NCBI RefSeq assembly: GCF_004786015.1
Contig: NZ_CP032096.1
Coordinates: forward strand, 992,001-1,056,000
From: Hydrogenovibrio crunogenus
GTDB taxonomy: Bacteria; Pseudomonadota; Gammaproteobacteria; Thiomicrospirales; Thiomicrospiraceae
Length of the DNA stretch: 64,000 nucleotides
Direction: 5' to 3'
Position 1 is the stretch's first letter. Every line of letters begins with the position of its first letter. Shown here piece by piece: positions 1-64,000 of this stretch. A model generated the notes under the pieces. It was not told where the DNA came from and ran no database searches. It saw only the letters and a program-made list of their open reading frames with translations. The position numbers and the translations under genes are program-made.

Positions 1-261
1 GGCATTTTCTATAAAATGCAACAATTGGCTCCGGAAAAGCAATTGATTGTTGCTCCAACTGGTGGAAAAGCCGGTAGTTGTATCAGTTGCGCGCACTGTC
101 CCTGGATGGCAATGAATGGTTTGCAGAACTTAGCGGATTGCTTAGAAAATGAAACCGGTGAAATTGTGATTGAAGAGTCCATTCGCTTAAAAGCCTTACA
201 GTCGGTAGAACGCATGTTGACGTTTTCGCGAGAAAAGGGACTGGTTAAAACCAACCCATAA
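1..261 (+). CDS. nadA: Quinolinate synthase A, C-terminal part (truncated by window edge)
   Basis: NadA condenses iminoaspartate with dihydroxyacetone phosphate to give quinolinate, the precursor of NAD, using a 4Fe-4S cluster. Only the last 86 codons are present, and the frame is open from base 1. The tail carries the cysteine motif CISCAHCPWMAMN that is typical of NadA and supplies a cluster ligand, followed by the usual end in which conserved Glu and Arg residues precede an SVERM-like helix. The gene ends 16 bases before a strong palindromic terminator, so it is the last gene of its transcript. The family match is strong; the N-terminal two thirds cannot be judged. Confidence 0.9.
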   Translation, partial: GIFYKMQQLAPEKQLIVAPTGGKAGSCISCAHCPWMAMNGLQNLADCLENETGEIVIEESIRLKALQSVERMLTFSREKGLVKTNP

Positions 262-276
262 TGAGCGGTTAACTTC

Positions 277-303
277 AAAACCACCAGGCCTGGTGGTTTT
301 TTT
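277..303 (+). terminator. Rho-independent terminator after nadA containing the CCAGGCCTGG decamer
   Basis: A perfect 24-base palindrome (277-300) is followed by a run of T (to 303). Its centre, 284-293, is the decamer CCAGGCCTGG. The same 24 bases recur exactly at 14187-14210. There is no separate loop, so the hairpin must open at the central GGCC. Confidence 0.85.
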
Positions 304-387
304 GTGTTTAGAGGACGGTCAAATATCAGAGGTGGTATGATTGATGCACCTTATCTCGTAATTATTTTTTAGCACTTAGGAACTAGT

Positions 388-906
388 GTGGCACAACTTC
401 AAAGAATTTTAGGGATTGATCCAGGCTCGCGTAAAACCGGTTTTGGAATTATTGAATCCGGTCGGTTTCATCCCAGTTATGTTTCCAGTGGTGTGATTCG
501 AGTTGAAAAACTGGCAGGGGCCCAAAGATTGAAGACCATCTTTGAATCGGTGTGTCAGATCATTGATCAATATCAGCCCCATGTTATGGCGATTGAAAAG
601 GTGTTTGTTTACAAAAATCCCAGTTCGGCCATTAAGCTGGGGCAAGCCAGAGGGGTCATTTTGTGTGCCGCTGCTATCAAAGAAATTCCGATTATGGAAT
701 ACACTCCGACGCAAATTAAAAGTACGATTGTCGGGCAAGGGCATGCAACGAAAGACCAGATTCAGTTTATGGTTCAGAACCTATTGAAGTTGACCGAAAG
801 CCCACAGGAAGATGCGGCAGATGCACTAGCCGGTGCACTTTGCCATGATCGCTATTTAACGCTTGGTATTGATCCGGAAAAGATTTCAAAAGGCACTAAG
901 TTTTAA
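388..906 (+). CDS. ruvC: Holliday junction resolvase RuvC
   Basis: RuvC is the endonuclease that cuts Holliday junctions moved by RuvAB during recombinational repair. The 172-residue product has the usual length. All four metal-binding acidic residues are visible: D11 in GIDPGS, E70 in AIEKVF, and D142 and D145 in QEDAADAL, with the same spacing as the E. coli set. The start is GTG at 388, preceded by an AGGA ribosome site; no better in-frame ATG exists. It opens the ruvC-ruvA-ruvB set, with ruvA starting 9 bases later. The common upstream neighbour yebC is absent; nadA lies there instead. Confidence 0.95.
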   Translation: MAQLQRILGIDPGSRKTGFGIIESGRFHPSYVSSGVIRVEKLAGAQRLKTIFESVCQIIDQYQPHVMAIEKVFVYKNPSSAIKLGQARGVILCAAAIKEIPIMEYTPTQIKSTIVGQGHATKDQIQFMVQNLLKLTESPQEDAADALAGALCHDRYLTLGIDPEKISKGTKF

Positions 907-915
907 GGAAAAGAG

Positions 916-1518
916 ATGATTGGGTTCTTATCTGGGAAACTTCACGCAAAGTTACCCCCGCAAATTTTAATTAATGTCAACGGTGTAGGATATGAAGTCG
1001 AAGCCCCAATGTCGACATTTTACGCCATCGGCGAAGTTGGCGATGAGGTGATGCTGTTAACGCATATGCATGTGCGCGAAGATGCGATGCTGTTGTTTGG
1101 GTTTGCCTCAGAGCTTGAAAGAAGCTTGTTTAAAGAATTAATTAAAGTGAATGGTATTGGTGCCAAAATGGCGATTGGTATTTTGTCTGCCATGTCGGTC
1201 AATGATTTCGTCGGATTGGTTGAGGTTGGCGATGCGCCGGCGCTGACAAAAATTCCAGGGGTCGGTAAGAAAACGGCCGAACGTCTGGTGATTGAAATGC
1301 GAGATCGTTTAAAAGGATGGGGGAGCGTAGCGAGTTCCAGCGTTTCATCAGAAACAATGGTACCCCCTGCACCGCATAATCAAAAAGCCTCAGCCGTCGA
1401 AGCGCTGATTTCTTTGGGGTATAAGCCGACTCAAGCCGATAAAATGGTACAAGCTGTTGAATCCGACTTAACTTTGGAAGAGACAATTAAAAAAGCACTG
1501 CAGTCCGTTAAGCTTTAA
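916..1518 (+). CDS. ruvA: Holliday junction branch migration protein RuvA
   Basis: RuvA is the tetrameric junction-binding subunit of the RuvAB branch migration motor. The 200-residue protein starts MIGFLSGKL, as in most RuvA proteins. An N-terminal OB-fold is followed by two helix-hairpin-helix signatures, VNGIGAKMA near residue 80 and [12 protein letters not shown] near residue 115. The C-terminal domain III after a Ser-rich linker (about residue 135) contacts RuvB. It follows ruvC by 9 bases. A 216-base gap before ruvB holds an imperfect hairpin (about 1527-1557) and an isolated TATAAT at 1671-1676, so ruvB may also have its own promoter. Confidence 0.95.
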
Positions 1519-1734
1519 AGTGGTCTTTGAAAAGTGAGTGCTTCACTGTTTTTCAATGATGTGAGTCATGTGAGTCTGTAAAATAAAACTCAAAAAAACA
1601 TCTCGCCCTGAGGAAAAAGCTTTCATGGAAGCAAGAACGAAATTCGACTCAAAAAATTGGTTAGAAAGATTATAATTGGATTCGTTATTTTTTATTCAGT
1701 CAGGCTTGAAAAAGCTTAAAGTTAGTGGGTTGAG

Positions 1735-2757
1735 ATGATAGAAACAGATCGTATTGTCGGTGGACAGTCGCTTGAAGAAGATATGTATGTTCAGCCGTCT
1801 GTTCGTCCTCAAATAATTACCGACTATATTGGTCAACAAGCGGTTCGAGAACAGCTTCAGCTTTCGATTAATGCCGCTAAAATGCGCCAAGAACATTTAG
1901 ATCATGTCTTGTTGTACGGCCCGCCTGGACTTGGAAAAACCACTCTTTCTAATATCATTGCTCAAGAAATGGGCGTGACGCTCCGACAGACCTCAGGCCC
2001 TGTGATTGAAAAACCCGGTGATTTAGCGGCAATCCTAACGCGTTTAGAGCCACATGATGTTTTGTTTGTTGACGAAATCCACCGTTTAAGTCCTATTGTC
2101 GAAGAAGTGCTATATCCCGCCATGGAAGATTTTCAAATCGATATCATTATTGGTGAAGGGCCTGCAGCACAATCTGTCAAAATCGACATTCCACCTTTTA
2201 CCTTAGTTGGCGCCACGACACGTGCTGGTTTGTTAACGTCTCCTCTAAGGGATCGTTTTGGAATCGTACAACGTTTGGAATTTTATTCAGTTGAGGAGCT
2301 GGCACAAATTGTAACGCGCTCTGCTAATATATTGGGCATGTCTGCCGAGCCTGACGGCGCACTTGAAGTAGCTCGACGTTCTCGAGGCACACCAAGAATC
2401 GCCAACCGTCTTTTAAGACGCGTGAGGGATTATGCTCAAGTCAAAGGTAATGGAGTGATTACAGCCGAGATTGCAGACTCAGCGCTGAACTTGTTAGAAG
2501 TTGATTCTCTAGGGCTTGATAAGATGGATCGACGACTATTAGAATTATTAATTCAAAAATTTGAAAGCCGACCTGTTGGAATTGACAGTATTTCAGCTGC
2601 GTTGGGTGAGGAGCGAGGAACGATTGAAGATGTGATTGAACCGTTTCTTGTTCAACAAGGTTTTTTAATTCGTACACCACGAGGCAGAATCGTAACCCAA
2701 ACGGCTTATCGACACCTCGGTTTAACCATGCCAGAAAGGAATTTAGAAGATGAATGA
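1735..2757 (+). CDS. ruvB: Holliday junction branch migration ATPase RuvB
   Basis: RuvB is the hexameric AAA+ motor that pulls DNA through the RuvA-bound junction. The 340-residue protein has Walker A GPPGLGKT at 62-69, Walker B with D113-E114 in FVDEIHRL, the sensor-1 region GATTRAG, and an arginine finger region in LRDRFG. A C-terminal winged-helix domain ends in TPRGR. Start ATG at 1735 gives the expected N-terminus. The stop overlaps tolQ by 8 bases, so ruvB and the tol genes are translationally linked. Many relatives have ybgC between these genes; here it is missing. Confidence 0.96.
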
Positions 2758-3439
2758 TCATTCGTTAATGGAATTAATTTTAGATGCCAGCCCTGTTGTT
2801 CAAGCAGTGATGGTTATTTTATTATTGATGTCAATTATGGCGTGGGCAATAACGTTCGCTAAATCTTATCAGTTACGTAAGGCAAAACGCGAGGCCAAGG
2901 AATTCGATGAGCTGTTTTGGAATACACCTGAATTAACGGGGCTATATAACCAGGTCACTCGTGAAGCCGATAACACGGGGAATGCTCAGATATTTGAAGC
3001 CGGTTTTAAAGAGTTTATGAGTTTGAAAAGTCAGGGTGTCATTGATTCAGCCGACTTGATTAATGGCACACAGCGAGCCATGCGGGTGGCGTTTTCAAAG
3101 CAGATTGAACGTCTAGAAAATCAAACACCGCTACTGGCAACGGTTGGCTCATCAGCCCCTTATATCGGATTGTTCGGGACTGTTTGGGGGGTCATGCATG
3201 CATTTTCTTCATTGGGCGATATTCAAAACGCAACCCTAGCGTCAGTTGCGCCAGGGATTTCGGAAGCTTTAATAGCAACCGCAATGGGGTTGTTTGCTGC
3301 GATTCCGGCCGTCATTGCCTATAATCGTTTGAGTGTCAATACCGATAAAGTTATTGGTCAGTATGAAAATTTCGCTGAAGGTTTTTTAACGATTATTCAG
3401 CGTCAATCCCATATGACCGAACAAAAGACACAAGATTAA
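2750..3439 (+). CDS. tolQ: Tol-Pal system inner-membrane channel protein TolQ
   Basis: TolQ forms with TolR the proton-driven stator that energises TolA and so keeps the outer membrane attached during division. The 229-residue protein has the family's three membrane spans (about 15-38, 125-150 and 165-190). The strongly conserved stretch [20 protein letters not shown] and the [15 protein letters not shown] segment lie in the second and third spans. An AAGGA ribosome site sits inside the end of ruvB. It overlaps ruvB by 8 bases and is followed 10 bases later by tolR. MotA/TolQ/ExbB relatives differ mainly by context, which here is clearly Tol. Confidence 0.95.
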
Positions 3440-3449
3440 GGGTAGCTCT

Positions 3450-3905
3450 ATGATGCAGAGTTCTTTCAGATCGCAGCATAAAAAGCGTCTTATGGCAGAA
3501 ATCAATGTTGTACCTTATATTGATGTTACATTGATTTTGTTAATTATTTTTATGATTACCGCTCCAATTGTGCAACAAGCGGTAACGGTTGAACTGCCTC
3601 AGACACCTCGCATTCAAGACAAACAAAAGACAGATGTCGTTAAACCGATAAAACCGTTTGTGATTTCCGTTACTGCGGAAGGATTTTATAAAACGTCTGA
3701 AAATCCGGATAGAGTATTAGGTCAAAAAGACTTATCACAGTTAGTCGCAGAGGTGGTTGCTCGTTCTCAACTTAAACCTAATCAACCTTTCTATATTCAA
3801 GGTGATCGTCAGACACCTTATGGAAAGGTCGTTCATCTATTCGTTTTACTTAAAGCAAATGGCGTCAGTCAGGTTTCATTGATGACGGAGCCAGAAGAGA
3901 AATAA
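3450..3905 (+). CDS. tolR: Tol-Pal system stator protein TolR
   Basis: TolR pairs with TolQ to convert proton motive force into movement. It is 151 residues long with one membrane span (about 20-40). The key acidic residue lies in the span as D25 in PYIDVTLILLIIF, equivalent to the essential Asp of the ExbD/TolR family. The periplasmic part ends in the usual dimerisation domain, with a YGKVVHLFVLLK helix. It sits 10 bases after tolQ, and tolA starts one base after its stop. Confidence 0.95.
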   Translation: MMQSSFRSQHKKRLMAEINVVPYIDVTLILLIIFMITAPIVQQAVTVELPQTPRIQDKQKTDVVKPIKPFVISVTAEGFYKTSENPDRVLGQKDLSQLVAEVVARSQLKPNQPFYIQGDRQTPYGKVVHLFVLLKANGVSQVSLMTEPEEK

Positions 3906-3906
3906 C

Positions 3907-4932
3907 ATGTTTGCATTTATTATTCGTCACCCTGTTTCAATGGCTTTAGCCATCGCGTTACACATTCTCATTGCGATCGGCTTGGTTTATAGTTCGTTTC
4001 AAGAAGAAGATGTTTTAAAAGTAAAGTTAAATGGAGAAACATCGGAATCTGAACAAATGCCGATCAAGCAAATACAGCCTATGAAAACGTTTGCAGTGGA
4101 CTCTTCATTGGTAAAACAGCAATTGGCAAAAATAAAACAAGAAGAGGCGGATAAGCTTGAAGCGCAAAAAAGGTTGAAGCGTCAGTCAGAAGCCGAAAAA
4201 CGTCGCTTGGCAGAATTGAAAAGAAAACAATTAGAAGAGAAAAAGAAAGCCGAAGCCGAACGCCGCAAAGCATTGGCTGAACAGCGTAAAGCGGATGAAG
4301 CCAAACGGTTGGCCGAAATCGAGCGTCAAAAGGTGTTAGCGGAACAGAAGCGGGCTCAAGAGGCCAAACAGTCTGCAGAACGTGCTAAAAAAGAAGCTTT
4401 ATTAGCTGAAAAGAAACGTGAACAAGCCAAACAGCTTGTTGCTGAAGCAGAACAGAAACGGCAACAAGAAGAAGCTAAGAAAAAAGCGCTTGAAGAACAG
4501 ATTAAAAAACATAATGCTGAGAAGAAACGCTTAGAAGCGGAAGCTTTACAGGCGAAATTACGCAGAGAGCAGTTGCAGCAAGAAGCCGCTCTACAAAGAC
4601 AGCTGGAAGAAGAAGAGGCGAAAAAACGTCAAGCCGCGAAACAGAAAGAAATGTTGAGCTTACGTGAAACCTATATCTCGTCGATTGCAGCCAGTGTGAA
4701 AGATAATTGGCGTACTGCGGCCAAAGTGTCTGAAAAAGCGGAATGTGTTGTTTCGATTACACAAACACCGAAAGGCATGATCAGCAGCGTTAAAGTAGAG
4801 AAGTGTAATAAGTTCGCTAATGAACAGTTTAAAAAGGATGCGGAAAAAGCGGTATATCGAGCAGAGCCACTTCCGATGCCTCCTATAAAAGAGTTGTTTG
4901 AGCGAAATATTAAATTTATCTTTAATCCTTAA
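3907..4932 (+). CDS. tolA: Tol-Pal system spanning protein TolA
   Basis: TolA bridges the inner-membrane TolQR motor and the outer-membrane Pal/TolB system. At 341 residues it has an N-terminal membrane anchor (about 10-29, with a conserved S-x3-H-like ALAIALHI segment) and a long Lys/Glu/Ala-rich helical stalk (about 95-250). A small C-terminal domain has a pair of cysteines in ECVVSIT and VEKCNKF, as in TolA domain III. The stalk is low complexity, so length changes between strains are expected. It starts one base after tolR. Confidence 0.93.
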   Translation: MFAFIIRHPVSMALAIALHILIAIGLVYSSFQEEDVLKVKLNGETSESEQMPIKQIQPMKTFAVDSSLVKQQLAKIKQEEADKLEAQKRLKRQSEAEKRRLAELKRKQLEEKKKAEAERRKALAEQRKADEAKRLAEIERQKVLAEQKRAQEAKQSAERAKKEALLAEKKREQAKQLVAEAEQKRQQEEAKKKALEEQIKKHNAEKKRLEAEALQAKLRREQLQQEAALQRQLEEEEAKKRQAAKQKEMLSLRETYISSIAASVKDNWRTAAKVSEKAECVVSITQTPKGMISSVKVEKCNKFANEQFKKDAEKAVYRAEPLPMPPIKELFERNIKFIFNP

Positions 4933-4965
4933 TTCCTTAAAACTATTGCGTTAGAAGTAGGTTAA

Positions 4966-6264
4966 ATGAAAAAAATTATTTACACCCTAGTCAGTTTTCT
5001 CTTCATGTGGAATGCGTCAGCATATGCTGATTTAACCATTCAGATTGATCAGAGTTCTGATAATGCCGTGCCAATCGCACTGGTGCCTTTTGAATGGAAA
5101 GGGACACAACTACATCCGCCGCAAAACATCACCAGCATCGTTGGTAATGATTTATTACGCAGCGGTAAATTTAAAGCGGTGGATGAAACGAAGTTGCCTT
5201 CACGCCCTAAGACATTGGATGATATTGACTTTCATCAGTGGAAACAATTAGGTGTCGATAATTTGTTGATGGGCCGCATTACCGAAGAGGCAAACGGGAC
5301 ATACCAGATTGAGATGCGTTTCGTAGACCTGCTACGTAAAGAACAAGTCATTGGAAAGCGTTGGTCCGGTATCTCCAAAACGTTGTTACGACAGGTCGCT
5401 CATAAAATGAGTGATCTGATTTATGAGGAATTAACTGGGATTCGAGGGGCTTTTAATACCCGTATGGCTTATGTCACTGTCAAAGCAATCAATGGCAAAA
5501 AGCAATATAGTTTAGAGGTGGCAGATTCAGATGGCTATAACTCGCAACCTATTTTACGTTCCAGTTTGCCGATTATGTCACCTAGCTGGTCGCCTGATGG
5601 TCAACATTTGGCTTATGTCTCATTTGAAAATGGGCGTTCCCAGATTGTGTTACAAAGTCTGGATGGAAAAAGCCGACAAATTATTGCTAAATTCAAAGGC
5701 ATTAACGGGGCGCCCGCTTGGTCACCAGATGGTAAGAAACTGGCTTTGACTTTGTCTAAAGATGGTTCAGCCGATGTTTATATTATGGATATGAAAACGC
5801 GAAAACTTCGCCGACTGACACGTAACTGGGCCATTGAAACAGAGGCTGTCTGGGCTCCGAACGGACATTCTTTGTTTTTTAACTCAGATCGACGCGGCCA
5901 GCCGCAGATTTTTCAAGTTTTTTTAGATACGGGTGAAATGCGACGTATTTCCTATATTGGTCGTTATAATGCCAACCCAGCAGTTTCCCCTGATGGACGT
6001 TATGTCGCCATGGTGCATGCTAATGGTGGATTCCATATTGCTGTGCTGGATTTATATAATGAAGAATTTAACATTTTAACCAAAACCTACCTAGATGAGT
6101 CGCCAACGTTCTCGCCCAATGGCGAAATGATTTTATATGCGATGAATCAGGGGGGGCAAGGTAAGCTGGCAGTGGTTTCTGTGAACAGTAATGTCACACA
6201 AATTTTAAGTGTTCAAGAAGGAGAAGTGCGCTCTCCTTCTTGGGGGCCTTATTTACCCCGTTAA
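4966..6264 (+). CDS. tolB: Tol-Pal system beta-propeller protein TolB
   Basis: TolB is the periplasmic partner that binds Pal and is released by energised TolA. The 432-residue protein begins with a signal peptide (about 1-21, ending AYA). An alpha/beta domain follows, and then from about residue 200 a propeller of repeated blades with the motif SPDG or PNG followed by a hydrophobic strand (for example SWSPDGQ, AWSPDGK, FSPNGE). Order and length fit TolB. It lies 33 bases after tolA and 59 bases before pal. Confidence 0.95.
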   Translation: MKKIIYTLVSFLFMWNASAYADLTIQIDQSSDNAVPIALVPFEWKGTQLHPPQNITSIVGNDLLRSGKFKAVDETKLPSRPKTLDDIDFHQWKQLGVDNLLMGRITEEANGTYQIEMRFVDLLRKEQVIGKRWSGISKTLLRQVAHKMSDLIYEELTGIRGAFNTRMAYVTVKAINGKKQYSLEVADSDGYNSQPILRSSLPIMSPSWSPDGQHLAYVSFENGRSQIVLQSLDGKSRQIIAKFKGINGAPAWSPDGKKLALTLSKDGSADVYIMDMKTRKLRRLTRNWAIETEAVWAPNGHSLFFNSDRRGQPQIFQVFLDTGEMRRISYIGRYNANPAVSPDGRYVAMVHANGGFHIAVLDLYNEEFNILTKTYLDESPTFSPNGEMILYAMNQGGQGKLAVVSVNSNVTQILSVQEGEVRSPSWGPYLPR

Positions 6265-6323
6265 TATTTTTTATACAAATCGCGGAATCAGGTATATAAC
6301 AGTTTAAACTTAAGGAGTTTAAA

Positions 6324-6941
6324 ATGAATAAATTAAAATTGTTGGTTGCTCTAGGTGTGGTCTCTTCATTAGCTGCCTGTACCAATACCCCTAAGAAAGG
6401 GGAAGATGCGGATATGAATATTGAACCTGTTTCACAAGAAGAAGTGGATTATGCTGAAAAAGCGCGTTTGGAATTGGAAAAAGCCAATTCTGGAGAAGTG
6501 AATGAGGTTGAAGTCCTGGGAACAAAAACGAATGGTTCAGATGTCAGTAGTGAAGAACTGGCTAGTCAAGACCTTAATGCCATGAGTCAAGATGTTCCAG
6601 CGTTGGGCCAGACCTTTGAACCTGTGATTTATTTTGGCTATGATCAATACATTGTCGATGATACATCGTTAGAAACGGTTAAGCATTATGCTGCTATATT
6701 GGTTGATAATCCATCAGAAAAAATTCAGTTGGTCGGTCATACAGATGAAAGAGGGACGCCGGAATATAATTTAGCTTTGGGGGAAAGACGTGCTAAAGCT
6801 GTAGCGGAGGCCTTTATGCTGTATGGCGTGAATAAAGACCGTATTGAAGTGATTTCATTAGGAGAGGAACTTCCTTTGATGGAAGGGCATAATGAAGAAG
6901 CTTGGGCGAAAAATCGCCGTGTTGAAATTAAAGCTCAATAA
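6324..6941 (+). CDS. pal: Peptidoglycan-associated lipoprotein Pal
   Basis: Pal anchors the outer membrane to peptidoglycan. The 205-residue protein has a lipoprotein signal with lipobox LAAC and lipidated C19. An acidic linker follows, then an OmpA-like peptidoglycan-binding domain from about residue 90, with VGHTDERGTPEYN and the GERRAKAV helix. A perfect AAGGAG ribosome site precedes the ATG. The linker of about 70 residues is longer than in E. coli Pal. The short A/T-rich leader before it could hold an internal promoter, but I see no convincing -35 box. Confidence 0.95.
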   Translation: MNKLKLLVALGVVSSLAACTNTPKKGEDADMNIEPVSQEEVDYAEKARLELEKANSGEVNEVEVLGTKTNGSDVSSEELASQDLNAMSQDVPALGQTFEPVIYFGYDQYIVDDTSLETVKHYAAILVDNPSEKIQLVGHTDERGTPEYNLALGERRAKAVAEAFMLYGVNKDRIEVISLGEELPLMEGHNEEAWAKNRRVEIKAQ

Positions 6942-6958
6942 AAATATCGGAATTTAAA

Positions 6959-7768
6959 ATGAAAAAGACGCTTTCCTTGATCATTACAACAGCCATATTG
7001 AACAGTGTGATGCCTGTAGCGAGTGCTGCACCGCAGCCGATAGAAGAGCGGGTGCAACGTCTGGAAAGAATGGCGGATAACCCTGTTCTTATTCAATTAA
7101 GCCGACGTTTGGCAGAACAGCAGCGCCAAATTCAAAGTTTGTATGATGAAGTAGATCGTTTAAATTACCAGCTAAAGCAAACCCAAGAAAAACTGGCTAA
7201 ACAATATAAAGAAGCAGATGAGCGTTTGAGCGTGCTTGAAGCATCACAATCTTCTGCATCAAACGTTCAAGATGGGGGATCTTCGTCCGTTCTTGTGCCG
7301 GAAGAGACCTCTACCGAGTCGCAAGGTAAAGACGTTGCTACTGCGTCATCTTCTTCTACCTCTGGTGTAATGACACACTCAGCTACGGCCAAAGAGAAAC
7401 GTGTTTATGAAGCCGCTTTTGCTTTGATGAAAAAATCGGATTATCAGGGTGCCAGTAAAGCCTTTTCAGCATTTAAAGCATCCTACCCTAACAGTGATTT
7501 AGCCAGTAATTCGGCTTACTGGGAAGGGGAAGCCGAAGCGGTATTGGGAAATGATAAAGCCGCCTTGAAAGCCTTTATCGATGTTTATGAAACTTACCCA
7601 ACTTCACTAAAAGCACCTGCAGCCATGCTAAGAGCAGCAGATATGTATCAAGAAGTGGGTGAGAAAAAGAAAGCAAAAGCATTGTATGAACAGTTGATTC
7701 AAGACTACCCTAAAAAGAATGTGGCAGAAAAAGCTCGTAAGAGGCTCTCGGCAATGGGAGTTAAGTAG
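6959..7768 (+). CDS. cpoB: Cell division coordinator CpoB (YbgF), periplasmic TPR protein
   Basis: CpoB links peptidoglycan synthesis to Tol-driven outer-membrane constriction. The 269-residue protein has a signal peptide (about 1-23), a coiled-coil trimerisation region rich in Gln and Leu (about 35-95) and a Ser/Thr-rich linker. Three TPR-like repeats start at about residue 145, of the [20 protein letters not shown] type. It is in its standard place after pal. Its TAG stop shares a base with the GTG start of queC, so the two are co-translated. Confidence 0.92.
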
Positions 7769-8466
7769 TGGCGGGTGTCGATACTAAAAAAGCCGTCGTA
7801 TTGTTGTCTGGTGGTTTAGATTCAGCCACGGTTCTGGCGATTGCACAAGCGCAGGGGTTTGAATGTCATACCATTAGTTTTGATTATGGCCAACGCCATC
7901 GTGCCGAATTAATGGCTGCAGAGCGAGTTTCTCGTGCTTCAGGCGCGAAGACACACCGAGTGATGGAAATGAATATGCACGCGATTGGTGGTTCTGCATT
8001 GACGGACGACTCGATTGATGTGCCTGTCTCTGGCGTGGATAAAGAAACGATTCCGGTGACATATGTGCCAGCACGTAATACGGTTTTTCTTTCTTATGCC
8101 TTAGCGTTGGCTGAAGTACTACAGGCCGACGATATTTTTATCGGGGTGAATGCCGTAGATTATTCAGGGTATCCGGATTGTCGCCCTGAGTATATTGCGG
8201 CGTATGAAAAAATGGCTAATCTAGCAACGAAAGCTGGAGTTGAAGGTCACAAGATGCATATTCAAACGCCTTTAATTGATTTGACCAAGGCTGAAATCAT
8301 TCAAACGGGCGTCAGGCTTGGAGTGGATTACAGTAAAACCGTTTCTTGTTATCAAGCTGATAAAAACGGTGCCGCCTGTGGAATATGTGATTCTTGCCGT
8401 TTGAGAAAACAGGGCTTTGAAAAAGCGGGTGTTGCTGATCCCACCATTTATGTCTCAAACCTTTAA
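7768..8466 (+). CDS. queC: 7-cyano-7-deazaguanine synthase QueC
   Basis: QueC converts 7-carboxy-7-deazaguanine to preQ0 in the queuosine pathway, using ATP and ammonia. The 232-residue product has the PP-loop ATP motif [11 protein letters not shown] near residue 14. Four zinc-binding cysteines lie near the C-terminus in SCYQ and CGICDSC. The GTG start at 7768 overlaps the cpoB stop by one base and is the only start giving the normal N-terminus. The placement downstream of cpoB recurs in several gammaproteobacteria. No other que gene is in the window. Confidence 0.94.
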
Positions 8467-8493
8467 AAAGTTATAAAAAACCGTAAAAACATC

Positions 8494-8521
8494 TTGCCAA
8501 AAGTCTGTCAGCTTGTATAAT
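8494..8521 (+). promoter_or_regulatory. Sigma-70 promoter of the tRNA-Lys pair
   Basis: A -35 box TTGCCA (8494-8499) and a perfect -10 box TATAAT (8516-8521) are 16 bases apart. The C-rich stretch ACGCCCC directly after the -10 is the kind of GC-rich discriminator seen at stringently controlled stable-RNA promoters. Transcription should start near 8528, just before the first tRNA. Confidence 0.8.
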
Positions 8522-8538
8522 ACGCCCCATTCCAGAGA

Positions 8539-8614
8539 GGGTCGTTAGCTCAGCTGGTAGAGCAGTTGGCTTTTAACCAATTGGTCGCGCGTTCGAATCG
8601 CGCACGACCCACCA
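8539..8614 (+). tRNA. tRNA-Lys (anticodon UUU), first copy
   Basis: A full cloverleaf can be drawn. The acceptor stem pairs GGGTCGT with ACGACCC and the discriminator is A. The anticodon stem GTTGG/CCAAT holds the loop CTTTTAA with anticodon TTT, and the T arm contains GTTCGAATC. CCA is encoded at 8612-8614. The 76-nt gene is identical to the copy at 8660. Confidence 0.97.
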
Positions 8615-8659
8615 TTTATCCTTTAAATGGTAACCTCATTCACGGAATACTTTCTATCA

Positions 8660-8735
8660 GGGTCGTTAGCTCAGCTGGTAGAGCAGTTGGCTTTTAACCA
8701 ATTGGTCGCGCGTTCGAATCGCGCACGACCCACCA
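8660..8735 (+). tRNA. tRNA-Lys (anticodon UUU), second identical copy
   Basis: This copy has the same 76 bases as the first, including the encoded CCA, after a 45-base spacer that is not itself repeated. Only the first copy has an obvious promoter, so both probably come from one precursor. The run of T and pyrimidines after it (8736-8775) has no hairpin; the next strong hairpin is at 8857-8882. Confidence 0.97.
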
Positions 8736-8856
8736 TTTTCCCAGTCCATTTCTTCTTTTTCCTTTTTAATGAACTTTTAAGCAGACGCCACTGTTCTGTC
8801 TATCTTTGTTTGTGATAAGCAAGCGGTTGGTGCCGGTTTAAGAATAAAGAAAAGAA

Positions 8857-8882
8857 AAAATCTACCAGGCCTGGTAGATTTT
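8857..8882. terminator. Bidirectional palindromic terminator with CCAGGCCTGG core
   Basis: A perfect 26-base palindrome is flanked by A-rich sequence on the left and T on the right, so it can act in both directions. It lies between the tRNA-Lys genes and the convergent Rossmann-fold gene. The decamer is at 8865-8874. Confidence 0.75.
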
Positions 8883-8901
8883 AAAGCAATCGGAAATCGA
8901 C

Positions 8902-9669
8902 TTATGTATGAGTTTGAGCAATTTTGTGAAGGTAAGGCACATTGATATTAAGTGTCTCGGCATGCTCCAGTGCGCGTTTTAATCTGGCTGGGGCTGAACG
9001 TCCCATGCACTTATGTTCTAAGTCGCCTTCAAAGGCTTCTATAAGTCCTTTCATGAGCTTAGTTCGATCGTTTTGTTGTTCCGTGAGGGCGTCTTGGATA
9101 TCCAATACCTCATCAGCAACAGCGTTCATGATATCTTTATGCTGGTTCATTAAAGATTCCACGTTGCCACCGACCACGAGTCCTGCGATATTGGTGGTAA
9201 GAATATACAGGTTTTTTCGAACCAGTTCATAAGTGAGTTCGGCTTGGCTGTCTAACTGAACGCAAGGCAGGTCAAGTTGTGACAGTGCATTAAAGACCAA
9301 TTTACTGTGTTGCCCATACACTGGCGAGGGAAGCACGACTTTGCTGTCCATGCCTTTTTTCTTTTCAAACCAGACAGAGATCACTGTTGGGTCGGTAACG
9401 TGCGTGTTTTCCCAATCTCGTTTGAGGAGTTCGTTTTGTAATAAAATAAGGTTATCCGCCCAGACAGCAGGACACTCTTGCAAAGTTTGGTGGATATCGG
9501 CTTCTCCTACTGCGATTAAAACAGCAGCCGGGTCTGGAATTTCATCTGCAATGTCTTGCATGGATTGACTACGATTTACTGGTTGAACCGGATACCCCAG
9601 TTTTAGAAAGCCTCGCGCAAAAACGCTGCCGAGTTCTCCCATTCCGATGACGATAATAGGTTTTTTCAT
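8902..9669 (-). CDS. NAD(P)-binding Rossmann-fold protein of unknown function
   Basis: The 255-residue protein begins with a dinucleotide-binding fold (IIVIGMGELGSVFARGF). A helical second half has a KNLYILTTNIAGL stretch that resembles the C-terminal domain of the ketopantoate reductase / 6-phosphogluconate dehydrogenase superfamily. It is shorter than PanE (about 300 residues) and I do not see its full active-site set, so no substrate is assigned. It is a single gene: the tRNA terminator lies downstream, and a 186-base spacer containing a perfect hairpin (9696-9717) lies upstream. Confidence 0.6.
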   Translation of the reverse strand: MKKPIIVIGMGELGSVFARGFLKLGYPVQPVNRSQSMQDIADEIPDPAAVLIAVGEADIHQTLQECPAVWADNLILLQNELLKRDWENTHVTDPTVISVWFEKKKGMDSKVVLPSPVYGQHSKLVFNALSQLDLPCVQLDSQAELTYELVRKNLYILTTNIAGLVVGGNVESLMNQHKDIMNAVADEVLDIQDALTEQQNDRTKLMKGLIEAFEGDLEHKCMGRSAPARLKRALEHAETLNINVPYLHKIAQTHT

Positions 9670-9695
9670 AATGACCCTTTATTTAAAAAGATAAG

Positions 9696-9717
9696 CACAA
9701 AGAATCGCTTCTTTGTG
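9696..9717. repeat. Perfect 9-bp hairpin in a divergent spacer
   Basis: CACAAAGAA and TTCTTTGTG enclose the four-base loop TCGC. It lies 27 bases upstream of the minus-strand Rossmann-fold gene, in its likely leader. There is no T-run in the sense direction for that gene, so it may be a leader structure or an operator rather than a terminator. Confidence 0.5.
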
Positions 9718-9855
9718 GCGTGATTGATTCATGGTTATTTTCGTGTGAAAAATTGTACCCTAAAAAGTTTTTAGATTCATAATGTAAAGGTGTCAAATTT
9801 TGTGGCACAATGCTTTAAAATAGTGCAAAGTAGAAAAACTGTTTAGGGGATCAGA

Positions 9856-10119
9856 ATGAAAAAACAAAAAGTGGCCTTTACCTGGCATTATTATGCCATG
9901 GCGATTGGTGTTTTAATGGCTATGTTGGCTGCGACACTGTCTGCCTGGGGATCGGTTGTCAGTGCGCTGGCTTTTGCGATATTAAGTCATCCGGTTTTGA
10001 GTTTTCAGGGGGTGACCCGTTTTGTTTTTTTGATTTTATTTTTTATTTTATACATCTTTGCTTTTCCGGATGCCAGTGTGGTGCAGGAAATGATGGCGAC
10101 AGATATTTCAAACGCTTAG
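9856..10119 (+). CDS. Small inner-membrane protein, unknown
   Basis: The 87-residue protein has a short basic N-terminus and two hydrophobic segments (about 12-50, probably one hairpin or two spans, and 52-72). I recognise no family motif. A ribosome site AGGGGAT precedes the ATG. It lies 10 bases before the DtxR-family regulator and is probably co-transcribed with it. A short dyad TTGTGGCACAA (9800-9810) overlaps the likely promoter region and could be an operator. Confidence 0.6.
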   Translation: MKKQKVAFTWHYYAMAIGVLMAMLAATLSAWGSVVSALAFAILSHPVLSFQGVTRFVFLILFFILYIFAFPDASVVQEMMATDISNA

Positions 10120-10129
10120 GGTTGCGAAT

Positions 10130-10786
10130 ATGGCCAGTAAGGCACTTGAAGACTATCTTAAAATTATTTATAAGCTGGAAGAAGAAAACGAATCTGATAA
10201 AGGTGTCAGTACCTCTGCAATTGCTGAAAGATTGACGATTTCGCAAGCGTCCGTCTCCAACATGCTTAAAAAATTGGCCGATAAGGAAATGATTCAGTAC
10301 GAGCCTTATTACGGCGTTTCCTTAACAGCGAAAGGCCGAAAGGTAGCGCTGAATATGATTCGACGACACCGTATTTTGGAGCTTTTTTTGGTCGAACGAT
10401 TAGGGTATCAATGGGATGAAGTGGATGAAGAGGCTGAAATTTTAGAACATGCCATATCGGATAAGTTAACGAACAGAATGTGGGAAGAGCTAGGGCAACC
10501 GACTCAAGACCCACATGGGTCTCCTATTCCCAATGAAAAAGGGGAGATGGTGCAACCTAAGATGCTCAGTCTGGCAGAAATTGAGGCACCCACTAAAGCA
10601 AAAGTGATGCGGATTCAAAACCGTTCGCCTGAAGAGTTGCGTTATTTATTTTCCATCGGTTTAGTGAGGGATGCAGGGGTGATCGTTCATCAAAAGGCGC
10701 CTTTTGAAGGCCCTTTATCGATTGAAATAAATGGTGAACAGCATGCATTGGATTATCGGTTGGCACAATCGATATTTGTTGCCTAA
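10130..10786 (+). CDS. DtxR/MntR-family metal-dependent transcriptional regulator
   Basis: The 218-residue protein starts with the DtxR winged helix (LEDYLKIIYKLEEE, then a recognition helix in ISQASVSNMLKKLADK). The family dimer and metal-binding domain follows, with the RRHRILELFLVERLGY helix, an EAEILEHAIS helix and a DPHG loop. A C-terminal SH3/FeoA-like domain begins at about residue 145. The length matches the IdeR/DtxR type rather than short MntR. Such proteins repress iron or manganese genes when metal is bound; no metal transporter of that class lies beside it here. A leaderless-looking spacing of 10 bases from the small membrane gene suggests an operon. Confidence 0.85.
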   Translation: MASKALEDYLKIIYKLEEENESDKGVSTSAIAERLTISQASVSNMLKKLADKEMIQYEPYYGVSLTAKGRKVALNMIRRHRILELFLVERLGYQWDEVDEEAEILEHAISDKLTNRMWEELGQPTQDPHGSPIPNEKGEMVQPKMLSLAEIEAPTKAKVMRIQNRSPEELRYLFSIGLVRDAGVIVHQKAPFEGPLSIEINGEQHALDYRLAQSIFVA

Positions 10787-10813
10787 AACCGAGTATAAGG
10801 AAATTAAAACGAC

Positions 10814-11896
10814 ATGACGAATCCTATTAAGCAACACGTCAGTGAACAAGAAATTCTTTCGGGGCTTACGACCGCCGTGGTTTGGATTGATAAAAATGAA
10901 AACATCGGCTTTATTAATCTAGCGGGCGCTGAATTGTTGCAATTAAGCTCGCAAAGAGTGATCGGCATGAACTGGCGCTATATTCTTCCAAAGCTGTTGG
11001 ATGATATACACGCTTGTGGTACCGGCCGCTTAACGATTCACGAGTATACGATCCGACTGCCGGATGCGCAGAAAATTCATGTGACGTGTACCATCTCTTA
11101 TTACGAAATGGATAGTGAAGATGGGTGGTTAATCGAACTATATAACACTGAGCGTCACCACCGAATTGCCGAAGAAGACGAGCGTTGGCATCAATATGAA
11201 GCGGGAAATCTGTTAGTCAGAACCTTGGCGCATGAGATTAAAAACCCGCTGGCGGGTATTTATGGTTCGACACAGTTGTTACAAAAACGGTTTCCGGATA
11301 ATGAAAAAGCAGATCAGTTTTTAGAAGTAATTTTAAGGGAAGTCAAACGACTACAAAATCTAGTGGATCGTATGTTGGGCCCAAGAGGGGACTCTGATAA
11401 AGAACCTTTCAATATCCATGAATTGATTGGGTATGTCATCGATGTGGTTCGGGGTGAAAAACCGGAAAATGTCTTCATTAAGCTGGATTATGATCCGAGT
11501 ATTCCTGAGATATCGATGGACTTTGAAGCGATGGTACAAGCGCTACTGAATTTAGCGAAAAACGCGATTCAAGCCATGGAAAAACATGGGGGCATTTTGA
11601 CTTTCAAAACACGGGTTGAGTCCAAGTTTACTTTGGGAACCAAAACTTATCCTTTAGTGGCCGTGATCAGTGTGATTGATGAAGGAGAGGGGATTCCTCC
11701 AGACGTTTTTGACTCTATTTTTTACCCCATGGTGAGCAGTAAGAAAGACGGTTCTGGCCTGGGGTTGTCGGTTTCACAAAATATTGTACGCCAGCACGGA
11801 GGGTTGATTGTTGCCAGCAGTGAGCCCGGGAATACCGTGTTCAATATTTATTTACCCTTTGATCATAATCGTATCGAAGGCAAGCGTCTTCATTGA
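10814..11896 (+). CDS. ntrB: Nitrogen regulation sensor histidine kinase NtrB (GlnL)
   Basis: NtrB phosphorylates or dephosphorylates NtrC in response to PII. The 360-residue protein has a PAS domain (about 10-110) and no membrane segment. The phosphorylated histidine is H140 in TLAHEIKNPLAG. A catalytic domain carries the N box (NLAKNAIQAME), G1 box (DEGEGIPP), F box and G2 box (GSGLGLSV). Soluble PAS-HisKA-HATPase with this H box is the NtrB layout. ntrC follows after 37 bases. The usual partner glnA is not adjacent, but the PII gene lies in the window at 17359. Confidence 0.92.
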   Translation: MTNPIKQHVSEQEILSGLTTAVVWIDKNENIGFINLAGAELLQLSSQRVIGMNWRYILPKLLDDIHACGTGRLTIHEYTIRLPDAQKIHVTCTISYYEMDSEDGWLIELYNTERHHRIAEEDERWHQYEAGNLLVRTLAHEIKNPLAGIYGSTQLLQKRFPDNEKADQFLEVILREVKRLQNLVDRMLGPRGDSDKEPFNIHELIGYVIDVVRGEKPENVFIKLDYDPSIPEISMDFEAMVQALLNLAKNAIQAMEKHGGILTFKTRVESKFTLGTKTYPLVAVISVIDEGEGIPPDVFDSIFYPMVSSKKDGSGLGLSVSQNIVRQHGGLIVASSEPGNTVFNIYLPFDHNRIEGKRLH

Positions 11897-11933
11897 GTCG
11901 TCTAATCGGAAATAACAAGAAATAGGAAAGTAC

Positions 11934-13397
11934 ATGCAACAAGACAATACTGAAAACCATTCACCAGATCATCCGATTGTTTGGATCGTAGATGATGATG
12001 CTTCTATTCGATGGGTTTTAAATGAATCGTTAGAAGATCGTCCTTATCAAATTCGGTCTTTTGATTCAGCATTTGAAGCACTGCGTCTTTTGCCGACAGA
12101 ACACCCCACTGTCGTTATTTCCGATGTTCGTATGCCGGGTATGGATGGTCTTGAATTTATGGAAGCCATTCATGAGCATGATAAAGATATTCCGGTCATC
12201 ATTATGACGGCGCATGCAGATTTGGATACAGCGGTGAAGTCGTTTCAAAGTCGGGCTTTTGAGTACCTGCCTAAGCCGTTTGAAATTGATGATGCTCTGA
12301 TGATTATTGATCGAGCGGTCAAACGCCAGCTTTCAGGTGGTAAACGCGTTCGAAAAGTGAAGCAAACCAAACAGCCTTTGAATATTATCGGTTCTGCGCC
12401 AGCGATGCAGGAAGTGTTCCGAATCTTAGGGCGTGTTTCTCAATTAGATGTGACGGTTTTGATTACCGGTGAAACGGGAACCGGGAAAGAGTTGGTTGCC
12501 AGAGCATTATATGAATTAAGTAGTCGTTCTAATCGACCGTTTGTGGCAATTAATACGGCAGCCATTCCAAGGGATCTGCTTGAATCCGAACTGTTCGGTC
12601 ATGAAAAAGGCGCGTTTACCGGAGCGCATACTCAGCGTGTTGGACGTTTTGAGGAAGCAAACGGAGGAACTTTATTCTTAGATGAAATTGGTGATATGCC
12701 AGTGGATTTACAGACGCGTTTATTGCGTGTGCTGAATGATGGCACTTTCTATCGTGTCGGTGGGAAAACCCCAATCAAAACGGATGTGAGAATTGTGGCG
12801 GCGACACATCAGAATATGCAAGAACTGGTGAAACAAGGTCGTTTCCGTGAAGATTTGCTCTATCGCTTGAATGTCATTCGTATTAAGGTCCCTGCGTTAC
12901 GCGAAAGACGTGAAGATATTCTGCCTATCGTTCGTTATTATTTGTCGGAAGAAGCAAAATCTTATGGGTTAGAAGAAAAACGATTAAGCAAAGCGGTTGA
13001 AAAGTATTTGGTCGAATTACCTTGGCCTGGAAATGTCCGTCAAATACGCAGCTTGTGTACCTGGTTGACGATTATGGCACCGGACAAAACGGTTCATATG
13101 GAAGACTTGCCTTTGGAATTACAAAATGGTTCAGACCCTTTAATCATGACTCCAGGCGGTGAGAATGGTACGGAAAATTCAGACGATTGGGAAACCCCTT
13201 TGCGATCTTGGGCGAAACACTTTTTAAACGCCGGGCGCACAGAATTGCATACCGAAGCCGAGAAGATTTTTGAAAAAGTTTTGATTGAGGTGGCAATGAA
13301 ACACAGCATGAACCATCGTCAAAAAGCAGCTCAGTTATTGGGGTGGGGACGAAATACACTGACGCGCAAAACCCAAGCACTGGGTTTGGATGACTAG
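11934..13397 (+). CDS. ntrC: Nitrogen regulation response regulator NtrC (GlnG), sigma-54 activator
   Basis: NtrC activates sigma-54 promoters under nitrogen limitation. The 487-residue protein has a receiver domain with phospho-acceptor D64 in [11 protein letters not shown]. The AAA+ domain has Walker A GETGTGKE (179-186), the sigma-54 contact loop GAFTGA (226-231) and Walker [10 protein letters not shown] Fis-type helix-turn-helix closes the protein (about 460-487, [18 protein letters not shown]). All motifs are intact. It is co-transcribed with ntrB. Confidence 0.94.
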
Positions 13398-13415
13398 CTC
13401 TCAGGTGCTCTCGTC

Positions 13416-14186
13416 TTGATTCAAGAATTTTTTCAATTTATCAGCACGAGACCTGCTCTTTCCTATGCGAGAAAAAGAGGGTATCTTTTTGAAGCCATTG
13501 CCATGGACGCGCGACACAAACGCTGTTTTACTCAATGGCAAACGCATTATCTAAAATGCCAGCAGGCTATTCTTAAAGCCGTTGATGCCTGTTTACAAAA
13601 AAATACCATTGTTATTATGGGAGCCGGATCTTTAAACGATATTCCTTTGGATTCACTTTCTCGCCAGTTTCAAAAGGTGGTCTTGGTCGATCTTGTTTTT
13701 TTAAAACAGGCTCGGAAAAAAGCGGCCGATTATACAAATGTTTTTTTAGAAGAAGCAGATGTATCAAATAGATTGTCGAATCTTTTTGAAGGGACATTAG
13801 CATTTAAAGCTGATGCCAGTTGGTCTCTTCCCCAGGAGACGGATTGCCTGGTGTCGCTTAACCTGGTGACACAACTTCCTTTAATTCCGGTTCGTTGGTT
13901 AATGCAGCATCATGGTTTGAATGAGTCGGAAGCCGGCAAATTGGGAAAGGAGATGGTTAAAAGTCATCTCAATCTGATGGAAAGCTTTCAAGGGGTTCGT
14001 TGTTTGATTGCCGATCGTCAAATTTTTGAATATGATGCGACGGGCGAATTAATCGACCAGTTTGACCCTGCTTGGGATGTTTTATTGCCTGATGTCATTG
14101 ATTCCTGGCAATGGCAGGTTATTCCTCCAGGAGAATCTAAGCAGAAGACAGTTCAAATCAACCAGGTCGGTGTTTCGATTTGGTAA
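13416..14186 (+). CDS. Uncharacterised protein with a methyltransferase-like glycine motif
   Basis: I do not recognise the family with certainty. The 256-residue protein has a strand followed by VIMGAGSLNDIPLDSLS and then VVLVDLVFLKQA. That is the pattern of a Rossmann methyltransferase motif I with an acidic residue at the end of strand 2, so SAM binding is plausible. The best start is TTG at 13416: the frame has no upstream ATG and the next ATG would remove 29 residues. It follows ntrC by 18 bases and is closed by a decamer terminator, so it probably belongs to the ntrBC transcript. Confidence 0.55.
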   Translation: MIQEFFQFISTRPALSYARKRGYLFEAIAMDARHKRCFTQWQTHYLKCQQAILKAVDACLQKNTIVIMGAGSLNDIPLDSLSRQFQKVVLVDLVFLKQARKKAADYTNVFLEEADVSNRLSNLFEGTLAFKADASWSLPQETDCLVSLNLVTQLPLIPVRWLMQHHGLNESEAGKLGKEMVKSHLNLMESFQGVRCLIADRQIFEYDATGELIDQFDPAWDVLLPDVIDSWQWQVIPPGESKQKTVQINQVGVSIW

Positions 14187-14210
14187 AAAACCACCAGGCC
14201 TGGTGGTTTT
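14187..14210. terminator. Convergent bidirectional terminator with CCAGGCCTGG core
   Basis: This is a perfect 24-base palindrome starting right after the TAA of the upstream gene, and it is an exact copy of 277-300. A-tract and T-tract flanks suit both directions. It separates this gene from the convergent envelope operon. The decamer is at 14194-14203. Confidence 0.8.
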
Positions 14211-14218
14211 GACGACAT

Positions 14219-15007
14219 TTAGTCAAACAGCGAAATGCTGATGTTTGCGCTGATTTGATAGCTGTCGGTGTTATCGTAGTAGGTGGTTAACAGCAGTTGA
14301 TGACGTTTGGTCAGGCTTATGCCAGAAAACAGGCTCACGCCAGTGGTGTCTTTTAGTTCTTTATAGATACTCTCATTGTAGTCAATAGAGCCTCCAATAT
14401 ATACCGATTTTGTTATGAATTGACTTGCGCCCACGCTGGCATTCATCGGGTCTTGCATCGCCACGCCTGAAACGCGTCCTACCGATTTATAGCCGATGGA
14501 TGCAAAAACCGAATTGGAGGCGCTGAGCGTATTGAAGTAATCCAGCTGTACGCCTGTATCGGCTTCTCCCGTACTTAATCCTTTAGAAACTGAGCCTGTC
14601 GGGATTTTATGGTTTAAGGATAACGTTATCCAAGGCATCTGAGTTAAGTCATAGCCTAGTGTAATAAACGTATCGCCCATGCCGGATTCCGACTGGTTCG
14701 TGAGAGAATCATCTTTACGATAGGTATTCAGATAGCTGGTTAAGACACTACCCGACCAGCGGCCTTTTTGAACATTCAGACCTATCGGAATTCCTATTAC
14801 TTCACTGTCGGAGCTGGCAACAATGTCACTTTGACCGCTGGCATAAAATGCTCCCAATAAAAGCTGTGCTTCCGTTTCTGTCGCCCATGCAGGAGTTGCA
14901 TGAACAAAAGTCAAAAGTAAGGCGAGTGGAAGGGAAGCGTTAATTTTTTTCATCATGGATATGTTTGTTTGAATCATTTTAAAGACCATTTTGGTTTTAT
15001 TTACCAT
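14219..15007 (-). CDS. Probable outer-membrane beta-barrel protein
   Basis: The product has an N-terminal signal peptide ending ATPAWA, then alternating amphipathic strands rich in Ser, Gly, Tyr and Thr. It ends SISLFD, with an aromatic three residues from the end rather than terminal. The pattern (GDTFITLGYDLTQMPWITLSLNHKIPTGS) resembles the MetA-pathway/porin-like transporter barrels. The first ATG (15007) overlaps the upstream lipoprotein gene by 11 bases. Starts at 14956 or 14953 (MMKK) would give a more normal signal peptide; no good ribosome site separates the choices. It is the last gene of a four-gene minus-strand operon of unknown function. Confidence 0.6.
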   Translation of the reverse strand: MVNKTKMVFKMIQTNISMMKKINASLPLALLLTFVHATPAWATETEAQLLLGAFYASGQSDIVASSDSEVIGIPIGLNVQKGRWSGSVLTSYLNTYRKDDSLTNQSESGMGDTFITLGYDLTQMPWITLSLNHKIPTGSVSKGLSTGEADTGVQLDYFNTLSASNSVFASIGYKSVGRVSGVAMQDPMNASVGASQFITKSVYIGGSIDYNESIYKELKDTTGVSLFSGISLTKRHQLLLTTYYDNTDSYQISANISISLFD

Positions 15008-15923
15008 GTTTCAATTGTCGAAGGCTGCCCTGATTCTGCTGTTTTAAAAAGCGCTGTAAATCATGTACCTGTTTAGAGCTGTTTTTAATTTGTTGTTGCT
15101 GAATCAGAGCATTGCGTTGCTGCCTGATCTGTTGAGCTTTTAAACGGGCGTTTTTTTCAATCCTTATTTGGTCGTGTTCCAGTTCAGAATAATCTTGATA
15201 CTGTACGGGTTCAGACCGATTTAAGGCTTTGAAGACCGATTTCAGTTCCGTTTGGACAACAAATCTTTTAACGCCTGAGCTGAAAGTAAGCTTCGGCAAA
15301 GGTTTTTGTAACGACACATGGTTTGGATTGTCATTGATACGTGTTGCAATCCACTGTCCATTAGAAGACTGGAAAGCATTAACGGCGATGTATGCTCCCT
15401 GGGTCAGTGGTGTATCATCATATTGTGTACCATCCGTTAACCTGATCCAGGTGTTTTCCACTTGGATCTGATCTTTTGTTATTTGACGGATTTGACCTGC
15501 AACGGGATAGTAAAGCTCAATGTGCGTTGTGACCGTCTCTAGATCTGTCGGTTGCGTTTCTAAAATCACCTGTTGGCCTAACTTTAATGAGCGTTGAGCC
15601 TGAGAGGTTCCTAAAGGGCTTGTAACCGAAACATTATCTGGGTATTCAATTTCAATATCATTTACCCAAATACTTCCAAACTCTGTAATGGTTCCGATGA
15701 CACCGGTGCCGCCAAAACCACTTGAACTATGCCCTGTACCACCAAATCCACCAGTAGGATCCGTGTTTTGAGCGGTCAGTTTTTGTCCGGTACCTCCTAT
15801 GCCCGAGTCATTTTGAACGACTGTGGTAGAAGAATTAGGGTGTGAAGGACTTGTTTGGCATCCCAGTAATAAAAGAAATCCTGTGATAAGGAGGACGGTT
15901 GTCAGAAAATTACTTTTCATCAT
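14997..15923 (-). CDS. DUF5666-like lipoprotein with GFGGTG repeats
   Basis: The start at 15923 (or 15920) is set by an AAGGAG site; a longer frame runs upstream but lacks such a site. From 15923 the product is about 308 residues. It has a lipoprotein signal peptide with lipobox LLGC. A Gly/Thr region then repeats GIGGTG or GFGGTG four times, a signature I associate with DUF5666 proteins. Short beta domains (FGSIWVNDIEIEY, LGQQVILETQ, AYIAVNAF) follow, and then a Gln/Lys-rich helical tail. It overlaps DUF6502 upstream and the barrel gene downstream, so the three form a tight set. The function is unknown; an outer-membrane-anchored scaffold is a guess. Confidence 0.6.
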   Translation of the reverse strand: MMKSNFLTTVLLITGFLLLLGCQTSPSHPNSSTTVVQNDSGIGGTGQKLTAQNTDPTGGFGGTGHSSSGFGGTGVIGTITEFGSIWVNDIEIEYPDNVSVTSPLGTSQAQRSLKLGQQVILETQPTDLETVTTHIELYYPVAGQIRQITKDQIQVENTWIRLTDGTQYDDTPLTQGAYIAVNAFQSSNGQWIATRINDNPNHVSLQKPLPKLTFSSGVKRFVVQTELKSVFKALNRSEPVQYQDYSELEHDQIRIEKNARLKAQQIRQQRNALIQQQQIKNSSKQVHDLQRFLKQQNQGSLRQLKHGK

Positions 15924-16740
15924 GGTTCTCCTTGTCACGATAAAAATAGCTACCGAAATGGAATTGCGAGACAGCAGACGTATCGCATTCATCTTTCTGC
16001 TGAAGTTCATGTGCCAAGTGATTGATTTCAGAGAGAAGTGCTAAAGATTTTTCTTTAGCGATCGTTTCAATTTCATGCAAAGATTCAGGCGATAAGTGTC
16101 GATAATAAACAGCTCGATCAAACATAGGAAGCTGTTTATTATCTAAGTTATTCGTCACCACGGAGAGGTGGTGGCCAATGTTTTTACCTGCAAAAAACAA
16201 TTTTTCTGTTTCATCTTGCGCTGGCACAAAACCGGCTTCATTCAAGCAAATTAATCCTTGCTCGTTAATCGAAACAATTCCCTGATTGAGCCAATCGTCC
16301 AACACAGAACGAGGATGTTTGTCTTTTGAAACCGTGAAAACTAAAGCTTCAAAAGAATGTTTTTTGCCTTGTTTGGTTAAAGGCAGAGGTTGACCGGATT
16401 CAGACAGAAAATCATCATTTCCTGTCCATTCAGACATGATTTGAGCACTTAAACCAGCTTTAATCTCAGGAGGGGATTGCGTATTTGAAATCATCTCTCT
16501 TAAGCGTTTGACTTCTTTTCGATGCACGCCCGTAATTAAGCTGACACGACTATCTGTCTGACGTTTATTTTCTAAAGCAAACGACTCTTCTGCCACTTCA
16601 ACAAAAATTTGTTTAAGTGGTTCCAGTAAATTGGGGTAGGTAATCCCACGACTTAAAAGCAATTTAACCAATGGTTTTAACATGGTTTTAATTGTTTTAG
16701 CCAGTACCTTATCCAGTTCAGAAGAGTGTGGTGTTTGCAT
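15910..16740 (-). CDS. DUF6502-like protein, possible DNA-binding regulator of the operon
   Basis: The 276-residue soluble protein has no signal peptide. Its N-terminal helical part resembles a winged helix (RGITYPNLLEPLKQIFVEVAEE, then SRVSLITGVHRKEVKRLR as a helix-turn-helix). I associate this layout with DUF6502. A C-terminal helical domain carries FFAGKNIGHHLSVVTNNL and YYRHLSPESLHEIE. It is the only cytoplasmic-looking member of the operon and overlaps the lipoprotein gene by 14 bases. Regulation of the operon is inference from the helix-turn-helix and the operator-like palindrome at 17177-17193. Confidence 0.6.
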   Translation of the reverse strand: MQTPHSSELDKVLAKTIKTMLKPLVKLLLSRGITYPNLLEPLKQIFVEVAEESFALENKRQTDSRVSLITGVHRKEVKRLREMISNTQSPPEIKAGLSAQIMSEWTGNDDFLSESGQPLPLTKQGKKHSFEALVFTVSKDKHPRSVLDDWLNQGIVSINEQGLICLNEAGFVPAQDETEKLFFAGKNIGHHLSVVTNNLDNKQLPMFDRAVYYRHLSPESLHEIETIAKEKSLALLSEINHLAHELQQKDECDTSAVSQFHFGSYFYRDKENHDEK

Positions 16741-16775
16741 AAAGTAATTTAAAAATCCAGTTAATGAGTCGTTAA

Positions 16776-17135
16776 TTAATGCCCAGTGCGTGCAGCAGTT
16801 TGCATTCGTTGCATGCTTTGAACATTTTGCATTGCCTGTCTGTTTTGTCTAATTTGCTGTTGATACTGGTTCATCACTTGTAATTGGCGTTGCGATTTCA
16901 ATTGAGTTTGAACCATTAATCTATTTTGCGTTCTTAACGCATTTTCCGATGAGGAATGTGTTTGCGTTTGTGAGCGTACTTGTTCTCTGTTTTGTAATTG
17001 TAACTGAAGTTTATCTTGTGCGGTGATTTGTTGCTGTGTTTGAAGTTGGTCTTGAACCAAGTCTTCTGCCATGCTGTTGGATGCAATGGCTGTCATAAAA
17101 GGGAAGACGAGGGAAGCTAAAATAACTTTTTTCAT
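16776..17135 (-). CDS. Small Gln-rich secreted protein, unknown
   Basis: The 119-residue protein has a signal peptide (about 1-23, ending SMA). The mature part is very rich in Gln, with regular Met, Arg and Leu (for example QNREQVRSQTQ, QSMQRMQTAAR), and is probably helical. There is no cysteine. It is the first gene of the minus-strand operon, 35 bases before the DUF6502 gene, with a strong promoter upstream. No family is recognised. It resembles two other Met/Gln-rich envelope proteins in the window only in composition. Confidence 0.6.
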   Translation of the reverse strand: MKKVILASLVFPFMTAIASNSMAEDLVQDQLQTQQQITAQDKLQLQLQNREQVRSQTQTHSSSENALRTQNRLMVQTQLKSQRQLQVMNQYQQQIRQNRQAMQNVQSMQRMQTAARTGH

Positions 17136-17176
17136 TTTAAATACTCCAGAAATGGTTAGAGGAATTAATTATAAAA

Positions 17177-17193
17177 ATGTGAAACATTCACAT
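17177..17193. promoter_or_regulatory. Operator-like perfect palindrome downstream of a promoter
   Basis: ATGTGAA and TTCACAT flank a 3-base centre, making a 17-base dyad. It lies about 5 to 21 bases after the predicted start of the minus-strand transcript, a classical repressor position. The half-site spacing (TGTGA-N5-TCACA) is one base short of a CRP site, so CRP is unlikely. No binding protein can be named. Confidence 0.5.
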
Positions 17194-17204
17194 AATTAAA
17201 AAAC

Positions 17205-17233
17205 AGTGTATTTAATAAGGGAGTTGCTGTCAA
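17205..17233 (-). promoter_or_regulatory. Strong sigma-70 promoter of the four-gene envelope operon
   Basis: On the minus strand a perfect -35 TTGACA (17228-17233) and a -10 TACACT (17205-17210) are 17 bases apart. Start of transcription is predicted near 17198, giving a leader of about 60 bases that contains the palindrome at 17177-17193. Confidence 0.75.
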
Positions 17234-17310
17234 CTTAAAATGTAAAAAAATAACATTTATGACTGTCTTGAGGAGTCAGCTCTGATAGAAGGAAGGGAAA
17301 AGAGAATAAA

Positions 17311-17335
17311 AAAGCCCGCATAAGCGGGCTTTTTG
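17311..17335. terminator. Rho-independent terminator downstream of the PII gene
   Basis: AAAGCCCGC and GCGGGCTTT pair around the loop ATAA, with A-rich and T-rich flanks on the two sides. It can end the PII transcript on the minus strand and block plus-strand read-through. It lacks the CCAGGCCTGG decamer. Confidence 0.85.
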
Positions 17336-17358
17336 AGATGGCGTTAATGCTTGAGATC

Positions 17359-17709
<351 letters not shown>

Positions 17710-17802
17710 TTATCGTTGGGATTTTATTTATAAATAGTGCAATAGATGTTACCAGACGTTAAGAGCTGTCAGGGCAACTAAATAAGTTTTATCTTTTGTT
17801 CT

Positions 17803-18711
17803 TTATTCAGGAGAGTGTTCATCCTGAGTTGAAAAATTGTATTCTGCATATTGTGCCAGCATTTGGCCCATTTGGATAGGGGTATTTTTTTCAATTTCTC
17901 CCAGGCCTGGCATTTTGCCTTTCGGAGAGAGAAGAACCACGGTTGATCCCATATTAAAACGCCCGATTTCATCTCCTTTGAAGTAGGAAAGATCATCTTC
18001 CTGGTAGTCCCAGTGTTGAATCGTTGGTTGGTAGTCTGGTGTGATTTTTCCTTGCCAGACCGTTTCCATGCTGCCGACAAAAATGGCCCCCACCATAATC
18101 AAACAAAATACGCCGTGTTCGTTTTCAAAACGAATGATTAATCGTTCGTTTCGAGCAAAAAGCCCTTCGACATTGCGAACAGTCGTAGGGTTCACGGCAA
18201 ACAAATCTCCCGGAACATAAGTCATTGAATGCAGTTTGGCATCCACTGGCATATGGATACGATGGTAGTCTTTGGGTGATAAGTAAATAACCGCCGAGTC
18301 GCCATCAATAAAGTGCTTGGCATATTCAATGTCGCCTCCTAATAAAGCATCGAGAGAATAGTCATGGCACTTTGCTTGTATGAGGGTTTTTCCGTGGATG
18401 GCCTGTGATTGGCTGATCACACCATCCGCCGGACTGCACCAAGCGTTTTCAGTCGCGTCGATAGGGCGGGCATCCGGTTTTAAGGCGCGGGTAAAGAAGG
18501 CATTGAAGTGGGGATAATTTTCAATTTCTTCATCAGCAGCTTCTTGGATATTGATCTTATAAATTTTAGTCAATAGTTTGATGGTATTGTTTTTAATCCA
18601 GGGTTGTTTGACTTGCATAAACCAATGCATACCTTTTGACAGCAAATGCTGTGGGATAAGGTACTGGGGAACGACTCTAAAAAAATCCAAAAAACGCATG
18701 AAATAATCCAT
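17803..18711 (-). CDS. psd: Phosphatidylserine decarboxylase proenzyme
   Basis: Psd makes phosphatidylethanolamine at the inner membrane. The 302-residue proenzyme carries the self-cleavage motif as MGST, with cleavage expected between G255 and S256 to form the pyruvoyl group. Relatives mostly read LGST. The conserved [13 protein letters not shown] and VGAIFVGSM segments are present. The start at 18711 has no clear ribosome site. One copy of the CCAGGCCTGG decamer (17901-17910) encodes Pro-Gly-Leu in the segment KGKMPGLGE, only a few codons after the catalytic Ser. Confidence 0.94.
17901..17910. repeat. CCAGGCCTGG decamer inside psd
   Basis: This is a perfect copy of the iterated palindrome, in codon phase CCA GGC CTG (Pro-Gly-Leu) on the psd strand. 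It is not part of a longer hairpin. Confidence 0.9.
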
Positions 18712-18901
18712 TTATAACTTTATAAGGGGCATTATTATATTAGATAAAAAACAACCTGTTAGATTTGTTGATGAATTGTTCCTCCTAAAAGTACTTATTC
18801 AGGAAAAATAAAACGTCTTAATCACAAGATTTATTTTCAATTTAGATAAAAATTATTGAATTTAATAGGCTTTCCCATTAAAAAAATGATTGTATTTAAG
18901 G

Positions 18902-18907
18902 TATAAT
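18902..18907 (+). promoter_or_regulatory. Possible -10 box of argG
   Basis: A perfect TATAAT lies 36 bases before the argG start in a very A/T-rich 231-base spacer. No matching -35 box is at the right distance, and I find no full ARG-box pair, so the call is tentative. Confidence 0.35.
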
Positions 18908-18942
18908 TCGCGCGATTAAGAATTACTCAATAAGGAAAAAGC

Positions 18943-20151
18943 ATGTCGCAAATCAAAAAAGTTGTTTTAGCTTACTCCGGTGGTTTAGATACCTCAATTA
19001 TTGCCAAATGGCTACAGGAAGAATATCAGTGTGAAGTGGTGACATTTACCGCAGACATTGGGCAAGGTGAAGAGGTTGCGCCAGCACGTGCCAAAGCTGA
19101 AGCAATGGGCATTAAAGAAATTTATATTGAAGATTTGCGTGAAGAGTTTGCCCGTGACTTTGTTTTTCCGATGATGCGTGCCAATGCGATTTATGAAGGT
19201 GAGTACCGTTTGGGAACATCTATTGCACGCCCATTGATTTCAAAGCGTTTGGTTGAAATTGCAAAAGAAACCGGTGCAGATGCCATCTCTCATGGGGCAA
19301 CAGGAAAAGGAAACGACCAGGTTCGTTTCGAATTGAATGCGTATGCATTAATGCCGGATGTGAAAGTCATTGCTCCTTGGCGTGAATGGGACTTGCTGTC
19401 CCGTGAAAAACTGATGGCGTATGCCGAAGAGCATAATATTGCGATTGAAAAGAAAAAAGGCAAGAAGTCGCCTTATTCAATGGACGCCAATTTGCTGCAT
19501 ATTTCTTATGAAGGCGGGATTATTGAAGATCCTGCTAATGAGCCAGAAGAAGATATGTGGTTATGGAGCGTTTCCCCTGAAAATGCTCCGGATCAACCGA
19601 CTTATTTGGACATTACTTATGATAAAGGCGATATTGTTGCGATTAATGGGGAAGCCATGTCTCCAGCAACGGTGATGGAATATTTGAATAAAGTCGGTGG
19701 CGAAAACGGTATCGGGCGAGATGATATTGTTGAAAACCGCTTTGTGGGAATGAAAGCGCGTGGTTGTTATGAAACGCCTGCGGGTACCATTATGATAAAA
19801 GCACACCGTGCAATCGAGTCGTTGACTGTAGATCGTAATGCGGCACATTTAAAAGATGAGTTGATGCCGAAGTACGCGGAAATGATTTATAACGGTTTTT
19901 GGTTCAGCCCAGAGCGTGAAATGCTTCAAGCATTGATTGATCAATCTCAAGAATATGTTTCAGGTAATGTTCGTCTGAAACTCTACAAAGGCAATGTCAT
20001 TGTGGTGGGACGTACTTCAGAAAACAGTTTGTTTGATGAAGACATTGCCACATTCGAAGATGACGGCGGCGCCTACAACCATAAGGACGCAGAAGGCTTT
20101 ATTAAGTTGAATGCTTTGCGTTTGAGAACGGCGGCTAAAAAGCGTCGATAA
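18943..20151 (+). CDS. argG: Argininosuccinate synthase
   Basis: ArgG joins citrulline and aspartate with ATP in arginine synthesis. The 402-residue protein belongs to the short (type 1) class. It begins with the PP-loop [15 protein letters not shown] and contains the citrulline/aspartate-binding stretch [15 protein letters not shown], the [10 protein letters not shown] segment and the [11 protein letters not shown] end region. An AAGGAAA ribosome site precedes the ATG. A 13-bp hairpin without T-run (20166-20194) follows. No other arg gene is near. Confidence 0.96.
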
Positions 20152-20165
20152 GACAAGGTCTATCG

Positions 20166-20194
20166 CTCAGATCGAAAAGACTTTTCGGTCTGAG
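20166..20194 (+). terminator. Hairpin between argG and pgpA, weak terminator or processing site
   Basis: Arms 20166-20178 and 20182-20194 pair over 13 positions (one G-T) around a 3-base loop. No T-run follows, so it may stabilise the argG 3' end or reduce read-through rather than terminate fully. Confidence 0.45.
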
Positions 20195-20230
20195 TTGCAC
20201 ATGAACCAACTTGGATAGAAATGCCGAAAT

Positions 20231-20734
20231 ATGTCAGCCCCTAAATCAGCTATTAAAGCTCCCACCTTTGCGATGATTATTCGTCACCCAGTGATGTTTT
20301 TAGGGTTTGGTTTTGGATCGGGTTTAATCGCTAAAGGACCCGGCACACTCGGCACCTTGGTGGGTATGTTGGTGTTTATTCCGATCTTATTATGGAATGA
20401 ACTCGCCGCTTGGGGACTTTTTCTATTCAGCTTGTTAGTGGGAAGTTATGTTTGCGGTGAGTCAGCCCGCCGAATCGGTGTGCATGACCACGGAGGGATT
20501 GTCTGGGATGAGTTTGCCGGCGTCTGGCTGGTCATTCTGGCACTTCCTGAGCAAGGTTGGCTCTACTGGGGGCTCGCCTTTATTTTATTTAGATTATTTG
20601 ATATTGCAAAGCCTTGGCCTATTAGTTGGGCCGATCAAAATGTAGCGGGTGGTGTGGGAATTATGTTGGATGACATAATTGCTGCTTGTTACGCCATAAT
20701 TATTATTTGGGCTTTGCAAACTGGTTTTTTATAG
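20231..20734 (+). CDS. pgpA: Phosphatidylglycerophosphatase A
   Basis: PgpA removes phosphate from phosphatidylglycerophosphate in the inner membrane, giving phosphatidylglycerol. The 167-residue protein has the family motifs GSGLIAKGPGTLGTL near residue 31, DHGGIVWDEFAGVW near residue 90 and the LFDIAKPWPISWAD segment, which carry the conserved Asp, Glu and Lys residues. Three to four membrane spans are visible. In many gammaproteobacteria pgpA follows thiL; here it follows argG after 79 bases. It complements psd and cls in the window. Confidence 0.93.
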   Translation: MSAPKSAIKAPTFAMIIRHPVMFLGFGFGSGLIAKGPGTLGTLVGMLVFIPILLWNELAAWGLFLFSLLVGSYVCGESARRIGVHDHGGIVWDEFAGVWLVILALPEQGWLYWGLAFILFRLFDIAKPWPISWADQNVAGGVGIMLDDIIAACYAIIIIWALQTGFL

Positions 20735-20788
20735 GGCTTTAAGGTATATTCAGTCCTATTCGTTAATGATTGAAGAGATAAAGAAAGT

Positions 20789-21085
20789 ATGTTTACTGCA
20801 TGTGAAGATGTTAAGCGCTTAATTAAAGAAAAAAACGCACAATTTGTTGATGTCCGCACACCAGAAGAGTTTGCAATGAGTAAGTTGCCAGGCGCGGTTA
20901 ATATTCCATTACAGGATATTGATCGTGTTGGTGACAGTATGTTAAATAAAGATTTGCCTGTGATTGTGTTCTGTCGTTCAGGACAAAGATCTCACATGGC
21001 AATGCAAATTTTACTGTCGCTAGGGTTTGGTGAAGTCTACAACATGGGGCCTTACCAAGCTTGGTATCAGTGCCCAGACGAATAA
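20789..21085 (+). CDS. Single-domain rhodanese (thiosulfate sulfurtransferase-like)
   Basis: The 98-residue protein is a complete small rhodanese with active-site C62 in VFCRSGQRS and the entry motif DVRTPEEF. It has no signal peptide, so it acts in the cytoplasm. Single-domain rhodaneses transfer sulfane sulfur, and in a sulfur oxidiser it may handle persulfide, but the actual donor is unknown. It ends before a strong decamer terminator and probably has its own promoter in the 54-base gap after pgpA. Confidence 0.88.
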   Translation: MFTACEDVKRLIKEKNAQFVDVRTPEEFAMSKLPGAVNIPLQDIDRVGDSMLNKDLPVIVFCRSGQRSHMAMQILLSLGFGEVYNMGPYQAWYQCPDE

Positions 21086-21138
21086 GCGAATACATTAAAG
21101 AGGGATGGTTCTGCTATCATCCTTTGTTTCTAATGATT

Positions 21139-21166
21139 AAAAAGCACCAGGCCTGGTGCTTTTTTT
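21139..21166 (+). terminator. Rho-independent terminator with CCAGGCCTGG core
   Basis: A perfect 26-base palindrome (21139-21164) is followed by T to 21166. The decamer is at 21147-21156. It separates the rhodanese from the symporter gene on the same strand. A weaker hairpin (GGGATG/CATCCT, about 21101-21122) precedes it. Confidence 0.88.
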
Positions 21167-21209
21167 ATATGTAATTGACAGGAAAGTTTAATCGGGGTGA
21201 GGAGACGTT

Positions 21210-22472
21210 ATGAGGTTAGCCATACATTGGCAGATATTGATTGCCTTAGTACTTGCGGTTTTAATGGGGGTGTGGACTGGCACGGAAGGAATGATTGCCG
21301 GTATCCAGTGGGTTGCGATTTATACTTTTATTGGAACCTTGTTTTTAAACGCATTGAAAATGATTGTGGTTCCATTAGTGGTGTCTGCCATTATTACCGG
21401 GGTGGCGAATATTGGCGAACAAGGCGGTTTTGGCCGGTTAGGAAGTAAAACCATTGGCTATTATATCCTAACCAGCTTTATCGCTATTTTGGTTGGGTTG
21501 ACACTGGTTAACCTGATTCAACCGGGGGTGTCTGATAACGGCATTCCGGTTCTAGAAAGTAATGAGCAAGTGATGAGTGCCGTGGCAGGTAAATCTGCCG
21601 GGGATGTGGTGGATGTGTTCTTGCGCATGATTCCGGTCAATGTCGTTGATGCAGCTGCAGAAGGTCAAATGCTGGGGCTGATTTTCTTCAGTTTACTGTT
21701 TGGCTATTTCATTACGCACCTAAAAGGTGAATTGAAAACAACATTAAGCAATTTCTGGCAAGCGATTTTTGAAGTCATGATGATGATGACGGCTTGGGTT
21801 ATGAAGTTTGCTCCGATTGGTGTATTTGGTTTGGTGGCAGCTTCCGTGGCAAAAACTGGCTTTGAACAGTTTGGAAACTTGGCGTTGTTCTTTTTGACGG
21901 TCACGTTGGCACTGGGTGTGCATTTTTTAATTGTCATGCCCTTATTACTTCGTTTTCTTGGGGGAGTGAAGAACCCTTGGTTGCATTTTCAAGCTATGGC
22001 ACCAGCGTTGTTAACGGCTTTTTCAACCAGTTCCTCTTCTTCGACATTACCTATTACCATGAATGCTGTGGAAACGCGAGCAGGGGTTTCTAACCGCGTA
22101 TCCAGTTTTGTGTTGCCACTGGGGGCAACAGTCAATATGGATGGGACCGCTTTATATGAATGCGTCGCTGCAGTGTTTATTGCACAATTATTCGGGGTAC
22201 ATTTGGATTTCTCAACCCAGCTCTTAATTGTGGTGATTGCCTTAACAACGTCGATTGGTGTGGCTGGCATCCCTTCAGCCAGCTTGGTAGCCATCAGTAT
22301 TATTTTGGTGGCTGTTGGCTTGCCTGCGGAAGCCATCGGGTTGTTGTTGGTGGTTGACCGATTGCTTGACATGATGCGAACCACTATCAATATTTTCAGT
22401 GACTCTGTCGGTGCGGTGATTATTGCGCGCTCTGAAGGGGAAGAGCAAGTTTTGGTTTCAAAACATTTCTAA
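21210..22472 (+). CDS. Dicarboxylate/amino acid:cation (DAACS) symporter
   Basis: The 420-residue inner-membrane protein has about eight spans and two re-entrant loops. The family signatures are visible: the serine-rich hairpin tip STSSSSSTLPI (about residue 275), the NMDGTALYE motif in span 7 (about 312-320) and the span-8 region VVDRLLDMMRTTINIFSDS. GltP/GltT/DctA relatives move glutamate, aspartate or C4-dicarboxylates with sodium or protons, and the exact substrate cannot be read from sequence by eye. A GAGGAG ribosome site precedes the ATG. It is followed by a small unknown gene after 24 bases. Confidence 0.88.
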   Translation: MRLAIHWQILIALVLAVLMGVWTGTEGMIAGIQWVAIYTFIGTLFLNALKMIVVPLVVSAIITGVANIGEQGGFGRLGSKTIGYYILTSFIAILVGLTLVNLIQPGVSDNGIPVLESNEQVMSAVAGKSAGDVVDVFLRMIPVNVVDAAAEGQMLGLIFFSLLFGYFITHLKGELKTTLSNFWQAIFEVMMMMTAWVMKFAPIGVFGLVAASVAKTGFEQFGNLALFFLTVTLALGVHFLIVMPLLLRFLGGVKNPWLHFQAMAPALLTAFSTSSSSSTLPITMNAVETRAGVSNRVSSFVLPLGATVNMDGTALYECVAAVFIAQLFGVHLDFSTQLLIVVIALTTSIGVAGIPSASLVAISIILVAVGLPAEAIGLLLVVDRLLDMMRTTINIFSDSVGAVIIARSEGEEQVLVSKHF

Positions 22473-22496
22473 TCACATTGAATGGATAAGATATAA

Positions 22497-22841
22497 ATGA
22501 AAGTAGTCATTCCTGAATTGCAAAATCTGTCTTTAGCGCATGGTGCTGAGCAAAATGATTTCTTAAAAACGGTGTTAAATAAACACATTGCTGAAATTGA
22601 TAAGGAGTTGGTTCAAGATCTTTCTCATATCAGTCATTTTGCTACGTACCCTGGCGGAATGACCGTAGAAAAGGTGGTATTTCAAAAAGATAATCTATAT
22701 CGTATGGATTACAGTTATCCATGGGAAATGAATTGGAGTTGTGCCGATCAAGTCGATGAAGGTCTTATTCATGATAAGGTGCGTTTTACGGTATCTGGCA
22801 CAGGAGAAATTCATTTTAAATTGCTGGTGTTAGCGTCATAA
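22497..22841 (+). CDS. Small conserved-looking protein, unknown
   Basis: The 114-residue soluble protein has no signal peptide and no motif I recognise. Predicted features are an N-terminal helix with acidic residues and a C-terminal beta part (FQKDNLYRMDYSYPWEMNWSC, VRFTVSGTGEIHFKLLVL). It lies between the symporter and the cation exporter, with 24- and 34-base gaps, so it is probably in their transcript. Codon use looks like its neighbours. Confidence 0.6.
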   Translation: MKVVIPELQNLSLAHGAEQNDFLKTVLNKHIAEIDKELVQDLSHISHFATYPGGMTVEKVVFQKDNLYRMDYSYPWEMNWSCADQVDEGLIHDKVRFTVSGTGEIHFKLLVLAS

Positions 22842-22875
22842 TATCAATTGTTTTAGCTGCCTTATCGGATATTGA

Positions 22876-23829
22876 ATGAACCAAGAAACGCTCCGTCATT
22901 TTCAGCAATCACATGATTTTGTACGGTACTCCAAAAAGAATGAGCGTCAGGTGTGGATCGTCCTCGTCATTACTGCCTTGACCATGATAGCTGAAATAGC
23001 AGCAGGGATCTGGTATGGCTCTATGGCTTTATTGGCGGATGGTTGGCACATGAGCACCCATATGGTAGCGTTCGGTATTACATTGTTTGCCTGGCGCTAT
23101 GCGATGGTCAAAAAAGAAGACCCTGTATTCAGCTTCAGCACAGGAAAAGTTTCTGTCTTAGCGGCGTATAGTAGCGGGATTTTCCTGGTTATAGTCGCTA
23201 TTATGATGGTGGTGGAATCCATATCACGCTTTATTTCACCCCATGATATCGCTTTTAATCAGGCGTTGATCGTAGCCGTGATTGGTTTGTTGGTCAATTT
23301 AGTGTCCGCACTCTTACTGCGTCATGACCATAATGGAGAAGATGAAAAACAGGTGTTGAACGCGTCATCCGACGGGCTTCATGCGCATTCTCAAAGTAAG
23401 GACCAAAATCACCAAGCGGCATATTTACATGTGCTGGCCGATGCTTTAACCTCTTTCGCAGCCATTGCGGCATTATTAACCGGAAAATGGCTTGGCTGGA
23501 ACTGGATGGATCCTATGATGGGAGTTGTAGGCGGTATTATCATCCTTATCTGGGCACGAAAACTGATTAAGGAAACTTCCAGAATTTTGCTGGACCACAG
23601 TCTTTCTGTTGAGGTCACCGATAAAATCGTTGAGAAGCTGGAAGAAGATGTTTCCGATAAGGTAGTGGATTTTCATGCTTGGAAAGTGAGTACGGATGAC
23701 TATGCAGTTATTATTGGTTTGGTATCGAATGCTCCTAAGCCCCCAGAGTTTTATAAAGCAAAGTTAGCGGAGTTTTGGCAGTTAAAGCACATTACTATTG
23801 AGGTGAACCCAGTTAGTCAGTCCAACTAA
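22876..23829 (+). CDS. dmeF: Cation diffusion facilitator exporter, DmeF-like
   Basis: The 317-residue protein is a CDF transporter with six spans. The metal-site residues are in ALLADGWHMSTHM (span 2) and HVLADALTSFAAI (span 5), giving His/Asp sets typical of zinc or cobalt exporters. A His-containing loop lies between spans 4 and 5 (about 155-180). A C-terminal cytoplasmic domain follows (SVEVTDKIVEKLEEDV, DFHAWKVS). The N-terminus and DGWHMSTH tetrad match the DmeF subgroup (cobalt/nickel/cadmium), which is why that symbol is given; the ion is not proven. The stop overlaps convergent lpxH by 4 bases. Confidence 0.82.
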   Translation: MNQETLRHFQQSHDFVRYSKKNERQVWIVLVITALTMIAEIAAGIWYGSMALLADGWHMSTHMVAFGITLFAWRYAMVKKEDPVFSFSTGKVSVLAAYSSGIFLVIVAIMMVVESISRFISPHDIAFNQALIVAVIGLLVNLVSALLLRHDHNGEDEKQVLNASSDGLHAHSQSKDQNHQAAYLHVLADALTSFAAIAALLTGKWLGWNWMDPMMGVVGGIIILIWARKLIKETSRILLDHSLSVEVTDKIVEKLEEDVSDKVVDFHAWKVSTDDYAVIIGLVSNAPKPPEFYKAKLAEFWQLKHITIEVNPVSQSN

Positions 23830-24563
23830 ATTAATTTGGGTTCAATCAGCTCTAAAGTGCCACTGGAAGAAATTTTTAAGATCTGGGTTTCCGGGCGCCA
23901 ATCCCCTAATACCCAGCGATGTTTTTGTTTGTTTTGAACCACGAAAGGGTGGTGTGCGGGACGGTGAGTATGACCATGAATTAAATGGTCGCAGCGTGGA
24001 TGCTTTACCATCAGATGTTCAATGGCTTTAGTATTGACGTCCATAATCGTTTCCGATTTGTGTTGTGTATGCTGTTGTGAGCTACGTCGCATCGAATCGC
24101 CAACCTGAAGACGTTTCTTTTTCGGTAAGCGTAGAAACAACCGCATGATGATGGGGTTGCGAAGAATTTTGCGCATTCTTTGAAACGCCTTGTCATCGGT
24201 ACATAAAACATCGCCATGCAGGAGCAGAAGTGATTGATCATAGAGTGAAATCGTTACCGGTTCTTTTAAGTGTTGTATTCCCGTGGCTTCCCAGAAGGCA
24301 TGGCGCATTAAGAAATCTCGATTACCGTAAAGCAGATAAACTGGCGTTCCCTTGGTTGTGAGTTTTTTGAAAAGCGCAATAACCGTGGCATAAGCTTCTA
24401 AACCAATATCATCTCCAACCCACATTTCAAACAAGTCCCCAAGAATATATAGCGCATCGGCTTTGGGCGCTTCAAATTCTAAGAATTGATAAAACGCTTG
24501 GTTGATAGGATGTAAATCATCCGGGTGTAAATGAATGTCTGCAGTGAATAGGGTATAAGACAT
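23826..24563 (-). CDS. lpxH: UDP-2,3-diacylglucosamine diphosphatase
   Basis: LpxH hydrolyses UDP-2,3-diacylglucosamine to lipid X in lipid A synthesis, at the inner membrane surface. The 245-residue protein is a calcineurin-type phosphoesterase with DIHLHPDD near the start, GDLFEMWVGDD, YGNRDF and HGHTHRP. The start at 24563 is chosen because AAGGAG sits 4 bases upstream; the frame could extend to 24593 without such a site. It is 71 bases downstream of ppiB on the same strand, an arrangement shared with other gammaproteobacteria. Confidence 0.92.
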   Translation of the reverse strand: MSYTLFTADIHLHPDDLHPINQAFYQFLEFEAPKADALYILGDLFEMWVGDDIGLEAYATVIALFKKLTTKGTPVYLLYGNRDFLMRHAFWEATGIQHLKEPVTISLYDQSLLLLHGDVLCTDDKAFQRMRKILRNPIIMRLFLRLPKKKRLQVGDSMRRSSQQHTQHKSETIMDVNTKAIEHLMVKHPRCDHLIHGHTHRPAHHPFVVQNKQKHRWVLGDWRPETQILKISSSGTLELIEPKLI

Positions 24564-24634
24564 GAAACTCCTTGTGGCATCATTTACCTCCAATAAAAAC
24601 GATATGGGAAGGTAAATGACGGCCTCGGATAAGA

Positions 24635-25141
24635 CTAATCCGCTTCTTTAACCAGGGTTTTTTCGATGACGATATCTTCAACCGGCACATCTTGATGACC
24701 ACGACGAGACGTGGTTTCGACTTGTGCCATTTTATCAATGACATCCAATCCATCAATGATGCGACCAAATACAGCATACCCCCAGCCATTCATGTCTTTT
24801 GATGTATGGTTTAAAAAGTCGTTGTCGACCAGATTCATAAAAAACTGCGTGGTGGCTGAATGCGGATCCATTGTTCGTGCATAAGATAAAGCGCCACGAA
24901 CGTTTTTTAGACCGTTATCCGCTTCATTTTCAATTGGTTCACCAGAAGGTTTTTCTTCCATCCCCGGCAACATGCCACCGCCTTGTACCATGAATCCAGG
25001 AATGATTCGATGAAAAATGGTTCCGTTGTAGAAGCCATCCATCGCATAGTGAACGAAGTTTTCAGCGCCAATCGGTGCGTTTTCATGATCTACTTCAATG
25101 GTGATGTCGCCCATATTTGTTTGGAAAGTGACTTGTGTCAT
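24635..25141 (-). CDS. ppiB: Cytoplasmic peptidyl-prolyl cis-trans isomerase, cyclophilin type
   Basis: PpiB speeds proline isomerisation during protein folding. The 168-residue protein shows the cyclophilin core: FHRIIPGFMVQGG, ARTMDPHSATTQFFMN and GYAVFGRI. It has no signal peptide, in contrast to the paralogue just upstream. The start at 25141 is set by an AAGGAAA site; an upstream in-frame ATG at 25186 lacks one. It lies in a run with ppiA (88 bases upstream) and lpxH, all on the minus strand, with a strong inverted repeat between the two cyclophilins. Confidence 0.93.
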   Translation of the reverse strand: MTQVTFQTNMGDITIEVDHENAPIGAENFVHYAMDGFYNGTIFHRIIPGFMVQGGGMLPGMEEKPSGEPIENEADNGLKNVRGALSYARTMDPHSATTQFFMNLVDNDFLNHTSKDMNGWGYAVFGRIIDGLDVIDKMAQVETTSRRGHQDVPVEDIVIEKTLVKEAD

Positions 25142-25173
25142 ATTAGATTTCCTTTTAAAAGTCTTAAATTTTG

Positions 25174-25209
25174 CCGTTAAAAACAACCAGGTCTGACTGT
25201 TTTTAACGG
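25174..25209. repeat. Inverted repeat between ppiA and ppiB with a decayed decamer in its loop
   Basis: CCGTTAAAAAC (25174-25184) and GTTTTTAACGG (25199-25209) form a perfect 11-bp stem around 14 bases. The loop includes CCAGGTCTGA, two mismatches from the iterated decamer. It may attenuate transcription between the two genes. Confidence 0.6.
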
Positions 25210-25228
25210 AAGGTTAAAGGGGAGAGGG

Positions 25229-25804
25229 TTATTTGATTTGAGTAACTTTTGTCATGACCACAGGGTTCACTGGGACATCGCCCATACCATTGTGGAATCC
25301 TGTTTTAACGTTACGAATATGGTTCACAACTTTCATGCCCTTGATGACACGTCCAAAAACCGCATAACCATAAGCCCGGGGTGTTTTTTCTCTGAAGTCT
25401 AGAAAAGTATTCTGCGCCACATTGATAAAAAACTGCGAAGAGGCTGAGTGAGGGTCATTTGTCCGTGCCATTGCAACGGTTCCAATGCGGTTTCTTAACC
25501 CATTGTCCGCTTCGTTTTGAATCGGGCTGTGCGTGATTTTTTTAGTCATATCTGGTGTGAAACCGCCACCTTGAATCATGAAGTTTGGAATAACACGGTG
25601 AAATATGGTGCCATTATAAAAGCCTTCATTCACATAACGCAGGAAGTTTTCGACCGTTTTTGGCGCTTTATCCGGATAGAGCTCAATAATGATGTTGCCC
25701 ATATTGGTTTGAACCAGAACCTGTGGGTTGGTTTTGTCTGCGGCCAAACTACTGATGCTGAAAAAACTTAAAAATAAAGTTATGAATGCCAATCTTCTTG
25801 TCAT
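25229..25804 (-). CDS. ppiA: Periplasmic peptidyl-prolyl cis-trans isomerase, cyclophilin type
   Basis: The 191-residue protein is a second cyclophilin with a signal peptide (about 1-21, ending SLA), so it acts in the periplasm. Core motifs are FHRVIPNFMIQGG, ARTNDPHSASSQFFIN and GYAVFGRV. It shares most core residues with ppiB downstream, so the pair is probably a local duplication followed by different targeting. GGAGAAAAG precedes the ATG. Its promoter should lie in the 305-base divergent spacer shared with glnS. Confidence 0.92.
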   Translation of the reverse strand: MTRRLAFITLFLSFFSISSLAADKTNPQVLVQTNMGNIIIELYPDKAPKTVENFLRYVNEGFYNGTIFHRVIPNFMIQGGGFTPDMTKKITHSPIQNEADNGLRNRIGTVAMARTNDPHSASSQFFINVAQNTFLDFREKTPRAYGYAVFGRVIKGMKVVNHIRNVKTGFHNGMGDVPVNPVVMTKVTQIK

Positions 25805-26109
25805 GCTTTTCTCCGCTTTGCCTTGTTATGTCAGATTTCAGATTATGGTTTATAATCGGCATTTTAACATGATGACGTTAGAGTGATGCCTTTTCTCTAT
25901 GACGAAAGGCTTGAAAACGTCTGTAAAAGTTTTTATCAAACGGATTTGCAGATTATCCGGCTCATTTTCTAAGCGCATTAATGCTATAATCTGCGGTTAT
26001 TCTAGCGGGAATTATTTTGATGGATGACTGAGCGAGCAGGGTGTTCCGTCTGAATTAAAGTGATTGCCAAGCCTTTTCCATATTCTACACTCGATAGGTT
26101 TTTTTGAAC
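25805..26109. other. Divergent spacer between ppiA and glnS
   Basis: No gene is seen in these 305 bases. On the plus strand an extended -10 box (TGCTATAAT, 25982-25990) probably starts the glnS transcript, with a leader of about 110 bases. A GCCTTT/AAAGGC dyad (about 25889-25911) lies further upstream. On the minus strand A/T-rich sequence near 25845-25855 could supply the ppiA -10 region, but no clear -35 is visible. Confidence 0.5.
25982..25990 (+). promoter_or_regulatory. Extended -10 promoter element of glnS
   Basis: TGC followed directly by TATAAT forms an extended -10 element. The -35 region is poor, which such promoters tolerate. The distance to the glnS start leaves a leader of roughly 110 bases. 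Confidence 0.5.
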
Positions 26110-27789
26110 ATGAGTCAAAACACGACAGTTGCAGTTGATAAACCGACAAACTTTATCCGAAACATCATTGATGAAGATCTTGCTACGCACAAATATAACA
26201 AGGTTCATACGCGCTTTCCACCAGAACCCAATGGTTATTTACATATTGGGCATGCGAAGTCGATCTGTTTGAATTTTGGGTTGGCTGAAGATTATCAAGG
26301 CGACTGCAATTTACGGTTTGATGACACGAATCCAGCCAAGGAAGATGTAGAGTATGTTGAGGCAATTAAAAAAGATGTGGCTTGGTTAGGCTTTAAATGG
26401 GCTGGAGAACCTTGTTATTCGTCTAATTATTTCCAAAAATTTCATGATTATGCTGTCGAGTTAATTAGTAAAGGCCTAGCGTATGTGTGTTTTTTGAATG
26501 CTGAAGAAACACGCGCTTACCGCGGAACCTTAACAGAGCCTGGTAAAGACAGCCCTTACCGCGAAACCTCGGTAGAAGAGAATCTCGCACTATTCGCCAA
26601 AATGAGAAATGGCGAATTTAAAGAGGGTGAATGTGTTTTGCGTGCCAAGATTGATATGGCGTCTTCTTTTATGTGTATGCGTGATCCGACGCTTTACCGA
26701 GTGCGATATGCCGAGCATCATCAAACAGGTAATACCTGGTGTATTTACCCGATGTATGATTTTGCGCACTGTATCTCCGACGCTATAGAAGGCGTGACGC
26801 ATTCACTTTGTACGTTGGAGTTCCAAGACAATCGCCGCCTATATGACTGGGTTTTAGAGCATTTAAATGATTTCAATAAACCGGACCGCCCATTCCAATA
26901 CGAATTTTCACGTTTAAACCTTGAATACACCGTGATGTCAAAACGCAAGTTGCACCAGTTGGTAGAAGACCAATTGGTGTTAGGTTGGAATGATCCGCGT
27001 ATGCCGACTATTTCGGGATTGCGCAGACGTGGTGTGACGCCTGCTGCGATTCGGGACTTTGCGGATCGCATTGGGATTTCAAAAGTAGACAGCATGACCG
27101 AAATGGGCATTTTGGAAGCCGCGATTCGAGACGATTTAAATGTTGTCGCTCCTAGAACAATGGGGGTTATTGATCCAATTAAAGTGGTGATTGAGAATTA
27201 TCCTGACAATGAAGTGGAATCCATCAATGCCCCAGTACACCCTCAGAATGAAGCAATGGGCAAACGTGAGATTTTCTTTGGAAAAGAACTGTATATTGAT
27301 CGCGCCGATTTTGTTGAAGAGGCGCCTAACCGAAAATGGCAAAGATTGGCACTAGATAAAGAAGTGCGATTACGTAATGCTTATATTGTGAAAGCTGAAC
27401 GTATGGAAACCGATGAGCATGGAAATGTCACTACGGTTTATTGTTCTTATGATCCTGATACGTTAGGGAAAAATCCCGCGGATGGTCGAAAAGTTAAAGG
27501 AGTCATTCACTTTGTGGAAGCTTCAAAAGCACTGCCGGCTGAATTCAGGCTTTATGATCGTTTGTTCACTGTGCCGAATCCAGCTAAAGAAGAGGATTTT
27601 GAAGCGGTGATTAACCCTGATTCTTTAATTATTAAACAAGGGTTTGTTGAGCCTTCAATGCAATTTGCAGAAAAAGAAACTGCTTACCAGTTTGAGCGTG
27701 AAGGGTATTTTTGCCGTGATAGTGAAGCGAATGAAGCCCTTGTTTTTAACAAGACCGTCGGATTAAGAGATACTTGGAGCCAAAAATAA
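26110..27789 (+). CDS. glnS: Glutamine-tRNA ligase
   Basis: GlnRS charges tRNA-Gln. The product is 559 residues from the ATG at 26110; a TTG two codons earlier (26104) is also possible because a GATAGG-like site lies 5-10 bases upstream. Class I signatures are present: [14 protein letters not shown] near residue 35 and VMSKRKL (the KMSKS equivalent) near residue 275. The C-terminal anticodon-binding beta domains follow. Presence of GlnRS means glutaminyl-tRNA is made directly, as in other gammaproteobacteria. The stop overlaps the cysS start in TAATG. Confidence 0.95.
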
Positions 27790-29159
27790 TGGCCTTGAAA
27801 ATTTATAATACTGAAACACGTCAGAAAGAAACCTTTACCCCTATTCAGCCGAACAAAGTCGGACTTTATGTCTGTGGCGTGACTGTTTATGACTATTGTC
27901 ATGTTGGCCATGCTCGGGTCATGGTCGTGTTTGATACGGTGGTACGCCATTTACGTTCATTAGGGTATGACGTGACCTATGTTCGAAATATAACCGATAT
28001 TGACGATAAGATCATTCAACGAGCATTGGAAAACAAAGAATCAATTCAATCTTTGACTTCTCGTTTTATTGATGCCATGCATGAAGATGAAACCGCATTG
28101 AACGTGCTGCGTCCTGATATGGAGCCGAAAGCGACAGAGTATATGGGTGAAATCGAAAGCATGATTTCAACCCTAATTGAAAAAGGTTTTGCTTATCCTG
28201 CGGACAATGGCGATGTGTATTTTCATGTCAAGTCTGATGAGGATTATGGACGCCTTTCTGGCAAAAATATTGAAGAATTAGAGTCTGGATCTCGAGTTGA
28301 AGTTAACTCGGTTAAGAAAGATCCGCTAGATTTTGTATTATGGAAAGCCTCCAAAGAGCATGAACCTGCATGGCAATCTCCTTGGGGAGAAGGGCGTCCA
28401 GGTTGGCATATTGAGTGTTCCGCTATGTCGACTAAGTGCCTAGGCAATCATTTTGACATTCACGGTGGAGGGCTGGATTTAAGTTTTCCACACCATGAGA
28501 ATGAAATTGCCCAATCTGAATGCGCCACTGGGGAACATTATGTGAACAGTTGGATGCATTGCGGGTTTGTTCGAATTGATGATGAAAAAATGTCTAAATC
28601 GCTTGGAAATTTTTTCACGATTCGAGAGGTGCTTAAGCAATATCATCCGGAAGTCATCCGCTATTTCTTACTGGCCAGTCATTATCGTAGCCCCGTTAAT
28701 TACTCGGAAGAGAATTTAGACGTTGCAAAGGCAAGTGTTGGACGCTTGTATTCTGCGTTGGAGTTGGTGCCAGCTGACCAAGTTGGGCCGGCGGAATCCA
28801 AGTTAGAAGAGGATTTCATGGCAGCCATGAATGATGACTTTAATACACCACAAGCGATGGCCGTTTTGTTTGAGCTGGCGAAAGAGGTTAATAAACAAAA
28901 ATCACCAGGCCTGGCAGCTTTGTTGAAGAAATTGGCCAATCAGATTGGTTTGTTAGAGCAAACTGCTGAAAATTTCTTTAAGTCGCAACCTTCAGATTCG
29001 GATTTAAGCGATGAAATGATTGAAGCGTTGATAGTTGAGAGAGCTGAAGCACGCAAAGCCAAAGACTTTTCAAGATCGGATGAGATTAGAGATGAGCTTT
29101 TAGCACAAGGCATTGAACTGTTAGACAGTGCTGAAGGAACCAGTTGGCGTAAGATTTAG
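27789..29159 (+). CDS. cysS: Cysteine-tRNA ligase
   Basis: CysRS charges tRNA-Cys. The 456-residue protein has the HIGH-type motif HVGHARV, the zinc ligands (Cys in YVCGVTVYD, Cys in HIECSAMS, His and Glu in [11 protein letters not shown]) and KMSKS in [10 protein letters not shown]. The start is ATG at 27789, sharing a base with the glnS stop. A glnS-cysS pair is also found in related bacteria. The decamer CCAGGCCTGG at 28905-28914 encodes Pro-Gly-Leu in the anticodon-binding helical region. A weak AGTAAG/CTTACT hairpin (29165-29182) follows the stop. Confidence 0.95.
28905..28914. repeat. CCAGGCCTGG decamer inside cysS
   Basis: This is a perfect copy in codon phase CCA GGC CTG (Pro-Gly-Leu), within [11 protein letters not shown] of CysRS. 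There is no extended hairpin around it. Confidence 0.9.
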
Positions 29160-29234
29160 TACTTAGTAAGTTAAACCTTACTTTTGCTATTGAAAATAAG
29201 TTAATGTTATTTTTAACTTTTTTAATATTAGGGT

Positions 29235-29263
29235 TTGACAATATAAGTTTTTTCTAATAAAAT
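29235..29263 (+). promoter_or_regulatory. Sigma-70 promoter of the candidate small RNA
   Basis: A consensus -35 TTGACA (29235-29240) and a -10 TAAAAT (29258-29263) are exactly 17 bases apart. No gene start follows on this strand before the terminator at 29332, so the promoter must serve a non-coding transcript. Confidence 0.85.
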
Positions 29264-29269
29264 ACGCCT

Positions 29270-29363
29270 ATTCATGTTTCTTCATGAGTATCCTCCTCTG
29301 ATTATTTCTTGTAAAAAGAAATAATGTATTTAAAGCTCTAGTTGTCCCTAGAGCTTTTTTTTT
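29270..29363 (+). ncRNA. Candidate small regulatory RNA, about 94 nt, unassigned
   Basis: The transcript predicted from the promoter folds into three hairpins. The first is 29270-29289 (7 bp, one G-U, loop of 6). The second is 29301-29325 (perfect 10 bp, loop GTAAA). The third is a terminator at 29332-29357 (10 bp, loop of 6) ending in nine T. Between the first two lies an unpaired stretch with UCCUCCUC (29291-29298), complementary to the AGGAGG ribosome-site core. A long U tail and an exposed C-rich seed are typical of Hfq-dependent RNAs. No open frame longer than a few codons fits. I know no named family that matches. Confidence 0.7.
29332..29363. terminator. Terminator of the small RNA, shared with convergent slt
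   Basis: AAAGCTCTAG and CTAGAGCTTT pair around TTGTCC, followed by nine T (29355-29363). The A-rich left flank also lets it act for slt, whose stop is at 29367-29369 on the other strand. Confidence 0.85.
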
Positions 29364-29366
29364 GTC

Positions 29367-31358
29367 TTAAGATTGTGAGGAATCGCCTGTGTCATGAGCA
29401 GAGAGCGTTTTCGGTAAGCCAATCGGGTGCATAAAATTTTCCAAACGATCATACTTCTTATTCAACATGGATTTAAAAATCGTTGTATATTCTAAAACCG
29501 CTTTGACATATGCACGCGTTTCTGAGAAAGGGATTGTTTCAATCCATTGATCAGCTGCCATAACCGTATCTTCCGGAATCCATTGATCCACACGGTGTGG
29601 GCCGGCATTATAGGCAGCGGTGGCCAAAACACGACTGCCATTATATTTCTTATGTAGATAGCTTAAATAAGCGCTGCCCAGTTTGATGTTGGATTCTGGA
29701 CTGGTTAAACGAGTATATTGTCGTTTGTTGAAGCCCATTTTTCGACCAATGTAGCGCGCTGTTTTCGGCATCAGTTGCATCAATCCCACGGCCCCCACTG
29801 CGGAGCTGATGTTCGGAGAGAAAGCGCTTTCACGTCGAATCACGCCATATACCCATGCTGGGTCAATGGTGTTTTTGTTGGCTGCCTGTAAAACCGGCTG
29901 TTTGTAAGGGGTTGGAAAGCGCAAAGATAAATCATCCCATTTCTTGACCTTTGAAATGGTTTGAATGGCTAAGTTGTGCTGGTTCCAGTCGGACATGAAA
30001 TTGGCGATGGCTTCAAAGTCATCCTCATCAATGTGGTCGAGTAAATGATACCATTCCCGTTTCAAGCTTAACTTCCAGTTGATCGCAATCAGTTCTTGCA
30101 TCACTTTAAGTTGAGGATATTTTTCAACCATTTTGGTGAAGCTTTTTTTCTGACTGGGAGTTGGGTTGAACTGGTAGGGCTGCTTTAAACGGTCAGCGGA
30201 CATGAAACCATAAAAATTTCGTTTTTGAGCCAATGCTTTAAAAATTGGCAAGGCTTTTTTATTCTGATTCAGCTCGGATAATGCGCGTGCTTTCCAATAG
30301 CGCCAACGTGTCTCATTTTGTTGTTTTTCTGGCAATAACGCATACAAATCAAGATAGTTTACCCAGTTGGATTCTCTAATGGTCACTTGGAGTTCCCAGT
30401 CTAATGTTTTTTCATTTTTGCTGGCGCGGTCAATCTGAGCTAAATATTCACTGGCTTTGGGGTGATACTGATAAGCAAATCGCAAACTGATTTGGCTTTG
30501 TAGGCTCGCGAGTTCTTGGGTGTTTAAGCCATACTGCTCGGCACGTTTTTCCAACGTTTTTAATGCCAACTCTGGTTCTGTATAAGCTAATCTTTGTATT
30601 CCTTGTTTGAAGATAGCCTGGCGAATGACTGGCGAAATATACGCTGGAATGGCTCGAGTCACTTTTTTAGGGTTTTTATAAGTGTCGATCCAAAAATGTA
30701 ATGCTCGGCGTCCCATTTTCGATAAGTCGCGTCCAATCTTTTTGGCGTGTTTGATTTTTCCTTTTGTCATTGCCAGTTGGAGTTTTGACCAAACCATTGA
30801 ACCTGTAATCAACTTTTCTTTTCTAAGAAACCGTTTAACGGGCCGACAGTCTTTCGGTAACGTTATGTGTGTTTTCCAAAGAGTCTGCGCTTTCTTTCGA
30901 ATTTGGTCCGTTCGATTTCGAGCGATACTGGCTTGTATGAAATAGCACTTTAAAGACACAGCACGATACTCACCTTCTTGATAGTGTTTAAGATATTCAT
31001 CCCATTGATAGGTCCCAGCGAGATGGTGTAGCCATTTTGCTTTTAAGAAAAAGGGCAGTGGGCTATTAGGGGTATTATTGATGAATGATTCAATCACTGG
31101 ATTTGGAGTATCTTTAAAATGATATTTATAATCCAGATAAACCAAATATGGATAAAGAGGATAGTTTTTAAGTTGAGATTTGTATTTTGAGATTAAAGGA
31201 CGATCATTGGCTTTGATCGCCTCATAGGCATCGAGAAACTTTTTTTGATTCTCAGACAGGTTTTCAGAACGACTGGATGCATGAACCTGTTGGAAAGTTA
31301 CGCTAAGGGATATAAAGAGAAGTAATAGAAATTTCAATGTTCTCGTTGCAGAATGCAT
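29367..31358 (-). CDS. slt: Soluble lytic murein transglycosylase (Slt70-like)
   Basis: Slt cleaves peptidoglycan glycan strands to 1,6-anhydro products in the periplasm. The 663-residue protein has a signal peptide (about 1-27, ending VHA) and a long alpha-superhelical domain (about 40-450, many Trp/Arg helices). A C-terminal SLT catalytic domain carries the catalytic Glu in VIRRESAFSP, plus SAVGAVGLMQLMPKTA and AAYNAGPHRVD. The layout and length match E. coli Slt70. It lies 4 bases after mltD, so two lytic transglycosylases are co-transcribed. Confidence 0.93.
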   Translation of the reverse strand: MHSATRTLKFLLLLFISLSVTFQQVHASSRSENLSENQKKFLDAYEAIKANDRPLISKYKSQLKNYPLYPYLVYLDYKYHFKDTPNPVIESFINNTPNSPLPFFLKAKWLHHLAGTYQWDEYLKHYQEGEYRAVSLKCYFIQASIARNRTDQIRKKAQTLWKTHITLPKDCRPVKRFLRKEKLITGSMVWSKLQLAMTKGKIKHAKKIGRDLSKMGRRALHFWIDTYKNPKKVTRAIPAYISPVIRQAIFKQGIQRLAYTEPELALKTLEKRAEQYGLNTQELASLQSQISLRFAYQYHPKASEYLAQIDRASKNEKTLDWELQVTIRESNWVNYLDLYALLPEKQQNETRWRYWKARALSELNQNKKALPIFKALAQKRNFYGFMSADRLKQPYQFNPTPSQKKSFTKMVEKYPQLKVMQELIAINWKLSLKREWYHLLDHIDEDDFEAIANFMSDWNQHNLAIQTISKVKKWDDLSLRFPTPYKQPVLQAANKNTIDPAWVYGVIRRESAFSPNISSAVGAVGLMQLMPKTARYIGRKMGFNKRQYTRLTSPESNIKLGSAYLSYLHKKYNGSRVLATAAYNAGPHRVDQWIPEDTVMAADQWIETIPFSETRAYVKAVLEYTTIFKSMLNKKYDRLENFMHPIGLPKTLSAHDTGDSSQS

Positions 31359-31362
31359 TACG

Positions 31363-33003
31363 CTAACTTTTTATCCATACTTTTATTTTAACGCCTGGGT
31401 GTAAAACAGCTGATTTTTTAATCCCATTCCAGTTACATAATTCTTGCGTGGTGACTCGATATTTTTTAGCTACCACCCATAAGCTTTCTCCTTCTTTTAA
31501 AGTGTGTGACACTTTACGACCATAACGATCTGAACGGATGACCAGTTTCTGGCCTTTACGGATGGGTTCACGAATACTGATTCGGTTCCACTCACACAGT
31601 TTGCGCGGTGATGTGTTGTAATACCGAGCAATTGTCCATAAGCTTTCTCCAGCTTGAACTTTATGGATATGTTTTTTGCCATTATAGCTTGTTGATCTCT
31701 TTAAGGGTGTTTGTGCCAGTTGTTGACTTTGCGGTAATGGAATCAGTAGTGTTTTGCCCGCTCTCAAAAAACTGTTTTTCATATTATTCAGTTTTTTAAT
31801 TTCACGACTGGATGTATTATATTTGGCCGCAATGACACTTAAGCTTTCCCCTGAACGAATCTTATGCCTCATCCAATTAACTTCATAAAAGTGAGGTTTT
31901 TGCTGGTAATCAACTTTGAAGGCGTCCGCTACTTCAATAGGCAGTAGAACGGAGTGAGAACCACTAGGCGGTGTTGCCAATCTTAGATATCCTGGGTTAA
32001 GGACTTTTAAAATGGCTTGGGACGTTTGCGTGGATTGAGCCACTTTAGGCAGACTGATCTGGTTCGAAATCTCAACACGTTTGAAAAACGGTGTATTAGG
32101 AACGGGTTCGAGGTCGATGTCATAGTCTTCGCGATGAATGATTAAGTTCGATATCGCAAGAAGTTGCGGAACGTAATGCTGTGTTTCTTTTGGCAAATAA
32201 GTGCGAATATTCCAGAAAGAAGGTTCACCATTTGGATGTTTTCTTAAATATCGTTTTTGAGCTTTTAGAACATTGCCATAACCGCCGTTGTAGGAAGCAA
32301 GCGCCAATAGCCAGTCATAATCATTCTGTTTATATAAGGCTTGAAGATAGTCGAGCGCTGCAAGTGTACTTTTATAAACATCCTGACGGCCGTCATACCA
32401 CCAGTTACGATGTAATCCAAACATATAGCCTGTTGCGGGCATAAACTGCCATAAACCGGAGGCATTGACATAAGATTTTGCATAAGGGTAATAGCCACTT
32501 TCAACTACCGGTAACAAAGCGATTTCATATGGCATGTGTCGACGATTTACTTCATTTAAAATGAAGTAAAGATAAGGTTTTGCTCGGACTGAAACGCGCT
32601 TCAAATATGCTTTTTTATTCTCATAATAATTTTGATAGTCTTCAAAATGCTCACTATTGGCTGGCGCTAAAAAAAGATGTTCACTGAGCTCCTGCCACAA
32701 GTCATCATAGGTTGGCTTGTCATTTAATAAAATTAACGCTTGATCCAACTGGTTGGATAAGTCATCACTGGTTTTTAATGCCAGGAAACGTTTGGTTGAG
32801 TTTTGAATGGTTTTTTCAAAAGCATCTGTTTCTTCGGTATCCGTGGTAACAGGATCTGTCACGGGGAGCTTTGAAAAGTTAATGTCATCAGCGTTGGTAT
32901 ATGCATGGTTTTTGTTATGAAAAGGAAATTGGCTGCACCCCGATAGTAAAACGCCCATCATCGTTAGGGTGAAGACAGAAGAAAAAAGAGTGTGCTTAGT
33001 CAT
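31363..33003 (-). CDS. mltD: Membrane-bound lytic murein transglycosylase D with LysM repeats
   Basis: The 546-residue product is a lipoprotein (lipobox LSGC after about 22 residues) with an SLT domain whose catalytic Glu is in LLPVVESGYYP, followed by SGLWQFMPATGYMFGL. Three LysM repeats lie at the C-terminus (about 385-430, 445-490 and 500-545), each with a GESL(S/W) core, which bind peptidoglycan. The start overlaps the end of gloB by 8 bases. The MltD-next-to-gloB order is the same as in E. coli (gloB-mltD). Confidence 0.93.
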   Translation of the reverse strand: MTKHTLFSSVFTLTMMGVLLSGCSQFPFHNKNHAYTNADDINFSKLPVTDPVTTDTEETDAFEKTIQNSTKRFLALKTSDDLSNQLDQALILLNDKPTYDDLWQELSEHLFLAPANSEHFEDYQNYYENKKAYLKRVSVRAKPYLYFILNEVNRRHMPYEIALLPVVESGYYPYAKSYVNASGLWQFMPATGYMFGLHRNWWYDGRQDVYKSTLAALDYLQALYKQNDYDWLLALASYNGGYGNVLKAQKRYLRKHPNGEPSFWNIRTYLPKETQHYVPQLLAISNLIIHREDYDIDLEPVPNTPFFKRVEISNQISLPKVAQSTQTSQAILKVLNPGYLRLATPPSGSHSVLLPIEVADAFKVDYQQKPHFYEVNWMRHKIRSGESLSVIAAKYNTSSREIKKLNNMKNSFLRAGKTLLIPLPQSQQLAQTPLKRSTSYNGKKHIHKVQAGESLWTIARYYNTSPRKLCEWNRISIREPIRKGQKLVIRSDRYGRKVSHTLKEGESLWVVAKKYRVTTQELCNWNGIKKSAVLHPGVKIKVWIKS

Positions 33004-33802
33004 TTAAACCCGCCTCAAGAATATTGGTTTGGTCTAATTCATCCTTCCAAGCTCTTAATGTGGCGAATAAAGCCCCCATCGATTCGTTTGGTTGAGCTTG
33101 TTTCGCCATCAGTGTTTGTCTTAAAGGGGGAAGATCGAAACGTAAAAAAGGGTTGGTTTGTTTTTCCAAACCAAGACGTGCTGGAACGCAGGGAATGCCA
33201 CGTTGGGTGTTTGTTTTGACATCTGCTAGGCGATCTAAAATGGCAGATGTATTCGGTTCTGCGATGTTGGCAAAATTGAGGTTTGCGTAAGTGTATTCAT
33301 GACCGCAGTAAACCATACAGTCATCATTTAAGGCTCTTAACTTCAACAACGATTCAGCCATCTGCTCAGGCGGGTTTTGCCAGATTTTTCCACACCCTCC
33401 TGTAAATAAGGTGTCGCCGCTGAAAAGCGCTTCAGGGTGATAAAAGCAAATGTGCTCATCGGTGTGCCCCGGTGTTTCAATCACTCGAAAGGTTTCGTTT
33501 AACACCTGAACCTTGTCGCCTTCTTTTACGGAATGCGTGACCGGTTTAAAAGGTCCTTTTGCATTGCTGACAACTGGCACTTCGCCAAGCGCTTTTAATA
33601 CACCATGAATACCATCTGTATGGTCATAATGGTGATGTGTTAAGAGGATGCCATCAAGCTGAAGTTGGTTTTCTTCAAAGTATTGAATCACTTTTTGACT
33701 TTCTCCCGGATCAACTATCCAAGCGTGCTTGTAGTAGGCATCTTCAGATTGAATAACCCAAGTATAATTGTCAGAGAGAGTCGGTAAACCAACGATTTTC
33801 AT
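32996..33802 (-). CDS. gloB: Hydroxyacylglutathione hydrolase (glyoxalase II)
   Basis: GloB releases lactate from S-lactoylglutathione, completing methylglyoxal detoxification. The 268-residue protein has the metallo-beta-lactamase motif THHHYDHTDG near residue 55, the HTPGHTDEHICFY region and the FTGGCGK segment. The start at 33802 (MKIVGLPTLSDNY) has an AGGTC site upstream and matches GloB; the frame extends further to 33832 without support. It is divergent from the methyltransferase gene, as E. coli gloB is from yafS. Confidence 0.92.
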   Translation of the reverse strand: MKIVGLPTLSDNYTWVIQSEDAYYKHAWIVDPGESQKVIQYFEENQLQLDGILLTHHHYDHTDGIHGVLKALGEVPVVSNAKGPFKPVTHSVKEGDKVQVLNETFRVIETPGHTDEHICFYHPEALFSGDTLFTGGCGKIWQNPPEQMAESLLKLRALNDDCMVYCGHEYTYANLNFANIAEPNTSAILDRLADVKTNTQRGIPCVPARLGLEKQTNPFLRFDLPPLRQTLMAKQAQPNESMGALFATLRAWKDELDQTNILEAGLND

Positions 33803-33859
33803 GTCAGACCTGTTAATTGATATAATGGCCATATTCTAACAAATCTGTGTTTCAAAGTG

Positions 33860-34645
33860 ATGATGAATCCAAGATTTCAATCCTTTTTGTATCGATTTTT
33901 TCGATCCCCAAAAGGACACTCTTTATTACAACAAGAGAAGGTGATAATCGACCAGGCTTTGGAACAAGTTTTTGGCTTGTATCTTGTCCAGCTGGGTATT
34001 GTGTCGTCAGATGACTTACTCGCCAATAGTCGAGCCAATTGTAAAGTGATGATTGATACGCATTGGCACCGTTTTCACGGTGCTAGATTTGTAGCAGCCG
34101 ATTTTGATTACCTTCCATTGAAAAGTGATTCCGTTGATGTGGTCGTGTTACCGCATACCTTAGAAGCCGTAACGGACCCTTATCATATTTTAAGACAGGT
34201 TGATGACGTCCTGATTGCAGAAGGCAATGTGTTAATAACGGGGTTTAATCCCGCGGGTTGTCGTATTATGCGTAATCTTTTCGGAGAACATCGCCGGTAT
34301 TTCAAAAAAGCCAACTTGGTTCGCGCGCATCGAATCATTGATTGGTTGAGTGTATTGGGGTATGACATTGAAATGGTGTCTTATACGTCACCGAGTTGTC
34401 TAATGAAATCCGATTCGTCAGAAAAACGTTGGAAATGGGTGGAAGCGTTTGAGCGCTTGTTAGAAAAAATGGGGCTCAATTTTGGTAATACTTACTGTAT
34501 TTTAGCAAAAAAACGGGTGTCTTCTCCCACGCCTGTCGGACTGAATTGGCGTATTTCAAACTGGCTGGCGGTGAATAAAGGGCGCTCAGTCGTTTCAAAC
34601 CGAAGTCATCAAACACATCATAATAGAGTAGAAAAGGATTCATAA
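33860..34645 (+). CDS. SAM-dependent methyltransferase-like protein (YafS-like by position)
   Basis: The product is about 261 residues. Its core resembles a class I methyltransferase of the Methyltransf_11 type: [26 protein letters not shown] (given as a region near residues 77-100), then [11 protein letters not shown]. The first Gly-rich motif is weak, with the preceding region reading VMIDTHWH instead of a normal GxGxG. Position between gloB and rnhA is the same as yafS in E. coli, which belongs to this family. Start choice is unsure among GTG 33857, ATG 33860 and ATG 33863. Substrate unknown. It is 4 bases before rnhA. Confidence 0.75.
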
Positions 34646-34649
34646 ATTC

Positions 34650-35087
34650 ATGCAAGAAGTTGAACTGTTTACAGATGGTGGTTGCCGAGGAAATCCGGGG
34701 CCTGGAGGTTGGGGGGCTTTACTAAGGTTTGCAGGCGTTGAAAAAGAGTTGAAGGGCGCAGAAATGGATACGACCAATAACCGGATGGAGCTCACGGCGG
34801 CAATTGAAGGTCTTAAAGCCCTGAAAAGACCCTGTAAGGTGACGCTGACAACCGATTCTCAATATGTCAAAAATGGTATCACCCAATGGATGACGAACTG
34901 GAAAAAAAATAACTGGAAAACGGCTGCCAAAAAGCCAGTTAAAAACAAAGACTTGTGGCAGGCTCTGGATGAGGCTTTACAGCCTCATGATGTGAGTTGG
35001 GCCTGGGTAAAAGGTCATTCAGGACACGATGAAAATGAACGTGTCGATGAATTGGCCAATCAAGCGATGGATGAATTAACCGGCTAG
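34650..35087 (+). CDS. rnhA: Ribonuclease HI
   Basis: RNase HI cuts the RNA strand of RNA-DNA hybrids. The 145-residue protein has the full catalytic set D9, E47, D69 and D133, and begins in [18 protein letters not shown] style. It also has the basic protrusion [11 protein letters not shown] that binds hybrids. It follows the methyltransferase by 4 bases. In E. coli dnaQ lies directly next to it; here a MazG-like gene on the opposite strand sits between the two, ending 4 bases from rnhA with no terminator between. Confidence 0.96.
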
Positions 35088-35091
35088 TTTG

Positions 35092-35682
35092 TTATAAGAC
35101 AAGATGAGAAAAATCCGGCTCTGAGAAATGAATGGACTTTAAAATTTTGTCTTTGCGGTATTGCTTACCGTCGGAGCCGATTTGATCTTGGTCGGATCGA
35201 ATGACAAAAAAATCTTCGACTTGATCATAGACGACTTTCACCCCAAGCTGGTCGTCATAATGTTTGACGGTTGCATCGGCTTCGGCCTGATTTTGACAAA
35301 ACTTAGAAAAGTTAGAGCGCACCACTTCTTCAAAAACGGCTTGCGACGTTGCAAAAGGGTTCGCCAACTGCATTTTTTCCAGCACATATAGAATCGACAT
35401 TTGCGAAGCCGCCATCGGTTCAGGAAGATCTAGATGATGTGTGATTCCCCATGCCACAAATAGCATATCACCCAGCGCATCCAGCTGTTCGGTTTGATCC
35501 TGTTCATCATAAGCGTCTAAAAATTCCTTGGCTTCTTCATCATAAAAAAATAAATGATTAATGCCATGCTGGTGTGAAGCGGTATTTCCGGCAACGTTTT
35601 GCCAGGAAGCGGTCGGTTCTAAAAAGATTTTTCTTGCATCGTCTGAGGTAAATAGTTGCTGTCTTAGTGTCATGGTTGTCAT
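35092..35682 (-). CDS. MazG-like all-alpha NTP pyrophosphohydrolase domain protein
   Basis: The 196-residue protein carries a motif typical of the all-alpha NTP pyrophosphatase superfamily: TEQLDALGDMLFVAWGITHHL near residues 64-84, with an upstream acidic EEAKEFLDAYDE helix giving the E-x-x-E / E-x-x-D metal site. The C-terminal region (VRSNFSKFCQNQAEAD, a GSDGKQYRKDKILKSIHFSEPDF-type end) resembles HisE/MazG-like proteins best known from phages. It could remove non-canonical nucleotides. Transcribed with dnaQ upstream on the minus strand, 49 bases apart, across a decamer hairpin. Confidence 0.6.
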   Translation of the reverse strand: MTTMTLRQQLFTSDDARKIFLEPTASWQNVAGNTASHQHGINHLFFYDEEAKEFLDAYDEQDQTEQLDALGDMLFVAWGITHHLDLPEPMAASQMSILYVLEKMQLANPFATSQAVFEEVVRSNFSKFCQNQAEADATVKHYDDQLGVKVVYDQVEDFFVIRSDQDQIGSDGKQYRKDKILKSIHFSEPDFSHLVL

Positions 35683-35705
35683 CTTGTTGTTTTATTGAAA
35701 ATTAG

Positions 35706-35715
35706 CCAGGCCTGG
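35706..35715. repeat. CCAGGCCTGG decamer between dnaQ and the MazG-like gene
   Basis: This is a perfect decamer with poorly matched flanks, so the hairpin is short. T-rich sequence follows on the minus strand. It may act as a weak terminator or only as a repeat copy. Confidence 0.8.
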
Positions 35716-35731
35716 TCAAAATATGATCTTA

Positions 35732-36427
35732 TTACCAAGTGATCGTATTGCCGCACTTTTCGCTGATTTGCTGTAACTTTCCGTTATGAGCTGCCAGTTC
35801 TTCGGCTGACGCCTTCAGGACTTTGAGTGGTGCACGTTGCGTGTTTAAATTTACTCGAGAGGCATCACTTGAACTGCCTTCTTCATCCGCCAGAACCAAA
35901 GCCGTTTGTCCGCCCGTCATCGCAAGATAGACATCCGCTAGGATTTCCGAATCGAGTAGGGCGCCGTGAAGCGTTCGGTTTGAATTGTCGATTAAAAAGC
36001 GTTTGCAGAGTGCATCCAACGAGTTACGTTGTCCGGGATACGCCTTACGCGCCATTTTTAAACTGTCGGTAATGGTGCAATGGTCTTCGATTTTTCCCCA
36101 CTTGTTGTGGGAGAGTTGTGACAGTTCATGATTGATGAAGCCAACATCAAAAGGGGCGTTATGGATAATCAACTCCGCACCGGCAACATACTCCATAAAT
36201 TCATCAACCACTTCTGCAAAAACCGGTTTTCCTTCCAGAAATTCATTGGTGATTCCGTGTACCTCAATGGCGTCGATCGGCACATCTCTTTCAGGCTGGA
36301 TGTATTGATGATAGTTGTTATGTGTCAGTTTGCGTTTGATGAGCTCAACCGCTCCGATTTCAATAATTTTATCGCCGTTTTTCGGGTCAAAACCGGTTGT
36401 TTCCGTATCTAGCAATATTTGGCGCAT
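35732..36427 (-). CDS. dnaQ: DNA polymerase III epsilon subunit (proofreading exonuclease)
   Basis: DnaQ supplies the 3'-5' proofreading activity of the replicative polymerase. The 231-residue protein starts with Exo I motif LDTETTGF (D7, E9), has Exo II in IIHNAPFDVGFIN, and Exo III in TLHGALLDSEILADVYL. The C-terminal tail contains a segment for alpha-subunit binding. It lies near rnhA as in E. coli but is not adjacent to it. It diverges from the SlyD-like gene; both must have promoters in the 93-base spacer (TTTTTTCGGGTAGAATACCC region, 36459-36480). Confidence 0.94.
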   Translation of the reverse strand: MRQILLDTETTGFDPKNGDKIIEIGAVELIKRKLTHNNYHQYIQPERDVPIDAIEVHGITNEFLEGKPVFAEVVDEFMEYVAGAELIIHNAPFDVGFINHELSQLSHNKWGKIEDHCTITDSLKMARKAYPGQRNSLDALCKRFLIDNSNRTLHGALLDSEILADVYLAMTGGQTALVLADEEGSSSDASRVNLNTQRAPLKVLKASAEELAAHNGKLQQISEKCGNTITW

Positions 36428-36520
36428 GCTTGGGTCTTTCTCTTTAATCTTGATGGTTTTTTTCGGGTAGAATACCCCTATTCAATATTTGTATTTTAAT
36501 GTAATTTGAGAGTGATGAGT

Positions 36521-36946
36521 ATGAGAATTAAAAAAGGTAGTGAAGTCACTTTTCACTATGAACTCAAAAATGATAAAGGCGATCTTTTAGACAGTACCTT
36601 TGGGGGCGAGCCAGTCCATTATGTTCATGGCGAAGGCGAAATCGTTGAAGGGCTTGAAACTTTTCTAGAAGGAGAAGAACCAGGGTTTGAAGCAAAAGTG
36701 ACCATTGAGCCTGAAAAAGCGTATGGTGTGACGCGTGAAGATTTAGTGGTGTTTGCCTCGCCTGAAAATTTTGATGATTCTGTTGAATTAAAAGTTGGCG
36801 AAGTGGTTGAAACCGAAGACCCTGAAGGGAATATGATTCAGTTCCGTATTGTTGAAATCGAAGAAGACAAAGTATTCTTGGATGGAAACCACCCTTTAGC
36901 TAACCAAACACTGGAATACCGTGTTGAGGTGGTTGAAGTCGCTTAA
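36521..36946 (+). CDS. FKBP-type peptidyl-prolyl isomerase, SlyD/SlpA-like
   Basis: The product of 141 residues has an FKBP fold with inserted flap: VTFHYELKNDKGDLLDSTF, then VEGLETFLEGEEPGFEAKVTI, YGVTREDLV and NHPLANQTLEYRVEVVEV. The family signature FLDGNHPLA is near the end. The His/Cys-rich metal-binding tail of E. coli SlyD is missing, so a nickel role is not supported. The start at 36521 is chosen because GAGAG lies 8 bases upstream; in-frame starts at 36512 and 36515 are possible. It ends before a strong terminator. Confidence 0.88.
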   Translation: MRIKKGSEVTFHYELKNDKGDLLDSTFGGEPVHYVHGEGEIVEGLETFLEGEEPGFEAKVTIEPEKAYGVTREDLVVFASPENFDDSVELKVGEVVETEDPEGNMIQFRIVEIEEDKVFLDGNHPLANQTLEYRVEVVEVA

Positions 36947-36965
36947 AGTCGATTGTGTCTTGCAT

Positions 36966-36995
36966 AAAAAAGGCCCCGAATTCGGGGCCTTTTTT
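36966..36995. terminator. Bidirectional GC-rich terminator
   Basis: A perfect palindrome of GGCCCCGAATTCGGGGCC with A-tract and T-tract flanks lies between the convergent isomerase and persulfide dioxygenase genes. It does not contain the decamer. Confidence 0.9.
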
Positions 36996-37022
36996 GTATT
37001 AACTCAATCCGTTCAGGAATGC

Positions 37023-37712
37023 TTAGTCTAAATCTCCGCACTTCATGTTGCCTGGTACGGCAATATCAATTCGTTTCGGGTTAGGAAGATTCAGGTTGTC
37101 CATGATGGTTGAGAAATCTTCATAAGATTTGTTGCTACCTGCACGATGGTTGAATTGCTTTTCCTCGCCGATAGTCGACTGGCTGAAGCCTTTATAATCG
37201 TGCGCCGGAAACACCATGGTGTCTTCTGGCAACTTGAATAAGATTTCCGTCAATGAATGATACATGGCTTTATTGTCACCCAGTTGGAAGTCTGTTCGAC
37301 CACAGTCTCTGACCATGAGCGTATCACCAGTAAAAACGGCACCTTCAATTTGGTAAGTGATATCGTTATTGGTGTGTCCTGGAGTATGTAGTACATGGAT
37401 TTCCTGGTCACCCAGTTTAAAAACATCGCCATCCACAGCGAGGATGTCAGCACATTCAGAGCCAGAGTTTTTATGCACCACCAGTTGTCCGCCCATGCGT
37501 TTTCTAAGCGGGCCCGCACCAGTAATGTGGTCGGCATGGATATGCGTTTCTAAAAGGTATTTAACGTTTAATCCCAGTTCTTTAATGTGCTGTTCATCAC
37601 GATCCACTTTTTCCAGAACCGAGTCGATGACAGCAGCCTCTTTAGTCGTTTCATCCCAAAGTAGATAAGTGTACGTCCAAGTGTCGTAATCAAACAATTG
37701 TCGAATTTTCAT
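37023..37712 (-). CDS. ETHE1-like persulfide dioxygenase (metallo-beta-lactamase fold)
   Basis: The 229-residue protein has the metal motif THIHADHITG, HTPGHTNND and the diagnostic GDTLMVRDCGRTDFQ. The last of these is the ETHE1/sulfur dioxygenase signature, not that of glyoxalase II. A C-terminal PAHDYKG and NHRAGSNKS follow. Such enzymes oxidise glutathione persulfide to sulfite and need one Fe. In a sulfur oxidiser this can serve sulfide detoxification or sulfite production. GGAGT precedes the ATG. It is monocistronic, between a strong terminator and a 215-base A/T-rich spacer. Confidence 0.88.
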   Translation of the reverse strand: MKIRQLFDYDTWTYTYLLWDETTKEAAVIDSVLEKVDRDEQHIKELGLNVKYLLETHIHADHITGAGPLRKRMGGQLVVHKNSGSECADILAVDGDVFKLGDQEIHVLHTPGHTNNDITYQIEGAVFTGDTLMVRDCGRTDFQLGDNKAMYHSLTEILFKLPEDTMVFPAHDYKGFSQSTIGEEKQFNHRAGSNKSYEDFSTIMDNLNLPNPKRIDIAVPGNMKCGDLD

Positions 37713-37927
37713 ATTTAGGAACTCCTTTGTTCAGGTGCAAAACAACCTTTTTCTAAAGGTTTGTTAAGGATGCTTTCACGATTTAGTAACGATGCATTAT
37801 CCTCTTTTTTAAATAAATAAACAAACGCTAATATTGCAACAAATGTGAAAGAAACATCTGTAATAAAAACAACTTATCGCAGAGAATAAATAGAAATTCG
37901 TAATTGTGCAAGATAAATGGAAGATGT

Positions 37928-38671
37928 TTACGACAATACCGAAAAATAAACGATTAAGGGGTTATGATCTGAAATTTCCGGGACATCCAATGCTTGTGAT
38001 TTTTCGACAGAGAGTCCCCGATAAAAGACATAATCAAGCGGTTGCCAATTAAGGGTTTTTATCGCTTTATGCGTTGGGTAGCGAACTTCTGTCAGGTTCA
38101 ATTGTTTAATGGCGGTGTTGAGGGTTTTAACCCGTGTTTTATTCCAGGTGTTAAAGTCGCCACTGAGTATCATCGGCCCTTTTTTCTCAGACAGAAAATG
38201 CCAAATCAATTGCAATTCTTTTCGAAAGGCGCTATGAGAAACAAAGTTGATTGCATGAATGTTGACATGGGTTAAAGTTTCACCATTTTGTAGTGGATGC
38301 TCGGTAATCAAGGCTGTTTTGTGGGTCATCCAGCCCAGTTCTCGACTTTGTGTTAGACATTGATGATGGGCTTTCATTTCAAAAGCCGATGCGGTCAGAA
38401 CCCCGAAATGTTTTTTCTTTGTTTCAATGTTGGGGGCCATAATGAAAGGTAAGTTAAAGAATTTATGTTGAGATTGTCTGGCCGTAGCTTCTTGTAATGA
38501 TAGCAGGTGAGGCGGATCAATCGGCAATAACTGTTCTATTGGGCGATGAATAAAATGTGAAAAATCGACCTTGTGTAAATTCCAGGTTAACAAACCAAAA
38601 TAATTTGGAAGGGCGTCCTTATTTTCAGAGTGTAATAAATGGGATATCGGGGTTAGTTTGGGTTTATACAT
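37928..38671 (-). CDS. Endonuclease/exonuclease/phosphatase (EEP) family protein, YafD-like
   Basis: The 247-residue protein carries the EEP superfamily pattern: LLTWNLHKVDFSHFI, LLSLQEA, NIHAIN, LSGDFNTWN and a closing SDHNPLIVYF. These contain the catalytic Asn, Glu, Asp and His. It resembles YafD, which in E. coli lies in the same gloB-dnaQ region. No signal peptide or membrane span is evident. The target (DNA, RNA or phosphoester) is unknown. It follows cls by 17 bases on the minus strand, probably co-transcribed. Confidence 0.8.
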   Translation of the reverse strand: MYKPKLTPISHLLHSENKDALPNYFGLLTWNLHKVDFSHFIHRPIEQLLPIDPPHLLSLQEATARQSQHKFFNLPFIMAPNIETKKKHFGVLTASAFEMKAHHQCLTQSRELGWMTHKTALITEHPLQNGETLTHVNIHAINFVSHSAFRKELQLIWHFLSEKKGPMILSGDFNTWNKTRVKTLNTAIKQLNLTEVRYPTHKAIKTLNWQPLDYVFYRGLSVEKSQALDVPEISDHNPLIVYFSVLS

Positions 38672-38688
38672 GTGAAATCGTCAAAACT

Positions 38689-40095
38689 TTATAGAATCGG
38701 TGCAATGGTTCGAGTCAGGTTTTCTAGCAGCCGGCGAATTTTTTTATCTGACGGGTGATAGGGCATACTTTGACTGATCAAGTTATCAATCCAATCGGAC
38801 AGTAGAGCAATGAATTGTTTGGAATAGGTGATATTGGAAACTTCGTAGTTAATGAATAAAGAACGGTAGTCTAAATTGGCTGAGCCAAAAAGTGCAGCTT
38901 TATCATCAATGAGTACCAGTTTTGCATGCATCATGCCATGCGCGTAGCTGTGAATTTCACCGCCATGTTCTAAGAAATCACGCATAAAAGATCCTCTGCC
39001 TAAATCAAAAATAAGATGATCTGATGTTTCAGGTGTAATCAGAATCACTTTCACGCCGCGTTTGATGGCAATCATCAAGGCATTTACAATTGCACTGTCG
39101 GGAATGAAGTAGGGGGTGACAAGGACAATTCGGTGTTTGGCAAAATAGATACCTTGTAAAAGAGATTCAAATAAAGCATCGCTGTTAATGTCCGGTCCAG
39201 AAGGGATTGTTTGCATAAATCCTCTGGTAAGCAGCGGTTTATCAAGCACCGTTCTCTCAGTGTGAATACGTTCTTGCGTGGTGTAGTGCCAATCTTCATT
39301 AAATATTTTTTGGTAGTGCTCGGTAAGGGGGCCTTCTATTTTAAATAGCAAATCAACCCAATAACCTTCTTTGGGTTCATTCTCTTTTGAACCAAAATAA
39401 TTGTTAGATAAGTTCATACCGCCCGTAAAAAGGGTGTGATGGTCAATCAAATAAATTTTACGGTGGTTTCTTAAATTCAACTGACTGTTAAACACGTTTT
39501 TGAATAAGGGTTGAAAAAAACTGTATTTCCCGCCTGCTTCGGTCAATCTGGCAAGCTGCCCCTGGTTGCGATAAATACTCAACGACCCAACGGCATCCAT
39601 TAATAATCTGACTTCGACACCCGACTTAGCCTTTCGAATGAGCACGTCTAAAATTTCCTGTCCGGTCTTGTCTAATTCAAAGGAATAGGTTTCCAGACAA
39701 ATGTGTGACTGAGCATTTTCCAATGTCTGCATAAACTGCTGATATGTCTCGACGGCATCCTGATGAAAAGTAACATTGTTTCCAATGCTGGTGCCGTCAA
39801 TTTGATTGGCAAGAAGAAGGGTGTCATTGAGTCTGGCTAACCCTTTCTTAGGGCGTGACGATATTAAGGTCGGCAAAGAGATGTTGGGTTTGTTCTTCTT
39901 ATAAAGAAGTTTTCGTGAGCCGAAAATGACATAAAAGAAAATTCCGACAAACGGCAACAGAATCAATGCCAGGATCCAAGCCATTAAATTCTGGGGCGAG
40001 CGGCGTTGGTAAAGCATATGAAACATTGCGATCAGAACCAGCACGATATTGAGCAGGTAAAAACCGATAACTAATTCGCTTGTTTCATATTGCAT
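38689..40095 (-). CDS. cls: Cardiolipin synthase (phospholipase D family)
   Basis: Cls joins two phosphatidylglycerol molecules into cardiolipin at the inner membrane. The product, about 468 residues, has two N-terminal membrane spans (about 8-28 and 35-58). Both HKD motifs are present: HRKIYLIDHHTLFTGGMN and HAKLVLIDDKAALFGSANLD. The start is unsure: ATG 40095 or GTG 40104, neither with a good ribosome site. It forms a phospholipid theme with psd and pgpA in the same window. A decamer copy (40139-40148) lies upstream, between this gene and zntB. Confidence 0.93.
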   Translation of the reverse strand: MQYETSELVIGFYLLNIVLVLIAMFHMLYQRRSPQNLMAWILALILLPFVGIFFYVIFGSRKLLYKKNKPNISLPTLISSRPKKGLARLNDTLLLANQIDGTSIGNNVTFHQDAVETYQQFMQTLENAQSHICLETYSFELDKTGQEILDVLIRKAKSGVEVRLLMDAVGSLSIYRNQGQLARLTEAGGKYSFFQPLFKNVFNSQLNLRNHRKIYLIDHHTLFTGGMNLSNNYFGSKENEPKEGYWVDLLFKIEGPLTEHYQKIFNEDWHYTTQERIHTERTVLDKPLLTRGFMQTIPSGPDINSDALFESLLQGIYFAKHRIVLVTPYFIPDSAIVNALMIAIKRGVKVILITPETSDHLIFDLGRGSFMRDFLEHGGEIHSYAHGMMHAKLVLIDDKAALFGSANLDYRSLFINYEVSNITYSKQFIALLSDWIDNLISQSMPYHPSDKKIRRLLENLTRTIAPIL

Positions 40096-40138
40096 AAAAA
40101 ACACACTCGTTTTTTAAAGGGTTAGGACGCTAAAACAA

Positions 40139-40148
40139 CCAGGCCTGG
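40139..40148. repeat. CCAGGCCTGG decamer between zntB and cls
   Basis: This is a perfect decamer. On the minus strand it is followed by TTGTTTT, giving a short terminator-like element for zntB; flanking complementarity is limited (GG/CC on one side only). Confidence 0.75.
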
Positions 40149-40176
40149 CCATATTTTCAGCCAATCAACTCTGATT

Positions 40177-41160
40177 TTAAAACCATTTTTTCCATTTTAA
40201 CAGTATCAGTTGCAGCACAACGATACCAATTAAAAGTGCCACAAAAATAAAGAACGCGTTGGCATTATTGGCGCCAGGGATGCCTCCTACATTGATGCCG
40301 AGTAACCCTGTAAAAAAGCCCAGTGGTAAAAAAATGGCCGCAATGATGGACAGCACATACATACGTTCATTGAGCTGTTCTGAAACACGACTGAGTAATT
40401 CTTCGTGGGTGACGGCGGCTCTTTCTCTTACCGCATCAATGTCTTCAATGTGACGAACGAGTCGATCACTGGTTTCGCGAATTTCCAAGCGGTGAGCATC
40501 ATTGAGCCAACTGATTTTCTCAACCATTAAGCGGCTGAGTGCTTCGCGCTGCGGTGCTAAATAGCGCCGGAGTGTAATGGTCTGCCGGCGTAATATGGCC
40601 AAATCGAAGCGCAGGGTCTCTCGGTTTTCGGATAAAGCATGACTTTCAAGTTCGCCCGCGCGATCTTCAAATAAATTGATGGTATCGCTCATCCGCCAAA
40701 CCAAGCGATCAGTTAGTGAAACTAGAAATTCGGCGCAGTCACTTGGGCCGTTGCCTTTTTCTAATTGAAGTAAAATATCCTGAATAGAGAGTAAGTCGCG
40801 TTTACGTGTTGAGATGATTCGATCATTATCGACCCACAACCTAACCGACACCATGTCTTCAGGATCTGAATCCGGGTTTTGGTTGACCCCTCTTAATGCG
40901 ATCAACAGACCATCTCCTAATGTGACAGCACGTGGACGGGTTTCTTCAGTTAATAAAGCTTCTGCGGCTAACGACTCAAGTCCGCTTTGGTTGCTTATCC
41001 AATCTTTAGAAAAAGCGCCAGTATAGTCAAAATGCAACCAAAGCTTGCCTTGAGAAGGGGTCCAATCTTGAACAGCCTGCCAATCCAAGAACTGACCACC
41101 GCCAGTTCCATCGAGTAAATAAGCATGGATTAATCCGGTGTTGGGTGATTGTTGCTGCAT
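40177..41160 (-). CDS. zntB: CorA/ZntB-family divalent cation transporter, ZntB-like
   Basis: The 327-residue protein is a CorA-superfamily member with a large cytoplasmic domain and two C-terminal spans (about 267-290 and 300-321). The pore signature is GINVGGIPG rather than GMN, as in ZntB. Long helices with ERAAVTHEELLSRVSEQLNERMY-type sequence precede the first span. E. coli ZntB imports zinc with protons. The symbol reflects subgroup similarity; the ion is inferred. A TTGACA-17-CAAAAT promoter lies upstream. Confidence 0.85.
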   Translation of the reverse strand: MQQQSPNTGLIHAYLLDGTGGGQFLDWQAVQDWTPSQGKLWLHFDYTGAFSKDWISNQSGLESLAAEALLTEETRPRAVTLGDGLLIALRGVNQNPDSDPEDMVSVRLWVDNDRIISTRKRDLLSIQDILLQLEKGNGPSDCAEFLVSLTDRLVWRMSDTINLFEDRAGELESHALSENRETLRFDLAILRRQTITLRRYLAPQREALSRLMVEKISWLNDAHRLEIRETSDRLVRHIEDIDAVRERAAVTHEELLSRVSEQLNERMYVLSIIAAIFLPLGFFTGLLGINVGGIPGANNANAFFIFVALLIGIVVLQLILLKWKKWF

Positions 41161-41218
41161 AAGGATGACCTTGTCGAATTAAGCGGAAGAAAATATGGTT
41201 AAGCATTCTTTCTAGAAC

Positions 41219-41247
41219 ATTTTGATGAGATGTAAGAAAGCTGTCAA
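41219..41247 (-). promoter_or_regulatory. Probable sigma-70 promoter of zntB
   Basis: On the minus strand TTGACA (41242-41247) and CAAAAT (41219-41224) are 17 bases apart, about 60 bases before the zntB start. Confidence 0.5.
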
Positions 41248-41308
41248 TCAGATTCTATAGCATTCTTGTATTGTGTTAACGCATTTATGGAGAGAATTAA
41301 CATTCATT

Positions 41309-41325
41309 GGCGCACAGTGTGCGCC
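41309..41325. repeat. GC-rich perfect palindrome downstream of the repeat-protein gene
   Basis: GGCGCACA and TGTGCGCC flank a single base. It lies 20 bases beyond the stop of the minus-strand gene, but no T-run follows, so it is a stable 3' hairpin rather than a textbook terminator. Confidence 0.5.
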
Positions 41326-41344
41326 GTGTTGAAATGACAGGGTT

Positions 41345-41746
41345 TTATTGTTGGTTTTGTCTTTTTCCAGACCCCATGCCTTGGCCTTGACCCATTCCTT
41401 GACCTTGACCCATTCCTTGACCTTGACCCATTCCTTGACCTTGGCCCATGCCCATTCCTTGCCCCTGGTTCATATGGCCTCGGTTTTGAGGTGGCATATC
41501 CGGCATTTGCACTCCTCGCTCTTTCGCACGCTGCTGCATGCGTTCATGGTTTTCTTGACGGATTTGATTTCTTTCGGCTTCGGTTTTAGCGGCTCGTAGT
41601 TTCGCGCGATGTTCCGCTCTTTCCTGCTGGGTCATCATTTGACTGCCATAAATCTGAGAGGAGCCATCACCTGGTGCGGCCATTAAAACCCCACTACTTA
41701 AAGACAGCGTGCCTGCAAGTGCGGCAACAATTATTGAATGTTTCAT
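41345..41746 (-). CDS. Small periplasmic protein with Gly-Gln-Met tandem repeats
   Basis: The 133-residue protein has a signal peptide (about 1-23, ending MAA). A charged helix follows, QERAEHRAKLRAAKTEAERNQIRQENHERMQQRAKERG (region about 40-80), of a type seen in many small periplasmic proteins. The tail is made of MGQGQG repeats (about 95-127) from an 18-bp tandem DNA repeat. There is no cysteine. Met and His could bind metal, but this is a guess. A CAAGGAGTT-like site (AAGGAGTTACAACG) precedes the ATG. It is monocistronic. Confidence 0.65.
   Translation of the reverse strand: MKHSIIVAALAGTLSLSSGVLMAAPGDGSSQIYGSQMMTQQERAEHRAKLRAAKTEAERNQIRQENHERMQQRAKERGVQMPDMPPQNRGHMNQGQGMGMGQGQGMGQGQGMGQGQGMGQGQGMGSGKRQNQQ
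41375..41446. repeat. 18-bp tandem repeat, four units, within a coding gene
   Basis: Four consecutive 18-base units (41375, 41393, 41411 and 41429) differ at only a few positions, and a decayed fifth follows. Unit length is a multiple of three, so copy-number changes keep the frame. Each unit encodes two Gly-Gln pairs and a Gly-Met. Confidence 0.9.
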
Positions 41747-42133
41747 CGTTGTAACTCCTTATGTTTGGGATATCACTAAATGACAGTGATCATCTCAAAT
41801 CCAATATGGAGATATTTTCACTATCATTAATTAATCATAGTTGAGGATTATTACTTAGTCAACGAATAAGATGATAAGTCAATTCAGCTTTGTATACCGT
41901 GCTAAGCACGTAGGTTTACTCAGATTTTATAAATTTGCTGTGTTCTTTGATGAACGCTATATTAGGCGTTTGGAAACAAAGGTTAAGCAATCCTTCATGA
42001 ACTCTCTATTAGAGGGTAGGGGAGGGTTAGACTTGAATGTCTTCTTTGATATTTAGTTTAAAACCATTATACTGAAAATTGCCTATTTTATTTAGATTGT
42101 GATGATGCATGTCAATGCAAACAGGAGGGAAGT
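41747..42133. other. 387-base intergenic region before the YqjD-like cluster
   Basis: It holds the promoter region of the divergent repeat protein and, on the plus strand, a likely promoter at 42046-42073. A small CGTGC/GCACG hairpin lies near 41900. A 61-codon open frame (41871-42056) lacks a ribosome site and coding character and is not called. The rest is A/T-rich with no recognised element. Confidence 0.4.
42046..42073 (+). promoter_or_regulatory. Probable sigma-70 promoter of the YqjD-like cluster
   Basis: TTGATA (42046-42051) and TATACT (42068-42073) are 16 bases apart, 60 bases before the first gene of the cluster. Confidence 0.55.
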
Positions 42134-42430
42134 ATGGCAACTCAAGAAGTAACACAGTTAAAGAAGGATATTGAAGCGCTTAAAGGTGATGTTCAACAAC
42201 TTTCTCATACGATCAAGGAACTGGCTCAAGAAAAGGCTACTGAAGGAAAATCTAAAGTATTTGATGAGCTTCATATTGATGACTTGAAAGAACAGTTGGA
42301 CGCGTTAAAATCTAAAGGAAAAGATGGCCTTGGCGCAGTAGAAAATGAAATTCAATCACACCCCTTTCAAAGTACGGCGATAAGCTTTGGGATTGGATTT
42401 TTAATCGCGTTAATGATGAATAAGAAATAA
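42134..42430 (+). CDS. DUF883/ElaB-YqjD-family membrane-anchored helical protein
   Basis: The 98-residue protein is helical with alternating Lys/Glu/Leu (TQLKKDIEALKGDVQQL). It ends in a single span preceded by NEIQSHPFQSTAISFGIGFLIALMM, which is the YqjD/ElaB layout. In E. coli these proteins bind ribosomes and anchor them to the membrane in stationary phase. An AGGAGGGAAG ribosome site is very strong. It is the first of four co-directional genes; the next starts right after its stop. Confidence 0.78.
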   Translation: MATQEVTQLKKDIEALKGDVQQLSHTIKELAQEKATEGKSKVFDELHIDDLKEQLDALKSKGKDGLGAVENEIQSHPFQSTAISFGIGFLIALMMNKK

Positions 42431-42715
42431 ATGTCTAAAGTAACGTTGTCGGAATTCATTATTTCTGTGGTTGAGCTGGTGGAGGCTCAATTTGAAGAAA
42501 TGCGGGTGTCTCTTCATAAAAGTGCATGGAGCATGGCCTTCGTTTTGGTTTCTTCACTCCTACTCTTGATTGGTTTTTTGTTTTCCTTGTGGGGCATTAA
42601 ATTAATTGTAGAGACCTATGTTGGAGAGACAGGTTCTTACTTTGTGTTATCTGCTTTAACGCTGATACTGTCTTTTCTAGTAGCAAAGGTGGCAACATGG
42701 GTAGCCAAAAAATAG
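42431..42715 (+). CDS. YqjE/holin-superfamily small membrane protein
   Basis: The 94-residue protein has a short amphipathic N-terminus and two membrane spans (about 35-57 and 66-88), as in YqjE (holin superfamily III, Actinobacteria-type). It begins immediately after the YqjD-like stop and overlaps the next gene by 19 bases. The YqjD-YqjE pair is conserved in many gammaproteobacteria. Function unknown. Confidence 0.72.
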   Translation: MSKVTLSEFIISVVELVEAQFEEMRVSLHKSAWSMAFVLVSSLLLLIGFLFSLWGIKLIVETYVGETGSYFVLSALTLILSFLVAKVATWVAKK

Positions 42716-42987
42716 CCCGCCTTAATAAAGTCACGGCCATGCTTGAAGGGCGTTCTTGGACGCACCGAAAGCTTCCTTTAGAGGTTGCCAAGGCAAGAGT
42801 ACGGTTGAAAGATCCTGGCGTTGAAATAACGCAAACCTTGCAATGCTTGAACCAAGGTAATGGAAAAGAAGCGCTGGCCTACTTTATATGTGATAATTTT
42901 TTAACGCCTATCGTGGTTAAGTGGTTTACCCAGAAAAAATCTTCTCAACCTGATCAAAACGAGGACGGGGAGCTCGTTAAAGAATGA
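42697..42987 (+). CDS. Small protein following YqjE, YqjK-like by position
   Basis: The 96-residue soluble protein is basic in its first half (KIARLNKVTAMLEGRSWTHRK) with a hydrophobic stretch near residue 65-75 (YFICDNFLTPIVVKWF). It does not clearly match YqjK, though it holds the position of yqjK in the E. coli yqjDEK set. It overlaps the YqjE-like gene by 19 bases, so it is surely translated from the same message. No motif is recognised. Confidence 0.55.
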   Translation: MGSQKIARLNKVTAMLEGRSWTHRKLPLEVAKARVRLKDPGVEITQTLQCLNQGNGKEALAYFICDNFLTPIVVKWFTQKKSSQPDQNEDGELVKE

Positions 42988-43004
42988 CGGTTTTATGAGG
43001 AAAT

Positions 43005-43514
43005 ATGTATCGAATTTTAAAAAATGCGCTTTTATTAGGCCTGATTATCCTGTTATCCGCTTGGGGATGGACCCTTTATCAACAGCATGAAACGTCTAGT
43101 CAGGACATTCTTCCGGTGTTTGAACCGGATAAAGTTAAAGCAAAAGAAAGTGTTTCAGAATCAGATTCGACCCAAAAAAAATCTGAGAATCTGCCAGAAT
43201 TAAACTTGAATATTCCTCGATTCCTTTCTGACGACCAAGGGAATAATGCTGATGAAGAGGGTCCCAAGGCAAATATGTCAACGTCTTCAGTTGTCAGTCC
43301 ATCATCCTCGCAATCGATTAATGAGTTGTTACCGGAAAAATCCGTTCCTAAAAAATATTTTAAATATGGCTATGAAGGAAAAGAGGAAGATATTTATAAC
43401 TTGAATCTTGGTGTGGAGAAAGATAATTTAAACGTAAAATTAGGTGTGCAAGCGGATAAGGATCGTAATACCAATATCAATTCAGTTGATATTGAAGTGA
43501 AACTACCTGAATAG
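43005..43514 (+). CDS. Membrane-anchored periplasmic protein, unknown
   Basis: The 169-residue protein has one N-terminal span (about 8-24). A long Ser/Glu/Lys-rich disordered part (about 30-115) follows, and then a compact end with repeated amphipathic strands (NLNLGVEKDNLNVKLGVQADKD) that looks like a short beta meander. No family is recognised. GAGGAAAT precedes the ATG. It is the last gene of the YqjD-like cluster and ends before a decamer palindrome. Confidence 0.55.
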   Translation: MYRILKNALLLGLIILLSAWGWTLYQQHETSSQDILPVFEPDKVKAKESVSESDSTQKKSENLPELNLNIPRFLSDDQGNNADEEGPKANMSTSSVVSPSSSQSINELLPEKSVPKKYFKYGYEGKEEDIYNLNLGVEKDNLNVKLGVQADKDRNTNINSVDIEVKLPE

Positions 43515-43525
43515 TTTCCTAGAAA

Positions 43526-43547
43526 AAATAGCCAGGCCTGGCTATTT
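43526..43547. terminator. Palindromic terminator with CCAGGCCTGG core
   Basis: This is a perfect 22-base palindrome with A-tract before and T-rich sequence after; the decamer is at 43532-43541. It ends the YqjD-like cluster and could also serve a decayed minus-strand gene whose stop begins at 43546-43548. Confidence 0.75.
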
Positions 43548-43793
43548 ATTGGTCATCGATTAATAAAGTCAGGTCCGTTTTACCACCGGGTTTGAAAAGG
43601 GGTAACAGTAAGGTCCATTGCTCCGGCTGTTCGCACAACAGTTTCCCATCTCGACTCTGTTATAAAACACCAATAGGTTTAACAACAAAGTTTGCGGTGT
43701 ACTCCAAGCAGTGAGGCGGCGTAATGGTTTTATCATGTTTTCTTCATTATGACAGCACTCTTGGTAAAAACTCCGTTTTAATGGGCTTAGCAT
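43546..43793 (-). pseudogene. Possible decayed gene in a 373-base gap
   Basis: The gap 43548-43920 has no intact gene. On the minus strand a short frame next to the terminator reads QSRDGKLLCEQPEQW and then LFKPGGKTDLTLLIDDQ before a stop, which looks protein-like. Its upstream continuation (ITPPHCLEYTANFVVKPIGVL) is cut from it by an in-frame TAA at 43660-43662. A second frame over the same bases is open for 74 codons. The pattern suggests a small gene broken by point changes or frameshifts. No family is recognised, so this may also be chance. Upstream 43794-43920 is the promoter region of the next gene. Confidence 0.3.
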
Positions 43794-43920
43794 GAATGAT
43801 TGAAGTGAGAAGGTTGGTTTGAGAGCTACGTAAAATTAATTGTGAATGGTTTCATTTTACCTCGGTCTATGCTAGTGTGCTAACCGTCAAATTAAAAAAA
43901 TTAAAAAGAGAAGGATTGTT

Positions 43921-44550
43921 ATGTATTTTCTGAAAATGCCGCTTCGTCAAACTTTAACGGCCATTGCCTTTATGACAGGCGTTTCTGTCATGTCTCAAGT
44001 TCAAGCTCAGCCGACAGCACCGGCAGCTGCTCCGCACGGTGGTGGCATGCAACAAATGCCAAAAATGACGCCGGAGCAACAATCCATGATGATGGAACTG
44101 CAAAAAACGCAGCAGCAATTGCAACAAACCCAACAAGAATTACAAAAAATTCAACAGCAGGTTTATAAAGAATCTCCAGAACTTCAAAAACAACGAGATG
44201 CATTGCAATCTAAAGTTTCTGAAAAAATGTCACACGGCGGATATGACGCGGATAAAGAATTGAAGAAAATGAATGCGTTGGTTGATAAATATCAGAACAG
44301 CAATGAGAAACCCTCGCAAGCCGAAATTCAAGAGTTTCAAGCCAGTCAGCAAGAATTTCAGTCTCGCCAGCAAAAGGTTTTTCAAGACCCTGAGATTCGT
44401 AAAATGGCAGAGAATCTGCAACAGAATGTGAAAGCGAAAATTCAGGCAACGGGTCCGAAAGGAAAATCTTTGATTGTTCGTTTAGAAAATCAAATGAAAA
44501 AACTTCAACAGTTGCGTCAAAAAGCCATGGCGATGATGCGCAGCAAATAA
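43921..44550 (+). CDS. Periplasmic Met/Gln-rich coiled-coil protein, unknown
   Basis: The 209-residue protein has a signal peptide (cleavage near residue 30, after VQAQ). A short His/Gly/Met patch (HGGGMQQMPKM) follows, then a long Gln-rich coiled coil (about 55-95) and a second helical region (about 115-205) rich in Gln, Lys and Met. Cysteine is absent. An AGAAGGA ribosome site precedes the ATG. It is monocistronic, with a strong terminator. The Met/His patch and the CopB gene 0.5 kb away hint at metal handling, but the coiled coil may equally be a chaperone or structural element. Confidence 0.6.
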   Translation: MYFLKMPLRQTLTAIAFMTGVSVMSQVQAQPTAPAAAPHGGGMQQMPKMTPEQQSMMMELQKTQQQLQQTQQELQKIQQQVYKESPELQKQRDALQSKVSEKMSHGGYDADKELKKMNALVDKYQNSNEKPSQAEIQEFQASQQEFQSRQQKVFQDPEIRKMAENLQQNVKAKIQATGPKGKSLIVRLENQMKKLQQLRQKAMAMMRSK

Positions 44551-44575
44551 GCGATACCTTGATGCCATAAAGACG

Positions 44576-44602
44576 AAAAAGCCGCTTTAAAGCGGCTTTT
44601 TT
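44576..44602. terminator. Strong bidirectional Rho-independent terminator
   Basis: AAAAAGCCGCTTT and its complement form a perfect palindrome with T-run after it. It lies between the convergent coiled-coil gene and the small minus-strand gene. No decamer. Confidence 0.9.
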
Positions 44603-44625
44603 ATTGGGTTTAGTTTAAATAATTG

Positions 44626-44940
44626 TTAGTCGTTGGGTAATCGTTTCCCGTTCGGGTTTGGGCGCATGGTGAGAAGGTTCTCGACTTCATGCTGTTCGTA
44701 TCCCCGTTCTAAAGCATATCGAGCCAGCGCATTTGCCCGGGATTGCAATATTGAAGTATCCATGCCATTTTCAATGGCTTCTTCTAAACAGCTTGAGAGC
44801 ATCTCTAGGGTATCCACCTCGTCTTCATCCTGATGCAACCCTGTTTCCTTGAGACGTTTGAGATTCATATCAAACTGTTCCAAGAGTTGACGTGCTTTTA
44901 AGGTTTTTTTGATGTCAATGACGGATTCTGTTTGTGACAT
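44626..44940 (-). CDS. Small cytoplasmic protein, unknown
   Basis: The 104-residue soluble, acidic, helical protein has the segments KTLKARQLLEQFDMNLKRLKE, LEMLSSCLEEAIENG and ALERGYEQHEVENLL. No motif is recognised, and there is no signal peptide or span. An AAGGTAGG ribosome site precedes the ATG. It lies 86 bases downstream of copB on the same strand, so it may share that transcript. Confidence 0.6.
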   Translation of the reverse strand: MSQTESVIDIKKTLKARQLLEQFDMNLKRLKETGLHQDEDEVDTLEMLSSCLEEAIENGMDTSILQSRANALARYALERGYEQHEVENLLTMRPNPNGKRLPND

Positions 44941-45026
44941 AACCTACCTTTTTGGGTTGTGTCTTTCAATTTATTCAAATTCTTATTTAAAACCCACTTC
45001 AGTTTCTATTCAAGTATTAGATGGTA

Positions 45027-47039
45027 TTAAATTTTAACCCGTCGCAATAACTGTGCATTTAAAGCAACAATCAGCGTGCTTAATGACATTAGAACCGCGC
45101 CAACAGCTGGTGAAAGCAGAATCCCCCAAGAAATGAGAGCGCCTGCGGCAAGTGGAATCGCAAAGATATTGTAACCCGCAGCCCACCAGAGATTTTGAAC
45201 CATTTTTTGGTAGGTGGCTCGTGACAATGAGATGATTTTAGGAATATCGCGTGGATCTGAGCGAACTAAAACAATATGACCTGCTTCAACCGCGACATCG
45301 GTCCCTGCACCAATGGCGATTCCCACATCGGCTGTGGCCAATGCGGGGGCATCGTTCACACCATCACCGACCATAGCCACTTTTTTTCCTTTTTGCTGTA
45401 AGGTTTGTACCTTGTTGGCCTTATCTTCGGGTAAGACTTCTGAAAAGACAGTGTCGATGCCAAGAGATTCCGCCACTGCATTAGCCACTGCCGAATCATC
45501 TCCTGTTAACATGGCCACTTCAATGCCATGTTTGTGTAGCGCATCTACAGCTGCTTGGCTTTCTTTTCGAATGGCATCGGCAATAATGAAAACAGCCAAT
45601 GCATGAAGATCTTTAATGAGATAAATGGCTGTTTGACCATTATCGGCGGCATTTTTAGCCGTCTTGAGCAAGGCATCTGGAAACTGAATATTTTCCGCTT
45701 TTAGCAAGGATGCGCCTCCCATTTTATAATTTGCGCCTGAAATGGTTGCACTCACACCTTTGCCTGTTAATGCGTGGAAATCTTCAACATCAACAAGAGA
45801 GAGGTTTTTTTCCTGAGCGGTTTTTACGATGCCTTTTGCAATAGGGTGTTCGGATTCAGATTCGATGCTGGCGGCAATGCTGAGCATGTCATCTTCTAAT
45901 ACGTTGTCGGCTAATCCGGTTTTGACAACACGGAATTCACCAAGTGTGAGTGTTCCCGTTTTGTCAAAGATGACAGTGTCTATTTTTCGAGCTTCTTCCA
46001 ATCCTCGTCTGTCCCGAATTAACAAGCCATTTTGCGCACCTAAGGTCGTTGAGATAGCAACCACAAGAGGAATTGCCAAGCCCAATGCATGAGGGCATGC
46101 GATCACTAACACTGTCACGACCCGAATGATAGAGAAGTCGATTGATGCACCGATAAATTGCCAGACAATCAAAGTTAATACCCCACTGGCGATGGCGACT
46201 GCTGTCAACCATTGTGCGGCACGGTCTGCCAAATGTTGTGCACGAGATTTTGATTTTTGAGCCTCGGCCACAAAACGCATGATACCGCTGAGTTTGGTGT
46301 CGTCTCCGGTTCCGGTGACTTTTACTCTCAGTGAACCGGAGCCGTTAACGGTTCCGGCGATAATTTCGTCCCCTGTTTGTTTTTTAACTGAACGGGATTC
46401 TCCGGTAATCATCGATTCATTCAGATCGCTTTGCCCTTTACGAATGACCCCATCAACCGGCACTCGGTCACCTGGTTTGACCAGGATAATATCGCCTTTT
46501 TTTAATTCACTTACCGGGAGTTCATGTTCGCCGGAGTCGTCAATTTTCAGCGCTGTGTCGGGCAGCAATTTGGCCAGCTGATGCAGTGCACCTTGTGCTT
46601 GGTGAATCGAACGCATTTCAATCCAGTGACCCAACAGCATAATGACAATTAAAGTGGCCAGCTCCCACCAAAGCGACTGTGCTTTAATGATTTCCAGTTG
46701 CACCACCCAAGAAAAAATAAAAGCCACGAGGATCGCAAGTGAGATGAGCGTCATCATACCCGGTAATTTTGCTTTGAGCTCGTGCCAAGCACCTTTTAAG
46801 AACACCATGCCGCCATAGACGAAAATGAAAGTAGATAGGGCAGGAGCCACCCATTCTGAACCCGGAAATTGCGGTGCTTGGTAGCCTAAAAGGGTTTGAA
46901 TGTGGGGCGACCAAAATATGACGGGCAAAGAGAGCCAAAAAGAAACCCAGAATTTATCTCGAAACATGCCCGGTGAGTGGCCTTGGTGCTGATCGTGATT
47001 ATGATGCGCGTGCGATTGATGCTGTGTGTGATGGTTCAT
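45027..47039 (-). CDS. copB: Copper-exporting P-type ATPase, CopB-like
   Basis: The 670-residue P1B-type ATPase has a His-rich N-terminus (about 1-22, many His-x-His) in place of a CxxC metal domain. Eight spans are expected. The ion-path motif is CPHALGLAIP, the phosphorylation site DKTGTLTLGEF, the TGES actuator loop and GDGVNDAPAL. CPH with a His-rich N-terminus defines the CopB subgroup, which exports copper (and possibly silver) from the cytoplasm. A GGAGT site precedes the ATG. No copper regulator gene is adjacent. The upstream spacer has TTGAC-like boxes but no clear CueR dyad. Confidence 0.9.
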   Translation of the reverse strand: MNHHTQHQSHAHHNHDQHQGHSPGMFRDKFWVSFWLSLPVIFWSPHIQTLLGYQAPQFPGSEWVAPALSTFIFVYGGMVFLKGAWHELKAKLPGMMTLISLAILVAFIFSWVVQLEIIKAQSLWWELATLIVIMLLGHWIEMRSIHQAQGALHQLAKLLPDTALKIDDSGEHELPVSELKKGDIILVKPGDRVPVDGVIRKGQSDLNESMITGESRSVKKQTGDEIIAGTVNGSGSLRVKVTGTGDDTKLSGIMRFVAEAQKSKSRAQHLADRAAQWLTAVAIASGVLTLIVWQFIGASIDFSIIRVVTVLVIACPHALGLAIPLVVAISTTLGAQNGLLIRDRRGLEEARKIDTVIFDKTGTLTLGEFRVVKTGLADNVLEDDMLSIAASIESESEHPIAKGIVKTAQEKNLSLVDVEDFHALTGKGVSATISGANYKMGGASLLKAENIQFPDALLKTAKNAADNGQTAIYLIKDLHALAVFIIADAIRKESQAAVDALHKHGIEVAMLTGDDSAVANAVAESLGIDTVFSEVLPEDKANKVQTLQQKGKKVAMVGDGVNDAPALATADVGIAIGAGTDVAVEAGHIVLVRSDPRDIPKIISLSRATYQKMVQNLWWAAGYNIFAIPLAAGALISWGILLSPAVGAVLMSLSTLIVALNAQLLRRVKI

Positions 47040-47175
47040 GCGGACTCCTTGTCGGTTTGGGAGCGATGTTTGTATTATCCTAAACCAGTCTTGTCAATCG
47101 GTCAAAGAATATAAGCTTAATTACTTATTTTATATAAGGTTTTTGTGATGGTAAGCGACATACGGTTCAAAATAA

Positions 47176-47185
47176 CCAGGCCTGC
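47176..47185. repeat. Degenerate decamer (one mismatch) in the copB/rluF spacer
   Basis: CCAGGCCTGC differs from the decamer at the last base. It lies in the divergent promoter region between copB and rluF, the only copy that is not at a gene end or inside a gene. Confidence 0.6.
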
Positions 47186-47228
47186 GTTAAACCGGACGGG
47201 TGGCGCTAAAAACGGTAAAATAAGTTAA

Positions 47229-47957
47229 ATGAAACAAAATATTATGGCGACAGATTTCAGTAGCATGCGACTCAATAAGCTCATCAGTCAAGCAGGACTG
47301 GGTTCCAAAAAACAAGCGGATGCTTGGATTATGCAAAACCGAGTGACGGTTAATGGGCAGGTCGCCAGCGTCGGACAGAAAGTCAATCAGCAAGATCAGG
47401 TTTTGCTGGATGATCGCCCGGTTGATTGGTCTCCAGAGGTGCTTTTAATGGCTTACCATAAACCGGTTGGTGTGGTTTGTACCCATGACATATCGGTGGC
47501 TAATAATTTAGTGGTGACGACAGGGCTTACACGGCATTTTTCCGCAATGGGACGTTTAGACAAAGCCTCTGAAGGTTTGATGATTCTGACCAACCAAGGG
47601 GATTTGACGAATCGAATTTTACAGCCGGGATTTGCCCATGAAAAAGAATATTGGGTTGAGGTTGATCAGCCATTGACAGACTACTTTTTAACTAACATGC
47701 AGCAAGGGGTTGAGATTATGGGACAGATCACTCAACCTTGTGAGATTGAAGCCACCGGAGAATACTGTTTCAAGATTGTGCTTACGCAAGGCCTGAACAA
47801 ACAAATACGCCGAATGTGTAAAGCATTGGGGTATCGAGTGTTGCATTTGCAACGCATTCGCATAGCTCAGGTTTGGCTGGATGATTTGCCCGTGAATACG
47901 CTCAGAGAGTTGAATGACATGGAAAAACTGGCTTTACAACAACTGCTTCCATCTTAG
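47229..47957 (+). CDS. rluF: 23S rRNA pseudouridine synthase, RluF-like
   Basis: The 242-residue protein has an N-terminal S4 RNA-binding domain (RLNKLISQAGLGSKKQADAWI). The RsuA-family catalytic core follows, with the active Asp in AMGRLDKASEGLMILTN and the GLNKQIRRMCKALGY motif. The full-length pattern agrees best with RluF, which modifies U2604 of 23S rRNA (E. coli numbering). Starts at 47229 and 47244 are both possible. It converges on the SDR gene with only 3 bases between the stops and no terminator. Confidence 0.85.
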   Translation: MKQNIMATDFSSMRLNKLISQAGLGSKKQADAWIMQNRVTVNGQVASVGQKVNQQDQVLLDDRPVDWSPEVLLMAYHKPVGVVCTHDISVANNLVVTTGLTRHFSAMGRLDKASEGLMILTNQGDLTNRILQPGFAHEKEYWVEVDQPLTDYFLTNMQQGVEIMGQITQPCEIEATGEYCFKIVLTQGLNKQIRRMCKALGYRVLHLQRIRIAQVWLDDLPVNTLRELNDMEKLALQQLLPS

Positions 47958-47960
47958 TCC

Positions 47961-48659
47961 TTATCGTGGGAAAGCACCATTGTTGATATCGATGCAGACA
48001 CCATTGATATATTCTGGTGAGGCCGTTCCCAACCAGCCAATGGTTTCCGCCACTTCTTTTGCCGTGGCGAAACGGCCAGTAATGACATTTTGTTTAAAAG
48101 CCTCGCGACGAGCTTCTGGAATGACTTCCAGCATATCTGTCTCGGCCGGGCTGGGTGCCACGGCATTAATTAACACCCCAGCAGGACCGAAAATTTTTGA
48201 AAAACTTTTGGTTGCGTTAATCAAAGCGGCCTTGCTCATACCATACCACACATCGGGATGGCCGATTTGGCCAGCAATAGAAGCATTATTAACAATACGA
48301 CCACCACCTGATTTGGCCATTTGTTCTCCGATTTCTTGCATGAGCCTGACAGGGGCTTCCAAATTCAAGGTCATTAAATGGTGAACTTTTTCTTCGGGGT
48401 AGTCATTGTATGGAAGAGAGTACATAATTCCGGCGTTATTGATGAGCACATCGATTGGGTCGAGCTCTGCGATCAGATCGGGAATTCCTTTGATATTCGA
48501 CAAGTCATATTCCACCATTGTGATGCCGGTGTGATCGGCTAATGGAAAGGTTGAAAAATCGCGCGCCAAAACAATGACTTCATACTCGTGTTCTAGAAAA
48601 TAACGAGTGGTTTCAAGCCCTATGCCTTTATTTCCACCGGTAATTAATGCTGTTTTCAT
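47961..48659 (-). CDS. Short-chain dehydrogenase/reductase
   Basis: The 232-residue classical SDR has the cofactor motif TGGNKGIG near residue 8, NNAGI near residue 73, and the catalytic Tyr and Lys in WYGMSKAAL with Ser/Asn residues before them. The Asp/Arg pattern after the second strand (LARDF) suggests NADP could be used. Substrate unknown. Its start is divergent from nfeD by about 200 bases. Confidence 0.85.
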   Translation of the reverse strand: MKTALITGGNKGIGLETTRYFLEHEYEVIVLARDFSTFPLADHTGITMVEYDLSNIKGIPDLIAELDPIDVLINNAGIMYSLPYNDYPEEKVHHLMTLNLEAPVRLMQEIGEQMAKSGGGRIVNNASIAGQIGHPDVWYGMSKAALINATKSFSKIFGPAGVLINAVAPSPAETDMLEVIPEARREAFKQNVITGRFATAKEVAETIGWLGTASPEYINGVCIDINNGAFPR

Positions 48660-48861
48660 AATCGTTGGTTGTTTTTGTAATCAATTGAATTTTAGCCTAT
48701 CACAAATTGTATTTGAGCGTAAATGGTTTGATTATGAAGTGAGAGGAAATTGAAATTATTTTATTGAAAAGACTCTATAAAGTGGCGTAAAGTAGACACT
48801 AAGAAGCTTAATCTAAATGTAGACTTTATCAGGATGATAGAGCGCGCATAAGGAGTGGACG

Positions 48862-50262
48862 ATGAACCACGTTGTAAAGCTCAATACAGGGATGGTCTTG
48901 CTGATATTGTTGGGTGTTTTTTTGTTAAGCGCTCCGGCATTCAGTGCTGAAAGAACCGATACGGTTCATCCACCCGTTGTCCAGTTGACGATTCAGGATG
49001 CGATTGGTCCGGCGACAGTGGATTATATTGAGCGGTCTTTAGAAAAAGCCGCCCAACAGCATGCGGAACTGGTGATGATTCAATTGGATACACCAGGGGG
49101 ACTCAGTTCCGCAATGCGGAGCATCATTCAAGCGATCGCCCGTTCTCCTGTACCGGTGGCCACTTTTGTCGCACCTTCCGGTGCCCGTGCCGCCAGTGCA
49201 GGCACTTACATTCTTTATGCCAGCCACATCGCCGCAATGGCTCCCGGCACGAACCTCGGCGCCGCCACCCCTGTCAAAATAGGGGGCATTTCCTTACCAA
49301 ACCCTTCTGAAAATTCTCCAGATAAACCTAGTAAAACTGACTCCGAAGATGCCAGTAAGCGTAAAGCGATGAATGATGCAGTAGCTTATATTCAGGGGCT
49401 TGCACAATTACATGGCCGAAATTCGAAGTGGGCTGAAAAAGCAGTCAGGGAAGCGGCCAGCTTGCCGGCAAGCGAAGCATTGAATCTGGGTGTGGTTGAT
49501 TTGATGGCCGATAACCTGCGTGATTTGTTGCAACAAGTCGATGGCAAGGCAGTGACATTAAACGGGCAGACGATTGTCTTAGACACAGCAGGTGCGCCTG
49601 TTGTTGAGTTGGCACCGGATTGGCGCAGTGAATTACTGAGCGTGATTACCAATCCCAATATTGCGTATATCTTATTGTTGATTGGGGTCTATGGATTGAT
49701 TTTTGAGTTTCTTAATCCAGGTGGCATTGTTCCTGGCACCATCGGTGCGATTGCATTGGTGTTGGCACTATATGCTTTCCAACTCTTGCCGATTAATTAT
49801 GCCGGCATGGCATTGATCCTTTTAGGGGTCGGGTTGATGATTGGTGAAGCCTTTGAACCCAGCTTCGGCATTTTAGGTATTGGGGGAACGGTAGCCTTTG
49901 TGTTCGGCTCTATTATTTTGATGGATACCGATGCGCCAGGATATGGCATCGATCTTTCGGTCATTATCACATTTGCCGTCATCAGTGCGTTGATATTGAT
50001 TGCGGTTGTTCATTTAGCGCTTAAATCCTATCGTCAGCCGATTGTCAGCGGCGTTCAAGAACTGGTTGGGGGCGAAGCCAGAGTGGTGGATGATTTTGAT
50101 CACCAAGGTCACGTGATTATTCATGGTGAGCATTGGCAAGCCATGAGCCAAACACCGTTGAAAAAGAATCAGAAGGTTAAAGTGACTGGACTGAAAAATT
50201 TGACGTTAACGGTGGAACCGGTTGAATCGACAACAGAGGAGAAAGCTTATGACGGGCTATAG
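48862..50262 (+). CDS. NfeD-type membrane serine protease (ClpP-class, long form)
   Basis: The 466-residue protein has a signal peptide (about 1-29, ending FSA). A ClpP-like serine protease domain follows, with [13 protein letters not shown] and the nucleophile region [11 protein letters not shown]. Four to five membrane spans come next (about 270-390), and a C-terminal OB-fold (NfeD domain, [10 protein letters not shown]). Long NfeD proteins cleave the C-terminus of partner stomatins. The slipin partner starts 14 bases before its stop, so the two are co-translated. A GGAGTGG site precedes the ATG. Confidence 0.9.
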
Positions 50263-50992
50263 TGTGTACATTGTACTTGCAGTGGTGTTGCTGTTTTTTA
50301 TCAGCGCCATTCGTATCTTGCGCGAATATGAAAGAGGCGTTATCTTCATGTTAGGGCGTTTCTGGAAGGTGAAAGGGCCGGGGTTTATTCTGGTTATTCC
50401 CATTATTCAGCAAATGGAAAAAGTCGATTTGCGAACCATTGTGATGGATGTGCCCAGTCAGGATGTGATTTCACGAGATAATGTGTCGGTGCATGTCAAT
50501 GCGGTAGTCTATTTCCGTGTCATCGAACCGGATAAGGCGATTATTCAGGTCGAACATTTTAATGAAGCCATCAGCCAGTTGGCGCAAACGACTTTGAGAT
50601 CGGTGCTTGGGCAACATGAATTGGATGAAATGCTCTCGGAACGTGACCGGCTGAATGCGGACATTCAAACCGTGTTGGATCAACAAACTGATGCCTGGGG
50701 GGTGAAGGTCAGTAATGTGGAGATCAAACATGTCGACTTGGATGAAAGTATGATTCGAGCGATTGCCAAACAAGCGGAGGCTGAAAGAACGCGTCGTGCC
50801 AAAGTCATTCACGCAGAAGGGGAGATGCAAGCGTCGCAAAAATTATTGGAAGCCGCTCAGATTTTGGCAGAACAACCACAGGCCTTGCAGCTTCGCTACC
50901 TGCAAACGCTCACGGAAATTGCCAATGATCGATCCAACACCATTGTCTTTCCGTTGGAGTTGATAGAGTCTTTGTTTAATAAAGCCAAATAA
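50249..50992 (+). CDS. Slipin / stomatin-like SPFH protein
   Basis: The 247-residue protein has one N-terminal span (about 3-20) and an SPFH/band-7 domain ([37 protein letters not shown]). A helical region with [17 protein letters not shown] follows, and a C-terminal multimerisation segment. The start at 50249 has a GAGGAGAAAG site; the frame reaches back to 50222 without one. It pairs with the upstream NfeD protease, as in many bacteria and archaea. It probably forms oligomeric membrane microdomains. It ends just before a decamer-like hairpin. Confidence 0.9.
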
Positions 50993-51011
50993 TCGCCAGG
51001 CCTGACGATTA
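50992..51011. terminator. Convergent hairpin with near-decamer core
   Basis: AATCG and CGATT flank CCAGGCCTGA (50997-51006), which differs from the decamer by one base. The stem has one C-A mismatch. It overlaps the end of the slipin gene and faces dbpA, 31 bases away. No T-run follows, so termination may be weak. Confidence 0.5.
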
Positions 51012-51041
51012 CCGGATCTGAAACATTGAAAAGCGAAGGCT

Positions 51042-52451
51042 TTAGCGGGTGAGTTTATGCACTCGAAAGGTTCGTCCCTTCAGCTTGCCTGCACCCAGTT
51101 GTTTGAGGGCTTGTTTGAATACCGATCGAGTGACGGCAACATACGATTTTTTGTCGGTAATTTTGATTTTACCCACTTGTCCGGCATTCAGAACGTCATT
51201 GGCCGTTAATGCCCCTAAAATATCCCCGGGACGAAGCTTGTTTTTCTTACCGCCATCAATCAATAAAGTCACCATCCTCGCTTGAAGCGGCGGTTGGTTC
51301 AGTAGGTTGGCATCCGGTAACGGTTCAGCTTGAATGTCCTGATTCAGGTATTCAGCCAGTGTGGCGACTTTATAACTTTCTTTGTCGCTAATAAAACTGT
51401 ATGCGGCCCCCTGACTGCCGGCGCGTCCTGTTCGACCAATACGGTGGACGTGCACTTCCGGATCATGGGCTAAGTGAAAGTTGACGACCGCGTCCAGCGC
51501 CTCAATGTCCAAGCCGCGAGCCGCGACATCCGTTGCGACTAAAATCGAAATACTTTTGTTCGCAAACTGAATTAAGGTTTGATCTCGGTCTCTCTGTTCC
51601 AAATCGCCATGCAATGCCAAAGCACTGAATCCTGCATCGCGTAACATATCGGCCACCATCTGAACGTCTTTTTTGGTATTGCAAAATACCACACCAGATT
51701 CGGGCTTAACTTGTAGCAGCACCAGTCGTAACGCCTGTAAGCGTTGTTCCGTGCTGTCGACGTGATAAAAATGTTGGGTAATGGTGCTGTCATCATGCTT
51801 GGATGCCACTTCCACACGAATTGGTTGACGCATAATGCGTTGACTGATCTGTTCAATTTGTTGTGGAAAGGTCGCGCTAAATAATAAGGTTTGTCGCTGC
51901 TGGGGCAACTGCTCGATAATCGTATCCAAAGATGGTTGAAAGCCCATTTCTAGCATACGATCGGCTTCATCCAATACCAGCACTTTGACTTGATCCAACG
52001 TTAACCGTGCTTTTTTGAGATGGTCTTCAATCCGTCCGGGTGTGCCCACAACAATATGCGCACCTTGCTGTAAAGAACTGATTTGTGGCCCCATTGGCAT
52101 GCCACCGCATAATGTGAGCACTTTAATGTTTTGTAATTGGCGCGCCAATCGACGAATTTCGTTTGCCACTTGATCCGCCAGTTCACGAGTTGGACACAGT
52201 ACTAACGCTTGTACGTTAAAATTTTTCACGTCTAATTTTTGCAGCACGCCCAAGCCAAACGCGGCTGTTTTTCCCGAGCCTGTTTTGCCTTGAGCAATCA
52301 CATCTTTGCCATCCAAAATAGGCGGTAAGCTCTGTGCCTGAATGTCGGTTAAAAAATGATAATCTAAGGTTTTCAGATTGCTTAAAAGATCAGGATGAAG
52401 ATCAAGAGTTGAAAAAGCTAAAGGGCTAGAAGTGGATGATGAGGTACTCAA
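51042..52451 (-). CDS. dbpA: ATP-dependent RNA helicase DbpA-like (DEAD box)
   Basis: DbpA helps assemble the 50S subunit by binding hairpin 92 of 23S rRNA. The 469-residue protein has the Q motif, Walker A AQGKTGSGKT, DEAD in VLDEADRML, SAT, and VHRIGRTGRAG. A C-terminal RNA-binding domain of the DbpA type starts near residue 395 (TLLIDGGKKNKLRPGDILGAL) and ends GRTFRVHKL. This last domain separates DbpA from RhlE and SrmB. It is monocistronic. Confidence 0.92.
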   Translation of the reverse strand: MSTSSSTSSPLAFSTLDLHPDLLSNLKTLDYHFLTDIQAQSLPPILDGKDVIAQGKTGSGKTAAFGLGVLQKLDVKNFNVQALVLCPTRELADQVANEIRRLARQLQNIKVLTLCGGMPMGPQISSLQQGAHIVVGTPGRIEDHLKKARLTLDQVKVLVLDEADRMLEMGFQPSLDTIIEQLPQQRQTLLFSATFPQQIEQISQRIMRQPIRVEVASKHDDSTITQHFYHVDSTEQRLQALRLVLLQVKPESGVVFCNTKKDVQMVADMLRDAGFSALALHGDLEQRDRDQTLIQFANKSISILVATDVAARGLDIEALDAVVNFHLAHDPEVHVHRIGRTGRAGSQGAAYSFISDKESYKVATLAEYLNQDIQAEPLPDANLLNQPPLQARMVTLLIDGGKKNKLRPGDILGALTANDVLNAGQVGKIKITDKKSYVAVTRSVFKQALKQLGAGKLKGRTFRVHKLTR

Positions 52452-52605
52452 AAAAGCGTTCCTTACGGTGAAAGATGGAAAATAATCGTGGGATCATGAT
52501 GTGGCGGTATTATAAAGCTTTTAATCCGTTAAAAAGACATTAAAAACAATAAGTTTTAATGTTGTTGAATAAAAACGGTAGGCCTTTAGTTAAGGCCTTT
52601 TAAAG

Positions 52606-53058
52606 CTATCTTGAGGTAGCAGTTCGGCTGATACGATTTAATACCGTTGATATTTTTTCTACTGCAGGGCAGTTTTCTGTCTGGTGGCGTTTCGCAATAT
52701 AAGCGGGATCGTTATAACTTAACCAAACGTTTGCCTTTTGGTCTTTCCAAACCAAAGCTTTTAAAGGCATATCTATGCCAATAGTTTGTGCGCAGCGCAT
52801 AAAAGGTGTGCCGCCTTTGGGATTGCCAAATATCAATACCGATGTGGGGCGTAATGTTTGCCCAACGGATTTGGCGCCCGCGGTGTGATTGACTTTGATA
52901 AAAACCTTTAAGCCGTTTTCTTTGACAGCGGTTTCCAGTTTTTGCATGGTTTGATTAACTGAATACGGACTTTTAATGGAGATTAATCCGTCGGCGGACC
53001 ATGCTGGGGCAGAGATTATCATAAAAATCGTTATTAAAATAAAACGTAAACTTTTCAT
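52606..53058 (-). CDS. DUF302 periplasmic protein
   Basis: The 150-residue protein has a signal peptide (about 1-21, ending AWS). A DUF302 domain follows: SVNQTMQKLETAVKENGLKVFIKVNHTAGA, then RPTSVLIFGNPKGGTPFM and IGIDMPLKALVWKD. A C-terminal helix has a Cys. The function of DUF302 is not established. Upstream on its strand TTGACA (53135-53140) is 17 bases from TAGGGT, a weak promoter candidate. GAGGGGT precedes the ATG. Confidence 0.82.
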   Translation of the reverse strand: MKSLRFILITIFMIISAPAWSADGLISIKSPYSVNQTMQKLETAVKENGLKVFIKVNHTAGAKSVGQTLRPTSVLIFGNPKGGTPFMRCAQTIGIDMPLKALVWKDQKANVWLSYNDPAYIAKRHQTENCPAVEKISTVLNRISRTATSR

Positions 53059-53357
53059 TTTGCCACCCCTCTTTAAATGTTCGGTGAACCGGTAAAACCG
53101 TATTTCAAGTTACCCTATGCCTCTTTATAAAGGTTGTCAACGATAAATAAAGAATTTTTTACGGTAACTGGTTGATTTTAATTGCAAATGGGGGGTGGTT
53201 GTCTTGAAAGGCTATTCATTGTTTCCATCGTGAGGTACGTTTTTTGGAGGATGTTTTCGTTCTGGTTGTGCTCAAGTATCACTCATTTTTGGCAAACCTC
53301 TTCATCTAGCGTAAAATGCGTTTCTATTTTAAATTCGAGTGTCTTTTTTCTGTTCCC
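53059..53357. other. Divergent spacer between the DUF302 gene and hrpA
   Basis: These 299 bases hold the DUF302 promoter candidate (53112-53140, minus strand) and the leader of hrpA. An ACCGGTAAAACCG dyad lies near 53090-53102. I see no gene, and no clear plus-strand promoter for hrpA. Confidence 0.4.
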
Positions 53358-56300
53358 ATGTCTGAATTGATTGATTTTTGCGATAAATCTGCTGTTATAA
53401 AAGCCGTTGACCAAGCGTTGGTGAAGGATCGTTTTTTTCTGTCTAAACAATTACAACGGTTTAACGTGGATGCAAATACCTCTCAGACTGACTTTGATGC
53501 ATTAAAAAATGACCAGGCCTGGCTGAAATTCTGTGACCGGCTTGCTAAATCCGTTGCAGCCGTTCAGAAGAATCAACAAGCCGTTCCCAAAATCACTTAT
53601 GACAACTTGCCTGTCGCTGAGCGACGGGATGAAATACTGGCGTTGATTCAACACCATCAAGTGGTAGTCATTGCCGGGGAAACCGGGTCGGGAAAAACAA
53701 CTCAGATTCCAAAAATCTGTCTGGAAGCGGGGCGAGGGGTCTTCGGTCGTATTGGGTGTACGCAGCCGAGAAGATTGGCCGCGCGCAGTGTGGCGGAACG
53801 CATCGCAGAAGAACTCGGTTCGAGCCTCGGACAACTGGTAGGCTATCAGGTTCGTTTTCACGATCAAGTGCATCAGCAAAGTTTGTTAAAAGTGATGACC
53901 GACGGTATTTTGCTGGCCGAAATTCAGAATGATCCTTATCTCAATCAATATGACACCATCATCATCGACGAAGCCCATGAACGCTCCATCAATATCGATT
54001 TTCTACTCGGCATCTTGAAAAAACTGTTGCCAAAACGTCCCGATTTAAAGCTGATTATCACCTCGGCAACGATTGATACCGAGCGCTTCGCCTCCTTTTT
54101 TGAAGGGGCGCCAATTATTGAAGTGAGTGGTCGTACCTATCCGGTAGAAGTGCGTTATAACCCGTTGGTCAAAATAGAAGATGATGACGGCAATGAGTTT
54201 GAGCAGGATATTCCAACGGCGATTATGTATGCCTTGGAAGAATTGTCTGAAATAGACCCGTTTGGGGATGTGCTGGTGTTTCAGGTGGGAGAGCGCGACA
54301 TTAAGGAAACTGCAGAGGTGCTCCGTAAACAGAATTTAAAGAATACCGAAATTGTGCCGCTTTATGCTCGCTTGAGCATGGCAGAGCAAAACAAAGTCTT
54401 TCAAACCTCGCAGAAACGTCGGGTCATTTTATCCACCAATGTGGCAGAAACGTCTTTGACCGTGCCGGGCATTAAGTTCGTGATAGACCCAGGCCTGGTC
54501 AGAATCAGTCGTTATTCAGTGCGCTCTAAAGTCCAACGGTTGCCGATTGAGAAAATCTCGCAAGCGTCTGCTAATCAGCGCGCCGGCCGTTGTGGTCGTG
54601 TCAGTTCGGGTGTGTGCATCCGGTTATACGATGAAGACGATTTCAAGAGCCGTCCGGAATTTACGCCACCGGAAATCCATCGCACATCGTTAGCCACGGT
54701 CATTTTACAAATGACGCAGATGAAACTGGGGTCGGTGAAGCATTTCCCCTTTATCGAACCACCGGAAGACAAAGCAATTAATGATGGCTTCCGCCAGTTG
54801 CATGAAATTGGTGCGTTGGATGAAAAGCGCCGTTTGACTGAAAGTGGCCGTCAGCTCGCGAAATTGCCTCTCGATCCAAGAATGGCGAAAATGGTATTAG
54901 AGGGTCAGAAAAACGGTGTCTTGGTAGAAGTGTTGATTATCGCCTCAGCCATCAGTATTCAAGACCCGCGTGACATGAATGAATCGAATCGTCAAGCGGC
55001 GAACCAAGTCCACAAGGTCTTTGAAGATCCGCGATCAGATTTTCTGTTCTTTTTAAACTTATGGCGTTTTTATGAAGATAAACGGCGTCATTTAAGCCAA
55101 AACAAATTGCGTAAACTCTGTAAAACCAACTTCCTGTCGTATTTGCGTATGAAAGAATGGCATGATTTGTTTTTCCAGTTAGAAATGAGCTTGAAGCGCA
55201 TCGGCGTTAAAGTCGGTGAGCTGCATCTGTATGAAGAAGTCAAACAAGGTAAAACCGTCACAGAACGGCTGTCTGATACGCATTCAATGGCAGTTCATCG
55301 TTCCTTGATGGCCGGGTTGTTGGGCAATATTGCCATGCGTGACGATGAAAATACCTATCTCGGTGCGCGTAATACCAAGTTATTTATCCATCCGAGTTCG
55401 GTGTTGTTTAAGCGTAAGCCAAAATGGATGTTGTCGGGTGAACTGGTCGAAACCACTAAACTGTATGCCCGCAATAACGCGGTGATTGATGTGAACTGGG
55501 TGGAAGGCATTGCGCCACACCTGATTAAGCACAGTTATACCGATCCGCACTGGCAGAAAAAAGCCGGGCAGGTTGGTGCATTTGAATCGGTAACACTTTA
55601 TGGGTTACCAATTGTGAACCGTCGTCGTTGTAATTACGGCCCGATCAATCCGAAAGAAGCCCATAAGATTTTCTTGCGCCATGGGTTGGTGGAAGGGGAG
55701 TTGAACTCCAAAGTGGCGTTCTTTGTGCATAACCAAAAAATGATTGCGGAGATTCATCATATTGAATCGAAATTGCGCCGCCCGGATTTTTTGGTGGAAG
55801 AAGACGTGTTATATGAGTTTTATGCGGAGCATATTCCAGGGCATATTTATAGTCTGCCGGCATTTGAAAAATGGGTGCGCAAACTTGAAAAAAATGATCC
55901 TGAGGCACTGAAGGCGCTCTATCTAACGCAGGATTTTTTGTTAAAACAATCGTACGACAGTCGTTTAGACGTAGAATATCCGGACCAATTACAGATTAAA
56001 AACCAGCTCGACCTTGATGTCGATTACCATTTTGAACCGGGCAAAGCCCAAGATGGGATGGTAGTGAAAGTCCCTTTATCAGCATTGAACTTGGTCCAAG
56101 CTGAAGATTTCGAATGGTTGACGCCAGGGTTGCTGAAAGAAAAAACTGCCTTTTATATCAAAGCTTTACCAAAACAACTTCGCAAACAGTTCATTCCGGC
56201 TCCGAATACGGCTGAACTGGTATTGAAAGAAATGGCACCCAATAAAAAATTGGATGGGCGAAAAGCCGATTATGTCACTCAACTGGTGTGGGCGTTGAAT

Positions 56301-57344
56301 CGACGCGCGCAACAAAAAGTCGCCACCAGCGATTTTGAATCGGTTGATTTACCTGAATACCTAGAACCTTACTTTGTGTTACAAGATGATAAAGGTAAAA
56401 AGATTGCTGAGCAGGCCGACCTGGAGGCCTTGAAAACGAATTATCAACACTTGGTTGATGCTCGAATTCAAAAACACCAATCAAAGAAAGCGCCGGAAAA
56501 TCGTGTGATTGACCGTTGGGATTTCGGTGACCTAGCCGACTCTCAGACGATTCGAACACAAGGGGTGGAGATGGTGGCCTATCCTGCGTTACAAATATCA
56601 GGCGAGTCCATAGAGTTGGCCTTGTTGGGAGATGAAGAAACTGCCCAAGCACATCATGCTGAAGCGGTCTTGGCGTTAGTGAAAAAAGAGTTGGTCGAAA
56701 AAGAAAAATATTTGCAGAAGAAATTGCCGATGCAAAAAGCGTGTTTGTGTTACGCGCCTTATGGGACGTGTCAGGAGTTGACGCAACAGGTGATAGATCG
56801 CGCATTGTTTCAATTGATTCCTCAACCGGAAAAAGTTCGGCAGCAAGCGGCATTTGAAGCAATTCTAGAAAATGCCCGTTCTCAATGGATTGAGCAAGCG
56901 CAACAGGTCGCCTCGCAAGTGAATGCTATTTTGACGGCGCATCAGAAAATTGCCAAGCAAGTGAAAGGGAATGTGAATCCGCGTTGGTTGGCTTCCGTGG
57001 CAGATATACGTTCACAACTAGACCAGCTTATCAGCAAAGATTTTGTAAGAGTTACTCCCGAGGAATGGTTTAAACAGTTACCTCGTTATTTACAAGGCCT
57101 GGAAAAACGCCTTGCTAAGATTGATGTGGATCCGAGTAAAGACCAGAAAGCAATTCGTGAGATTCAACCGATTTTGGATGCTTATGATGCTCTGGCAAAA
57201 GAACCGGCGTATCAAAATCACCCAGGCCTGGTCGAAATTCGCTGGCTAATTGAGGAATTGCGCCTATCTTTATTCGCACAACCGATGAAAACCTTGAAGC
57301 CGGTTTCAATTCAACGGATACAAAAAAAACTGAAAGCGCTGTAG
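53358..57344 (+). CDS. hrpA: ATP-dependent RNA helicase HrpA (DEAH box)
   Basis: HrpA is the large DEAH helicase reported to rescue stalled ribosomes. The product of about 1328 residues has the family's usual size. It carries Walker A GETGSGKTT, DEAH in IIIDEAHERS, SAT, and motif VI QRAGRCGR, followed by HA2 and OB-fold domains and the long HrpA-specific C-terminal half. The start at 53358 (MSELIDF) is favoured because it matches the family N-terminus; ATG 53316 is possible and neither has a good ribosome site. Three perfect CCAGGCCTGG copies (53513, 54489 and 57222) lie inside, more than in any other gene here. Confidence 0.93.
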   Translation: MSELIDFCDKSAVIKAVDQALVKDRFFLSKQLQRFNVDANTSQTDFDALKNDQAWLKFCDRLAKSVAAVQKNQQAVPKITYDNLPVAERRDEILALIQHHQVVVIAGETGSGKTTQIPKICLEAGRGVFGRIGCTQPRRLAARSVAERIAEELGSSLGQLVGYQVRFHDQVHQQSLLKVMTDGILLAEIQNDPYLNQYDTIIIDEAHERSINIDFLLGILKKLLPKRPDLKLIITSATIDTERFASFFEGAPIIEVSGRTYPVEVRYNPLVKIEDDDGNEFEQDIPTAIMYALEELSEIDPFGDVLVFQVGERDIKETAEVLRKQNLKNTEIVPLYARLSMAEQNKVFQTSQKRRVILSTNVAETSLTVPGIKFVIDPGLVRISRYSVRSKVQRLPIEKISQASANQRAGRCGRVSSGVCIRLYDEDDFKSRPEFTPPEIHRTSLATVILQMTQMKLGSVKHFPFIEPPEDKAINDGFRQLHEIGALDEKRRLTESGRQLAKLPLDPRMAKMVLEGQKNGVLVEVLIIASAISIQDPRDMNESNRQAANQVHKVFEDPRSDFLFFLNLWRFYEDKRRHLSQNKLRKLCKTNFLSYLRMKEWHDLFFQLEMSLKRIGVKVGELHLYEEVKQGKTVTERLSDTHSMAVHRSLMAGLLGNIAMRDDENTYLGARNTKLFIHPSSVLFKRKPKWMLSGELVETTKLYARNNAVIDVNWVEGIAPHLIKHSYTDPHWQKKAGQVGAFESVTLYGLPIVNRRRCNYGPINPKEAHKIFLRHGLVEGELNSKVAFFVHNQKMIAEIHHIESKLRRPDFLVEEDVLYEFYAEHIPGHIYSLPAFEKWVRKLEKNDPEALKALYLTQDFLLKQSYDSRLDVEYPDQLQIKNQLDLDVDYHFEPGKAQDGMVVKVPLSALNLVQAEDFEWLTPGLLKEKTAFYIKALPKQLRKQFIPAPNTAELVLKEMAPNKKLDGRKADYVTQLVWALNRRAQQKVATSDFESVDLPEYLEPYFVLQDDKGKKIAEQADLEALKTNYQHLVDARIQKHQSKKAPENRVIDRWDFGDLADSQTIRTQGVEMVAYPALQISGESIELALLGDEETAQAHHAEAVLALVKKELVEKEKYLQKKLPMQKACLCYAPYGTCQELTQQVIDRALFQLIPQPEKVRQQAAFEAILENARSQWIEQAQQVASQVNAILTAHQKIAKQVKGNVNPRWLASVADIRSQLDQLISKDFVRVTPEEWFKQLPRYLQGLEKRLAKIDVDPSKDQKAIREIQPILDAYDALAKEPAYQNHPGLVEIRWLIEELRLSLFAQPMKTLKPVSIQRIQKKLKAL
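53513..53522. repeat. CCAGGCCTGG decamer inside hrpA, copy 1
   Basis: This is a perfect copy read in a different frame from the other intragenic copies: C CAG GCC TGG, giving Gln-Ala-Trp. It shows that the DNA word, not one peptide, is what recurs. Confidence 0.9.
54489..54498. repeat. CCAGGCCTGG decamer inside hrpA, copy 2
   Basis: This is a perfect copy in phase CCA GGC CTG, encoding Pro-Gly-Leu in the conserved segment VIDPGLVRIS just before helicase motif VI. Confidence 0.9.
57222..57231. repeat. CCAGGCCTGG decamer inside hrpA, copy 3
   Basis: This is a perfect copy in phase CCA GGC CTG (Pro-Gly-Leu, HPGLVEIRW) near the C-terminus. A one-mismatch version, CAAGGCCTGG, lies about 130 bases upstream (near 57092-57101). 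Confidence 0.9.
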
Positions 57345-57425
57345 TCCTGCTCTAAATGTTTTTTACTGCTATTGGCTTGGTCCAAAATAGATGATTGAAG
57401 AATGATTGCTTTCAAAAAGCATTGT

Positions 57426-57455
57426 TTGTCAGTTTTGATCTCTTTCTGATATACT
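57426..57455 (+). promoter_or_regulatory. Probable sigma-70 promoter of the small lipoprotein gene
   Basis: TTGTCA (57426-57431) and TATACT (57450-57455) are 18 bases apart. The leader to the ATG at 57536 is about 75 bases. Confidence 0.6.
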
Positions 57456-57535
57456 CGATTGTAAGCATAATTATCTACTATTGTTAACGTATTGGTGATT
57501 TGCTTTTTCTTTTGCATAAGCTACAAGGAGTTGTT

Positions 57536-57769
57536 ATGCGCTTAAATCAATCGAAGTTAGTCTCTTTATTTATGTTGTTTTCATTTGCTTTTGGAACGCT
57601 ATCCTTAACCGGGTGTTCCGACAGTGCGGAAGATAACATGAAAGAAACCTATCAAGAAGCTAAGGAAGACATGGGAGAAGCGGCTGAAGATACTCAAGAA
57701 GCAGTAGAGGATGCAGGTGAAAGTGTTGAAGACGCAGCCGAAGCAGCCGAAGATAAGATGGAGGAGTGA
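57536..57769 (+). CDS. Small acidic lipoprotein with helical stalk
   Basis: The product has 77 residues from the ATG at 57536, chosen because AAGGAG lies 5 bases upstream. The lipobox LTGC follows a 23-residue signal. The mature part is almost only Ala, Glu, Asp, Lys and Met in an 11-residue-like rhythm (EDTQEAVEDAGESVEDAAEAAED), resembling LEA-type or apolipoprotein helices. It closely resembles the stalk of the cytochrome lipoprotein downstream. No enzymatic domain. Probably an envelope stress or spacer protein, but that is a guess. Confidence 0.7.
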   Translation: MRLNQSKLVSLFMLFSFAFGTLSLTGCSDSAEDNMKETYQEAKEDMGEAAEDTQEAVEDAGESVEDAAEAAEDKMEE

Positions 57770-57869
57770 CCTCTTTTAATGGCTGATAGAAAGCGTCATT
57801 TAAGTTAGTTTGTGATTAGCTTTTGCTGAACTCAATGTTGAGATTTAGCATAAATCAAAAGGAGTATTT

Positions 57870-58448
57870 ATGCATTTAAATCGATGGAAATTAAACCCTT
57901 TAGTGTTGAGTCTGACTGTTATGTTTGGCGGCGTTTTTTTAACCGCTTGCAGTGATGATTCGCAACAAAAAGCGGCTGAAGCGGTTGAAGACGTTAAGCA
58001 ATCAACCAGCGAAGCTTATGAGGAAGCGAAACAGACAACCCAAGAGGTGATGGATGAGACGCAAGAAGCCGTTTCAGATTCTGTGGATTCTGCCCAAGAG
58101 GCAGCCGAATCGGCAGGTGAAGAGGCTTCTGATATGGCTGAATCTGCTAGTGAAACGACTCAAGAGGCCATTAATGAAGCCTCTGAAGAAGTGGATGAAG
58201 CGGTTGCAGCTGTTTCTGTATCTGGTCAAGATGTTTATTCAACTTGTGTCGGTTGTCATGGCGCGAACGGAGAAGGGGGCGTTGGTCCGAAACTTTCTGG
58301 ACAAGCCGAAGATGCTTTGGTTGAAAAATTAAAAACATATCGTTCTGGTAAAGAAATTGGCCCAATGAGTGCGATGATGATTCCTAATGCTCAGCAACTG
58401 TCGGATGCAGAAATAAAAGCCGTTTCAAGTTACATTACAACGCTTTAA
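57870..58448 (+). CDS. Lipoprotein cytochrome c with LEA-like helical stalk
   Basis: The 192-residue protein has a lipobox LTAC (lipidated C27) and an Ala/Glu-rich helical stalk (about 31-112). A class I cytochrome c domain follows, with heme motif CVGCH at 126-130, GPKLSGQ, and an axial Met in the MSAMMIPNAQ segment (about 166-174). The domain of about 75 residues fits the c5/c553 type. An AAGGAG site precedes the ATG. It should be tethered to a membrane facing the periplasm as an electron carrier, for example to a terminal oxidase. The stalk is shared with the lipoprotein 100 bases upstream. Confidence 0.85.
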   Translation: MHLNRWKLNPLVLSLTVMFGGVFLTACSDDSQQKAAEAVEDVKQSTSEAYEEAKQTTQEVMDETQEAVSDSVDSAQEAAESAGEEASDMAESASETTQEAINEASEEVDEAVAAVSVSGQDVYSTCVGCHGANGEGGVGPKLSGQAEDALVEKLKTYRSGKEIGPMSAMMIPNAQQLSDAEIKAVSSYITTL

Positions 58449-58474
58449 CTGCTTTTAGATATTGTGTTTAATCA

Positions 58475-58502
58475 AAGCCCAGTTTTTGAACTGGGTTTTT
58501 TA
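58475..58502. terminator. Rho-independent terminator after the cytochrome gene
   Basis: CCCAGTT and AACTGGG pair around TTTG, followed by a T-run; A residues precede the stem. It also serves the convergent desulfhydrase-like gene, whose stop lies in the T-run. Confidence 0.88.
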
Positions 58503-59444
58503 TATTTGCTTTTCCGGGCTTCGACCCTGTAATCCGCCGGAATGGTATAGGATGACTTTAGAACCGGGCGGGATGTTGCCGGTAGCCAACTGTTCTAAAA
58601 AACCATAAATCATTTTATTGGTGTAGACAGGGTCTAAGGGAATATCAAACTGTTCTTCAAACCATTTACGTGTGGCATAAATCTCACTGTTTTCTTTTCC
58701 GTATCCTTGACCACAATAATCTAACAGCAGTTGCCACTGAGCTAAGCCTTGTTGATTGTGGCGAACACCACTCAATTGTTCTATTGTTGGAATTAAGTAG
58801 CTTGCTTGCTTTAAGGTGGCAACGCCTAAAATATGGCGGGGTTGATTGCAGAAAAAAGCGCTGAACTTGATTAACCCTGCTAAAGTGCCCCCCGTGCCAA
58901 CGGCGCTGTAAAGGTGGGTCCAGTCAGGACATTGCATGGCTAGCTGTTGCGATAATTCTTCGAATCCCTGTATGGCTAAGTTGTTTGTTCCGCCTTCTGG
59001 CAAAATGTAACTGTCAGGAAACTGTTGTTGTAGCTGTTGGAAAAAGTGAGCGCGTGTCTTTTGCCGGTAGTCCATTCGGTTTAAAAAGTGCAGCTGCATG
59101 CCATTCTGATATGCTGTCTGTAGTGTTGGGCTCCACTTTTCAGGCTGGTTAGCCAGCTCGTCTCCTCGAATGAAACCAATGGTTTTAAATCCATATGAGT
59201 ATCCTGCAGCAGCCGTGGCTGCTATATGATTGGAGTAAGCCCCGCCGAATGTCAGTAGACTTTTTTTGCCCAGCTGTCCGGCTTCCGCTAAGTTGTATTT
59301 AAGTTTATGAAGCTTGTTTCCCTGAATGGTGGGGTGGTTTAAATCATCCCGTTTTATCCATACTTGAATGGCCTTTTCATCAAATAGCGGATGGTTTAAA
59401 GGAGTAAGAGGCGTGAATTCCTGGAGCGTGTTGAGTGATTTCAT
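58500..59444 (-). CDS. PLP-dependent ACC deaminase / D-cysteine desulfhydrase-like enzyme
   Basis: The 314-residue protein belongs to the fold-type II PLP family. WIKRDDLNHPTIQGNKLHKLKYNL contains the Schiff-base lysine region (as positions about 30-53), then TFGGAYSNHIAATAAAG and AVGTGGTLAGLI for phosphate binding. It is close to DcyD and to uncharacterised ACC-deaminase-like proteins. True ACC deaminase is improbable in this context, so D-cysteine or a related amino acid is more likely. It is monocistronic, divergent from amt. Confidence 0.8.
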   Translation of the reverse strand: MKSLNTLQEFTPLTPLNHPLFDEKAIQVWIKRDDLNHPTIQGNKLHKLKYNLAEAGQLGKKSLLTFGGAYSNHIAATAAAGYSYGFKTIGFIRGDELANQPEKWSPTLQTAYQNGMQLHFLNRMDYRQKTRAHFFQQLQQQFPDSYILPEGGTNNLAIQGFEELSQQLAMQCPDWTHLYSAVGTGGTLAGLIKFSAFFCNQPRHILGVATLKQASYLIPTIEQLSGVRHNQQGLAQWQLLLDYCGQGYGKENSEIYATRKWFEEQFDIPLDPVYTNKMIYGFLEQLATGNIPPGSKVILYHSGGLQGRSPEKQI

Positions 59445-59550
59445 CGGTAAAATCCTCTGTTTTAATAGAAATTAAGCAGGTAATTACTTACGCGTATCAG
59501 AACTTTTGGTAGAATATGAGGCAATTTTAACCCAAATAGGAACTGAGTAA

Positions 59551-60768
59551 ATGGAACAATTAACCACCAGTTTGGATGTGATGTTTATTTTGTTGGGTGC
59601 CATCTTGGTACTCTTTATGCACGCAGGTTTTGCTTTTTTAGAAGTTGGAACCGTTCAACATAAAAATCAGGTAAATGCATTGGTTAAAATAATGACCGAT
59701 TTGGGTGTGTCCACCGTTGCCTATTTCTTTATTGGGTATGGTGTGGCTTATGGCGTTTTCCTCGGCTTCAACTTGGATGGACAATTAACGCAAGCCATGA
59801 CAGAAAAATCGGGCTATGAACTGGTTAAGTTCTTTTTTCTAATGACTTTTGCGGCGGCGATTCCCGCGATTGTTTCCGGAGGAATTGCCGAGAGAGCTCG
59901 GTTCTATCCAGTTTTATTAGCGACCTTCTTAACCGTTGCCTTTATTTACCCGTTTTTTGAAGGAATGGCCTGGAACGGAAACCTGGGGATGCAAAGCTGG
60001 TTAGAAACCTCTTATGGTGCGCCTTTTCATGATTTTGCCGGTTCCATCGTTGTTCATGCCGTTGGGGGCTGGATTGCGTTAGCTGCGATTATCGTGCTTG
60101 GCTCTCGAACAGGACGTTATGACAGCAATGGTAATATGCGTCACGTTTATCCGCCTTCCAGTATTCCTTTCCTGGCGCTAGGGGCATGGATTTTATCCGT
60201 CGGTTGGTTTGGCTTTAACGTGATGTCAGCCCAAGCGATTGAGGGGATTCAAGGTTTAGTCGCAATGAACTCTCTAATGGCGATGGTGGGTGGCATTATC
60301 GCAGCGACATTTGTTGGTGATAAAGATCCTGGTTTTATTCATAATGGTCCTTTAGCAGGGTTGGTTGCAATCTGTGCAGGATCAGATGTAGTTAGCCCAT
60401 TAGGTGCACTTGTGATTGGGCTAGTGGCTGGTGCTCTATTTGTGAAAGCGTTTACCTGGACACAGAAAAATTTAAAAATTGATGATGTTCTGGGGGTTTG
60501 GCCTTTACATGGTTTGTGTGGCGTATGGGGTGCGATTGCCGTCGGTATTTTTGGTAGCACAGCACTAGGCGGACTTGGTGGTGTTTCAATGATGTCCCAG
60601 ATTCTAGGGACACTTGCAGGTGTCGCCGTGGCTCTAATAGGTGGATTCTTGGTGTATATTTTGGTCGATAAACTAATGGGACTGCGTATGTCGGATGAAG
60701 ATCAATATGAAGGGGCTGATTTGTCAATTCATAAAATTCATGCCAACCCACCTAAAGAAGAATTTTAA
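59551..60768 (+). CDS. amt: Ammonium transporter Amt
   Basis: Amt forms trimeric ammonium channels in the inner membrane. The 405-residue protein has 11 expected spans and conserved pore residues: the two pore histidines in DFAGSIVVHAVGG and HGLCGVWG, and the family segments GGIAERARF and LGAWILSVGWFGFN. There is no cleaved signal peptide. It is not adjacent to the PII gene, unlike the common glnK-amt pair, but PII and NtrBC are in the same window. An upstream GG-N11-GC element only loosely resembles a sigma-54 promoter. A strong terminator follows. Confidence 0.95.
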   Translation: MEQLTTSLDVMFILLGAILVLFMHAGFAFLEVGTVQHKNQVNALVKIMTDLGVSTVAYFFIGYGVAYGVFLGFNLDGQLTQAMTEKSGYELVKFFFLMTFAAAIPAIVSGGIAERARFYPVLLATFLTVAFIYPFFEGMAWNGNLGMQSWLETSYGAPFHDFAGSIVVHAVGGWIALAAIIVLGSRTGRYDSNGNMRHVYPPSSIPFLALGAWILSVGWFGFNVMSAQAIEGIQGLVAMNSLMAMVGGIIAATFVGDKDPGFIHNGPLAGLVAICAGSDVVSPLGALVIGLVAGALFVKAFTWTQKNLKIDDVLGVWPLHGLCGVWGAIAVGIFGSTALGGLGGVSMMSQILGTLAGVAVALIGGFLVYILVDKLMGLRMSDEDQYEGADLSIHKIHANPPKEEF

Positions 60769-60794
60769 ACACTTCTTACCTTTCTGTTTAATTT

Positions 60795-60820
60795 AAACCC
60801 GCTGATTAGGCGGGTTTTTT
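60795..60820 (+). terminator. Rho-independent terminator after amt
   Basis: AAACCCGC and GCGGGTTT pair around TGATTAG, followed by a T-run. No decamer is present. Confidence 0.88.
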
Positions 60821-60852
60821 GTTATAGTTTCTTTTTTGTTTTTAAGATCATC

Positions 60853-63246
60853 ATGACTATGCGTAAATTACCTGCCGATCAATTGTATCGATTCTCTCAA
60901 ATAAACTCGCAAGACTTTCAAGCCAGTACATCGGATACTAAAGAGTTTATGAAACGCTTTCACCCTCGAGCGTATCAGTCGCTTAACTTTGGTTTACATT
61001 TAAGGCGTAACCAAAACCATATTTTCATTATGGGAGAGCCGGGAGTGGGTCGAATCGGTATGACGAAATCGATGCTTCGGGAAGCGGCTAAACGCAAAGA
61101 GATTCCGCAAGATGTGGTGTTGGTTTCCGATTTTAGCGAAGCCAATAAAACCCAGTATCTGTATTTTAAAGCTGGACACGGCTTGGGATTTAAACATGCC
61201 ATTGAAGACTTGATTACGCAATTAAAAACACAGCTACCCGTCGTGTTTGATGGGCATGCCTATCAGCTAAAAAATCAGCAACTTGAAAATGATTTGGCAC
61301 AAAAGCAAGAAAGCGCTTTGGAACCTGCATTGGATTTAGCTGAGTCGTTAAATATTGAAGTCCAACAAAATGAAAATAATTTTGTGTTGTTTGCGGTTGT
61401 CGAAGGCGAACGCTTACGCATGGCCGACTTGAAAAAGCTGGATGAACCTTTGCAGAAATATTTTATGGATGCATTGGATCAGGTTGAAGAAGCTTTAAAC
61501 AAAGGGTTGACGCACTTTCCATTCTTGCAGCATGAATATATGGATGCGGGTAAAAAACTGAATACCGATGTTACCAATGAGCATTTAGAGCCTTTAATTG
61601 ATGCTTTAAAAATGGAGTTTGGTGAAAATCATGGCGTTAAAGCGTATTTGGATGCGTTGCAAAATGCCATTGTTTCTAAGTTGCATTTGTTTTGGGATCA
61701 GTCAGCAGAGCAAGTGACCAGTAATGCACAAACATCCATGGAAGAGTTACTGGCAGAACAGTCAGGTATGTCGGTATTTGAAGTGAACTTGCTAGTTGAC
61801 CATTCCGGCTTAAAGCATGCCCCCGTGATTTATGAACAGAATGCGACCATGCCAAAACTGTTTGGTTATACGATTAACTCTGCCAGTGCCAACGCAACCG
61901 ATACTCTAACTTTGGCGATGAACCACCAGGCAGGGTTGTTACAGAAAGCAAACGGCGGTTTTTTGATGCTGAGTATTCAGTCGGTCTTAAAAGATCCCGA
62001 GATCTGGTCAAATCTGAAAGCTGCATTAATGAGTAAACGACTGACTTTTGAAATTCCTTCGTCCAGTAGTGTGGTGCCTTATCATTTACCTGACTATCCG
62101 TTGGAAGTGACGTTAGTGTTGATTGGTCAGGCAGAGCATTTTTATGCCTTGCAAGAGCTGGACGCTCAATTCAATCGTTTATTCAAAGTACAAGTTGAGT
62201 TTGAAGTGGAATTGGAAAGAACGTCTGAGCATGAATTGGTTTTAGCACAGCAACTGTCCAGTGAAGTGGAGGCCTGGGAAGATTTACCTGTGGTGCCTTC
62301 GGCGCTGGAACGTTTGATTGAGTATGCTTCGCGTTTGGTCGAGTCGCAAGGGCGCTTGTATACCAATAAAGCAATTCTGCGAGATGTTTTAGCGGAAGCG
62401 AATGCTTTTGCGCGAGCGCATGATGAACAAGAAGTGACGCGTGAGACCATTGAAGCAACTATTCAACAGCGGGATTTTCATACCGGGTTGATGGAAGATT
62501 ATTACCATCGAGCAATTATTGAAGAACAGGTTTTAATTAAGGTCAGTGGACATCATATAGGCATGGTCAATGGCCTGACGGTTCTCACTATGGGGCGTCA
62601 ATCATTTGGTCAGCCTGTTCGTATAACCGCACAAGCCTCTGCCGGGGATGAAGGTGTGGTGGATATCGAACGTGAAATAGAAATGGCCGGACCGATCCAC
62701 TCTAAAGGGATGTTGATTTTGTCTGGGTATTTACGTGGCCGCTATATGAAGCTTAAATCATTAGGGTTTAGTGCCTCGGTGGTCATGGAGCAAACCTATG
62801 ACGGGATTGAAGGTGACAGTGCGTCTTCTGCAGAATTGATTGCCTTGATTTCGTCGATTGCCCAAATCCCCTTACGTCAAGATATTGCGATTACCGGTTC
62901 TGTGAACCAGTTCGGAGAAATTCAGCCGATTGGTGGGGTGAATGAAAAGATTGAAGGGTTCTTTAAGGTCTGTAAAGCACGTGGTTTAACGGGTTCACAA
63001 GGGGTTGTGATTCCGGAAGCCAATACCAAGCATTTGATGCTGAATGCGGAAGTCAGAAATGCGGTTGATGCCGGAGAATTTCACGTCTATGCGATGAGTC
63101 ATATTGATGATGCGTTAGGTTTGTTGTCGGACATGGCAGTCGGGGAAGAACAGGAAGACGGCTCTTTCCCTGATGGCAGCATTAATGCCCGAGTATTAAA
63201 AGCGCTTGAGAAGATGAACGAAAAACATGATAACGATGATGATTAA
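60853..63246 (+). CDS. Lon-family ATP-dependent protease (LonB/YcbZ-like)
   Basis: The 797-residue protein has a divergent AAA+ part and a C-terminal Lon protease domain. The Walker A reads GEPGVGRIGMT (61-71), with Arg where Lys is usual. A helical insertion occupies about 140-300. The protease catalytic pair is S656 in EGDSASSAEL and K699 in GGVNEKIEGF, 43 residues apart as in archaeal LonB. There is no membrane span, so it resembles the bacterial cytosolic LonB-like / YcbZ group. Whether ATP binding is retained is uncertain. It ends 3 bases from the convergent DUF2062 gene. Confidence 0.85.
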   Translation: MTMRKLPADQLYRFSQINSQDFQASTSDTKEFMKRFHPRAYQSLNFGLHLRRNQNHIFIMGEPGVGRIGMTKSMLREAAKRKEIPQDVVLVSDFSEANKTQYLYFKAGHGLGFKHAIEDLITQLKTQLPVVFDGHAYQLKNQQLENDLAQKQESALEPALDLAESLNIEVQQNENNFVLFAVVEGERLRMADLKKLDEPLQKYFMDALDQVEEALNKGLTHFPFLQHEYMDAGKKLNTDVTNEHLEPLIDALKMEFGENHGVKAYLDALQNAIVSKLHLFWDQSAEQVTSNAQTSMEELLAEQSGMSVFEVNLLVDHSGLKHAPVIYEQNATMPKLFGYTINSASANATDTLTLAMNHQAGLLQKANGGFLMLSIQSVLKDPEIWSNLKAALMSKRLTFEIPSSSSVVPYHLPDYPLEVTLVLIGQAEHFYALQELDAQFNRLFKVQVEFEVELERTSEHELVLAQQLSSEVEAWEDLPVVPSALERLIEYASRLVESQGRLYTNKAILRDVLAEANAFARAHDEQEVTRETIEATIQQRDFHTGLMEDYYHRAIIEEQVLIKVSGHHIGMVNGLTVLTMGRQSFGQPVRITAQASAGDEGVVDIEREIEMAGPIHSKGMLILSGYLRGRYMKLKSLGFSASVVMEQTYDGIEGDSASSAELIALISSIAQIPLRQDIAITGSVNQFGEIQPIGGVNEKIEGFFKVCKARGLTGSQGVVIPEANTKHLMLNAEVRNAVDAGEFHVYAMSHIDDALGLLSDMAVGEEQEDGSFPDGSINARVLKALEKMNEKHDNDDD

Positions 63247-63249
63247 CGC

Positions 63250-63783
63250 TTAGACGTTTTGTTTATTTTGACGTGCTTGCATGCGTCGTTCCCAAGAGCG
63301 ACGTACATGCCATTTCCAGAACATATGTAATCCAAAATAACTGCTGACTGCTAACACAGCTCCCACAGCAGCACTGCCTAAATAAAGCGGCAACCACAGT
63401 TCGCCAAGGGTCGTTAAAATCCAATTCCAGCTCATTTCAAAGTGTAAGCCTTCTTCCGCGGGGGTTCCGAGAATCCATGTGCCCACCAAGTAATTGAAGT
63501 AGAATATAGGGGGCATTGTAAACGGGTTGCTGATCCAAACCAGTGCCACACTGAGGGGGAGGTTGGCTCGGATTAAAATCGCGGTAATGGCGGACGTTAC
63601 CATTTGAGAGGGGATGGGAATCGCCATCCAAAATAATCCATTGGCAAATGCCTTTGCAGTATTATGTCGGTGAATATGCCATAAGTTTGGGTTGCCAAGC
63701 CATTTTGCTAAAAAACCTAACCCCTGCATATTTTTAATTTTTTCAGGATTGGGAGAGTATTTTTTGAATATTTTCTTCGGCAT
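63250..63783 (-). CDS. DUF2062 membrane protein
   Basis: The 177-residue protein has a basic N-terminus, then NGLFWMAIPIPSQMVTSAITAILIRANLPLSVALVWISNP, which is the DUF2062 signature, and two to three spans (about 50-105 and 128-155). The function is unknown. The gene is known next to comEC in other gammaproteobacteria, as here. Its ATG (63781-63783) directly abuts the comEC ATG on the other strand, forming CATATG, so neither gene has room for a normal ribosome site outside the other. Confidence 0.82.
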   Translation of the reverse strand: MPKKIFKKYSPNPEKIKNMQGLGFLAKWLGNPNLWHIHRHNTAKAFANGLFWMAIPIPSQMVTSAITAILIRANLPLSVALVWISNPFTMPPIFYFNYLVGTWILGTPAEEGLHFEMSWNWILTTLGELWLPLYLGSAAVGAVLAVSSYFGLHMFWKWHVRRSWERRMQARQNKQNV

Positions 63784-64000
63784 ATGTTTCGTTACTTTGT
63801 TCTAGGGTTTGTTTGCAGTAGTTATGCCTTTTATCAATTGGCGAGTTTCCCGAGTTGGGGAGTTTTTGCTATCAGTTTTGCGCTGTTCAGTGGGTTGCTT
63901 ATCTTAAAATCGATTCCCGCATTGTCTAAAGATTTATTTTCATCTTATCAAACGGTTCTCAACCACACTTTAATCCATATTATTATAGGATTTCTTTTTG
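63784..64000 (+). CDS. comEC: Start of a ComEC/Rec2-like DNA internalisation protein (truncated by window edge)
   Basis: The frame is open from ATG 63784 to the window end (72 codons). It shows two hydrophobic segments separated by a short polar loop (MFRYFVLGFVCSSYAFYQL, then GVFAISFALFSGLLIL), as at the N-terminus of ComEC channels. The divergent DUF2062 neighbour is a known comEC neighbour. The family call rests mainly on context and hydrophobicity, because the diagnostic Competence domain is beyond the edge. The true start could differ. Confidence 0.6.
   Translation, partial: MFRYFVLGFVCSSYAFYQLASFPSWGVFAISFALFSGLLILKSIPALSKDLFSSYQTVLNHTLIHIIIGFLF

Follow-up and report, generated by a model that had tools for sequence, protein, structure and literature searches.

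A putative start-site-pairing small RNA between cysS and slt, conserved in one family of sulfur-oxidising gammaproteobacteria

Envelope small RNAs (sRNAs) of the MicL, RybB and MicA type repress small abundant lipoproteins and outer-membrane proteins and are sigma-E dependent. Yfr1 of cyanobacteria carries a conserved single-stranded motif between two stem-loops, is nearly ubiquitous in its lineage, mostly at one locus, and has two porins as demonstrated targets in Prochlorococcus MED4 (excerpts of PMC6778093). Alpha-r14/NfeR1 of rhizobia combines an ultraconserved anti-Shine-Dalgarno (anti-SD) motif with variable stems and pairs at translation start regions (excerpts of PMC10746234). CJnc230 of Campylobacter jejuni is 98 nt long; two stem-loops flank its single-stranded anti-SD sequence and it represses by binding ribosome binding sites (excerpts of PMC11187230).

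The locus described here lies in the window, i.e. the whole stretch of 64,000 nucleotides that was analysed, in the Hydrogenovibrio crunogenus genome (G000; one contig of 2,453,259 bases). The neighbouring genes are presumably cysS and slt, names taken over from the initial annotation. They are convergent and the sRNA occupies the gap between them. Positions are those of the window.

27774-29159, + strand: cysS.
29235-29363, + strand: sRNA unit between cysS and slt; promoter, three hairpins, T-tract terminator.
29235..29263, + strand: sigma-70 promoter, TTGACA, 17 bases, TAAAAT; 11 of 12 consensus positions; kept in homologues.
29243..29258, + strand: palindrome ATAAG-N6-CTAAT in the promoter spacer; candidate operator.
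29270..29289, + strand: 5′ hairpin, 7 bp, loop UUUCUU (fold); near-invariant.
29274-29324, + strand: micro-ORF MFLHEYPPLIISCKKK, 16 codons, ATG at 29274.
29277..29297, + strand: core TTTCTTCATGAGTATCCTCCT, complement of SD-N6-AUG-AAG-AAA; proposed seed.
29291-29298, + strand: UCCUCCUC, within an unpaired stretch (fold of 29270-29363).
29301..29325, + strand: second hairpin, 10 bp (fold); none seen in the Sulfurivirga type or in the short form.
29332..29363, + strand: intrinsic terminator, 10-bp hairpin and T tract (scan, fold, covariation); nine T at 29355-29363.
29367-31358, - strand: slt.

In the characters given in those excerpts, the sRNA resembles Yfr1 (single-stranded motif between stem-loops, lineage-wide occurrence, mostly one locus), CJnc230 (size, stem-loops around a single-stranded anti-SD stretch) and alpha-r14/NfeR1 (ultraconserved anti-SD motif, pairing at start regions, here predicted). 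CJnc230 differs by its anti-SD sequence, CCUU, and by its flagella-related targets, and in NfeR1 each of the three hairpins bears CCUCCUCCC, whereas here a single UCCUCCUC is found, in the linker. Unlike that of Yfr1, the conserved block includes the 5′ stem and a start-codon complement. Neither at gathering score nor among six weak matches up to E 10 did the Yfr1 model of Rfam match the sRNA; the related Yfr10 model scored 16.3 bits (cut-off, 43; E 5.4). The host phylum of Yfr1 is different and so, presumably, is its motif. C. jejuni also belongs to another phylum. Compared with the MicL, RybB and MicA type, the effect would be alike, but the promoter is of sigma-70 type. The Rfam 15 scan of the window gave no gathering-score match to the sRNA, the only matches at that level being two tRNAs; the best weak match to the sRNA was Phe_leader (26.3 bits, cut-off 55; E 0.015). 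As judged from sequence, the unit is a new sRNA family of an already known kind, found so far in one bacterial family.

The locus is almost certainly a real, stand-alone sRNA gene of about 95 nt: its sequence combines its own promoter and intrinsic terminator, a predicted noncoding transcript and a conserved seed. The scan of the region is by itself weak proof, since its counts are near expectation (promoter-like sites, 4 vs 3.1 expected; terminator-like sites, 1 vs 1.3 expected); conservation across genomes places the unit beyond chance. The consensus promoter claimed in the initial annotation was recovered. A spacer of 17 with 10-12 of the 12 consensus positions is found in 45 of 46 distinct copies (L017 scores 8). 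The claimed succession of hairpin, exposed stretch, 10-bp hairpin and terminator with nine T was also found by folding: the minimum free energy of 29270-29363 is -27.1 kcal/mol vs -9.2 (sd 2.5) for shuffled sequences (z -7.15), and none of 200 shuffles folds as stably.

Compensatory changes were found at 9 of the 10 pairs of the terminator helix and at 2 of the 9 pairs of the middle helix; there are none in the 5′ helix because it hardly varies. Over 46 distinct sequences, 91.6% of cells are paired (shuffled, 80.9%; slid, at most 54.5%) and the covariation score is 0.317 (shuffled, 0.112; slid, at most 0.075). Helices were taken from single-sequence folds and then counted on an alignment fitted to the model, so the pairing counts lean towards structure; RNAalifold on the raw alignment recovered the 5′ helix only. 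The covariance match of L054 (69-131) and eight short-form rows were left out of the count. Lack of promoter and stem conservation in relatives had been named in advance as evidence against the sRNA; both are conserved, and the promoter, the terminator covariation and the core together lend good support to the claim that this is a new sRNA gene whose seed is anti-SD.

A DNA search of 55 relatives (E 0.1) gave matches in 38 genomes, 33 of them among the 34 genomes of the same family; the remaining five match promoter or hairpin pieces only, without the core. Among 30 loci from this search, cysS and slt both lie within the 1.5-kb flanks in 24 and at least one of them in 29. The covariance search that had been proposed as a check was run with a model built from 29 of these loci. 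It found the sRNA as a single copy in 51 of the 62 genomes of the family. Across 369 genomes of the class it gave four matches, all four in the same family; both runs used stricter filters, with which weak matches could be lost. The core pattern TTCTTCATGAGTATCC (at most one mismatch) is present in 54 of the 62 family genomes, a count that takes in the short-form genus, g2. An exact 18-mer scan of a collection of named species gave 63 records. In 30 of the 63 the 18-mer is accompanied by a T run and a -35-like word, both at the right distance; none of the other 33 has the pair. By title, these 30 records belong to Hydrogenovibrio, Thiomicrorhabdus, Thiomicrospira, Sulfurivirga and to Piscirickettsiaceae, Thiotrichales or unclassified gammaproteobacterial MAGs. 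In the collections searched, the sRNA is single-copy and confined to one family.

The short form of g2 is about 60 nt long, lies at a different locus and is without the middle hairpin. In L111-L114 (G011, G017, G028, G024), UAUCCUCU replaces UAUCCUCC. The sRNA was lost in a clade of small Thiomicrorhabdus-type genomes; in G412 and G413 cysS is still followed by slt, in an otherwise intact neighbourhood, and the sRNA is absent from the gap (L248, L253). In G414, G417 and G419 cysS is present and slt is not in the flank examined.

The core, which could be the seed, is ultraconserved: 20 of its 21 columns are invariant in a 29-row alignment and the remaining one is conserved at 90% or more. The near-invariant stretch of about 20 bases, UUUCUUCAUGAGUAUCCUCC, is the complement of GGAGGAUACUCAUGAAGAAA, i.e. 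GGAGG-N6-AUG-AAG-AAA: an SD sequence, six bases, AUG, AAG and AAA. As this is an ideal start site, the seed would be wider than an anti-SD stretch. The anti-SD sequence noted initially does lie in the conserved element, but the element is about 20 bases long, not the 8-base stretch alone, and constraint extends over the complement of the start codon and codons 2-4. The expectation that the exposed stretch would fit many messages holds for short pairing only: in a sample of 430 G000 genes (464 kb), AGGAG (about 5 bp) precedes 65, GGAGG 11, GGAGGA 2 and GGAGGAT none.

A mechanism can be proposed in which the unpaired UAUCCUCC would pair with GGAGGAUA SD sequences. The weak 5′ hairpin would then open, freeing its 3′ arm (CAUGAG) and loop (UUUCUU) to pair with the start codon and the Lys codons 2-3. 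With SD and start codon paired, 30S subunits would be unable to load and the messages would be repressed, probably with Hfq. The genome has hfq (PF17209, E 5.3e-29); the features seen in the sRNA that bear on Hfq binding are the poly-U tail and A/U-rich stretches only. That the sRNA blocks initiation by base pairing is quite probable from its sequence. Likely targets would be exported proteins beginning with MK or MKK, the first being a SAXB-like lipoprotein (start at G000:C1:1781218). The preferred reading as a whole, a trans-acting sRNA repressing the translation starts of exported proteins with this lipoprotein as first target, is given a probability of roughly 0.62. Pairing with start sites is likely; the messages that matter to the sRNA are candidates only.

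L161:1501-1830 = G000:C1:1781218-1781547: SAXB-like small lipoprotein, 110 aa in G000.

Homologues of the lipoprotein were found in 54 of 60 family genomes, those of G011 and G017 being partial and weak; several are without the lipobox cysteine. The NCBIfam model SAXB (SoxAX-binding protein) matches 19 of the 23 tested of these 54 at E 0.001 (best, 1.3e-8). The G000 protein scores 28 bits, far under the curated cut-off of 95, and is therefore named SAXB-like only. It has no Pfam match, and its best E against solved structures is 0.11. A SoxK homologue was not recognised in Thioalkalimicrobium cyclicum, and the same is described for Thiomicrospira crunogena (excerpts of PMC4891895). Since SoxK is reported missing there, the SAXB-like protein is a candidate worth testing; it could be an unrecognised SoxK subunit.

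Of 47 genomes that carry the long sRNA, 46 have GGAGGA just before the lipoprotein start, G399 having GGAGAA instead; none of the five assessable genomes without the sRNA or with the short form has it (G413, G414, G419, G011, G017). G023 (GGAGGA, no sRNA found) and G418 (no GGAGGA) were left unjudged, their assemblies having yielded no cysS. In the cysS tree, the absence of the sRNA and the short form are two independent events, with the SD deviating alike in both; with two independent pairs only, significance of the co-loss is unreachable (sign test, p 0.5). The strong SD may be kept merely for high expression.

The duplex energy of the lipoprotein start, -24.4, is reached by 3 of the 430 sampled G000 genes (4 of 448 when any ORF start is allowed); RNAduplex, used as the pairing proxy, ignores accessibility. 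When UCCUCC was fixed and the flanks were shuffled, the lipoprotein starts (44 distinct ones) were paired as well by 2 of 300 shuffled sRNAs; fixing CAU in addition raised this to 5 of 300. By genus, Hydrogenovibrio and Thiomicrorhabdus show the effect clearly; it is weak in g6 (Thiomicrospira; 23 of 100 decoys as good), g7 (Sulfurivirga; 34 of 100) and g5 (G014 type; 34 of 100). On 59 window genes only 1 of 100 decoys pairs as well as the core, so the lipoprotein signal is partly a general likeness to start sites. In the Thiomicrospira-type variant, inspection by eye showed no covarying changes of the sRNA linker and the lipoprotein SD. The chances that the lipoprotein is a true target appear evenly balanced on this evidence.

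Other candidate targets were searched with GGAGGATACTCATGAAGA (at most three mismatches) in 39 family genomes. Of 117 sites, 38 are the sRNA itself; the reversed control gave 40, but it is not start-like and hence unfair for gene starts. Of the 79 non-self sites (at most 3 of 18 mismatched), 30 are at plausible gene starts: 15 of 20 chosen by eye, 15 of 56 others and none of the 3 first examined. Most of the 30 have a signal-peptide-like start by eye. Among them are the genes of the lipoprotein (4 genomes), SoxA (3 g6 genomes) and SoxH-related metallohydrolases (4 of g6); a protein resembling the latter was found in G013. Further ones encode a FadL-type channel (all 4 g2 genomes), c-type cytochromes (2 g2), OmpA (2 g7), a Gcw_chp porin and others. 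Family libraries were run on one member per named group: SoxA, SoxX, FadL, OmpA, Gcw_chp and cytochrome c passed curated cut-offs, and the SoxH-related model was not passed.

In all four g2 genomes, 15 to 17 of 18 bases at the FadL-type start are complementary to the g2 core. Energies are -24.7 to -29.9 kcal/mol vs a mean of -13.8 (sd 4.4) for 143 g2 genes, a background partly drawn by start-like patterns; a c-type cytochrome (-29.7) and another gene (-25.9) pair as well. The energy of the G000 orthologue (-11.9) is uninformative, its upstream start, set by the gene finder, being doubtful. The AGAGGAT start pattern has 36 sites in the four short-form genomes (control, 5). In the whole of G000, GGAGGATN2-7ATG occurs at 15 places, one of them the sRNA (reversed control, 5), six of which are gene starts: ureA, soxX, a gene for a 97-aa unnamed protein, the SAXB-like gene, hsp20 and sdhC. 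Two of these six belong to the SoxAX system by name or likeness, a point noticed after the fact. SoxX in G000, SoxA in the Thiomicrospira-type genus and the FadL-type channel in g2 are candidates for further targets; that SoxX and SoxA are true targets is doubtful on the pairing seen. G000 was also searched for a message fully complementary to the 18-nt core: the first pattern gave no gene start at up to three mismatches, and no gene start there complements the core with fewer than three. Moving the pattern by one base brought up the lipoprotein, at three mismatches.

Other explanations of the conserved unit were weighed. The region had been described as having no reading frame. This is nearly right, the frame being interrupted in several lineages in which the core persists, but a 16-codon frame does begin at the ATG. 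The conserved RNA could thus be the mRNA of this leaderless micro-ORF (MFLHEYPPLIIS...), alone or with a dual function: it starts 4-5 nt from the predicted 5′ end, begins with MFLHEYPPL in 44 of 49 rows, and its Thiomicrospira-type changes are partly synonymous. Wobble positions are, however, equally invariant, the frame is broken by indels in G399, G416 and L004/L005, and both the Sulfurivirga type and g2 lack the ATG, the core being retained in each case; loss of the frame with persistence of the core indicates constraint on the RNA and makes the coding explanation very improbable. A terminator shared by cysS and slt, with a promoter present by chance, would suit a gap between convergent genes, and the sRNA terminator would end cysS transcripts too. 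Such an origin, which is most improbable, leaves the invariant core and the promoter kept in nearly all copies unexplained, as well as the retention of the core by the short form at another locus. It is extremely improbable that the conserved element is on the minus strand, as a remnant gene start or mini-ORF (SD, ATG AAG AAA; MKKHE). That strand does have a perfect SD and start (L298) and a weak promoter-like site (9/12; 29315-29287), but transcription from the latter would begin no earlier than the ATG. The minus-strand frame is 5 codons long in 28 of 49 rows and ranges from 4 to 31 overall, with no common protein, and both the strong conserved promoter and the sole terminator-like site between 28500 and 30000 lie on the plus strand.

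It is unlikely that the unit is a real sRNA with a core directed at a protein or at some other RNA (as a decoy for an RNA-binding protein, a sponge or a generic mimic of a ribosome start) rather than at defined messages. In its favour, the 5′ stem is near-invariant along with the loop and linker, which exceeds the need of most base-pairing seeds, and no G000 message has a complement of the full core. Against it, the complement of the core reads exactly as SD, spacer, AUG and Lys codons, and 30 of the 79 near-matches lie at gene starts.

A broader proposal is that an sRNA with a seed antisense to a whole idealised start coordinates exported proteins of chemolithoautotrophs, with the thiosulfate-oxidising SoxAX cytochrome and the SoxK-like lipoprotein as core targets; this is tentative and rather unlikely. 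If it held, Sox sulfur oxidation would have its first RNA regulator and the order its first described sRNA, within the limits of the literature search; this limited search by title found no sRNA work on Hydrogenovibrio, T. crunogena or Thiomicrorhabdus and none on sRNA control of Sox. Should both SoxX and the SoxK-like protein prove to be targets, translational control of thiosulfate oxidation would become testable. The natural presence or absence of the sRNA, with a changed SD where it is missing, provides a ready test of sRNA-target coevolution, and the sRNA may open the way to studying RNA regulation in this family, whose members are sulfur-oxidising autotrophs.

The palindrome in the promoter spacer hints that transcription of the sRNA is regulated. 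Complementary bases occupy 163 of 235 position pairs across 47 distinct promoters vs 144.5 in shuffles, none of 1000 being as high; the register is the best of those scanned and was chosen before the shuffle. L017, in which the promoter was not recognised, was left out. By eye, AT[AT]AG-N6-CT[AT]AT is absent from the Thiomicrospira and Sulfurivirga types; it is found in most Hydrogenovibrio- and Thiomicrorhabdus-type copies. The two tRNA genes of the window are in tandem (8539-8611 and 8660-8732) and have identical Rfam scores.
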